A stretch of 33,493 bases of DNA from a virus. Of the stretch, positions 1 through 33,493 are shown piece by piece. How positions within the stretch are numbered: the first letter of the stretch is position 1; every line of letters starts with the position of its first letter. The stretch is from positions 1 through 33,493 of IMG/VR virus record IMGVR_UViG_3300035179_000042. One strand, 5' to 3'. The notes beneath the pieces are model-generated. The model saw only the letters and a program-made list of their open reading frames with translations. It was not told where the DNA came from and did not search any database. The translations under genes and the position numbers were made by a program.

Positions 1-73
1 GTCGCTCGTCCGCAGTCTCTTTATGGCCAAGGAGGACCCGCAAAATATATATAAGTAGATATATATTATCCAT
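1..73 (-). CDS. partial CDS, hydrophobic N-terminus, unknown
   Basis: An ATG at 73 lies two bases beyond the stop of the preceding gene and opens a frame that runs without a stop to the window edge. The 24 visible residues begin MDNIYLLIYILRVLLGHKE, a short hydrophobic stretch followed by charged residues. This could be a membrane-anchored or signal-like N-terminus. It is the last gene of the leftward tail module visible here. Only the fragment is seen, so function cannot be assigned. Confidence 0.45.
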   Translation of the reverse strand, partial: MDNIYLLIYILRVLLGHKETADER

Positions 74-75
74 AA

Positions 76-501
76 TTACCATTTACCTTCGGGGCAATGC
101 TCATCAGGCACTCTTGCCTTTGCCACAATCAGGCATTTGCATATCGAGCACCATAGCATCCTGCTAATTGTATATTTCTTATCGCATAATAGGCAAATCT
201 GAATTCTCTTTTGTGCCAGCTCTTTTTCTCTGCCCAATAGAAGGTTACCGTATCCGGTCGCTATGTTCCTGCCCTTGTGCAGCAGCTTCCTCGCCTTGCC
301 ACAGCAGCCGCTCTGCTTGGCCGTTGCCTTTGTTGGGTCTATGACTTTCTTGTTCGGCTGGATTATTCTCTGCTCTTCCCTGCCGTCAATCCAGCAGCCG
401 AACAGACAGCACCACACCTGCCTGCCACTGACGTGCTTGCAGGTTTTGCACTCAGCAGTCTGCTCGGCAGTGAATTCGGGTTTTGATATTCGATTGCACA
501 T
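76..501 (-). CDS. Cys-rich small protein, putative zinc-binding
   Basis: The product is 141 residues from an ATG at 501 that overlaps the upstream stop as TAATG; an upstream in-frame TTG at 510 is less likely. It has 14 cysteines, many in CxxC pairs (ECKTC near the N-terminus, ICLLC and WCSICKC near the C-terminus), plus two CC doublets. This suggests one or two zinc ribbons or knuckles. The central part is basic (KARKLLHKGR). It sits at the distal end of the tail module next to another Cys-rich gene, so it may be a virion or assembly protein. I do not recognise a named family. Confidence 0.6.
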   Translation of the reverse strand: MCNRISKPEFTAEQTAECKTCKHVSGRQVWCCLFGCWIDGREEQRIIQPNKKVIDPTKATAKQSGCCGKARKLLHKGRNIATGYGNLLLGREKELAQKRIQICLLCDKKYTISRMLWCSICKCLIVAKARVPDEHCPEGKW

Positions 502-1280
502 TAAGGACAACCCTCTGGATGCGAACCCTCACATACCCAAGCAATACCTTCTATTCCACCTATCCGAGAGGCGTTCCAGGGCGGACTCCAATAACAGTAA
601 ATCTGATTTGATACTGCGTTTTCTTCTTTAATCCCCACACAGAATTGGAAAGTGGCATTTCCACTGTAGCGAAATCCGAGAATCCACCCAAGAGGAAGGG
701 AAATGTCATGAAAGTAGCTATGTATTACTACGCTTGAATCACTCAATTTTTTTACTTCAATAAGTCTTTCAGGAAATTCTGCAGTGAAATAAGGGTCGTA
801 TGTGCAATCTCCCCAATTCCAATAAGACCAATTCCCGAAATTTCCGGACGGTTCGTATAATTGCCATCTGCAGGAATCATCTGGGTCTTGAGTGAGAATA
901 AAAGTCCCATTCACGTTTATTACATTAGTCTTATAACCGTTATACGCACTGGGGCAACAAGGCATAGGTACGACGCCCGTGATAACTAAAGTGATATACT
1001 TTGGAACTTTTCCTACCTCACAATAACTACAATCATTACCATATTCTTTACAACAATCCGTTGGAATCTCGACCTGAAACTTGCCGGTGGTAAAATTCAC
1101 ACAGCCATAAAAGGTATCATTGCAAGCAGGGTCATCAGCGCCGGAAAGCGTGAGGGCGACCTGTCCTGCGTGGTCGCCCGTGAAAACAATGCAGGCGGAC
1201 TGTGCAAGGCACGTCTCAAGATTCTCAAAGGTTATCGTGCCGGCAGGAAAGGCAACACAACCATATACAGTTATGGACAT
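501..1280 (-). CDS. Cys-rich beta-type protein, putative distal tail or fibre component
   Basis: The product has 259 residues with 17 cysteines spread along its length, including two CC doublets and a CSYC, and is rich in aromatic residues and glycine (GNWSYWNWGDC). There are no obvious membrane segments. The composition suggests a disulfide- or metal-stabilised beta protein. Its ATG follows the upstream stop directly (TAAATG), and its own stop overlaps the next start, so it is part of a coupled distal tail cassette. The position after the tape measure and the 311-aa gene fits a virion tip, fibre or accessory role. That role is inferred from position only. Confidence 0.65.
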   Translation of the reverse strand: MSITVYGCVAFPAGTITFENLETCLAQSACIVFTGDHAGQVALTLSGADDPACNDTFYGCVNFTTGKFQVEIPTDCCKEYGNDCSYCEVGKVPKYITLVITGVVPMPCCPSAYNGYKTNVINVNGTFILTQDPDDSCRWQLYEPSGNFGNWSYWNWGDCTYDPYFTAEFPERLIEVKKLSDSSVVIHSYFHDISLPLGWILGFRYSGNATFQFCVGIKEENAVSNQIYCYWSPPWNASRIGGIEGIAWVCEGSHPEGCP

Positions 1281-1664
1281 TTATGCACACACGGAAACTT
1301 TCTGGAATCCCCAGAGACATCGCCATTTGTCATTATGTTTGAAAACTACAATATCTTGGTCATTGGCAAGATGAGGCCAAGCACTATTAAGATTTCCCCC
1401 GCCGCAAATATCGCAATATACGGTCACGCCCGCCTCATTGCCGGATGTTATCTCTACATCTTTGGAGTCAAGCAGGTTGCAGACGATAGTCGCAGCCGCA
1501 CCTGCTGCCGCCGTAGTCCTCGCCCTGCGAATTTCCGTTCCTTCTCCAAACCCAATCCTTCTCCGCCGATGCTTGGTGAGCGGGTTCTTATGATGCTGCC
1601 ACCACCGAAGCATATCGACCAAAGATTGATGAAAACTTGGCGTTAGATAATAACCTCTTTGCAT
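1281..1664 (-). CDS. hypothetical protein of the distal tail cassette
   Basis: The product is 127 residues. The N-terminal third is basic (KHRRRRIGFGEG). The middle is alanine-rich (RTTAAAGAAATIVC). The C-terminal half looks like a small beta domain with YCDICGGGN and WRCLWGFQKVSVCA. Its ATG is 2 bases past the upstream stop with a GGGAG upstream, and its stop abuts the next start. A short hydrophilic N-terminus joined to a repeated beta domain is common in phage structural proteins. No specific function can be read. Confidence 0.6.
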   Translation of the reverse strand: MQRGYYLTPSFHQSLVDMLRWWQHHKNPLTKHRRRRIGFGEGTEIRRARTTAAAGAAATIVCNLLDSKDVEITSGNEAGVTVYCDICGGGNLNSAWPHLANDQDIVVFKHNDKWRCLWGFQKVSVCA

Positions 1665-1666
1665 TT

Positions 1667-2161
1667 TTACTGAGGCTTCTCCCTGACAATGCAGTTTGCA
1701 AACAGGCCTTTGCCGAGCGTTCCGGTTCCCGCATTCACAGTTACTACAACCTCAAGCATGTCCCCGTCTGCCAGTCCGCTTGTGCTGATAGTTCCCGCTT
1801 CCGGCAATCTGATTGTATTGGAGCTGTCAAGACCTATGGGGGCAGACAAAACAGAAACTCCGTTCTTTTTGAGGTCAACCGTTATCGTGGCATTGCCAAT
1901 GCAGATTACGACCGAGCCGGCTTCAAAGGCTATAATTTCGGCAGTTACACCCCAGCAAGTATGTATCGACCAGGAGCCTGCCGCCGCCAGTGTTGCGCTT
2001 TCCTGCGCATAATGCTTGTTCATTTGATGGCGCATCTTGGTTGCTAAAATGTCCGCGCCCGCGGCAACTGCACCATCATCTACCGTTCCATCCGGTATGG
2101 TCATTGTCAAAGCGCCAAAATCACCATAAATAAACATATCGCCTTCAAATCTACTTGCCAT
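1667..2161 (-). CDS. putative virion protein, beta-rich
   Basis: The product is 164 residues starting MASRFEGDMF, with a clear AGGAG about 8 bases upstream. The N-terminal 45 residues include a segment of the type TVDDGAVAAGADILATKMRHQ, which looks like a virion-anchoring helix. The rest alternates hydrophobic and polar residues with many Gly, Thr and Val, typical of a beta-sandwich (LADGDMLEVVVTVNAGTGTLG). It is encoded between the 311-aa gene and the Cys-rich genes. A structural role such as a head or tail surface protein is likely; the exact role is unknown. Confidence 0.6.
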   Translation of the reverse strand: MASRFEGDMFIYGDFGALTMTIPDGTVDDGAVAAGADILATKMRHQMNKHYAQESATLAAAGSWSIHTCWGVTAEIIAFEAGSVVICIGNATITVDLKKNGVSVLSAPIGLDSSNTIRLPEAGTISTSGLADGDMLEVVVTVNAGTGTLGKGLFANCIVREKPQ

Positions 2162-2171
2162 TTTTTATCTC

Positions 2172-3107
2172 CTAAACATTAAATCCTAAAGCCGAAAAAG
2201 GCCGAGACCGTAAATTCTGAAAAATCAGAAAATAACATACGCCGTCCCGTTTTTGCTTGTCCGTTAAGGCGTGACCTGCCCCATCGAGAGGCCAGGGTTC
2301 GCTTGGCCTTTCGCCATTGATTTTTATATTTTCATATTTCGGCACTTCAGCTGAACCCGTGTTTTGAATATATCCTGCATCGTATAAGCTCAACAGCCAT
2401 TTTTCATATAGCTTTGTTTGTTCATTCCACCATCCGTATCTGAATTGAAATTCATAGTTTACAAGATGATAAAATAATCCTGCCGCCCTCGCCCACCGGC
2501 CACCAAAATTATTGATTTTTGCCACACCAGGCTCAAATATCAAACCGAGAATCTTAAAATTATCGCTGTTTGTGCAATTTATATATTGTGCAGCGAAAAT
2601 TGGGTCATAAAATGACTGGGGACGGGTGATTCGCAAAATCGAATCGGCAACTGGCATTGTTATCGCCGGGTCAAAAGATTCCTTCGCGGAATTCACAATA
2701 GGTTTGCCATTGACATCCTTGTCAATCTGCTGTTCTCTTTCGGCAAATGACCAGTCCACCTCCCAGGGCTGGTCCAAGGGACTTATTGTCGGATCATAAT
2801 TCGTCTCACGTTTTTGTAGAGGGATAGTTGCATAATAAACATAGACTTCAAAAAGAAAAGGTCCCACCGCTTTCGGTTCTATATTTCGGACAAAAAGCCA
2901 GGGCTTATAAGGATGAGGTTCCCAGGGAGAAGGTATTTTTGTCGTCCCATCATTTGCGGTCTGAGCCAAAAAGGGCCGGTTAATAGGATTGGCCGATTCG
3001 CCAACATTGTCGAACAGCACTGTAAATTTACGGGGGGCAGTTGCTTCTTCTGGCCCTAAATTTGCCGCCAATTCCCGCCAGTCCTCTTTTACGCTCAATA
3101 CCGCCAT
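2172..3107 (-). CDS. putative distal tail or baseplate protein
   Basis: The product is 311 residues with no signal peptide, membrane helix or Cys cluster. It is rich in aromatic residues and proline (WEPHPYKPWLFVRNIEP; FYHLVNYEFQFRYGWW). It begins 12 bases after the tape-measure stop, the position usually occupied by the distal tail protein or tail-tip genes in siphoviruses. I do not recognise the family, so the call rests on gene order and length. It may play the Dit or tail-hub role, or may be an unrelated tip protein. Confidence 0.6.
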   Translation of the reverse strand: MAVLSVKEDWRELAANLGPEEATAPRKFTVLFDNVGESANPINRPFLAQTANDGTTKIPSPWEPHPYKPWLFVRNIEPKAVGPFLFEVYVYYATIPLQKRETNYDPTISPLDQPWEVDWSFAEREQQIDKDVNGKPIVNSAKESFDPAITMPVADSILRITRPQSFYDPIFAAQYINCTNSDNFKILGLIFEPGVAKINNFGGRWARAAGLFYHLVNYEFQFRYGWWNEQTKLYEKWLLSLYDAGYIQNTGSAEVPKYENIKINGERPSEPWPLDGAGHALTDKQKRDGVCYFLIFQNLRSRPFSALGFNV

Positions 3108-3119
3108 ATTAAAATTCCG

Positions 3120-4616
3120 TCAAAATGTTTCACCAGCTGGTGCAAGCTGCAATGTTTCTTGTGTTCGAGAAGGTTCATGTTTTCTAAACAATTCGATTAG
3201 CTGATTCAGAAGCACCGTGTGCTGCTTTGTATTCTCCGCCGTTTGCTTTTCATAAGAAATGCCGGAGACCGGCCAGCGCGTAAGTCCCTGTCTTTCACGC
3301 GGAGACACTCCTCCCGTTTGCATCCGTATCGAATCCTCAATCCCCTTAAGGTCCTCCACTATGTTTTCAAACTGGCCCATCACATATCCCTCGACGCCTT
3401 TTTGCCGAAGCCCGTAAGCCGCTTTCTGCCATTCGGTCATTCCTTTTGTTGCAAGCTCGTCCCGCAACCGCAAAACTGCGTCCTTGAGTTCTTGTTGTCC
3501 CTCCAGATACTCCTTCTGCCTTATCGGGGCCAAGGCTTCTCGGGCAAACGATGTCGAGACACCATAAGCCAGCATTCGCTTTGTCAGTATCTCTTCTTCA
3601 GTCAGGCCAAAATTCCTGACTGCATCAGTTGCATCTTCAATCGTCCCGGTTATTTTTTCCCACATTGACGCGTATTTTTCGGCGCCTGGTGTCGGTTCAA
3701 ACATCATTTCATGTGTCATTGTCTTTTCGCGCTCCCAAATTTCGGCCCAGTATTCTTGGGAAGCCGCAAATCCTTCTTGAAGTTTTAAGCGACTTTCTTC
3801 CATCAAATCCAATTCATCCCACCGTTTTACTATGTCAGGAACATTCGGCTCGCGGACAAACTGGTTGAGAAAATCTGCCCGTGCTTTTAAGAATTCCGCC
3901 ATAACCTCAAGATTTGTTGTAAGCTCACCTATAATCGGTTTAGTAATAGAGCTTATTACTTCCCCCGTTGCCTCGTGAAATTCATGCCACGCTAATCCTA
4001 ATCTGTGGGTGCTTCCTATTTGGACCTCTATTGCCTCTGTTGCTACCCTAAAACCACGTTCTCCGGCTTCTATAACTTTGTTGTAAAGTTCCTGCTCTGT
4101 TTTACAGTCTTTGATGTCTATGCCCAGTCTTTTTAAGCCCGTGCTGATTCCCACCGCTCCCTTTGAAACCAAACGCATCGCCATTTCCAAATCTACTTTG
4201 AAACCTTTCGATAGGCCGATGGCGGCGATTGTGGCCTTTTTTAATGCTTCATCTTCAAGTTTGCCTATTGTCGCCCCCAATACCATCACTTCCAGAATTT
4301 CGTGGCCTATTATGCCGGTGCTGCGCTGCATTTCTGTTGTAAAATCAATCATGTCTTTTTTGGTTTTATCATCTACCGGCCCCAACGTCCGAAGGGCGGA
4401 AGTAAGATGCTGAACTGCTATTCCCTGCTCTTCCCATGTCTTAATTGATTCGCCGACAAACCTCATTATGGCACGCGCGCTGAAATAAACCCCAATTGCA
4501 CTGGCGGCTTTCCTTAAAATTGATTCCATCGAAAGTGCCGATTGGCCTACTTTGCTGAACTGTCTGCTGACCTCGTCCCTTCCCTTTATGAGAATGTCAA
4601 CTACGTGCCTTGCCAT
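3120..4616 (-). CDS. tail tape measure protein
   Basis: The product has 498 residues. The N-terminus MARHVVDILIKGRDEVSRQF, followed by an Ala/Gly-rich helical segment (ESILRKAASAIGVYFSARAIMRFVGESI), is characteristic of tape-measure proteins. The remainder is long, charged and alpha-helical with little aromatic content. It sits directly after the G/GT-type chaperone genes and before distal tail genes, the usual siphovirus order. Tape-measure length sets tail length: at about 0.15 nm per residue, 498 residues predict a tail near 75 nm, which is short. No peptidase or lysozyme domain is evident. The start is preceded by AGGAT. Confidence 0.85.
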   Translation of the reverse strand: MARHVVDILIKGRDEVSRQFSKVGQSALSMESILRKAASAIGVYFSARAIMRFVGESIKTWEEQGIAVQHLTSALRTLGPVDDKTKKDMIDFTTEMQRSTGIIGHEILEVMVLGATIGKLEDEALKKATIAAIGLSKGFKVDLEMAMRLVSKGAVGISTGLKRLGIDIKDCKTEQELYNKVIEAGERGFRVATEAIEVQIGSTHRLGLAWHEFHEATGEVISSITKPIIGELTTNLEVMAEFLKARADFLNQFVREPNVPDIVKRWDELDLMEESRLKLQEGFAASQEYWAEIWEREKTMTHEMMFEPTPGAEKYASMWEKITGTIEDATDAVRNFGLTEEEILTKRMLAYGVSTSFAREALAPIRQKEYLEGQQELKDAVLRLRDELATKGMTEWQKAAYGLRQKGVEGYVMGQFENIVEDLKGIEDSIRMQTGGVSPRERQGLTRWPVSGISYEKQTAENTKQHTVLLNQLIELFRKHEPSRTQETLQLAPAGETF

Positions 4617-4619
4617 ATC

Positions 4620-5344
4620 CTATCCGATTATTCCCAGCTTCTTTTTCAAAATCGCCTCTATGCGAAAAATGAAACGGCAAGATTCTATAAAAATGTTCGC
4701 CTGGTCGAGCACCCCGCCGGCCACAGGTGGCAGTCCTTTTTCGTAAAGTTCCGCAAGCTCAATCGTCCGTAGCACATCGGGCGTCAAAATCTCCAGCGGG
4801 CATTGTGTCAATTCCCATTTGCCCGTTTGCTTGCAATCATTGCATCCTTCTTCGCTTCCGTTGCAGGACAGGCAATCTGTTTGTATCGATTCCGTTTCCG
4901 TTATCCTGTCGGTGCATTTTTCCTGGCCTTTGCACCCTTTGCAGATTTCCCCATATTGGATTTCGAGGGCCCATCTGATTTTTTTTTATCAGCAGGTGAA
5001 AGGATTTGCTCATTAAGCACCTTCCAGGCAAGCTCTGTGGCTTCCCTGAATCCCATAATCTCATACAGCTGTTCTGAGGCAAAAGCTATTGATTCTCCGC
5101 TCCTGTCAAAAACATTTCTCCAGCCGACAAGTCCCATTGTGGCGGCCTTGAAACTCTCCTCGATGACATCCTTGCTTTTGCGCTTGGGGTCCTTTTCTTT
5201 TTTCTCAAGCAAATTAGTCAGCTCAATCTGCTCAAGGCCTGTCAGATAGTGATAGATGAAAACCGGCCTTTCGCCTTCCGGCAGCTCATTGTCGCTTTCA
5301 AGGACGATTTCAAATAGCGCTTTTGGATTCGTTGCGAGCGGCAT
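4620..5344 (-). CDS. tail assembly chaperone GT fusion made by -1 frameshift
   Basis: This is the predicted long product of the G-type gene. After codon 122 (…ADKKK) in a run of nine A (minus strand, 4987-4979), a -1 shift leads into a frame open from ATC at 4979 to a TAG at 4620. The total is about 241 residues. The 119-residue T part starts with a Cys cluster (ICKGC, QEKC, DCLSC, GCNDC), then an acidic, helical tail domain (ILTPDVLRTIELAELYEKGL). The T part has no strong start of its own: only a TTG at 4811, well inside the open frame. In lambda, gpG and gpGT chaperone the tape measure; both the shift and the position before the tape measure match that model. Confidence 0.75.
4901..5344 (-). 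CDS. tail assembly chaperone, G-like
   Basis: The product is 147 residues starting MPLATNPKALFEIVLES, with AAGGATG about 8 bases upstream. It is acidic and helical and contains a chaperone-like segment (IYHYLTGLEQIELTNLLEKKEKD). The last 25 residues after the A9 run are low-complexity and basic (KSAKGAKARKNA), which is typical of the unshifted tail of a G-type product. It lies between the tail tube gene and the tape measure. It overlaps the end of the upstream 65-aa gene by 35 bases. It is predicted to be the abundant product, with the GT fusion as the minor one. Confidence 0.78.
   Translation of the reverse strand: MPLATNPKALFEIVLESDNELPEGERPVFIYHYLTGLEQIELTNLLEKKEKDPKRKSKDVIEESFKAATMGLVGWRNVFDRSGESIAFASEQLYEIMGFREATELAWKVLNEQILSPADKKKSDGPSKSNMGKSAKGAKARKNAPTG
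4979..4987 (-). promoter_or_regulatory. programmed -1 ribosomal frameshift site
   Basis: Nine consecutive A residues on the coding strand read GAT AAA AAA AAA TCA in the zero frame, giving a canonical A AAA AAA slippery heptamer. The -1 frame has a TAA just upstream of the run and is then open for 120 codons including its stop. I see no convincing downstream stem-loop; a GGGCCC lies about 6 bases downstream. Position in a tail chaperone gene strongly supports function. Confidence 0.75.
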
Positions 5345-5507
5345 TTATGACATCCTTTCCTTTTGTAAAAGTATCAAGAGATTGCAGATAGAATTCCTGC
5401 GTCTGCGGGTCCAGCGAATTCCAGAGCGACATAATCTGCTCATCGGTCGCGTTTTCAAGCCCGCCTCGGTTTCTGCAAATCGCCTTTCGAATAATTCCTG
5501 CATCCAT
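5310..5507 (-). CDS. small hypothetical protein of tail module
   Basis: The product is 65 residues starting MDAGIIRKAICRNRGGLENA, with AAAGGCGG just upstream of the ATG. It includes a helical segment DEQIMSLWNSLDPQTQEFYL. It lies between the tail tube gene and the G-like chaperone, and its end overlaps the chaperone start by 35 bases. Small proteins at this position are common in siphoviruses, but I do not recognise this one. The competing frame at 5345-5530 has an Arg-rich, unnatural composition and is rejected. Confidence 0.55.
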   Translation of the reverse strand: MDAGIIRKAICRNRGGLENATDEQIMSLWNSLDPQTQEFYLQSLDTFTKGKDVINAARNESKSAI

Positions 5508-5516
5508 AACCGCCTT

Positions 5517-6485
5517 TTATGTAATGGCAATCTTTACGGCATCATCCGTTCCTATGACCGCGTTGCTCTGCATGCACTGCGCCGTTATCTCATCAACCAT
5601 AATGCCTTCACGATCGCCATCGTCGATTGACCGGTATTGGACTTTAGGCAAAGTGAAGGTTATCACCTTGCCCGTGCCCGTGCCCAGGACAATTGATATT
5701 GCCGCCGGAGTTCCTGCGAGCCACATATTATAGGCGGCCCCATAAGTGTCGCTCCCGACAAGCTCGGCCTCAAGGTCGAAGGTTATCACAGGGTCAATGT
5801 CCGTGATGACTGCGTAGGCCATTCCGCTTGCCGCGTTGACATCTGCGCGGGGCACGACCTTGCAGCCCATATTGAGACTGAACTTGCTGATTTTCCGAGC
5901 CACTTCACCGGTAGCACCTAATTTGAATTGTCCGCCCGCCAGCAAGGGGGCTATGCTTGCATTCGGCGCCCAGGTGGCCGGCATAACGACATCCGCCGGC
6001 GTGGCGTAAATGCCAAGCATATCAAACTTACACATCACCCTTTTACCTACCTCTCCCTCAAATATGACATTGCCCATCGCACCGTAAAGACACTTCTGGA
6101 GGCCGTCTTGGTAAACGACAATGGTATTGGTCTTATGGTTCGCCGGAGACGAGGCCACCGTGTAAATATCGGTGGCTTTCAAAAAAGCGCAGGCCTGCAA
6201 AAGCGCCGCAATGCCAGGCTCCATCCTGCTTCCGGCGGCACCTCCGGTCCCTCGTAATTCCGCATCGCAGGTGAAATTTCCGAGGCGCCCTTCGATAATT
6301 CCTATGTTTTCCACGCCAAGCATTGTGCCGCTTCCTCCCCGGCTCTCAAAGGTCGAAGTCGGCTTTATCACGGGGTTAAATAATATCGTATCGACCTGTC
6401 CCGTCTCTTCGCGCGTTCCCGCAGGGTCCTCCACTGCGACCTTAGTGCATCTTTTCCGCGTCAATAACATTCCTTGTATCGCCAT
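5517..6485 (-). CDS. major tail tube protein
   Basis: The product has 322 residues from an ATG preceded by a strong AGGAG. It is Gly/Ala/Val-rich and beta-type throughout, with no Cys cluster. Features include an N-terminal region that would form tube-contact strands and a C-terminal segment IDDGDREGIMVDEITAQCMQS, like those closing tail tube domains (a lipocalin-like or tail-tube fold with final strands KVQYRSID … TAQCM). It is placed between the tail-terminator candidate and the chaperone genes, exactly where the tube gene lies in lambda-like and Mu-like siphoviral modules. It would polymerise around the tape measure to form the tail shaft. Confidence 0.75.
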   Translation of the reverse strand: MAIQGMLLTRKRCTKVAVEDPAGTREETGQVDTILFNPVIKPTSTFESRGGSGTMLGVENIGIIEGRLGNFTCDAELRGTGGAAGSRMEPGIAALLQACAFLKATDIYTVASSPANHKTNTIVVYQDGLQKCLYGAMGNVIFEGEVGKRVMCKFDMLGIYATPADVVMPATWAPNASIAPLLAGGQFKLGATGEVARKISKFSLNMGCKVVPRADVNAASGMAYAVITDIDPVITFDLEAELVGSDTYGAAYNMWLAGTPAAISIVLGTGTGKVITFTLPKVQYRSIDDGDREGIMVDEITAQCMQSNAVIGTDDAVKIAIT

Positions 6486-6514
6486 TGTTTATCTCCTTAA
6501 TCTTTTTTCAATTT

Positions 6515-7033
6515 CTAACTTAAACTGTAAGGGTTGCCATAAGGAAGCTCACATTCCACTATTACCCTGATTGCAACGCCGCTGAAACCCTCGCCCGTGT
6601 CAAACATAGTCGAACTTTCAATGTCCGTGTCCAGGGCATAACCGCCCCGCTTATAGTCCTCCTTCAGTTTTTTTTCTATATCGCACCGGACCTTGTTGCG
6701 CCGCGTATCGATGGAGTCGGTTGCGGCATCACTGTCGATTACCAGCGCCTCAATGATAAATGCGTGCTGCCGCCGCTGTTGTCCAACCTGCGTCAGTATT
6801 ATTTCCTCCGCCTCCTGGACAATCAAAACCTTGTTGTCCTCCGGTATGACATCGCGCCAGTCGTTCCGCTTCGGCCTCATTGCGACAAGGGTCTGATTAA
6901 AGCCGTTTTCGACCGTTATGGCGTTGATGGTGGCCAGGATATTCTCGGCGATATACTCGATTTTGGGGGCCGCCCCCAAATCGCCGGGAAGCGAAAAGTC
7001 CGTGTTCCAAAAGTATTGCGGAAAAAAAGCCAT
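6515..7033 (-). CDS. tail terminator-like protein
   Basis: The product is 172 residues with an alpha/beta pattern: an N-terminal helix (IEYIAENILATINAI), a central strand pair (KVLIVQEAEEIILTQ), a long helix (DTRRNKVRCDIEKKLKEDY) and C-terminal strands (SGVAIRVIVECEL). This layout resembles the lambda gpU or minor tail completion family, in which residue 140-165 strands close the sheet. The gene is directly upstream of the tail tube gene, the typical place for the terminator. The call is by architecture and position rather than by a signature motif. Confidence 0.55.
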   Translation of the reverse strand: MAFFPQYFWNTDFSLPGDLGAAPKIEYIAENILATINAITVENGFNQTLVAMRPKRNDWRDVIPEDNKVLIVQEAEEIILTQVGQQRRQHAFIIEALVIDSDAATDSIDTRRNKVRCDIEKKLKEDYKRGGYALDTDIESSTMFDTGEGFSGVAIRVIVECELPYGNPYSLS

Positions 7034-7035
7034 AG

Positions 7036-9504
7036 TTAAGTTCCATCCCTCGTAATTATTGCCGTCCTGTTTCCTTTTGCATCCACTGTTACGACCAATC
7101 TGTTTTTCGTGTCAGCCGTGTCTCTGAATATTATGGTCGCAGTTCCACCACCTGAAGATTTGCCGCTCAAAATAGCCAGAAATATACTTAATGCTTCTTT
7201 TACGGTAATAGTCCCTTCAACAATTCCTCCTAAAAGGTCTCCGCCGCCGCCCGGCGCAAGTTCAAGAGCATTGGCCGTGAACTGATAGACTGCGCCATCC
7301 ATAACCAATGTGGTTTCGAGTTTGATAATTGTTGCTTTCATTGCCGTTGTGTCTGTAAGAATAGCATCAATATCCGTCCATATTTGTGCACCGGCCTTAC
7401 CTGCATCTATGTGCCCGGTCATGGTTTCGTCCCAGACGGCATCTGCTATTGCTGCAGCATCAGCTCCAGCTTGATTATCTCTTATCGCCTCAAGTGAATC
7501 TGTCGTATCGTCAAAAGTTTGACTGACATTCTTATTCATAATCTTGTCAAGATAAGAGCCGTCTGTCGGCTTTTCCGCTCCTGCCGTTGTTTTAACAATG
7601 TGGTCGAGGTCTTTGGCAATCAAAGCATCTTCGGCCTCCGTCTGAATCAGAGCCTTTGCCGCAACGGTCAAATCATTTACTATTACGCCATCCGTCCCCG
7701 TATCCAGAAGAATCGCGGCGCTATCAGTTTTAATCGCCGCAAGTTGTGCATCAATGTCGCTGTCATCGGCAGGGTCGGCAGGCAAATTATCGGTTTTTGC
7801 TTTAATGGCCGTCACTTCGGCATCGTAAAGGTTAAGAATAAGAAATTCACTGCCATTAACCGGCTGAAGTGACCAGCTTGAATCTACAGTAGCAACTTTC
7901 GTTGTGCCGTTATACGATACAATCCTTCTGATTTGTCCGGCGCCTGTTCCTGCGGTTATTAAAATTGTCCGTCCATTATAATAATCATCCGTAGGTGATG
8001 ACTGTGTATCCAGTGTAATTGTATTGGCTCCGCCTGCTTGGGCGTTTGCCGTTCTTGCCGTAAAATGGTCAAGATTTTTTGCAACAACAGCATCTTCTGC
8101 CTCTGTTTGTATCAAGGCCTTTGCATTAGTCGTCAGGTCTTTTACAACCACTCCGGTAGTCTCTATATCGGTTTTGATTGTTCCAATGGTTGTATTGGTA
8201 TTAATAATGGCGTCTGTTATTTCACCAACTTCTTCTTGTGCCTGCACCGCAAGCGAACCTATCGAACCAACAACATTGCCTCCGACATTACCCACAACCG
8301 ATGCAGGAGTGGCAGCATTCAGAGCGGCTGCAAAACCACTATCGCATTGTATAATTGTGCCGTAGGTTTTTGCAATATCATAAGAACAGCCGGATACAAC
8401 TATGCCGTAACCTGTATTATAAAAATTATAAGTTTCTCCGCTCCCACCATTGAACATAGAAATGCTGCAATTCATAAAACAACAACGATTATAATTACCA
8501 ACATATACTCCATAATTAGCACCGGTAGTATTTGCATCAATACGTATTATGCAATTTTGAAACGCATTATAACCAATATCAGCAGCTATACCGGCCTTGA
8601 CTTCAATGGCTTTAACAATACCTGTCCCTGTATATCTACGTGCATAAATTCTACAATTATTTATTACTGAAGATTCTGAAAGAACTAAACAACTAACCGC
8701 CGTAGAGCCAGTAATGGTATCTAATAATTGAAATAAGCAACGTTCAGCTATAAAGCCGGTAATAACATAGCCATAAATAGCGGATAAGCCTCCATAAATA
8801 TGACTGTCTTGCAAAATAAACCCAATCGCATCAACTGCATTAATACCGTAATTATTACCACTAATACGACAATTTGAGACCCGATTCTTTACACAACCTT
8901 GAATTGATAAACCGTCTCCTAAAGTATTATCAATCTTTAGATTGCTTACAGAGCAATTATCGGTAAGTTTCAAAGCTGGATTATCAGCATCATTATAATA
9001 TATGCTGCACTTGCTAATGTGAAGACCTTCAAAAATAAGTGATTTAGCACCTGTGTTCACTTGCTCATTATAATCGCCAGGCCAGATTATTATTTTATCA
9101 CCACTGGCAGATGCAGTTACGGCAGCACCTATGGTCAATTTTGCATACTCGTAACTATGCCCATTATTATTATCACTGCCGGTTTTTGCAACGTGCCAGA
9201 TAGTTATGGGGTCGGTGAACATTTTGAAAGTAATAAGAGTGTCCGCTGCACCGGATGCCGTGAATTTTATATTCACCCAGTCGTGATTCATTTCAGCGGC
9301 GGTAAGACTTATCTCATAAATGCCGGTAGTGCCGATTTCTGCGGCGGTATCGGTTATCGCCAATGTCGTCCAGGCGCCCGCACCGTCTTTATAATATGCG
9401 GTATCGACAGGGGACAAACCCGTCTTAAAACTCGCAGGCGTTGTGCTGTCCACCATCGGAAATGCAAGCTCAAAGGCCGAGTTTTTCTTATTCGCAATTA
9501 TCAT
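7036..9504 (-). CDS. right-handed beta-helix protein, tail fibre or spike candidate
   Basis: The product has 822 residues. Residues 1-100 form a beta domain (FELAFPMVDSTTPASF … ISLTAAEMNHDWVNIKFT). Residues about 105-390 begin IWHVAKTGSDNNNGHSYEYA and carry repeated short turns (SVSNLKIDN, RVSNCRISG, FIAERCLFQL, VINNCRIY), typical of pectate-lyase-type parallel beta-helices. Residues about 420-660 contain two copies of a 45-residue unit sharing KALIQTEAEDA and a D/N-LDH. The C-terminus is a small beta region. It starts right after the LamG gene with GGAG upstream. A receptor-binding or glycan-cleaving role is likely for such a fold; no catalytic triad can be identified by eye. Confidence 0.7.
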   Translation of the reverse strand: MIIANKKNSAFELAFPMVDSTTPASFKTGLSPVDTAYYKDGAGAWTTLAITDTAAEIGTTGIYEISLTAAEMNHDWVNIKFTASGAADTLITFKMFTDPITIWHVAKTGSDNNNGHSYEYAKLTIGAAVTASASGDKIIIWPGDYNEQVNTGAKSLIFEGLHISKCSIYYNDADNPALKLTDNCSVSNLKIDNTLGDGLSIQGCVKNRVSNCRISGNNYGINAVDAIGFILQDSHIYGGLSAIYGYVITGFIAERCLFQLLDTITGSTAVSCLVLSESSVINNCRIYARRYTGTGIVKAIEVKAGIAADIGYNAFQNCIIRIDANTTGANYGVYVGNYNRCCFMNCSISMFNGGSGETYNFYNTGYGIVVSGCSYDIAKTYGTIIQCDSGFAAALNAATPASVVGNVGGNVVGSIGSLAVQAQEEVGEITDAIINTNTTIGTIKTDIETTGVVVKDLTTNAKALIQTEAEDAVVAKNLDHFTARTANAQAGGANTITLDTQSSPTDDYYNGRTILITAGTGAGQIRRIVSYNGTTKVATVDSSWSLQPVNGSEFLILNLYDAEVTAIKAKTDNLPADPADDSDIDAQLAAIKTDSAAILLDTGTDGVIVNDLTVAAKALIQTEAEDALIAKDLDHIVKTTAGAEKPTDGSYLDKIMNKNVSQTFDDTTDSLEAIRDNQAGADAAAIADAVWDETMTGHIDAGKAGAQIWTDIDAILTDTTAMKATIIKLETTLVMDGAVYQFTANALELAPGGGGDLLGGIVEGTITVKEALSIFLAILSGKSSGGGTATIIFRDTADTKNRLVVTVDAKGNRTAIITRDGT

Positions 9505-10353
9505 TTATGAGACTCCTACCATAACTCCCCGATTGACGCCCCTGACGCCTCGCTCATAATCAAGAATTGTCTGGCCGCCTGCCGGCGGGACATAGAGCAA
9601 GCCAATACTCGGCCTATCAAACATCGCAAATGGCTCTCGGTAAAGTTGGGCAATTTCAGAAGCCGTCAACTTCCTATTGTAAAATGATATGTTATCAATT
9701 TTACCTTTCCAAAAACCAAATGATGAACTTCTTGCTCCAATGGTAAAACCATCACTTGCACCATTCGGATACGCCGCTTCCGAAAGTGGAAATAATATAC
9801 CGTTGACATAAAAAGTTATTGTGCTTACGCCATTCCACATTACACATATATGGACTTTTGTATTATTTTCAAATGTCACTTTTGAGGACGCTTTGCTATA
9901 AACAACTCCGCCTATTCTCAATGACAAATAGACAGCACCAATAGGGATATCGGATATACCCGACGAAACATTGCCAATATTCAACCAGTTGTTAGCATCT
10001 ATATATATGTTTAAGAGCCTTTGGTCGTAACTGCCAGAGGTATAAGTATTATCAGTAGTTAAAGCCCAACAACTAAAAGTAAAAGGATTTGCCAGAGAAG
10101 GAATTGGATTAAGTGATAACCTTGTATAATCATTAACTCCGTCAAACTGCAAGGCAGGTCCGAATTTATCAGGAATCCACACTGGAGCAGCCGTCCCCGC
10201 AGCGAAAGTTCCTGTATTCTGATTGCCGCTCAAATCGTAAATCTTATTGCCGCTGCCTTCGTTCATCAGATAGCAGCCAACAAGACCTCGAGCAAGAGGA
10301 TGGGACCAGTTAACCGGAACTCCTAAAAGAGGTTTTTGAAGTAAATGTATCAT
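9505..10353 (-). CDS. LamG/concanavalin-like domain protein, putative receptor binding
   Basis: Using the ATG at 10353, which overlaps the upstream stop as TAATG, the product is 282 residues. Its core matches the LamG/concanavalin-like lectin fold: GLVGCYLMNEGSGNKIYDLS, then PALQFDGVNDYT, FTFSCWALTT, KVHICVMWNGVSTITFYVNG, and FTIGARSSSFGFWKGKIDNI with the closing FYNRKLTASEIAQLY. Such domains bind carbohydrate and often occur on phage fibres or decoration proteins. The C-terminal 30 residues (PPAGGQTILDYERG) look like a linker or attachment. It lies beside the beta-helix gene, so the two may form one adhesion device. Confidence 0.75.
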   Translation of the reverse strand: MIHLLQKPLLGVPVNWSHPLARGLVGCYLMNEGSGNKIYDLSGNQNTGTFAAGTAAPVWIPDKFGPALQFDGVNDYTRLSLNPIPSLANPFTFSCWALTTDNTYTSGSYDQRLLNIYIDANNWLNIGNVSSGISDIPIGAVYLSLRIGGVVYSKASSKVTFENNTKVHICVMWNGVSTITFYVNGILFPLSEAAYPNGASDGFTIGARSSSFGFWKGKIDNISFYNRKLTASEIAQLYREPFAMFDRPSIGLLYVPPAGGQTILDYERGVRGVNRGVMVGVS

Positions 10354-11003
10354 TAGGCATCTGCTCCACAAGCAGTCTGGAATGCTATCTCACAGTTTGC
10401 GATAGTTGCATCCAAAATGAAAATCCATTTGTTAATATGATTTAGATTCCCTGCCGTTGGATTGTTAATAGGTATAACCTTTTGACCGGCGGCAGCCGTG
10501 CTTAATACATCTGTTTTGAACGCAGTTAATCCAGACAGAACGACAAACCGACAAATTGTAGTCCATTCATCGACAGTTGCCTCTTTGCGGACCTGGATAA
10601 TAATCTCCGTTCCAAGATGGGCCGTAGTTCCTGCAATGGCCACATCAATATGAAGCAAGGCATCCCTGACATCAGTCAAATCCAGCTCGGTAGATTCCGC
10701 CATTCCGGCTAAAGCAATTGATGTCCATTCAAGTAGTTGCGTATTTTGTGTCTTGGTCACCGTTGTGGCAGTCATACCTGTAACAGTAGTAGCCCTGACC
10801 CTTGCTATAATTGTCGAGCCGGTTGCACCATAATTGTTGTTGATAATGACCCGTACTCCCAGGGCAGGCATAGGAACTGCAATAGGATTTGTGCATACAC
10901 ATTCGCCCGCCTGTCCATCTGCGTGAACCGTGTAAATATCCGCCGTATCAAGATGTTCAAATTGTAGATTATCAAGAATTTCGATTGTATCAATAGCTGC
11001 CAT
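10353..11003 (-). CDS. putative virion protein, beta-rich, unknown
   Basis: The product has 216 residues, with an ATG preceded by GAGAGGTG. It is Thr/Ala/Ile-rich and appears all-beta (TVTGMTATTVTKTQNTQ, DVRDALLHIDVAIAGTTAHLG). It has no signal peptide or membrane helix, and the two early cysteines are close (ECVC). Its stop overlaps the LamG gene start, so the two are translationally coupled. It may be the virion-anchoring partner of the LamG protein. The family is not recognised. Confidence 0.6.
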   Translation of the reverse strand: MAAIDTIEILDNLQFEHLDTADIYTVHADGQAGECVCTNPIAVPMPALGVRVIINNNYGATGSTIIARVRATTVTGMTATTVTKTQNTQLLEWTSIALAGMAESTELDLTDVRDALLHIDVAIAGTTAHLGTEIIIQVRKEATVDEWTTICRFVVLSGLTAFKTDVLSTAAAGQKVIPINNPTAGNLNHINKWIFILDATIANCEIAFQTACGADA

Positions 11004-11043
11004 AATTACACCTCTCTGGCCTCAAGCACGTTATTGCCATTTT

Positions 11044-11550
11044 TTAATCCTTTACTGATTTTAGCCAATGCGAAACAAATATTGCAAAATCAGCGAAATT
11101 AACCATTCCGTCAAAGTTCAAATCGGCACTGCCAAAACCGGATAAAATCGGCGCTTGATTAAATTTCCAAACGCGAACCACAATAGTCCCTCTATCGAAT
11201 AGCGATATGCCATCGACCGGCATGTCCGTGACCGTGATATTTGGATAATAGATACCTGCTGCCGTTGCCTTCCAAACAAGAATAATCATATTTGGCTCGA
11301 TAGAACCTAAATCTAAAATCATTCCCTCCGGCTGATTGTCTAATGTAAAAACAAGTGCATCTCCATCAGGATCACAAGCGCCTATCGGTATAGCAAACGA
11401 ATTACCCACATTCATCTGCACCGACCCGAGAATCCGATATTGACATTCTTCAGTGTCATAGGCGAACGGTGGGACAATAGATTCTGGAGGAGGACAAATT
11501 ATCCCTGAAATAATGCCTGCAAACAAAATAAATGGTAAAAGCCATTTCAT
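11044..11550 (-). CDS. secreted protein with Ig-like domain and dockerin-type repeat
   Basis: The product has 168 residues. Residues 1-19 are a signal peptide (MKWLLPFILFAGIISGIIC). Residues about 40-130 form a cadherin or Ig-like beta domain (DPDGDALVFTLDNQPEG, ILVWKATAAGIYYPNITVTD). Residues 141-164 hold a single dockerin type I calcium loop, DLNFDGMVNFADFAIFVSHW; canonical dockerins have two such loops. Secreted dockerin proteins are abundant in planctomycetes. The gene is inserted between head-tail joining and fibre genes, so it may be a cargo gene (moron) or an envelope-directed accessory protein. The residue before Cys19 is Ile, so a lipoprotein lipobox is not supported. Confidence 0.75.
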   Translation of the reverse strand: MKWLLPFILFAGIISGIICPPPESIVPPFAYDTEECQYRILGSVQMNVGNSFAIPIGACDPDGDALVFTLDNQPEGMILDLGSIEPNMIILVWKATAAGIYYPNITVTDMPVDGISLFDRGTIVVRVWKFNQAPILSGFGSADLNFDGMVNFADFAIFVSHWLKSVKD

Positions 11551-11552
11551 AT

Positions 11553-12179
11553 TTATGTCCTTATGCCTTCCAGAATAAGCCGCACCTGGCTGTCAATGTT
11601 TTGCTCAAGTTTTTCTTCTGATTCCGCCATGATTTCTTTGGCAATGTTGGCGGTCTTCTCAAACAATGTCCCTATCGCCGGGCCGAACCTCTCCTTAATG
11701 GGTAATTCTGTCCAATATGCCTTACCGCCAAATCCGCCCTTGAACCGGAATTTGCGCTTCGGCTCTTTTCCGAGATACCTGCCTCTAAGGAACACGCCTT
11801 TGTGCCCGCTCGGCATTGTGGCAAGAAATGCATGTCGCAGAAAGTAGTGCTTGCCACCGAGCCAATAAATTATTCCCCTTTGTGCCTCCGCGTGCTTAAA
11901 GCGGATAATCGGGATTCCCCTGCCACCCAAAGACAGGACCGAAAGCCAGACGGTATAGGTGGCCTTCTTTGTTATGACTATGCCGGCCCTGACCTCTTTT
12001 TGCAGGGCTTTTGTTTCGGCGGAAACCCGCCTGACAATTTGTGTCTTTGTCTGCTGCGCAGTCCTGTTTATCCCCCTGCTTACAACTTTCGGCAGGGCGT
12101 TGGGAATCTCCCGCAGCAAATTCTGTATCCGCTGAAGTTTCGCCTCGTCATATGTGATTTTGATTAGCGGCTCGACCAT
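11553..12179 (-). CDS. minor tail protein Z (gpZ-like)
   Basis: The product has 208 residues. The N-terminal helix (IQNLLREIPNALPKVVSRGINRTAQ) is followed by KTQIVRRVSAETKAL, a central beta region and a C-terminal signature HAFLATMPSGHKGVFLR … ELPIKERFGPAIGTLF, ending in a helix. This arrangement is that of the prophage minor tail protein Z family of lambda-like phages, which helps join or complete the tail at the head-proximal end. The family is usually about 190-210 residues. It lies just after the head-tail joining genes, as in lambda. Confidence 0.8.
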   Translation of the reverse strand: MVEPLIKITYDEAKLQRIQNLLREIPNALPKVVSRGINRTAQQTKTQIVRRVSAETKALQKEVRAGIVITKKATYTVWLSVLSLGGRGIPIIRFKHAEAQRGIIYWLGGKHYFLRHAFLATMPSGHKGVFLRGRYLGKEPKRKFRFKGGFGGKAYWTELPIKERFGPAIGTLFEKTANIAKEIMAESEEKLEQNIDSQVRLILEGIRT

Positions 12180-12180
12180 C

Positions 12181-12525
12181 TTAATTTAGTGCGAGTTTTA
12201 TCATTCCCGCATCCTGCGAGATTTTTTTCGTTATTCTTTTTTGCTGGGCAGCTTCGCCGATGTTTACAGGGATAGAGAACTTGTCCCTGCCATAATCTAT
12301 TTCAGATACGGCAATCCCTTTCACAACATCATTTGCAACCGTGATTGACAAATTCGGCCCTTGTCCATACGGCATTCCTTCGATGACACCAACCTGCTCT
12401 CTATCAACTATGCAGATGATTTCACGCGAACCTCCGGCGCCGGGATAGTAAGTCCCTGTTTCACCGAAATCTTCCAAAAAAATTTCGGCCATTGCCTTCA
12501 GCTCTGTGTCAAAAACATTCGCCAT
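12181..12525 (-). CDS. head-tail joining protein, FII-like
   Basis: The product is 114 residues from an ATG at 12525 that overlaps the upstream stop (TGATG); an upstream in-frame GTG at 12531 is also possible. It is a small mixed protein with FLEDFGETGTYYPGAGGSREI, a glycine-rich loop followed by strands (REIICIVDRE) and a central DYGRDKFSIPV. This matches the size and layout of lambda FII-type head-tail connectors. The location between the capsid genes and the gpZ-like gene supports a neck role. Confidence 0.6.
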   Translation of the reverse strand: MANVFDTELKAMAEIFLEDFGETGTYYPGAGGSREIICIVDREQVGVIEGMPYGQGPNLSITVANDVVKGIAVSEIDYGRDKFSIPVNIGEAAQQKRITKKISQDAGMIKLALN

Positions 12526-12719
12526 CAGCACAATCCCAGACTTCGTTTCAATACCAGGATTTCTGTGTTTTGCAGTCTTGTCAATGAATCAATGGCCGCT
12601 TCCGCCGCCTCTATTTGCTCATCCGTTTTCACGTGGTCGGTCTGCAAAAGGAAAAACTCCCTGTTGAGATTGACGGCAATTTTGTGAATCACCTCAAAAT
12701 GCTCGGAAATCTGCGCCAT
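12525..12719 (-). CDS. small helical protein near head-tail junction
   Basis: From the ATG at 12719 the product is 64 residues (MAQISEHFEVIHKIAVNLNR); an in-frame TTG at 12725 is also open. It is predicted as two helices with heptad-like spacing (DEQIEAAEAAIDSLTRLQNTEI), so it may form a short coiled coil. It ends in a TGATG overlap with the FII-like gene. It may be a neck or assembly factor. No family is recognised. Confidence 0.5.
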   Translation of the reverse strand: MAQISEHFEVIHKIAVNLNREFFLLQTDHVKTDEQIEAAEAAIDSLTRLQNTEILVLKRSLGLC

Positions 12720-12801
12720 AAGCAAATAATTCCCTGGGCGGCGGCTTTTATAGAACCGCCGCCCAGCAGAACGATGAAAACTTTATTTGACCATTGCCTG
12801 G

Positions 12802-13761
12802 TTATTCTAATGTAGCGTGTGCAGCCTGTTGCCAGTATCCGTATCCGATATTGCGAAGGGCCTTGACGCCAAAGAGCCACCTGTCATTGTTAAACTCCTC
12901 GTCACTGCCTTCGGCAAGCGCACTGGACGTGACGCCTTCCTCTTCTTGCCTGATAAACGGCTTCGTCTTGGCGTCCGTGCGAAGAACGACAAATTGTGTC
13001 GTATATGCAAGGCGGGAATTGGCAACCACGGCTACTCTGAAATCCGTATTCGCCATAATGGCAGCCAGCGGATTGGTCTCACCGGCATTGACCAACGGAC
13101 TATAAACGGCAGGCGCCAAGAACTGCCATAAGGTAGGCGATGTCATAACTAAAAAGTTCTTTGCGCCATCATTCATTGGCTCGCCTTTATCGTCAAGATA
13201 GGTAAGCATATAACCGATGACTCCGAGAATCGCCTTTGCCGCCTCCACTGGTGTCGGTGCCGTTGGGGTTGTGACATTCAAGGCCGCAACTTGCCCTGCC
13301 GCCAAGAGATTCAACTGCGTCCCGCTGTCACCTTCCGAATGGTCAGTGTCAAAGAAAACGTGGCCGTCATAGCAATATCCGCTCGTTGCACCGGTGCCAT
13401 TGGTGATGAAGGTGCTTAGAAGTTTCGCCCAGTGCTCGACAGCCCTTCTTGCCAGCTCACCGATGCGTACGTCTATCTGGCCGGTCTTGTCCCTGCGTAT
13501 CCAATCACAGGGCACTTCCATCGTTGCCTCGAATTTCTTATTAGTGATGGTCAATCCGTTTTCGCGGAAGCCGTGCGCCTGCCTTCCGCCTATCCATTCG
13601 CGCATTGCCGGTGACATTCCGAGCCACTTATATTCCTCTGATGCCTGGTCACTTTGAAACAGCAAGGATATTAAATCTATCCAGGATGTTCCCAGTTCCG
13701 TTTCCAGAATGTTGAAAAACTTGCCTATAATGGCCCGCGAACCTAAACCTTGTGCTCCCAT
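12802..13761 (-). CDS. major capsid protein, Mu gpT-like
   Basis: From the ATG at 13761, preceded by AAAGGAG at good distance, the product is 319 residues. An upstream in-frame start at 13815 lacks this signal and is rejected. Diagnostic stretches are EEYKWLGMSPAMREWIGGR, LTITNKKFEATMEVP and CYDGHVFFDTDHSEGDSGTQ, all matching the Mu-like major head subunit gpT family, which has an HK97-type fold. The C-terminus FGVKALRNIGYGYWQQAAHA is also typical. It self-assembles into the icosahedral head. It follows the decoration protein gene across a 155-base gap with two hairpins. Confidence 0.88.
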   Translation of the reverse strand: MGAQGLGSRAIIGKFFNILETELGTSWIDLISLLFQSDQASEEYKWLGMSPAMREWIGGRQAHGFRENGLTITNKKFEATMEVPCDWIRRDKTGQIDVRIGELARRAVEHWAKLLSTFITNGTGATSGYCYDGHVFFDTDHSEGDSGTQLNLLAAGQVAALNVTTPTAPTPVEAAKAILGVIGYMLTYLDDKGEPMNDGAKNFLVMTSPTLWQFLAPAVYSPLVNAGETNPLAAIMANTDFRVAVVANSRLAYTTQFVVLRTDAKTKPFIRQEEEGVTSSALAEGSDEEFNNDRWLFGVKALRNIGYGYWQQAAHATLE

Positions 13762-13802
13762 AACATTACTCCTTTCATTATCTGTTTTTTTCGGGGCAGA
13801 AA

Positions 13803-13842
13803 AAAGGGGCAGCATAGTGGTGTAGCACTACACTGCCCCTTT
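13803..13842 (-). terminator. strong hairpin with T run upstream of capsid gene
   Basis: A perfect 10-bp inverted repeat (AAAGGGGCAG at 13803-13812 and CTGCCCCTTT at 13833-13842) encloses a second 5-bp stem (TAGTG/CACTA). On the minus strand the stem is followed by six T. It has the form of an intrinsic terminator or attenuator between the decoration and major capsid genes. It could also be an RNA-processing or stability element. Confidence 0.65.
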
Positions 13843-13857
13843 AATTCTCTTGCGTCA

Positions 13858-13881
13858 GCCGTCCTCCTGCCGGTGGACGGC
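13858..13881 (-). other. second hairpin between decoration and capsid genes
   Basis: GCCGTCC at 13858-13864 pairs with GGACGGC at 13875-13881, a 7-bp GC-rich stem with a 10-base loop. It lies just before the stronger hairpin in the direction of transcription. No T run follows, so it is more likely an RNA structure than a terminator on its own. Confidence 0.45.
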
Positions 13882-13916
13882 CGAACCCTTTATTAACTTT
13901 TAGTTAGAACGATTCT

Positions 13917-14702
13917 TTATTCTGCCGCCCAGATGCCTCGGTAAGCCTCAATATAGAAGCCGTTTGTTCCTTCGCTAACCAGAGTCAGGAAATCACCTCT
14001 TTTTGCGGTCGCCTTGGTGTTGGTCATTTTGTGACCATTGGCGTTAGCGGCGATTTCACTTCCGCCAACGAAAAGGTCGTTGGCATTAGGGTCAACTACT
14101 ATCCCCGCCACCCCTGCTGCGCCTGAATTGACAATTGTGATTCTGTAACCCGCCAAAGCCGTTGCAAGGTCGAACAAGGTGATTATCTTGGTATCGACTC
14201 CAAGATAAATAACGACACCGGCGTCTATTGCTAAAGTTGTGTAGTCATCGATTTTTTTGAGGCGTGTCCGATTTCCCCACTCGTCCTGTTCGCCCGGCCG
14301 GAACTCGACTACCATCTTCGTTGTGCTGACATACCGATGAACCACGCCGACATAACTATTGTCAACTGCATCAAAGGTCAGGGTCGCATCATCGCTGGCA
14401 TATACCGGCTGGCCTATATCAGTAATGTATCCGGCAAGGGTCACCAATGCCTTATAACGGCGAGTCCGTAAGCGAATGTTTTTAGCGCCTGCGGCGTGGC
14501 CTGCCAGCGTATTGTCCACCTGTTCGATAGCGTGACCCATAAACCTGTCACCGGCAGTCAAAGGTCTGCCATATCCGGCTGTGGCGATAGCCGCACTCTC
14601 GCCAACCATCGCCCCTTCATACACTATATCGTTGTCGATAATAGGTATCGAATTGAACTCGCCAAGTTCAGTAACCATTGGACTGTCTGCTGCTAATACC
14701 AT
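13917..14702 (-). CDS. capsid decoration (cement) protein candidate
   Basis: The product has 261 residues, with AAAGGAG upstream identical to that of the capsid gene, suggesting high expression. Residues about 1-140 resemble the DUF2190-type capsid cement proteins: GRPLTAGDRFMGHAIEQVDN … GQPVYASDDATLTFDA … YVGVVHRYVSTTKMVVEFRP. Residues about 150-261 form an extra Gly/Ala/Val-rich beta domain (IVNSGAAGVAGIVVDPNAND) that could sit on the outer surface. It lies directly upstream of the major capsid gene, the usual place for cement proteins. The length is about twice that of the simple family, so this looks like a fusion with a second surface domain. Confidence 0.65.
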   Translation of the reverse strand: MVLAADSPMVTELGEFNSIPIIDNDIVYEGAMVGESAAIATAGYGRPLTAGDRFMGHAIEQVDNTLAGHAAGAKNIRLRTRRYKALVTLAGYITDIGQPVYASDDATLTFDAVDNSYVGVVHRYVSTTKMVVEFRPGEQDEWGNRTRLKKIDDYTTLAIDAGVVIYLGVDTKIITLFDLATALAGYRITIVNSGAAGVAGIVVDPNANDLFVGGSEIAANANGHKMTNTKATAKRGDFLTLVSEGTNGFYIEAYRGIWAAE

Positions 14703-14767
14703 AATAAACTCCTTTCATTTTATCAGTTGTTTTGTGCCCGAAATAACGGCACAGTTTATTTTATTCT

Positions 14768-15085
14768 TTACTTTTTCGCGTATTCCTCAAACGCACTTTT
14801 TGCCTTTTCCGCTTCAGTTGCTCTTGCCCTGTCGCAGGCCCCGTTGGCTCGCTGGATGTAATTTTTAAGGGCCGCCATTGCCGCAGGGTCGTCTGCCTCA
14901 AGAATGAAAGGTCTTTCGCCGACTTGAGAATTGATTTTCTTCGGCTTATCCTGTTTGAAGTAGCATCGAATCACGGCGTCTATGTAAGGGTCGCTTGCAG
15001 GGATGCTAAAAACCGGCACATTTTTTATCCTGCCGGCAACGGGTTTTTCCTGTTCAGGTTTTTCGTTATTGCTTTTTTTCGCCAT
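14768..15085 (-). CDS. hypothetical protein of head module
   Basis: The product has 105 residues: a Lys/Glu-rich N-terminus (MAKKSNNEKPEQEKPVAGRI), a short central domain with PASDPYIDAVIRCYFKQDKP, and a charged helical C-terminus (GACDRARATEAEKAKSAFEE). It lies between the protease/scaffold gene and the decoration protein gene. The charged helical ends suggest an assembly or scaffold-associated role. The family is not recognised. The ATG has AGAGG upstream. Confidence 0.6.
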   Translation of the reverse strand: MAKKSNNEKPEQEKPVAGRIKNVPVFSIPASDPYIDAVIRCYFKQDKPKKINSQVGERPFILEADDPAAMAALKNYIQRANGACDRARATEAEKAKSAFEEYAKK

Positions 15086-15088
15086 AGT

Positions 15089-15571
15089 TTAACCTCTTAC
15101 CTTTCCGGCATCCTCGGCCTTGCGGAAGGCGATATAATTCCTTATGCCTTCCGGCCCGCCGAATTCGTCCTGAATTTCCTGGGACTTATTGAATTCCTTG
15201 GTATATTTGTCCTCGGGTTTTTCAGGGGGAGGAGGATTGCCCGTTCCGCCAGATGCATTCTGTTGGTCGGAAAATTCCTGGGCGGCGGGGTCGATTCTGG
15301 TTTTGGCCTGCTTTTTGAGCTGTTCACTTAATTGCTGATTATCGACCTTCAGTTTTTCAATCCTTATCTCTGTCGTCTGCTCAAGCGTTCCACCCTTTTT
15401 GAAATGCTCGATACAGAATACAGGGTCGTCACCGAACTTCTCGACAAATCTGTTAAAAAGCTCCATTGTGGCTTTTCCGCCTTCCTGCCTTGCCTTCTCA
15501 ACCAGCTGGCTGTGCAATTCGGGATACTGTTCGGCGAAAGTATCCAAAGTTAATGTAGTTTGCTCATCCAT
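15089..15571 (-). CDS. nested scaffold protein (internal in-frame start)
   Basis: Within the protease gene, in the same frame, an ATG at 15571 (MDEQTTLTLDTFAEQYPEL) is preceded by AAAAGGAG at ideal spacing, as strong as the capsid and cement gene signals. It would give a 160-residue protein covering only the helical scaffold part. Lambda makes gpC and Nu3 this way, and Mu has a comparable pair. The product would act as the internal scaffold of the prohead, at higher amount than the protease, and would be removed by it. Confidence 0.75.
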   Translation of the reverse strand: MDEQTTLTLDTFAEQYPELHSQLVEKARQEGGKATMELFNRFVEKFGDDPVFCIEHFKKGGTLEQTTEIRIEKLKVDNQQLSEQLKKQAKTRIDPAAQEFSDQQNASGGTGNPPPPEKPEDKYTKEFNKSQEIQDEFGGPEGIRNYIAFRKAEDAGKVRG

Positions 15572-16432
15572 AATAGACTCCTTTTCTCTTAATAGGTTAT
15601 TAACAATTTCAAACGCCTCCGATTGCGTATTTTTCAGAGCGCCAAAGACACAAATGCTGCCTTCCAATATGCACGCATTCTTTATGACCGTCCCGGGCCC
15701 TTTCAGCTTATTCCCGTTCACCTCGATAGTTTCATCGCCGTTGACAAATTCGATTTTGCTCCTGTCCGGGTCAAATCGCAACGATGCTTCAAAGGGAAAC
15801 CCCTCTGTCATCTGCGCCTTGATTTCCTCGGCTATCTTTGAGGATTTCAGGAAGTCACCCTCCATAATAAACTTCGGATCGAATTCCGCCGTGTCGCTGA
15901 CGGCTACTCGTTGACTGACATCGTGAATAAACAAAATCGGGTTTCTTTTCTTGGTCATTCTCATAGTCGAAAGTTCAAATGCCAGGTTGCCCCAATACCA
16001 GTGCTTGACTACCGAGCCATCATAAAGCGTCAGGCGGATTTTGTTTTTCTGTCCGTCTTCTCCTGCCGCTGCAAATTCGACCATCCCTGGCATATTGAAC
16101 ACGAACGGATTCTTGGCCGGATTGTCAAGATCCGCCGAAGGAATTGTCTGTTTCTCTTTTGCCTTTTTTGCCGGCTCAAATGAACCACCTCTGCTTTTAC
16201 AGTGTGCCCCTGCATCACTGGCCGTCCAGATTGTTTTAGAATATCTTAATGCCTGAAGTTCAGATTTGCCGGGTCCTCTAATGCCGTAATTGTGGTCGAT
16301 ACATTTTCCCTTATGTTTTTCCGCACATTTTTTGTAGGCATAATCAGGATAATTCGGTTCGGTCAATCTGCAAGAATGATAATTTTCATAAGGAAAAGAA
16401 TCAACGATTTCTTGATTACTTTCAGGTGACAT
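15089..16432 (-). CDS. prohead protease with C-terminal scaffold domain
   Basis: The product has 447 residues. Residues 1-100 include HSCRLTEPNY, KKCAEKHKGKC and SDAGAHCKSRGGSFEPA, a Cys-containing N-terminal domain also seen before phage protease domains. Residues about 110-265 form the protease: NPILFIHDVSQ with candidate His170, GFPFEASLRFDP with candidate Ser217, and NACILEGSICVFGA with Ser259, the usual form of phage maturation proteases. Residues 288-447 are helical, charged and Pro-rich (GNPPPPEKPED), as scaffolds are. The gene is between portal and decoration genes. The catalytic residues are chosen by pattern and not proven. Confidence 0.75.
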   Translation of the reverse strand: MSPESNQEIVDSFPYENYHSCRLTEPNYPDYAYKKCAEKHKGKCIDHNYGIRGPGKSELQALRYSKTIWTASDAGAHCKSRGGSFEPAKKAKEKQTIPSADLDNPAKNPFVFNMPGMVEFAAAGEDGQKNKIRLTLYDGSVVKHWYWGNLAFELSTMRMTKKRNPILFIHDVSQRVAVSDTAEFDPKFIMEGDFLKSSKIAEEIKAQMTEGFPFEASLRFDPDRSKIEFVNGDETIEVNGNKLKGPGTVIKNACILEGSICVFGALKNTQSEAFEIVNNLLREKESIMDEQTTLTLDTFAEQYPELHSQLVEKARQEGGKATMELFNRFVEKFGDDPVFCIEHFKKGGTLEQTTEIRIEKLKVDNQQLSEQLKKQAKTRIDPAAQEFSDQQNASGGTGNPPPPEKPEDKYTKEFNKSQEIQDEFGGPEGIRNYIAFRKAEDAGKVRG

Positions 16433-16434
16433 TT

Positions 16435-17931
16435 TTAATCTCCAATTTTTATCGGCTGCTTCTCGGGTTTTTTCGGCACGTTTTTCGTTGCCCGATAATT
16501 TTCCTCTCTATCCAGCTCGTCCGTCACATCCTTAAAATCCCTGCCCTGACTGGCGCATACCTCTGTCCGCGTGTTCGTGCCATTGAAAAATTCCTGTTCG
16601 TGCGCTTCCGACTCTCTAAATGGATCAACATAAGGCCATCGGCGGCAGAGCACTTCGTGGTGCAGGATTTTTTCATTATTCGTTTTAATTTGTTTTGAAT
16701 CAATTAACTGCTGAATTTTCCACCGCCAAACCCGTGAAACGAATGGTTTTATAACATCATCCTGCTGTGCCTGCCATTCCTCTTGTACCTTCTGATATGC
16801 AAGTCGGGCATTCATAAAGGTCGCGCCGGAAAAATCCATCGTAACCAGCATAAGGGGCATACATAGCGGCCTGGCTATGAACGTCAGCATCCGCAGGACA
16901 AACGGGTCGAATTGCGCATTCGGCCTGGCCTGGCCTATGCCGGTTGCTGTTTCGCCCGGCGCCCCGTAAATAACCTGGCCGGGTGACATCTTTTCGAGTC
17001 GATTGCCCTCCGCATCATAGCCGGTGCTGGAAATCCCTTTGGTATATGGCTGAGGCATATCGCTGTATTCCTGTGCTATGAACATCGAAAAGCAGGCGTT
17101 CACTTTAGCTGCCACAAATTCCGCATCGATATAATCACAGAGGGTATCTATAAAATTGATTGACGGCGTCAGGACCGGTTCGCCACGGGACTGACTGAAT
17201 CGCGCTGGATCGAACATCAAATGCACCTTGTCGGCAGGATAGTGTTTATAACTTCCTGTCTTGATATATCCATATTTGTCTGGTATGCCAATATAATAGC
17301 CGATTACTTCGCTTGTGATTTTGTTATAGGCAATTCCGTTTGTAATTTGGAAAAGCTGAAAATCCTGTATCCTTATTGGCGTCCCTATCTGATCGCCTTC
17401 TACCGCCTGCAGCTTGTCATTCAGAAATATGGCTGCCGCATCGCCATCTCGCCGATAAGCAAGGAAAAACTTTCTTAAAAATTGATTGAAATTAAATCTG
17501 CCCGTGACATCACAGGGCTTGTCAAGCATTTCTTCCTTCCACGCGGCTTCAAGTTCGTCATTGAGTTTATCGTCATCCGTTCTTCCCTGCACGGTAACAC
17601 CCGAACCAATGACACCGTTCCGCTCCAGCTTCAACAATCCATTGGCCAGAGGATTGTTGCGCGACATTTCGCGGCAGATTTCCCGCAATTTGTAAAGCGC
17701 ATCCTCCGTTAAGTGACTATCCCCCGTTCCGCCGAGGTCTTTTCTCTTTTTTCGCAATCGGGATTTGTCAATGGCATCATAACCGAACCGGTACATTTTT
17801 CTCTGGAACGCCTTGCGCGGCGATATTATTCCCACCAAATCATCGATTCTTTCGGATGCCCTTTTTGACCAGCTGCCATCCGGTTTTGTCTTTTCCAACA
17901 AAGAATCTTCTCTGGTCATCAAACCAACCAT
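16435..17931 (-). CDS. portal protein, lambda gpB family
   Basis: The product has 498 residues, the usual length of the lambda portal family. Recognisable features are the N-terminal RKAFQRKMYRFGYDAIDKSR, NNPLANGLLKLERNGVIGSG (helical core), DGDAAAIFLNDKLQAVEGDQI, HLMFDPARFSQSRGEPVLTPS (wing/stem boundary) and SGATFMNARLAYQKVQEEWQ. It forms the dodecameric ring at one head vertex through which DNA enters. It is encoded between the gpW-like connector and the protease/scaffold gene, the same order as in lambda. The C-terminal tail is charged. Confidence 0.88.
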   Translation of the reverse strand: MVGLMTREDSLLEKTKPDGSWSKRASERIDDLVGIISPRKAFQRKMYRFGYDAIDKSRLRKKRKDLGGTGDSHLTEDALYKLREICREMSRNNPLANGLLKLERNGVIGSGVTVQGRTDDDKLNDELEAAWKEEMLDKPCDVTGRFNFNQFLRKFFLAYRRDGDAAAIFLNDKLQAVEGDQIGTPIRIQDFQLFQITNGIAYNKITSEVIGYYIGIPDKYGYIKTGSYKHYPADKVHLMFDPARFSQSRGEPVLTPSINFIDTLCDYIDAEFVAAKVNACFSMFIAQEYSDMPQPYTKGISSTGYDAEGNRLEKMSPGQVIYGAPGETATGIGQARPNAQFDPFVLRMLTFIARPLCMPLMLVTMDFSGATFMNARLAYQKVQEEWQAQQDDVIKPFVSRVWRWKIQQLIDSKQIKTNNEKILHHEVLCRRWPYVDPFRESEAHEQEFFNGTNTRTEVCASQGRDFKDVTDELDREENYRATKNVPKKPEKQPIKIGD

Positions 17932-17932
17932 A

Positions 17933-18127
17933 TCACATTTCCGCTACTGTCCGACCGTGTGATAGCTCATTATTTACTCGACGCTGTAATTGATTTTCCA
18001 GCGCTATCAAGGCGTTCAAATTTGCCCGCGTATATGTCCTGTCACCAATACTAATACTCTGAGCGCCATCGAGTATCGCATCAATGGCATTTTGAACCTT
18101 TAATAGTCTTTCTGCCAGCGTTGTCAT
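17933..18127 (-). CDS. gpW-like head-tail joining protein
   Basis: From an ATG at 18127 the product is 64 residues, MTTLAERLLKVQNAIDAILD followed by a short beta hairpin (SISIGDRTYTRA) and a second helix (ALENQLQRRVN). This helix-hairpin-helix layout and length match the lambda gpW/DUF6148-type connectors. A TTG at 18163 would extend it by 12 residues but has a poorer composition. Its TGA precedes the portal start by two bases. In lambda, W likewise precedes the portal gene B. Confidence 0.7.
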   Translation of the reverse strand: MTTLAERLLKVQNAIDAILDGAQSISIGDRTYTRANLNALIALENQLQRRVNNELSHGRTVAEM

Positions 18128-18222
18128 ATTCAGATTATTTCGGCAATCAAAGGATTGTGTCAAGGATTTTTACAGGAAAAATCGTGAATTTAGGCAAAAA
18201 GGGCTACCCGTAGCCCAAAATT

Positions 18223-18498
18223 TTATTCTATTTTGTCAATATTTGTTTTTTCAATGGTTTCTTTTGTGCGGATTTTCCTGCCGCAATTCTCACAAATCCT
18301 ATACCGTCTTATCCATCCCCATAATGGAATCGTCTTGACGGTCTCAAAATTCTGATGACCACACTTTGGACAAATCAGCCCTTTTTTTGTCGGCTTTTTA
18401 TCGTCTGTTTCCTCCTGTTTGTCATTCGCCTTTGGCCTCCGAGGCTTGCCGTTGCCCAGTCCCAAATCCGGCAGGTTATTGAGAAATCCGTTTTTCAT
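18223..18498 (-). CDS. small zinc-ribbon protein
   Basis: The product has 91 residues. A Lys/Asp-rich linker at residues about 15-38 leads to one zinc ribbon (ICPKCGHQNFETVKT … RICENCGRKI). The N-terminus MKNGFLNNLPDLGLG nearly repeats the C-terminus of the terminase encoded just before it (GFLDNLPEL). It starts two bases past the terminase stop with no strong ribosome site, so translation is probably coupled. It may bind nucleic acid or a packaging partner; the shared motif is discussed in the findings. Confidence 0.6.
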   Translation of the reverse strand: MKNGFLNNLPDLGLGNGKPRRPKANDKQEETDDKKPTKKGLICPKCGHQNFETVKTIPLWGWIRRYRICENCGRKIRTKETIEKTNIDKIE

Positions 18499-18500
18499 AT

Positions 18501-20510
18501 TTACAATTCCGGCAAATTATCCAGGAACCCTTTGCCCTCAGGCTTTTCTCTTACCATCAATTTTACCGGTTTTGCCCTTATCAATGCCGCCGGTATCGGC
18601 TTGCCGGCTTGTTCTTGTGGCGCTCGCATATATTGCACCCGCTTATAGAAGGCCGCTGCCGCCGCGTTGACCGCCGTGTCGAGAAAATGCACCTGCGCCC
18701 CGTGAGTGGCGGGCCGCCATTGCCAGGTTATTTGTCCATATCTGCCGCGAATCCTTGTCTTGCGCTCATTCGTGAATTCACGGAAATAATAGTCTGGAAT
18801 CTCGGCAAAATATTCCGTTGAGCCAGGAGTCCCGGCGGCGCGTGATGCCCAGTTATGAACCTTGTCCTTGAAAAATGAAACATCCAAAAGCGCAAGTTGT
18901 ATGCCACGAAACTTTGCTTTTCTTTCGGCTGTTATTTTTTCCAAACTCGATATAGTAAGCGGGCCCCCTCTTTGCTGTCTGCCAGGCAATCCTTTTGTCG
19001 GCATACAAAGCGGAAAATACCGCCGACAGAATTCATAGACCTCATCCGGCTTGAAACCGGAATCAATAAATAGTTGTATGACTGCAAGTTCCGGCTCTTT
19101 TCTGTCGGGATTCGCCCAGGGAAATGAGTGCAGCAGGATTTCGTCTTCAAGCTCCTGCCAGGAATAGACCGAGCCGCAGCTTATGACATAATTTCTCTCC
19201 CCATATCCGAATCCGCGAACTTCAAAGTCGATGCGAACTTGTCCGCGAATATCCTCGTGATAATCGGCACCGCCAACAAGTATCTTGCACCAGTCGGGAA
19301 CAGTTCCACGTGAGAATGTCCCAATGTTTTTTCTCAATCCTTCCGCCGCGACTTCGACCATTGTCTCGGCATACGGCTCGGCAAGAATGGCATTCATAAA
19401 ATCCAGAAGTTTGCCTACTGCCACTCCCTCCTCCGTATTGGCCTCGAACCATTCGGCCATAACCTCCGTCCACGATACCCAGGGACTTATCAGGGCATTG
19501 TATTGAAAGCCGATATGCCGTTTGTTGTAGTTGAATTCTCTTTTGATATTCATAATGCTGGCGTGCTCTTTTTTTGCCAGTTTCAGGATTTCATTTGCAA
19601 ACTTGTCTGGCAGCCATTCACCCCTTGCGACAAGTCCGTCCTTTTCGGTTTCGTCAATCTTGCCCCTGCAAAACTTACATTCATACCAAACACAACCGGG
19701 CGTGTTTTTGATTACATCGGGTTCCCGCAATTCCTTTGCAATTCTTAATCGCGGCTCCCTGCTATCCGGTTCATTGAAAATCCAGACCTGATATTCTCCG
19801 CAATGGGGGCAGGGAATGTAATAGTGATGCTTAGAGCTTCTTTTGAATTTTGTCCAGATGTTGCCATCTGTTGTGGTGGGCGTCGATGTTTGAACGATTT
19901 TCCTGTCCCAAAATGTTATCGTCCGCTTCTCCGCCAAGTCAATCGGGGACGCCTCCTTGCCAACAAATTGCGGATACTTGTCAATCTCATCCAGCCACAG
20001 ATAGCGGATGGGTTTCGTTCCCAGGCCGGCGGGCGAATTGGCTCCGGAAAAATACACTGTCATTCGTGAGAACCTGAACTCAAAACCTGTCAAGTCCCAT
20101 ATCCGTCCAGTGGTCTGTCTTTTCAGCTCCGGCGAGGCATCGACCATTGTTTTCAGGCGTCCCGCCATATATCCGCAATCCTCCTCGTGGCGGGGCATCA
20201 CCATCAGGCCGGGCCCGGGGTCTTCACAAATACTGTAACCCATTGTATTAAGCAGCGCCTCCGTTCCGCCCGATTGCGGGGACTTTACAATGGTGATTAT
20301 TTCTGTTTCAGGGTCGCAGAAGGAATCCATTATCCCCCGTAGATAGGGCGTCCGGCTTGTCCGCCACTGGCCCGGCTCCGCCGTTCCAGATTCCAGTATC
20401 CGATGCTTGTCCGCCCATTCAGATACTGTCAATTTCGCAGGCAGAGACCACGCCTGCCGCTCAGTATTTGTCCATATTTTTTTTTTCGTATTACGTTTTA
20501 ACTGAAGCAA
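18501..20510 (-). CDS. terL: terminase large subunit, GpA family
   Basis: The product is about 669 residues. It contains the GpA-type N-terminal LPAKLTVSEWADKHRILES, a P-loop-like KSPQSGGTEAL (about residue 80) and a Walker B-like LWLDEIDKYP (about residue 175). Later come DKFANEILKLAKKEH and a nuclease-domain-like region VGGADYHEDIRGQVRIDFEV. It packages DNA into proheads using ATP and cuts concatemers. The likely start is TTG at 20510, which has GAGG upstream; a TTG at 20522 is also open. No in-frame ATG exists near the N-terminus. It overlaps the end of the upstream 176-aa gene. Confidence 0.9.
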   Translation of the reverse strand: MLQLKRNTKKKIWTNTERQAWSLPAKLTVSEWADKHRILESGTAEPGQWRTSRTPYLRGIMDSFCDPETEIITIVKSPQSGGTEALLNTMGYSICEDPGPGLMVMPRHEEDCGYMAGRLKTMVDASPELKRQTTGRIWDLTGFEFRFSRMTVYFSGANSPAGLGTKPIRYLWLDEIDKYPQFVGKEASPIDLAEKRTITFWDRKIVQTSTPTTTDGNIWTKFKRSSKHHYYIPCPHCGEYQVWIFNEPDSREPRLRIAKELREPDVIKNTPGCVWYECKFCRGKIDETEKDGLVARGEWLPDKFANEILKLAKKEHASIMNIKREFNYNKRHIGFQYNALISPWVSWTEVMAEWFEANTEEGVAVGKLLDFMNAILAEPYAETMVEVAAEGLRKNIGTFSRGTVPDWCKILVGGADYHEDIRGQVRIDFEVRGFGYGERNYVISCGSVYSWQELEDEILLHSFPWANPDRKEPELAVIQLFIDSGFKPDEVYEFCRRYFPLCMPTKGLPGRQQRGGPLTISSLEKITAERKAKFRGIQLALLDVSFFKDKVHNWASRAAGTPGSTEYFAEIPDYYFREFTNERKTRIRGRYGQITWQWRPATHGAQVHFLDTAVNAAAAAFYKRVQYMRAPQEQAGKPIPAALIRAKPVKLMVREKPEGKGFLDNLPEL

Positions 20511-21021
20511 TAAACGCCTCAAGTAATTTTTGCTGGTCGAACTTGCCGGTAGCGCCTCTTATCGCAAGCTGTTTCGTGGTTTTATTTTCACTTACAACAA
20601 CAACCACGGATAATTGCGCCTGCCTTGCGAAAAAAAGCATTTTCATATCCTCTGGAATTTTTCCTATCTCAACTTGCGCCCCTCTCTTCAAGGCTTTTTT
20701 TGAGCAATGCCTTATCCGCTCCATATCTGCCGGCAGACTTTCGACAATTTCGTTTGAGTCAAGGCATTTTATCGCATACGCCTTTGGTATTCTCATCCAG
20801 ACAAGGCCGTAATCCCGCAAGGTTCGCCTTATGGCAGTTTGAAGGTTAGCATAGCCCTTTTCGCCGACCTTTGTATTCCTGCCGCAAATGCCTGTCAGCT
20901 CCTCATCGGTGACAATGTCCCCAATTTTACCCGTCTTTAGTTTTTCCATCAGTTTTGCGGATGCCGGTGACAGTCCGTGCTCAAACGGAAACGCTTTGCT
21001 TTCTGTTTTTTCATCGTTCAT
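20491..21021 (-). CDS. hypothetical DNA-associated protein
   Basis: The product has 176 residues from an ATG with GAAGGGA upstream. Residues 10-80 look like a winged-helix or HTH segment (GLSPASAKLMEKLKTGKIG, VTDEELTGICGRN, YANLQTAIRRTLRDYGLVW). The rest is mixed alpha/beta (MKMLFFARQAQLSVVVVVSE). It lies between the terminase large subunit and the first AACNN array, which precedes its start by about 30 bases. It may be a DNA-binding accessory of packaging. I do not recognise a named family. Confidence 0.6.
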   Translation of the reverse strand: MNDEKTESKAFPFEHGLSPASAKLMEKLKTGKIGDIVTDEELTGICGRNTKVGEKGYANLQTAIRRTLRDYGLVWMRIPKAYAIKCLDSNEIVESLPADMERIRHCSKKALKRGAQVEIGKIPEDMKMLFFARQAQLSVVVVVSENKTTKQLAIRGATGKFDQQKLLEAFIASVKT

Positions 21022-21049
21022 TTTTATTTCCCTTCAAAAATTCTAATTT

Positions 21050-21133
21050 AACTTAACATCAAAAACTTAACTTAACTTAACTTAACAAAACTAAATCTAA
21101 CCAAACGCAACGCAACCAAACGTAACGCAACGC
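21050..21133 (+). repeat. AACNN pentamer array A
   Basis: Two pentamers (AACTT, AACAT), the four-base break CAAA, and then 14 in-phase pentamers from 21064 to 21133. The variable pairs are TT, TT, TT, TT, AA, TA, (AATCT, the only exception), CA, GC, GC, CA, GT, GC and GC. It sits in the leader of the 176-aa gene upstream of the terminase large subunit gene. On the transcribed strand the fixed triplet reads GUU. It is followed by ATTTATTTCG. Confidence 0.9.
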
Positions 21134-21151
21134 ATTTATTTCGTTTGCCTC

Positions 21152-21210
21152 AACATCAAAAACTTAACTTAACTCAACATAACGCAACCGAACCAAACCT
21201 AACGTAACGG
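21152..21210 (+). repeat. AACNN pentamer array B
   Basis: The AACATCAAA lead is identical to that of array A, followed by ten in-phase AACNN pentamers from 21161 to 21210. The variable pairs are TT, TT, TC, AT, GC, CG, CA, CT, GT and GG. It is followed by AATATATTTATTTC, again like array A. It lies just downstream of the 188-aa gene's stop. Arrays A and B therefore look like a tandem duplication of lead, array and tail. Confidence 0.9.
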
Positions 21211-21217
21211 AATATAT

Positions 21218-21784
21218 TTATTTCATTACCTTAAAGTTCACAATTTCAAACTTGCCGAATAACCCATTATTGCCGACCCTTAATGTCAACAATCCCACCA
21301 GTTGTCCTGCGTGGACAAGATATTCTTTGACCTTGTCCGGCTTGTCCTCCAAAAGCGGGTCTGTCAAAAGTATCGTAGTCGTCCCCTGCCATTCGGGAAG
21401 CAGAGGAAAATTTCGCCAGACTCTTGGTCCATTAGGAGTTTTAGGATTAGAGGGAAGAAATAGCCGTAATTTTTGTATCTTATTCTTTGCCTCTTTACCC
21501 AGATAAATCGGTTCTGCCACAATAACTCCGGCCATAAAATGTTTTGTATAAGTTGCCTTTGCTTTTCCTGGAACTGATTGCTGAAGATACTTCGCCGAAT
21601 TTACAAGAGCTTTCTTCAAAGCAAAGGACGGAATGAATACTCCATTTTTGTCTTCGTGCAACTTCTGCATCCACGTCCGCTCCTCAAACGCCTCCCCTGA
21701 TTCGCCAGTAATTTTTTCCTCAAAAACCGGTTGGCCAAAAACCAATCCTGTCAAACTTTTCAATTCCACTATTACAGTTTTCAT
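21218..21784 (-). CDS. unrecognised 188-aa protein between pentamer arrays
   Basis: The product starts MKTVIVELKSLTGLVFGQPV, with AAAGGAAG upstream. It contains AFEERTWMQKLHEDKNGVFI, then IPSFALKKALVNSAKYLQQ, a KATYTKHFMAGVIV strand region, a central part with LPSNPKTPNGPRVWRNFP, and C-terminal LVGLLTLRVGNNGLFGKFEI. The pattern FIP-S-x-K-xx-L near the first third and a Gly-rich final strand faintly recall Cas7/RAMP-type RNA-binding proteins, but I cannot confirm this. Its leader is array C, and arrays A and B follow its stop, so it is a candidate binder of those arrays. Phage homologues of this form exist as uncharacterised proteins. Function is not known. Confidence 0.6.
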   Translation of the reverse strand: MKTVIVELKSLTGLVFGQPVFEEKITGESGEAFEERTWMQKLHEDKNGVFIPSFALKKALVNSAKYLQQSVPGKAKATYTKHFMAGVIVAEPIYLGKEAKNKIQKLRLFLPSNPKTPNGPRVWRNFPLLPEWQGTTTILLTDPLLEDKPDKVKEYLVHAGQLVGLLTLRVGNNGLFGKFEIVNFKVMK

Positions 21785-21805
21785 AACACACTTCCTTTCT
21801 CTAAA

Positions 21806-21890
21806 AACTTAACTTAACGCAACGTAACGTAACTTAACCCAACTCAACGTAACTAAACGGAACAAAACTGAACTCAACATAACATAACAT
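21806..21890 (+). repeat. AACNN pentamer array C, 17 perfect units
   Basis: Seventeen consecutive pentamers, each beginning AAC, run without a phase break. The variable pairs are TT, TT, GC, GT, GT, TT, CC, TC, GT, TA, GG, AA, TG, TC, AT, AT and AT. It fills almost the whole 112-base gap between the small-terminase stop (21897) and the 188-aa gene start (21784). It would lie in the 5' leader of that gene's message, where it reads GUU with two-base spacers. Confidence 0.92.
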
Positions 21891-21896
21891 AGATTT

Positions 21897-22523
21897 TCAA
21901 TTTCTCGCAAACTCTTCGATTATTTCCCTTATTTTTATATCTATTGCCTTCTGAATGCCACTCGGATTGCCCCCCAGTTTCGACAGTCGCAATGCCAGAT
22001 TCCGGCCAAGCCCACGAAACGCCCGCTTCACCGCTAATATGCGGGCAACCCGCCCCGCCTCAATTTCGGCGCTTTCGATAAGTTCACCCCGCTTTATCCG
22101 CAATTCGATATTCGCAAGTTCCGATTTTGTCTCCTTTAGGTCGGCCTCGGCTTTTAGAAATCGCTGTCTGTTTTCATTCGGCGTCCGGCTTTCATTGTTT
22201 TTGAAAAAATCCAGAATGCCTTTGATGTAATATCCTTCCGCCGAAGTCGGCATACCATTGCTGAGCCATCGGCGAATTGTGCGCGTATTGACATCGGCAT
22301 AATCAGCCGCCTGCCGTTGGGTCTTGAGGAGCTGCTCAACATTAACATCGGCCTGCTTCGGCGATGCTACTTTTCCGTCAAACTCGGCAAGCTCGTCTAT
22401 CTCCGATTTTGACAATGATTTGCCCACTTTCATTTTTTCTATTAAGTGGGCATATCGCTGCCTCTGTGTGATTCCGACGACATCAACTTTGGGTTTTGGC
22501 TTATCAGGTTTTTGCTTTTTCAT
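21897..22523 (-). CDS. terminase small subunit, Nu1-like
   Basis: The product has 208 residues. The N-terminal 65 residues are basic and charged. Residues about 60-100 form a winged-helix/HTH (VEQLLKTQRQAADYADVNTRTIRRWL, then GMPTSAEGYYIKGILDFF). Then comes a long helical region (ADLKETKSELANIELRIKRGEL) with ESAEIEAGRVARILAVKRAFRG and a C-terminal helix. This is the organisation of the lambda Nu1 family: DNA recognition at the N-terminus and subunit contact at the C-terminus. It is separated from the large subunit gene by two genes and three repeat arrays, which is unusual. Confidence 0.75.
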   Translation of the reverse strand: MKKQKPDKPKPKVDVVGITQRQRYAHLIEKMKVGKSLSKSEIDELAEFDGKVASPKQADVNVEQLLKTQRQAADYADVNTRTIRRWLSNGMPTSAEGYYIKGILDFFKNNESRTPNENRQRFLKAEADLKETKSELANIELRIKRGELIESAEIEAGRVARILAVKRAFRGLGRNLALRLSKLGGNPSGIQKAIDIKIREIIEEFARN

Positions 22524-22526
22524 CGT

Positions 22527-22691
22527 TCAATCAATTCCCCCAGAAATTAAATTAAGGGCTATGAAAATCAATGTCAAAAATATCAAAATTCTCGTTGCCC
22601 ACCGCAAGTCCACAGAGGCATTGTCAAACATCCTATCCACAAACCAGGACAACATTACCAGCACAAACAGAATTCCAGCGATTATGAGCAT
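22527..22691 (-). CDS. small two-helix membrane protein, holin candidate
   Basis: From an ATG at 22691 overlapping the upstream stop as TGATG, the product is 54 residues; an upstream in-frame GTG at 22709 is also possible. It has two hydrophobic segments (LIIAGILFVLVMLSWFV and ILIFLTLIFIALNLI) joined by a short charged loop (DRMFDNASVDLRW). Size and topology fit a class II holin, but other phage membrane proteins look similar. A second membrane gene is adjacent. The call is by topology only. Confidence 0.5.
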   Translation of the reverse strand: MLIIAGILFVLVMLSWFVDRMFDNASVDLRWATRILIFLTLIFIALNLISGGID

Positions 22692-22912
22692 CACTTTCCC
22701 TTTCGCCACTTTATCAATCCCTCAATGGCCAAAACCCAAAATACAATGTCCCTTGCCAGCAGGGAATATATCCCGCAGTTAAAGTGTATGACTCCCGATA
22801 GGCCGTTGCTCAACAGCCAGAAATAAAAGCAGGCCACCATTTTGCGGTTGTTGCAAATCACTCCGGTCACGGCAAGGATTGTTGCGATAATCCCTAAAAT
22901 CTCATTGAGCAT
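22691..22912 (-). CDS. small multi-helix membrane protein
   Basis: The product has 73 residues, with a strong AAGGGGA before the ATG. It has two or three hydrophobic segments (LGIIATILAVTGVICN, ACFYFWLLSNGLSGVIHF, LLARDIVFWVLAIEG) and ends in a basic tail KWRKGK. It resembles half of a PnuC or SWEET-like bundle, a type often found in phage genomes. It may serve as a holin partner or an envelope-modifying protein. The function is not certain. Confidence 0.55.
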   Translation of the reverse strand: MLNEILGIIATILAVTGVICNNRKMVACFYFWLLSNGLSGVIHFNCGIYSLLARDIVFWVLAIEGLIKWRKGK

Positions 22913-23065
22913 CTATTTCCCCTTAAGAAGTTTCGCCTTTTTGTGCGTAAAATCCTCCCAGCGTTTTACTGCAACATCCACATAAATTGGCTCTATTCCC
23001 ATACCAAAAGTTGCCAATGATATAATGGGATGTGATTTCCAATACAACCAATAATTTCTAACCAT
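22913..23065 (-). CDS. small hypothetical protein, 50 aa
   Basis: An open frame runs from an ATG at 23065, overlapping the end of the zinc-ribbon gene, to a TAG at 22913, immediately before the next gene's ATG. The protein starts MVRNYWLYWKSHPIISLATF and ends in a basic helix (RWEDFTHKKAKLLKGK). The frame fills the gap exactly, and its last codons carry the ribosome site of the next gene, which supports coding. No function is recognised. Confidence 0.5.
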   Translation of the reverse strand: MVRNYWLYWKSHPIISLATFGMGIEPIYVDVAVKRWEDFTHKKAKLLKGK

Positions 23066-23309
23066 TTATCACAAACCCCTTCTTATCCCTTTTAATGGCA
23101 TTGTAAGCGTCCATACATTGCTGATTGCAATAATAGCGGTCTTCCGGGACCACATAAATCATATTCTTATCAGCTTTGACCTTGCCGCATTTTCGACATC
23201 TTGCCCGATAGCTATAAAATCCGGCATTATGTCTCACTTTATACCTGACCTGCCCCACTATCAGGGGAAATTTTCCCAGTTTCTTATGATAATATGATTT
23301 TCGCCACAA
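23058..23309 (-). CDS. small Cys4-type zinc-binding protein
   Basis: The open frame encodes up to 83 residues with a TTG at 23309. A GTG at 23258, just after the upstream stop, would give a 66-residue form and avoids a 49-base overlap. The C-terminal half has CRKCGKVKADKNM and YYCNQQCMDAYN, forming a probable four-Cys zinc site of the MYND/TRASH type. The neighbours are the helicase-loader-like gene and a small membrane cassette. The start is uncertain. Confidence 0.5.
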   Translation of the reverse strand: MWRKSYYHKKLGKFPLIVGQVRYKVRHNAGFYSYRARCRKCGKVKADKNMIYVVPEDRYYCNQQCMDAYNAIKRDKKGFVING

Positions 23310-23722
23310 ATACTATTAAGTTCCTGTCTTTGAAATTCAGCCCTGTGTTCAATCTCTTCCGGGGCTGGGACTTGATTTTTAGTCCCCACATAAAAGCCCT
23401 TACCATAGATTTTAGGGTTTTTGCCCGCATTAAATAAAGATTCTTTGATAATTGTATAGAGCAAAACCCGGTCGCTTTTCGTTCCTGTTTTCAGTTGCTG
23501 GGTTTTTCTAATGGCATTAAGTATCTTCCCCGCCGGCGGTTCAAGACCCCTAACCGTTATCGATTCAAAGAACATATTATTAACGGCTTGCTTGGCAGAA
23601 TAATACTCGAAATACAACAACCGTTCTACCCAGCCATCTATTTCTTCTTGTTTCGGCTCCCATCGAGGCCATAAGCCACCCAAAATCTCTTTTATAAACT
23701 GATTTGCCTGCTCTTTTATCAT
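23261..23722 (-). CDS. helicase-loader-like protein
   Basis: The product has 153 residues. The N-terminal 80 residues (QANQFIKEILGGLWPRWEPK, EEIDGWVERLLYFEYYSAKQ and AVNNMFFESITVRGLEPPAG, PAGKILNAIRK) match the pattern of the G39P or helicase-loader N-terminal domain: two helices ending before a proline, then a lysine-rich helix. The rest is charged with no recognised domain. It overlaps the upstream replication-organiser gene as TAATG, so the two form a pair comparable with lambda O and P. The assignment is by pattern and position. Confidence 0.5.
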   Translation of the reverse strand: MIKEQANQFIKEILGGLWPRWEPKQEEIDGWVERLLYFEYYSAKQAVNNMFFESITVRGLEPPAGKILNAIRKTQQLKTGTKSDRVLLYTIIKESLFNAGKNPKIYGKGFYVGTKNQVPAPEEIEHRAEFQRQELNSICGENHIIIRNWENFP

Positions 23723-24408
23723 TATGTTTTTTCCTTCAAAAGTCTGTCAAATCGCTGCTCTCGGCTTTCGGCCTTTCGCTCCCAGTTTCGTGCAGCCCTG
23801 CGGGCGGCGGCCTGCCAGTCCTTCATTTTGACCTTGCCTACAATCCAACCCTTACCCTCATAAAAGTCTATAAAATCTTGCGGGTCAAGTGGTGGAAGGT
23901 TCTTTTCTTTACAATAGTCTGCCAGATAAAGAGATACATCAGAAATAGATGGAGGTATTTGCAACCGTTGTGCAACTGGTTGCAACGTTGCGCAACTGCG
24001 CCCTGTTTCTGTATCTGTATTTGTTTCTGTTTGTATAATACCTTTTTCTTTTAATATCGCTTTTCTTTTTCTATAATTTTTGTAATACTCCGCCGTTCTC
24101 ATTTTTGCTTTTTCCCTGAACTTGATATAATTCAAAACTTGCCAACCGCCGTCAATGTCCTCTATTCTCCGTCCTTCATATTCTTTGGTGCGACTGTAAG
24201 GGTCAGGTTGTTTGAGTCGGTTTAATGCTTTTTTGCAAATTGCAAGCGATACTCTGGCAACGGGGGCGAGTCCCGATACACTTCCCTCGACCTTGCCATT
24301 AGCATCCGCAAGAGCTAATAAAGTAATCCAAACAATACGAGTTTCGCTGTCCTCGTTCCAGACGCTACTGGTTACAATAGAATTAAAGAGTGGCGTATAT
24401 CCTGCCAT
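23722..24408 (-). CDS. replication organiser-like protein
   Basis: From an ATG at 24408 with AGGAT upstream the product is 228 residues; an ATG at 24417 would add three. Residues 1-85 form a winged-helix region (YTPLFNSIVTSSVWNEDSET, RIVWITLLALADANGKVEG, ICKKALNRLKQPDPYSRTKE), typical of phage replication initiators. A basic segment (NYRKRKAILKEKG) follows, and the C-terminal domain has FIDFYEGKGWIVGKVKMKDW and AARRAARNWERK, the form seen in replisome organisers. It probably binds the origin and recruits the helicase with its neighbour's help. Confidence 0.7.
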   Translation of the reverse strand: MAGYTPLFNSIVTSSVWNEDSETRIVWITLLALADANGKVEGSVSGLAPVARVSLAICKKALNRLKQPDPYSRTKEYEGRRIEDIDGGWQVLNYIKFREKAKMRTAEYYKNYRKRKAILKEKGIIQTETNTDTETGRSCATLQPVAQRLQIPPSISDVSLYLADYCKEKNLPPLDPQDFIDFYEGKGWIVGKVKMKDWQAAARRAARNWERKAESREQRFDRLLKEKT

Positions 24409-24436
24409 TTCGAGCATCCTTGTAAAAAATCCCTAA

Positions 24437-24811
24437 TTAAAATGTCATAAAATTCGATAATTTATAGATTCTAATGTTGTTTTTGGTGTCGAATTTTTCG
24501 CCTATTTCCAATTTTTTTATGGTTTGCATAAACCATTTGTCTGTCCCGATTTCGTAAATCAATAATATGGTTGGAATTCCAGTGTCTTTTTCAAATTCTA
24601 TTGCGTAGGTTACTTGTCTTATATCTAATCCTTGTCCCTCAAAGGGCGGAGGCATAAACCGCGCTTTTCTTTTTATTTCAAATCTCCACCATTTGCCGTC
24701 TTTTTTTCCTATCCAGTCGGATTGGCCGACCCAAAATCCTTTTTGCTTTAATAATAATCTCGCTTTTTGTTCGCCTTCTTTACCAAGTTCATTTATGTCT
24801 CGCTGCCCCAT
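24437..24811 (-). CDS. PD-(D/E)XK nuclease-like protein
   Basis: From an ATG at 24811 with GGAT upstream the product is 124 residues; an ATG at 24820 is also open. Residues 8-50 have the nuclease core: a helix ELGKEGEQKARLLLKQKGFW, then DWIGKKDGKWWRFEIKRKAR, giving D…E45-I-K47. A later helix DIRQVTYAIEFEKD carries a candidate Gln. The fold is that of Holliday-junction-resolvase-like or VRR-type nucleases. It follows the MT-A70 methyltransferase, overlapping its end. A role in recombination or in restriction-like cutting is possible. Confidence 0.65.
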   Translation of the reverse strand: MGQRDINELGKEGEQKARLLLKQKGFWVGQSDWIGKKDGKWWRFEIKRKARFMPPPFEGQGLDIRQVTYAIEFEKDTGIPTILLIYEIGTDKWFMQTIKKLEIGEKFDTKNNIRIYKLSNFMTF

Positions 24812-25659
24812 ATCTGCCATCCTTTTGTTTTTTGTCTTGCAAATAATTCAATCCGGGGTAAATCGCCGACAAGTTGTATAATTTTATTCCTGATAATGGG
24901 TGGTTTTTTTGAATGTTCGGCTTTTGGCTCATAGATAATTTGCGAAATACTTTTATCTTTGCGTTTGAGCGAACCTTTTGTGCCTATAAGACATAATTCA
25001 ACATTTGCCCTTGTCCAGTTCCCGCAACCAAAAGCAAATCCGGTTCTGTCCTTTTTACTTTTGACCCAAACAAAACCGCAAGTAGCATAGGTAAAGCCCC
25101 ACTTATTGATAATAGATAATGCTGTCGGCAGAACAGGAAACGTTGTCCATAAGAACAAAATACAATTATTCGCAGCCAAATCAATTACCGAGCGTCCTTT
25201 TTTGTCCGTCAAATTCGCTATAACGTAATCAGTCAACGTCCCATAGTGCTGGGATTGATTTTTGTATCCGCCTTCCCAGTATTGCCAGGGCGCGTCGGCA
25301 TAAATAATACCGTATTTGCCGACGGGAAATTCGGGGATTTCTATATTTTCCGGCTTCGGTGCAGGTAAAAGTTTTAGGATTTTACGCCAGGGTAGATTTT
25401 CCAACGCGTTGGAAATTTCAGGATACTTTTTAGCAAACTGAATACAATAATATAAATCACTTTGGCTTATTTGCAGGTCTTTTGCCAGGTTTTCTATTCG
25501 TTTGCTGCCATAATCCGGCTTGCCGAACTTCAATTCGTCCCGCAAAATTCGCAGGCCGATGGCGTGTTTTGTCTTGACGATTCCCTCAAAAGCCAGCTTT
25601 CGCAAATCATCCAGTAAATTATCATACCAGCTTAATTGTTGCGTTAGTTCTTTTGCCAT
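24793..25659 (-). CDS. MT-A70-like DNA adenine methyltransferase
   Basis: The product has 288 residues, with GGGAGG before the ATG. Residues 1-100 form a helical DNA-recognition-like domain (LRILRDELKFGKPDYG, RIENLAKDLQISQSDLYYCI). Residues about 110-288 have the MT-A70 core: KYGIIYADAPWQYWEGGYK with DAPW at 122-125 (usual DPPW), NNCILFLWTTFPVLPTALSI, then GFAFGCGNWTRANVELCLIG. It probably makes N6-methyladenine in DNA, protecting phage DNA or altering regulation. It overlaps the downstream nuclease gene by 19 bases from that gene's preferred start. The D-A-P-W change needs checking. Confidence 0.8.
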   Translation of the reverse strand: MAKELTQQLSWYDNLLDDLRKLAFEGIVKTKHAIGLRILRDELKFGKPDYGSKRIENLAKDLQISQSDLYYCIQFAKKYPEISNALENLPWRKILKLLPAPKPENIEIPEFPVGKYGIIYADAPWQYWEGGYKNQSQHYGTLTDYVIANLTDKKGRSVIDLAANNCILFLWTTFPVLPTALSIINKWGFTYATCGFVWVKSKKDRTGFAFGCGNWTRANVELCLIGTKGSLKRKDKSISQIIYEPKAEHSKKPPIIRNKIIQLVGDLPRIELFARQKTKGWQIWGSET

Positions 25660-25665
25660 TGTGCC

Positions 25666-25689
25666 TCCCTACAAAAAATAAAGCCCCTG
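25666..25689 (-). repeat. shared methyltransferase leader element, copy 1
   Basis: A 24-base segment in front of the MT-A70 gene, with the core CAGGGGCTTTATTTTTTG on the minus strand, matches the one in front of the Dam-type gene (26936-26959) at 23 of 24 positions. It lies just upstream of the ribosome site. Unlike copy 2, it has no upstream pairing arm. Confidence 0.8.
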
Positions 25690-25711
25690 ATGGATTCTGT
25701 ATTAAGTCCTT

Positions 25712-26098
25712 TTAGAGGTAATCTCCTAACTTCCTTTTAATTAGAAAAGAATCAATTAGTTTTTTCACGGTGCGCTTGTTTTCCTCATACCAGATTTTGC
25801 GCCATCTATATCTCTCAACAATGCAATTTGCTACGTCAATATCTAATTCTGGAGGACAATTATGTCTGGTTATTATTAAAATTGCTGGCTTGTTTAAGTT
25901 GTCAGTCAATCTCTCAAGTGCCAGGATTTGTCCTAAAGGCAATGGAGTGTTTTCCAGTTTCAGTTCAATAAATACGAAAACCTTGTTTTGTATCTCAAAG
26001 AAGCCGTCCAAATCCGTAGGCGTTATGTTCTTATAGCACAAACCGCTATAATCCTTTACTTGCAGACTGCGAAATCTGTTTTTTATCTGTCCTCGCAT
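25712..26098 (-). CDS. PD-(D/E)XK nuclease-like protein, second copy type
   Basis: The product has 128 residues. The N-terminal part includes TPTDLDGFFEIQNKVFVFIE followed by LKLENTPLPLGQILALERL. This gives D31…E45-L-K47 and a Gln in the next helix, matching the PD-(D/E)XK nuclease core (VRR-NUC-like). The C-terminal half has a further alpha/beta part (PAILIITRHNCPPELDID). It overlaps the end of the Dam-type methyltransferase gene by 16 bases. It is a different sequence from the nuclease at 24437 and is not a simple duplicate. Confidence 0.65.
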   Translation of the reverse strand: MRGQIKNRFRSLQVKDYSGLCYKNITPTDLDGFFEIQNKVFVFIELKLENTPLPLGQILALERLTDNLNKPAILIITRHNCPPELDIDVANCIVERYRWRKIWYEENKRTVKKLIDSFLIKRKLGDYL

Positions 26099-26928
26099 CT
26101 TTTCAGACAGACTCCAAATTTTGAGAATTGATGTATAAATTGAGATGTATTATTGCCAAAATATATTATCATCTGCCCTTGTAATGGTGCGCCTGGTCTT
26201 CCGTCTTTATCCAGAAAACGGATGCGCCCCGCAGGAAAACAAACTGCGGAACATAAACTCATAAGATGTTGAGCAAAAGATGTTTCCGTTGCGTTGTTTA
26301 TCAAAACACATCCCTGTTTGATTTCGTTGGACTCATATTTTTCCGCAAACAAATCGCAAAACTGAGCAACCAATGGTTGGCTGTATGGAGGATTCATCCA
26401 AACATTACCTTCCCATTTTTTACTTAAACCATCATCCTGAACATCATAGAAAATCTTGGCCTTCACGGTCTTATTGGCTTCCTTAGTGCTGGCAGGGTCG
26501 ACATCTATTGTGCCCATTACGCATCTTGCGGCCTCAATATATTCCGGCGGCGTGAACCATTCGGATTCGCCGGTGTTTAAGGCAACGTGCGGTTTATCCA
26601 ATAACCAACCTAAAGCCTTATCTGTCCATTTGCGAGCCTTCTCTTCGACGATAGGCAAATATGTTTGTTTATCAGGATACTCCAAATAAAGCTCGTGCCA
26701 TACTTTGAGACTTATGTCTCGCCTATCTGTTTCTTTTGCTAATTGTCGATAAGAAGGTGCGCATTTTACCCCCCTAAATTGCGCACCTATCGCCTCACCT
26801 TTTTCCCACATAGATATTTCTATGGCAAGTCGAGATTGGTAAAAACCGTCAAATACGTGTTTTTTCGTTTGCTCATCTATCTCATCGAGCCGTGTTTTCA
26901 GGTCAATTCTGCGTGTAAGATTTGCCAT
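26083..26928 (-). CDS. phage DNA N6-adenine methyltransferase (Dam type)
   Basis: The product has 281 residues. Residues 1-115 are helical. Residues 120-275 form the phage Dam domain: GESEWFTPPEYIEAARCVMG, DVDPAST at about 142, WEGNVWMNPPYSQPLVAQFC with the catalytic NPPY at about 179-182, and FPAGRIRFLDKDGRPGAPLQ with QMIIYFG. This is the PF05869-type phage N6-adenine methyltransferase. It probably protects the phage genome from host restriction. It leads a cassette of methyltransferase, nuclease, methyltransferase and nuclease. Confidence 0.88.
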   Translation of the reverse strand: MANLTRRIDLKTRLDEIDEQTKKHVFDGFYQSRLAIEISMWEKGEAIGAQFRGVKCAPSYRQLAKETDRRDISLKVWHELYLEYPDKQTYLPIVEEKARKWTDKALGWLLDKPHVALNTGESEWFTPPEYIEAARCVMGTIDVDPASTKEANKTVKAKIFYDVQDDGLSKKWEGNVWMNPPYSQPLVAQFCDLFAEKYESNEIKQGCVLINNATETSFAQHLMSLCSAVCFPAGRIRFLDKDGRPGAPLQGQMIIYFGNNTSQFIHQFSKFGVCLKRCEDR

Positions 26929-26935
26929 TTATGTA

Positions 26936-26959
26936 TCCCTGCAAAAAATAAAGCCCCTG
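26936..26959 (-). repeat. shared methyltransferase leader element, copy 2
   Basis: This 24-base element matches that in front of the MT-A70 gene at 23 of 24 positions. Here it also forms the 3' arm of a hairpin (below) and is followed by TTTTTT on the minus strand. Confidence 0.8.
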
Positions 26960-27015
26960 GAATGGTAAATAGTAAAGCTACACGGCGTGCGTATAGGTTT
27001 GCTGCCAGGGGCTTT
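26950..27015 (-). terminator. hairpin with T run before the Dam-type gene
   Basis: AAAGCCCCTGG at 26950-26960 and CCAGGGGCTTT at 27005-27015 form an 11-bp inverted repeat around a 44-base loop. On the minus strand the stem is followed by ATTTTTTG. It can serve as an intrinsic terminator after the lysozyme-like gene or as an attenuator for the methyltransferase cassette. The loop holds a small palindrome, CACGGCGTG. Confidence 0.55.
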
Positions 27016-27085
27016 AATCCATTGCAATATAGCTTTATAATTTACCATAAGTTACAAACTACTTGCACCGCTCTTGAAAGTCAAG

Positions 27086-27385
27086 CTAATTCTTTAGAAA
27101 TCTTTTAACATTTTTACGCCAGGCCACTCCATCCTGCCCTGGGCAATATCTCGACTGCAAAAAGTCGATATAGTCCCCCGGACGTCCGGCGGCCTGCCAG
27201 CGTCTGCGGTTATTGCGAATCGTGTTCAGGCAGATGCGCCGAGCATATTCCTTGTCGCCGTGAGTATTGATAGATTTTATGCCATAAGGATATTTGACGC
27301 TGTTCTCTGCCCTGTATATGGCGTCCGCGATTTGCTCATCTGTCGGAGCGTTCAGAACCAGAATGCATAGGATAACTGTAAGCAT
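27086..27385 (-). CDS. exported lysozyme-like protein, endolysin candidate
   Basis: The product has 99 residues. Residues 1-13 are hydrophobic (MLTVILCILVLNA), a short signal or anchor. The rest has DEQIADAIYRAENSVKYPYG, KEYARRICLNTIRNNRRRWQ and GDYIDFLQSRYCPG, with a final WRKNVKRF. The pattern of a Glu in IYRAEN, followed by YPYG and a conserved FLQSRYCP, resembles a small lysozyme or transglycosylase-like domain found in phage and bacterial genomes. The two cysteines may form a disulfide after export. It is the first gene of the leftward arm and lies near the holin candidates 4 kb on. The lytic role is inferred. Confidence 0.5.
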   Translation of the reverse strand: MLTVILCILVLNAPTDEQIADAIYRAENSVKYPYGIKSINTHGDKEYARRICLNTIRNNRRRWQAAGRPGDYIDFLQSRYCPGQDGVAWRKNVKRFLKN

Positions 27386-27511
27386 AAATCTATTATCGAC
27401 AATTCGTTCAAACTGCTTTAATAAATTTTTACGGTTGAAAATTCTTTGAACTTTCGGCGCACTTAATTCTTGTATTTGTAAAGGTTTAGAAAATTGTTTC
27501 CAAAAATCTTC

Positions 27512-27540
27512 TTGACAGATTCAAGTCTGATTAGTAAAAT
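27512..27540 (+). promoter_or_regulatory. sigma-70 promoter of the rightward arm
   Basis: TTGACA at 27512-27517 and TAAAAT at 27535-27540 are separated by exactly 17 bases. Transcription would start near 27547 and read the rightward early genes. An imperfect palindrome (CAGATTCAAGTCTG) spans part of the -35 box and the spacer and may be an operator. Confidence 0.8.
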
Positions 27541-27581
27541 GCCGATAGTGAATTAAACGAAAATTGAAAGGTTAAAGTTGT

Positions 27582-27698
27582 ATGGGCTGTCAAGAAAATC
27601 AAACAAGCAAAATCAGGGCCGGTTGTGGTTCAATCCTTGCGCTTGACAGCCCAATGGAATCCTCCGCTGCAACCGGCTCTTTTGAGGTGAAAAAATGA
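27582..27698 (+). CDS. possible 38-aa leader peptide
   Basis: An ATG at 27582 opens a 38-codon frame (MGCQENQTSKIRAGCGSILA at its start) ending in a TGA that overlaps the next start as ATGA. An AAAGG lies about 12 bases upstream. The frame covers the interlocking inverted repeats listed next, so ribosome progress here could set the RNA fold. It may be a leader peptide or simply an untranslated leader. Confidence 0.35.
   Translation: MGCQENQTSKIRAGCGSILALDSPMESSAATGSFEVKK
27584..27677 (+). promoter_or_regulatory. interlocking inverted repeats in leader, possible pseudoknot or attenuator
   Basis: Two perfect inverted repeats alternate. The first, GGGCTGTCAAG (27584-27594) with CTTGACAGCCC (27642-27652), is 11 bp. 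The second, GCCGGTTG (27618-27625) with CAACCGGC (27670-27677), is 8 bp and is followed by TCTTTT. The order 1-2-1'-2' is that of a pseudoknot or of mutually exclusive hairpins. The second stem with its T-rich tail resembles an attenuator ahead of the first conventional gene. Confidence 0.6.
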
Positions 27699-27976
27699 TT
27701 ACTGAAATGAAAATTGAAGAATTGAAAGAACAATTTACACAATGGCTCGATGAAGAGCAGGGTATTGGTTGCACTGCCGATTGTATTGTGCGAACGGCGG
27801 ATTCGGTGCAAGGATTCATTGATGCTTGTCGCGAAATCGGAGGTATTGACGATGATGTAATGGATGGGATGCCCGTCAAGATTTTACGGCAGACGCAACG
27901 GCAAAAGGGCGAACCGCGCAGCGACTTATACATACTTGATGCCGATGTCGATGTGCGATTAGTTTTGAATATATAA
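27695..27976 (+). CDS. small acidic hypothetical protein
   Basis: The product has 93 residues from an ATG with TTGAGGTG upstream. It is acidic (ELKEQFTQWLDEE, GGIDDDVMDGMP) with four cysteines in the middle third and a C-terminal VDVRLVLNI. It is the first well-supported gene of the rightward arm. Small acidic early phage proteins often bind host proteins or act as DNA mimics. No family is recognised. Confidence 0.6.
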   Translation: MITEMKIEELKEQFTQWLDEEQGIGCTADCIVRTADSVQGFIDACREIGGIDDDVMDGMPVKILRQTQRQKGEPRSDLYILDADVDVRLVLNI

Positions 27977-27978
27977 CC

Positions 27979-27997
27979 AGCCGGCGGCGGCTTTTTT
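27979..27997 (+). terminator. small GC-rich hairpin with T run
   Basis: AGCCG (27979-27983) pairs with CGGCT (27988-27992) around GCGG, followed by five T. It lies just past the stop of the 93-aa gene and before the next start. It may limit read-through in this chain of small genes. Confidence 0.45.
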
Positions 27998-28008
27998 GAA
28001 GTGGAAAA

Positions 28009-28191
28009 ATGAGTCTTGAAGCAGCGAAACAAATAAAATATGAAGAAGGAGTAGCAACCTTTTGTGACGGCAAACATCACTGGGAAAAAATCCGAATTAG
28101 TATCAGAACAAAACGAATTGGCAAGTGCGATTGCGAACAACTGAAATTTATAAATCAATGGCCTGCATCCCTGCGAAAGCAAATTGAGTAA
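28009..28191 (+). CDS. small hypothetical protein, 60 aa
   Basis: The product has 60 residues, starting MSLEAAKQIKYEEGVATFCD, with three cysteines and two His (GKHHWEKIRI, GKCDCEQ). A small metal site is possible. The leader GAAGTGGAAAA is part of a form repeated before other genes here. No function is recognised. Confidence 0.5.
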   Translation: MSLEAAKQIKYEEGVATFCDGKHHWEKIRISIRTKRIGKCDCEQLKFINQWPASLRKQIE

Positions 28192-28215
28192 GCGGCTTTT
28201 TGAGAAGATGAAAAG

Positions 28216-28644
28216 ATGAAGTTTGAAGAAACTTATTTTGCTAATGAAAACCGGATTGTCTGGATTATAGAAGACAAAGAACCTCCTCTTGACTTGCTTA
28301 TGGATTTACTTGGCTGCGTAAATAGCAGATTATATACGTTTGTCGGCAAGGTCATCGATTCAGTTCTGGGACTCGAATTACCTGATGAGAAATTGTTTTT
28401 CAAAGCCAAAACTCTTCTTTGTAATGGCGATAGTAATATTCGCGGCGAATCAGGAAAAGATTGGATATGCAAATTCGTTTTTAGTATTAGGATAGATACT
28501 TGGGTTGCTAAAGTATTAGACCCAGGCACAATTTATCCGCGCAATTTCAGTTATCATATAAGCAATTTCCGTAAATTCAATCTATATAAAGGCAAGGATT
28601 TTGGGGCGATAAGGGATAAATTATTAAAAATGAGAGTTAATTAA
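28216..28644 (+). CDS. hypothetical protein, 142 aa
   Basis: The product has 142 residues with an alpha/beta pattern: N-terminal FANENRIVWIIEDKEPPLDL, then a helix LLGCVNSRLYTFVGKVIDSVL and a C-terminal half with WICKFVFSIRIDTWVAKVLD and SNFRKFNLYKGKDFGAIRDK. There is no signal or membrane segment. It belongs to the small-gene chain of the rightward arm. The family is not recognised. Confidence 0.55.
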   Translation: MKFEETYFANENRIVWIIEDKEPPLDLLMDLLGCVNSRLYTFVGKVIDSVLGLELPDEKLFFKAKTLLCNGDSNIRGESGKDWICKFVFSIRIDTWVAKVLDPGTIYPRNFSYHISNFRKFNLYKGKDFGAIRDKLLKMRVN

Positions 28645-28675
28645 GAACATCCTTCTGATAACCGCAAAGACGTAA

Positions 28676-28700
28676 AACACTTTTGCAATAAGTGTTATTT
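28676..28700 (+). terminator. weak terminator-like hairpin
   Basis: AACACTT (28676-28682) pairs with AAGTGTT (28690-28696), with a 7-base loop and ATTT after it. It lies between the 142-aa gene and the heptad-repeat gene. The stem is AT-rich, so it is at most a weak terminator. Confidence 0.35.
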
Positions 28701-28735
28701 AACTCCTCAAGCATTAGGACTGAAAGAGTGAAAGA

Positions 28736-29185
28736 ATGAAAACAAAAGGAATGTTCTGGCACGTTCACCACGATAAGCTGGTAGAGTATTGCCATAATTA
28801 TAAAGAGCGGGCGGATTATATCAGAAATAAAAAACCGAAAAACGAAATTGGAATCCGCCTGCGATTATTCAAACCGGTCAGAGGCAAATTACCTGTTAAG
28901 TTTATCTTGGCGTTGGAGGCCTATGACAAGGCGTTGGAGTCCCGTGAGAAGGCGTGGGAGCCCTGTGAGAAGGCGTGGGCGGGGGAGGCCTGTGAGAAGG
29001 CGGGGGAGACCTGTGAGAAGGCGTGGGAGGCGTTGGAGGCCCATGAGAAGGCGTGGGAGGCCTGTGAGGAGGCGTGGGAGTCCCATGAGAAGGCGTGGGA
29101 GGCCTGCAAAGACAAAATTGAAGCACTACATAAAAAAGAATGTCCCAATTGTTCGTGGGACGGCACGAGAATTAGATTTGAATAG
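28736..29185 (+). CDS. heptad-repeat protein, paralogue 1
   Basis: The product has 149 residues. Residues 1-58 form a conserved head (MKTKGMFWHVHHDKLVEYCH … EIGIRLRLFKPVRGKLPV). Residues about 59-125 hold a chain of units of about seven residues of the form A-W-E-A-x-E-K (such as AWEPCEK, AGETCEK, AWEACEE, AWESHEK), with two longer units. This predicts a long helix or coiled coil. The end is a zinc-knuckle-like HKKECPNCSWDGTRIRF. The neighbouring gene shares head and tail but has a different repeat part. The function is unknown; variable length and sequence suggest fast change. Confidence 0.65.
   Translation: MKTKGMFWHVHHDKLVEYCHNYKERADYIRNKKPKNEIGIRLRLFKPVRGKLPVKFILALEAYDKALESREKAWEPCEKAWAGEACEKAGETCEKAWEALEAHEKAWEACEEAWESHEKAWEACKDKIEALHKKECPNCSWDGTRIRFE
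28908..29106 (+). repeat. degenerate tandem repeat, about 21 bases
   Basis: Successive units share gaggcctgtgagaaggcgtg-type sequence with one to several changes each, coding for the heptad chain of paralogue 1. The units are in frame, so changes in copy number would not shift the reading frame. Confidence 0.7.
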
Positions 29186-29250
29186 CCGTTAGAGTGGGAC
29201 GATGAATTGAGCAGGCCATATATAGTAGAGAATTGAAAGGGGAATGGCAA

Positions 29251-29688
29251 ATGAAAACAAAAGGAATGTTCTGGCACGTTCACGACAAAAAGTTGGTAGA
29301 GTATTGCCATAGTTATAAAGAGCGGGCGAATTATATCAGAAGGGAAAAACCGAAAAAGGAGATTGGAATCCGCCTGCGATTATTCAAACCGGTCAGAGGC
29401 AAACTACCTGTTGGGTGGGTCAGGGCATGGGAGGCCTATGACAAAGCGTGGGAGGCCTATGACAAGGCGTGGAAGGTATATGAGAAGGCACGGAAGCTAT
29501 ATCTGGACGAGGCAGGGAAGGCGTGGGACGAGGCAGGGAAGGCGTGGGGCGAGGCAGGGAAGGCGTGGGACGAGGCGTGGGAGGCGTTTGTCAACGTAGA
29601 GAAGGTGTGCAAAGACAAGGTTGAAGCACTACATAAAAAGGAATGTCCTAATTGTCCGTGGGACGGCAACGAAATTAGATTCAATTAG
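29251..29688 (+). CDS. heptad-repeat protein, paralogue 2
   Basis: From an ATG at 29251 with AAAGGGG upstream, the product is 145 residues; an in-frame TTG at 29233 is less likely. The head (MKTKGMFWHVHDKKLVEYCH … EIGIRLRLFKPVRGKLPV) and the end (HKKECPNCPWDGNEIRF) are nearly identical to paralogue 1. The middle holds different units, AWEAYDK twice, then AWKVYEK, and a Gly-containing set (EAGKAWDEAGKAWGEAGKAW). This is a recent tandem gene duplication with divergence focused in the repeat. No known family was identified. Confidence 0.65.
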   Translation: MKTKGMFWHVHDKKLVEYCHSYKERANYIRREKPKKEIGIRLRLFKPVRGKLPVGWVRAWEAYDKAWEAYDKAWKVYEKARKLYLDEAGKAWDEAGKAWGEAGKAWDEAWEAFVNVEKVCKDKVEALHKKECPNCPWDGNEIRFN

Positions 29689-29761
29689 CCGACAGCCGAC
29701 AGTCAACGCCGGATTCGTGGTGCAAGCCCACGACAAGGGTTTTAATCGAAAAGGTGAAAGA

Positions 29762-29866
29762 ATGAAAGCTCGATGGATAGTTTTGACGTGGTTACTTATA
29801 GTGGGATACTGTGTAGGATTTTGGTTAGTTTCAATTTATATGGCCAAGGCATATTTTGAGAGATGA
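29762..29866 (+). CDS. small membrane protein, 34 aa
   Basis: The frame from an ATG at 29762 encodes 34 residues with one hydrophobic segment (WIVLTWLLIVGYCVGFWLV) after a basic start, and GGTGAAAG upstream. Starting further upstream at 29621 would add a poor-quality N-terminus. It could act in the envelope, for example in superinfection exclusion. That role is not shown. Confidence 0.5.
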   Translation: MKARWIVLTWLLIVGYCVGFWLVSIYMAKAYFER

Positions 29867-29871
29867 AAAAA

Positions 29872-30039
29872 ATGAGTATAAAGTTTTGCATCTGGCGACG
29901 GCGTCCAGCTACGTCTTATGACTGGTGGTGGAAAACTGGTTGCGGATACGGCAGCTTTTGCTGCGCAGAGGAAAAGATATTTAAGTTTTGTCCGTTTTGT
30001 GGTAAGAAACTTAAAAAACTTAAAAACTTGAAAGGATAA
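29872..30039 (+). CDS. small zinc-ribbon protein, 55 aa
   Basis: The frame starts at ATG 29872 (or ATG 29863, overlapping the upstream stop) and ends at a TAA at 30037. The protein starts MSIKFCIWRRRPATSYDWWW and ends in KFCPFCGKKLKKLKNLKG, with CPFC and an earlier FCC pair making a four-Cys site. Its strong basic C-terminus suggests nucleic-acid binding. It fills the gap between two other genes. Confidence 0.55.
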   Translation: MSIKFCIWRRRPATSYDWWWKTGCGYGSFCCAEEKIFKFCPFCGKKLKKLKNLKG

Positions 30040-30042
30040 AAG

Positions 30043-30729
30043 ATGAGCAGACCACGAAATTTTCCAGAAACAATTTATGTAGGAATGAATAGAAAAGGCG
30101 ATGTCTATTTGATTCCCGACAAAGACCCCGTATTGTTTATAACGACAACAGGGATTTGCAAAACGATGTCTTATAGAATCAATAGTTTTTATTGTAAGTT
30201 AGTTCTGAAAGCCTCAAAACCAGATCCGACCCCCGAGGCTATGAAACCCCGCAAGTCCCGAAATCAACTGTGGAAATGTCCTTCTTGCAAGTGGAAAGGA
30301 AATGACCCACTTGATTTGCCATTGGAAATACAGGAAGCTCCGTTTCGGAGAGAAGGATACCCCCGATTCCTTTGTCCTGAATGTATGTCAGTAATTCCCA
30401 CGATTCTGCCAAAAGACCTTGCCGTAGTCCCAAAAGAGCAAGATAATCAACTAGTAGAAAGCAAACCAGAGGTCTTGCCGACCGCATTAGAGACTGAATT
30501 AAGACCCAAACGTCATCGCCGGACAAAGACGGAAATAGAGGTGGCAAAAAAAGCAGAGAAAAAATTGGCTAAACAAATGAGAGAAGTGCCATTAGACAAG
30601 CCAAAATGGAAATGCCCTGATGACAATTGTGGTTGGATGGGTAATGCTCCGCCCAGAGCAATAATGGGTATTAACACAAGTAAGTTAATATGTCCTGAAT
30701 GCAAAATGGTAGTCCTGAAAAATGAATAG
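30043..30729 (+). CDS. double zinc-ribbon protein
   Basis: The product has 228 residues with AAAGGAT upstream. Residues about 75-125 hold one zinc ribbon (WKCPSCKWKGND … RFLCPECMSVIP) and residues about 185-225 a second (WKCPDDNCGWMGN … LICPECKMVVL). The two look like an internal duplication separated by a basic linker (RPKRHRRTKTEIEVAKKAEK). The N-terminal 60 residues form a separate beta-type domain (IYVGMNRKGDVYLIPDKDPV). It may bind nucleic acid or RNA polymerase. No family is recognised. Confidence 0.6.
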   Translation: MSRPRNFPETIYVGMNRKGDVYLIPDKDPVLFITTTGICKTMSYRINSFYCKLVLKASKPDPTPEAMKPRKSRNQLWKCPSCKWKGNDPLDLPLEIQEAPFRREGYPRFLCPECMSVIPTILPKDLAVVPKEQDNQLVESKPEVLPTALETELRPKRHRRTKTEIEVAKKAEKKLAKQMREVPLDKPKWKCPDDNCGWMGNAPPRAIMGINTSKLICPECKMVVLKNE

Positions 30730-31021
30730 TCCATTATCTAAAAATTTAGAAATACAAATATACGACACTATATGCGATAAAGACAATAACCGAATTAGCA
30801 TTACAGTTTTTGTGCGCAAAGAAAATACCACAAAAGATACACCTGACGACCAATACTTCGACAAGGAAAAAACGAGAGAAGTGGTTGCTTATATTTTGGC
30901 TGCAATCAACGGCTTTGAGACTGTCGAGAATAAGTTGGAAAAGATAAGAGAAGCGGCAAATAAGTGGTCTGTCTTGAGAGACGACCAAATTCTTGCCATT
31001 CTTAACGAGGAGCAAAAATGA
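30722..31021 (+). CDS. hypothetical protein, 99 aa
   Basis: The product has 99 residues, with an overlap of 8 bases with the zinc-ribbon gene and an ATGA overlap with the next gene. It is beta-type at first (LEIQIYDTICDKDNNRISIT) and then helical (VVAYILAAINGFETVENKLE, IREAANKWSVLRDDQILAIL). No known family is recognised. It is part of the coupled early chain. Confidence 0.55.
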   Translation: MNSPLSKNLEIQIYDTICDKDNNRISITVFVRKENTTKDTPDDQYFDKEKTREVVAYILAAINGFETVENKLEKIREAANKWSVLRDDQILAILNEEQK

Positions 31022-31206
31022 TAAAGGCAAAAATATCTAATACTGAAATTCGGTTGATACCTTCAAACAGAAACGAATTGAACCCGCTCAAACGATGCAC
31101 AAAAATCTGGATTTTAACTAAAATCCCACTTATCAAAGTTGATTGGGAAACTCCGGCATTCCGAAGAATTAAGAACGCCCTTAAAAAAGCGAGGGAAAAT
31201 GAATAG
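31018..31206 (+). CDS. small basic hypothetical protein
   Basis: The product has 62 residues from an ATG that overlaps the previous stop as ATGA, with GAGGAG upstream. It is basic (LNPLKRCTKIWILTKIPLIK, RRIKNALKKAREN). A nucleic-acid-binding role is possible but not shown. Confidence 0.5.
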   Translation: MIKAKISNTEIRLIPSNRNELNPLKRCTKIWILTKIPLIKVDWETPAFRRIKNALKKARENE

Positions 31207-31234
31207 CAGGACATTATTTCCGGAGTGACAAATA

Positions 31235-31519
31235 ATGAACAGTTTTGAGATGACATCTCCTGAACAAAAGATTGAACAAAGTGAGCGTATGGCGGAATCT
31301 CGCAGACGGGGTATTTTTATAGATGAATATGGTGAGACAAACTTACAACCGTTGAACCTGCCCGAGACTGAATCGCCAACTGATGAGGAAATGTGGGAAC
31401 AAGAAAAAATCAAACAGTCAATAGCGAAGACAAGAGGACGGCAATTTCGAGCAAGTGGATTATGTCCGGCCTACATAAAAGAACGATTTGCAAAACCAGA
31501 ATCAGGAGAACCAAAATGA
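31235..31519 (+). CDS. hypothetical protein, 94 aa
   Basis: The product has 94 residues, charged and probably helical (SPEQKIEQSERMAESRRRGI, DEEMWEQEKIKQSIAKTRGR). It ends with a basic segment. Its stop overlaps the start of the annealing-protein gene as ATGA, so the two are probably coupled. No family is recognised. Confidence 0.5.
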   Translation: MNSFEMTSPEQKIEQSERMAESRRRGIFIDEYGETNLQPLNLPETESPTDEEMWEQEKIKQSIAKTRGRQFRASGLCPAYIKERFAKPESGEPK

Positions 31520-32394
31520 CCGATGAAAAAGAGTTAAAACCAGACGAAACTGTTACCTCAATTCAACGACACGATGAACCAGAGGAATTTGCGATTGACT
31601 TGGAAAAAATGGAGGAAGGCCTAAAAACCATCAAGCGATTTCAGGCGATGGTCAAACGACTTTTAACGCCCAATGTGGATTATGGTGTGATACCAGGCAC
31701 TAAAAAACCGACTCTTTTGAAGCCAGGGGCCGAAAAAATAATAAAACTAATGCAACTATCCGACAGTTACCAGATTCTCTCTGCGCAGGAGGATTTTCAA
31801 AAACCATTCTTTGCTTATACGGTTAAGTGCCAGTTGAAATCATATAGTTCAGGGAAACTAATGAGCGAAGGTTTGGGTAGCTGCAACTCGATGGAAAGCA
31901 AATATCGTTATCGTTGGGTATTCGATAATCAATTGCCGGCAGGATTCGACAGGGAAACGGCACATACTAAAACAGTCGGCAGAGGCAAGGTATATGTAAT
32001 GTATCGAATTGACAATGATGATATTTGCTCACAGGTCAACACAATCCTGAAAATGGCGGAAAAAAGGGCTAAAGTGGATGCTGCCTTATCGGCGGGACGC
32101 CTTTCGGAACTCTTTACGCAGGACATTGAAGATATGACAGATACAGAACCAGTAAATCAGCAGGCCGCCGAGTTTGAACGGGACGTTATCGACCAGCCGC
32201 CAAAAAACCACGTATCAGATTCGCCTATTAGCGCGGCGCAACGCAGGCAGCTTTTCGCTGTTTGCCAGCAGTATTCGGTAACGCAGGATTCGCTCAAAAA
32301 ATACCTGCAAGATAATTTTAAGATTGATACCACCACCAAGATTCTGAAAAGCCAGTATGTGGTAATCTGTCATTGGGTGGAAACTGGCAGGTAA
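31516..32394 (+). CDS. probable ssDNA-annealing recombination protein
   Basis: From an ATG at 31516, with GGAG upstream and ATGA overlap, the product is 292 residues; an in-frame ATG at 31393 would add 41 poor residues. Residues about 30-210 contain RLLTPNVDYGVIPGTKKPTL, KPGAEKIIKLMQLSDSYQIL, SSGKLMSEGLGSCNSMESKY and NTILKMAEKRAKVDAALSAG. This form is common in phage annealing proteins of the Rad52/Erf-like type. The C-terminal domain (SAAQRRQLFAVCQQYSVTQD … LQDNFKIDTTTKI) is also typical of these. A NinB-like gene follows it, which supports a recombination module. Confidence 0.6.
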   Translation: MTDEKELKPDETVTSIQRHDEPEEFAIDLEKMEEGLKTIKRFQAMVKRLLTPNVDYGVIPGTKKPTLLKPGAEKIIKLMQLSDSYQILSAQEDFQKPFFAYTVKCQLKSYSSGKLMSEGLGSCNSMESKYRYRWVFDNQLPAGFDRETAHTKTVGRGKVYVMYRIDNDDICSQVNTILKMAEKRAKVDAALSAGRLSELFTQDIEDMTDTEPVNQQAAEFERDVIDQPPKNHVSDSPISAAQRRQLFAVCQQYSVTQDSLKKYLQDNFKIDTTTKILKSQYVVICHWVETGR

Positions 32395-32414
32395 AAAGGG
32401 GCAGGAAAAGGAGA

Positions 32415-32882
32415 ATGACTACGGAATTTCACGGCATCGCCAAACAAGGCAGGTTTTTGTTACCGCCTGTCCAAAAGCAGCTGCGAGAGCGATTGCTGGC
32501 CAGTATGAAGGATGGCACAAGGATAAAAGAAACTCTAATCAAAGAAGGCCGGGCCAAAAGTCCCAATCAGGTAAGAGCGCATTTTGGCTTGGTGGTCGAA
32601 ATGATTCGCAAACGATTCGAGGATATGGGCGTTGATATTTGTGGTATCTGTCCGAATAAAGATATGATTCACGACATACTAAAAAAGGCGTGTAGTGGTG
32701 TAGGTGATATGGGCGAGACTCTGGGACTGTCAGAAATGACTACCGAACAGGCGAGTAAGTTTTTTGAGAATTGCCGGACGTGGGCGGCGACTCAACTCCA
32801 GCTCGACATCCCGAATCCGGATATAAACTGGCGGCAGAAAAAAGTAGAGGTAAAAAATGAAGGTAAATATAATAGAAAATGA
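32415..32882 (+). CDS. NinB-like recombination protein
   Basis: From an ATG at 32415 with AAAAGGAG upstream, the product is 155 residues. The pattern SPNQVRAHFGLVVEMIRKRF, a DMIHDILKKACSG helix and LSEMTTEQASKFFENCRTWA ending in IPNPDINW matches the NinB family (a phage ssDNA-binding recombination mediator), whose usual length is about 140-150. The CGICP at about residue 75 is an insertion. It follows the annealing gene and overlaps the next start. Confidence 0.65.
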   Translation: MTTEFHGIAKQGRFLLPPVQKQLRERLLASMKDGTRIKETLIKEGRAKSPNQVRAHFGLVVEMIRKRFEDMGVDICGICPNKDMIHDILKKACSGVGDMGETLGLSEMTTEQASKFFENCRTWAATQLQLDIPNPDINWRQKKVEVKNEGKYNRK

Positions 32883-33078
32883 TATGTTGGGTATGGAATG
32901 GATTGATATTGATTTGACGCCCGAAACACTTGAAGAAGCAGCCATACTTTTGCGACTTGCCTGCCGAAGAAAGAAAATCTGTCCGAAAGTCCGAACTATT
33001 TATCGTGAAACTATCGAGACGTATATTCATTTTCCGATGAATACTTCGAGTAACACACCAGATACGGGAATTGGATAA
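32857..33078 (+). CDS. small hypothetical protein, 73 aa
   Basis: The product has 73 residues from an ATG overlapping the NinB-like gene by 26 bases, with GAGGT upstream. The first half is acidic (EWIDIDLTPETLEEAAILL) and the middle basic (ACRRKKICPKVRTIYRET). No family is recognised. Confidence 0.5.
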   Translation: MKVNIIENDMLGMEWIDIDLTPETLEEAAILLRLACRRKKICPKVRTIYRETIETYIHFPMNTSSNTPDTGIG

Positions 33079-33108
33079 GAGATTTATCTCTAATGAGGAG
33101 AATAAATA

Positions 33109-33384
33109 ATGGCTGATTTATTTCCCATTGACAATTACAAGAGAGTTTCATATCCGGAGATTAAACCTTTAGAGACCCCATATTTCTGCGTGGGATTTTA
33201 TATCGGGCGAGGATGGTTTAAGAACAACTGGAAAATCTTTTCGGAAATGTGGTGCTCACAAGACAGTCCTATCATACAAAAATTTATAGCAGAAAAAGAA
33301 AGCAACGGCTGGATAATGTTCGTATGCAGATTACCGGATTTCAAAGTGAAGGTGAAAAATGGCAAAGACAATATTGGTAGCTGA
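33109..33384 (+). CDS. hypothetical protein, 91 aa
   Basis: The product has 91 residues with GAGGAG at good spacing. It contains ETPYFCVGFYIGRGWFKNNW, KIFSEMWCSQDSPIIQKFIA and WIMFVCRLPDFKVKV. There is no signal or membrane segment. It is a small mixed protein of unknown function in the recombination-end part of the arm. Confidence 0.5.
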   Translation: MADLFPIDNYKRVSYPEIKPLETPYFCVGFYIGRGWFKNNWKIFSEMWCSQDSPIIQKFIAEKESNGWIMFVCRLPDFKVKVKNGKDNIGS

Positions 33385-33404
33385 AAAGGACAAAGAGGTT
33401 ATAA

Positions 33405-33493
33405 ATGCCTGATGAAAAATGCGAGGCCGTGCTGGCCTATATCCGCAAGGTGCAGGCGAAACCGCCGCCTATGAGTTTTGAGGTAGAACTTCC
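33405..33493 (+). CDS. partial CDS at window edge
   Basis: An ATG at 33405 with GAGGT upstream opens a frame that runs to the window edge with no stop (MPDEKCEAVLAYIRKVQAKP, then PPMSFEVEL). Twenty-nine codons are visible. Function cannot be given. Confidence 0.45.
   Translation, partial: MPDEKCEAVLAYIRKVQAKPPPMSFEVEL

Follow-up and report, generated by a model that had tools for sequence, protein, structure and literature searches.

A phage locus with GUU-based pentamer arrays and a RAMP-fold protein, a probable VIPR system with a variant scaffold

The DNA analyzed here, referred to below as the window, is a viral record of the IMG/VR collection comprising 33,493 bases, and its gene content (including a GpA-type large terminase, a portal, a head protease and a Mu-like major head gene) indicates that the locus under study is phage-borne. 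An earlier note, made from the letters alone, described three in-phase arrays of an AACNN pentamer, in which AAC is fixed and two bases are free. Direct reading confirms both the unit numbers (17, 10 and 14) and the single exception, an AAT on the plus strand within the 14-unit array. The arrays raise the question of what reads a triplet repeated every five nucleotides, and whether the two bases in between are spacers or carry information.

Arrays and gene neighborhood

All genes of the region are encoded on the minus strand, hence the transcripts read GUU followed by two free bases, as the earlier note had proposed (Table 1, in which the names anticipate the assignment made below). The placement of the arrays between the terminase genes given in that note stands in part: the 17-unit array separates the small terminase gene from the gene of a 188-aa protein, but the other two are located between the latter and the gene of a 176-aa protein. 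The first array ends just upstream of the ribosome-binding site of the 188-aa gene and runs straight into it. The shared lead AACATCAAA and the shared tail ATTTATTTC that had been pointed out are both present. The former corresponds to the element UUUGAUGUU, which is common to vrRNA-2 and vrRNA-3 only.

Table 1. Coordinates of the arrays, associated elements and genes of the locus.
Feature	Position	Strand	Description	Free pairs
vrRNA-1 repeat tract	21806-21890	-	17 GUU/NN units, no exception	AT AT AT GA CA TT CC TA AC GA GG AA AC AC GC AA AA (RNA order)
vrRNA-2 repeat tract	21161-21210	-	10 units; begins 7 nt past the vipr stop codon	CC AC AG TG CG GC AT GA AA AA
vrRNA-3 repeat tract	21064-21133	-	14 units; 21094-21098 reads AUU instead of GUU	GC GC AC TG GC GC TG AG TA TT AA AA AA AA
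UUUGAUGUU element	21152-21160	-	vrRNA-2 3' end; candidate tail or handle	
UUUGAUGUU element, second copy	21055-21063	-	vrRNA-3 3' end; retained in the relatives L190 and L191	
vipr	21218-21784	-	188-aa RAMP-fold protein of the phrog_4652-type family; homolog of SUSP1 Vipr (PDB 36pp)	
vap1-like gene	20491-21021	-	176 aa; family of the post-vipr gene in Felixounavirus VpaE1 and Pseudomonas phage LESphi2	
Small terminase subunit	21897-22523	-	phrog_57, E 1.5e-14; not common to distant VIPR loci	
Large terminase subunit, GpA type	18501-20522	-	not common to most distant VIPR loci	

The longest in-phase AACNN run in the window has 17 units, whereas runs in 200 order-4 Markov copies do not exceed three; five successive AACNN units are matched 24 times in the window and not once in 100 dinucleotide shuffles. 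Other triplets form runs of at most four units, except for GTT, the reverse complement of AAC. The two longest unbroken arrays contain 9-10 different free pairs each.

Around the locus, neither a CRISPR array of direct repeats nor cas genes were found, the neighbors being terminase and small phage genes; none of the proteins beside the arrays matched the TRAP family in Pfam, and the whole window gave no match to Rfam at the gathering threshold. Elsewhere in the window (28736-29688), adjacent genes for proteins of 149 and 151 aa are similar copies, each with low-complexity repeats rich in K, A, W and E.

The protein partner of the arrays

A scan of viral contigs for at least nine in-phase AACNN units, with simple repeats removed, yielded 49 spacer-diverse loci, which frequently contain several arrays each. 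A relative of the 188-aa protein is encoded near the array in 36 of them; in a first comparison the large and small terminase genes and the 176-aa gene were common to few. The remaining 13 loci show no vipr-type gene in the stretch examined, and include some contig ends and some repeats inside reading frames. Conversely, 70 of 80 contigs fetched by the Vipr protein alone have a nearby array (within 2.5-3 kb) with a period of five and an invariant triplet, and no such window was found in shuffled sequence. The common partner of the arrays is thus the 188-aa protein, in very strong association, and the terminase genes, which the earlier note had put forward alongside the 188-aa gene for a co-occurrence test, are bystanders. 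Where the flanking genes are co-directional, 57 arrays run antisense to them and 5 run in sense, which again implies transcripts reading GUU.

Among 84,980 cellular genomes, a pattern excluding perfect repeats gave 19 matches, all of low complexity, and the same pattern matched 28 viral contigs. A chromosomal planctomycete repeat was considered and rejected, the matches in AlinenLipids_bin-9348 being low-complexity AACGG/AACCA/AACGA runs, often inside reading frames. The planctomycete genome G001 (L133, L141, L143, L144, L148, and L149) contains many short alternating AACGG/AACCA/AACGA repeats, which lie on either strand and in several cases within reading frames; these are not VIPR arrays.

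Locus L016 (7960-11098) has four GTT-type arrays and no recognizable vipr in the 20 kb examined of a 20.7-kb contig; as three of these arrays lie at the contig end, the missing gene could have fallen beyond that end, or these could be orphan arrays. In the Vipr locus L121 (1313-2051) the arrays read AAC in the vipr sense, that is, the reverse complement of the GTT found in the window.

Taken by itself, the 188-aa protein has no Pfam match and a weak match to phrog_4652, a family of unknown function that is matched by 27 of the 28 members of its family A1. The AlphaFold model of the family (pLDDT 95.9, pTM 0.89) is matched best in the PDB by Csm3/Cas7, which form the backbone of CRISPR complexes of types III and VII (E 3.6e-7, Z 13.0), and the family has a conserved C-terminal glycine-rich loop and the single-RRM-core RAMP feature of VIPR. 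Compared with PDB chains, the A1 profile matches Vipr of phage SUSP1 (36pp) with an E-value of 1.1e-36, and the window-type sub-profile A2 by itself matches the same chain at 5.4e-5. Homologs occur in isolate phages, including Felixounavirus (SUSP1 among them) and phages of Gordonia, Mycobacterium, and Pseudomonas, all listed as hypothetical proteins; in those inspected, degenerate pentamer arrays adjoin the vipr homolog and the fixed triplet is GGY. In a Mycobacterium phage and a Gordonia phage (L188, 2099-2470, and L187, 3083-3418), clear GGC/GGY VIPR arrays lie beside phrog_4652 genes, and these phages are annotated solely with hypothetical proteins. A search for a close source of the GTT-type vipr in planctomycetes or Bacteroidota found none.

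Profile comparison relates the 176-aa protein to Felixounavirus Vap1 with a probability of 89% (E 2e-6). After iteration its family is found at 72 of 89 Vipr loci, including the Felixounavirus Vap1, although the later E-values are circular because the iteration takes in those members. Its model bears a weak resemblance to winged-helix regulators (E 0.025), which would be in line with the 'predicted DNA binding' that the preprint cited below gives for the vap genes of type II.

A 2026 preprint (PMC13142463) describes VIPR as a phage-borne system composed of the RAMP protein Vipr, vrRNAs and a vap gene. The vrRNAs consist of 9-16 pentamers in which GGY is fixed and NN hypervariable. In SUSP1, pairing with DNA was shown to take place through the NN letters, one base being skipped at every step; transcription is repressed by the complex, which is active against phages in competition, and some phages direct vrRNAs at other VIPR systems (PMC13142463). 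The system is presented as non-contiguous RNA-guided DNA recognition, proposed to be older than CRISPR, and its type II is the Vap1-bearing kind (PMC13142463). The locus of the window almost certainly belongs to this lineage, and its identification as a phage VIPR of the Vap1-bearing kind with a GUU scaffold in place of GGY is very probable. The fixed triplet of the locus is not literally GGY, the three arrays having GUU throughout as their scaffold apart from the exception mentioned. The main text of the preprint gives the scaffold as GGY "or a related consensus" and does not name GUU; since a related consensus is permitted, GUU marks a variant and not an exclusion from VIPR. The statement of the earlier note that no phage family of this form was known has been overtaken by the preprint. 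A structured and invariable 3' tail as on the SUSP1 vrRNA is not evident at the three tracts of the window, and UUUGAUGUU has no clear structure.

Putative guide letters and scaffold triplets

The free pairs were compared with those of two close relatives, L190 (L132) and L191 (L021). DNA identity between the window and these phages is 0.97-0.98 for the small terminase gene, 0.985-0.989 for the vap1-like gene and 0.983-0.989 for the large terminase gene, and about 132 nt near the start of the small terminase gene of the window are missing from both. Against these neighbors of 97-99% identity, vipr reaches 0.86, with one 63-nt bin at 0.56, a pattern suggesting that the middle of the gene has been exchanged or is under diversifying selection. 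GTT is retained as the array triplet, and the free letters are identical at 41 of 142 positions (29%, close to chance). The proposal of the earlier note that the triplet is held by selection is supported. Unit numbers differ by whole 5-nt steps, and one array is missing in L190. Judged from these sequences, replacement of the free pairs with retention of GTT is what would be expected of guide cassettes and would not be needed by a binding platform. The free pairs, previously regarded as two-base spacers, would by homology be guides, and it is likely, by analogy with SUSP1, that they work with a one-base skip. Guides have then been replaced within near-identical phages, which bears on how guides may be acquired without known acquisition genes.

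No target was found for these guides in the collections searched. Exact searches with a 1-nt skip over 18-20 guide letters found none in viral contigs for guides 1, 2 and 3 of the window or for one guide each of L067 and L063; guide 1 had no target in 294 planctomycete genomes with up to three mismatches, and all 188 guides, compared with the DNA of the sampled loci at skips of 0-3, gave no skip-1 excess over shuffled guides. These negatives weigh little because the databases contain few competing phages of the host of this phage. The large terminase was also used to look for the host; its best planctomycete match has 37% identity, which is no decisive indication.

The fixed triplet itself varies. 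Among 70 array-bearing Vipr loci it is GGC/GGY in 26, GAC in 15, CGC in 12, GTT in 6, CTC in 4, GTC in 3, AGT in 2, and ATT and AGC in 1 each, these calls being automatic and a few loci mixing two triplets or scoring weakly. Weak calls apart, the triplet ends in a pyrimidine. A quickly built tree of 99 Viprs, with weak deep branches and flagged long branches, requires 37 triplet changes against 60 with shuffled labels; the triplet is thus clustered on the tree and yet switches often. For GTT, at least three changes are forced by supported branches.

Covariation with Vipr residues was examined in row pairs on non-overlapping tree paths within the window-type clade. Whether the first base is G or C tracks residue 110 (V as against L, Y or A; 5.9 of 6 pairs concordant) and residue 126 (F as against Y; 5 of 6), with no pair in the opposite direction, the next-best column reaching 2.4 concordant pairs. 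For a middle G as opposed to another base, the associated residues are R167 (6.9 to 0 among 15 pairs), S15 (5.5 to 0) and E106 (5.0 to 0.3); wherever the column is filled, every middle-G system of the clade has S15 and R167. Vipr of the window has V15, L106, L110, F126, and T167. The rule is not strict, since R167 accompanies GTT in L130, L198, and L251 and the window combines L110 with a G-first triplet, and it is limited to the window-type clade because the Felixounavirus-type clade has D/E at the equivalent of 167. Many of the pairs lie on weakly supported branches, and the starred branches leave one first-base pair; the covariation is a lead for mutational work and not proof.

A tentative reading, with a little less than an even chance of being right, is that scaffold triplets are interchangeable dialects (GGY, GUU, GAC, CGC, CUC, and others) which have switched repeatedly through a few residues, with whole arrays changing alongside; in the window-type clade these residues would be 110 and 126 where the first base is concerned and 15, 106, and 167 where the middle base is. 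Such switching could insulate the guides of a phage from the Vipr of its rivals, and the GUU of the window could be one orthogonal dialect. From the wider survey, the scaffold seems to coevolve with the protein and not to be fixed, which raises a testable question, namely which residues read the scaffold and whether mutually blind (orthogonal) VIPR systems exist or can be engineered. The VIPR system itself is already known; the scaffold dialect and its repeated change linked to protein residues may be new.

Proposed mechanism, alternative readings and relation to known systems

In the proposed mechanism, the minus strand would give rise to three vrRNAs, of which one precedes vipr and the other two separate it from the vap1-like gene. 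By analogy with SUSP1, Vipr would oligomerize on each of them as a ribonucleoprotein, one subunit per five nucleotides, gripping the GUU triplets; the free dinucleotides would pair with DNA in the gapped register NNxNNxNN, one base being skipped per step, and the bound complex would silence a competing phage or satellite by blocking its transcription.

TRAP targets have the same five-nucleotide spacing, and array 1 ends beside the vipr ribosome-binding site, the arrays being situated in operon leaders. These facts would suit an autoregulatory circuit of the TRAP type, raised by the earlier note, in which the 188-aa protein binds GUU arrays in the leaders of its own operon and affects translation or termination, the free pairs being uninformative. 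What survives of that idea is the reading of triplets, two bases apart, by a repeated protein. A regulator of this type is nevertheless very improbable: the fold is that of a RAMP and not of TRAP, arrays of varying number also lie downstream of vipr, the free pairs have been wholly replaced beside near-identical neighbors, which exceeds mere loss of constraint at 2% divergence, and the characterized homolog uses NN as guide (PMC13142463). The position between terminase genes and the spacing of half a helical turn could also indicate a site bound as duplex DNA (packaging, origin or partition iterons), and a packaging, cos-like or origin site had been suggested earlier. That suggestion is not sustained, as the arrays of other phages adjoin vipr and not terminase genes, their orientation tracks transcription and the triplet covaries with the RAMP protein, so that a DNA-level site is very hard to credit.

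Since some phages of the preprint direct vrRNAs at other VIPR systems (PMC13142463) and scaffold triplets differ between relatives, the arrays might be decoys, that is, RNA mimics occupying the Vipr of a competing phage; this is extremely doubtful for a locus with intact vipr and vap1-like genes of its own, located between the arrays, and with a triplet fitting the local protein clade. Microsatellite slippage would account for the whole 5-nt steps in unit number between relatives, but with up to 10 kinds of free pairs per array, AAC invariant and nothing comparable in cellular genomes, its probability is next to nil, and spacer diversity rules it out, as the earlier note had argued.

The preferred reading is a VIPR locus whose scaffold departs from the published GGY. 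It shares several traits with SUSP1 VIPR (PMC13142463; PDB 36pp): the RAMP proteins are homologous, vipr is flanked on both sides by vrRNAs of some 10-17 pentamers, each made up of a fixed triplet and a free pair, the vap1-type genes are related, and the system is phage-borne. It differs in its GUU scaffold, its distantly similar Vipr and its location between terminase genes, and a structured 3' tail is not evident. The backbone subunits Csm3/Cas7 (CRISPR types III and VII) share the RAMP fold and, by homology in the case of this locus, an arrangement in which subunits repeat along a guide RNA and pairing is interrupted at regular intervals. In contrast to them, the locus has a single RRM-size protein, a 5-nt instead of a 6-nt period, a presumably non-contiguous guide, and neither a CRISPR array nor nearby Cas genes. 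TRAP, the trp RNA-binding attenuation protein of Bacillus, is likewise a protein reading triplets with two-base spacers, but it has a different fold with no sequence relation found, and its spacers carry no target information.
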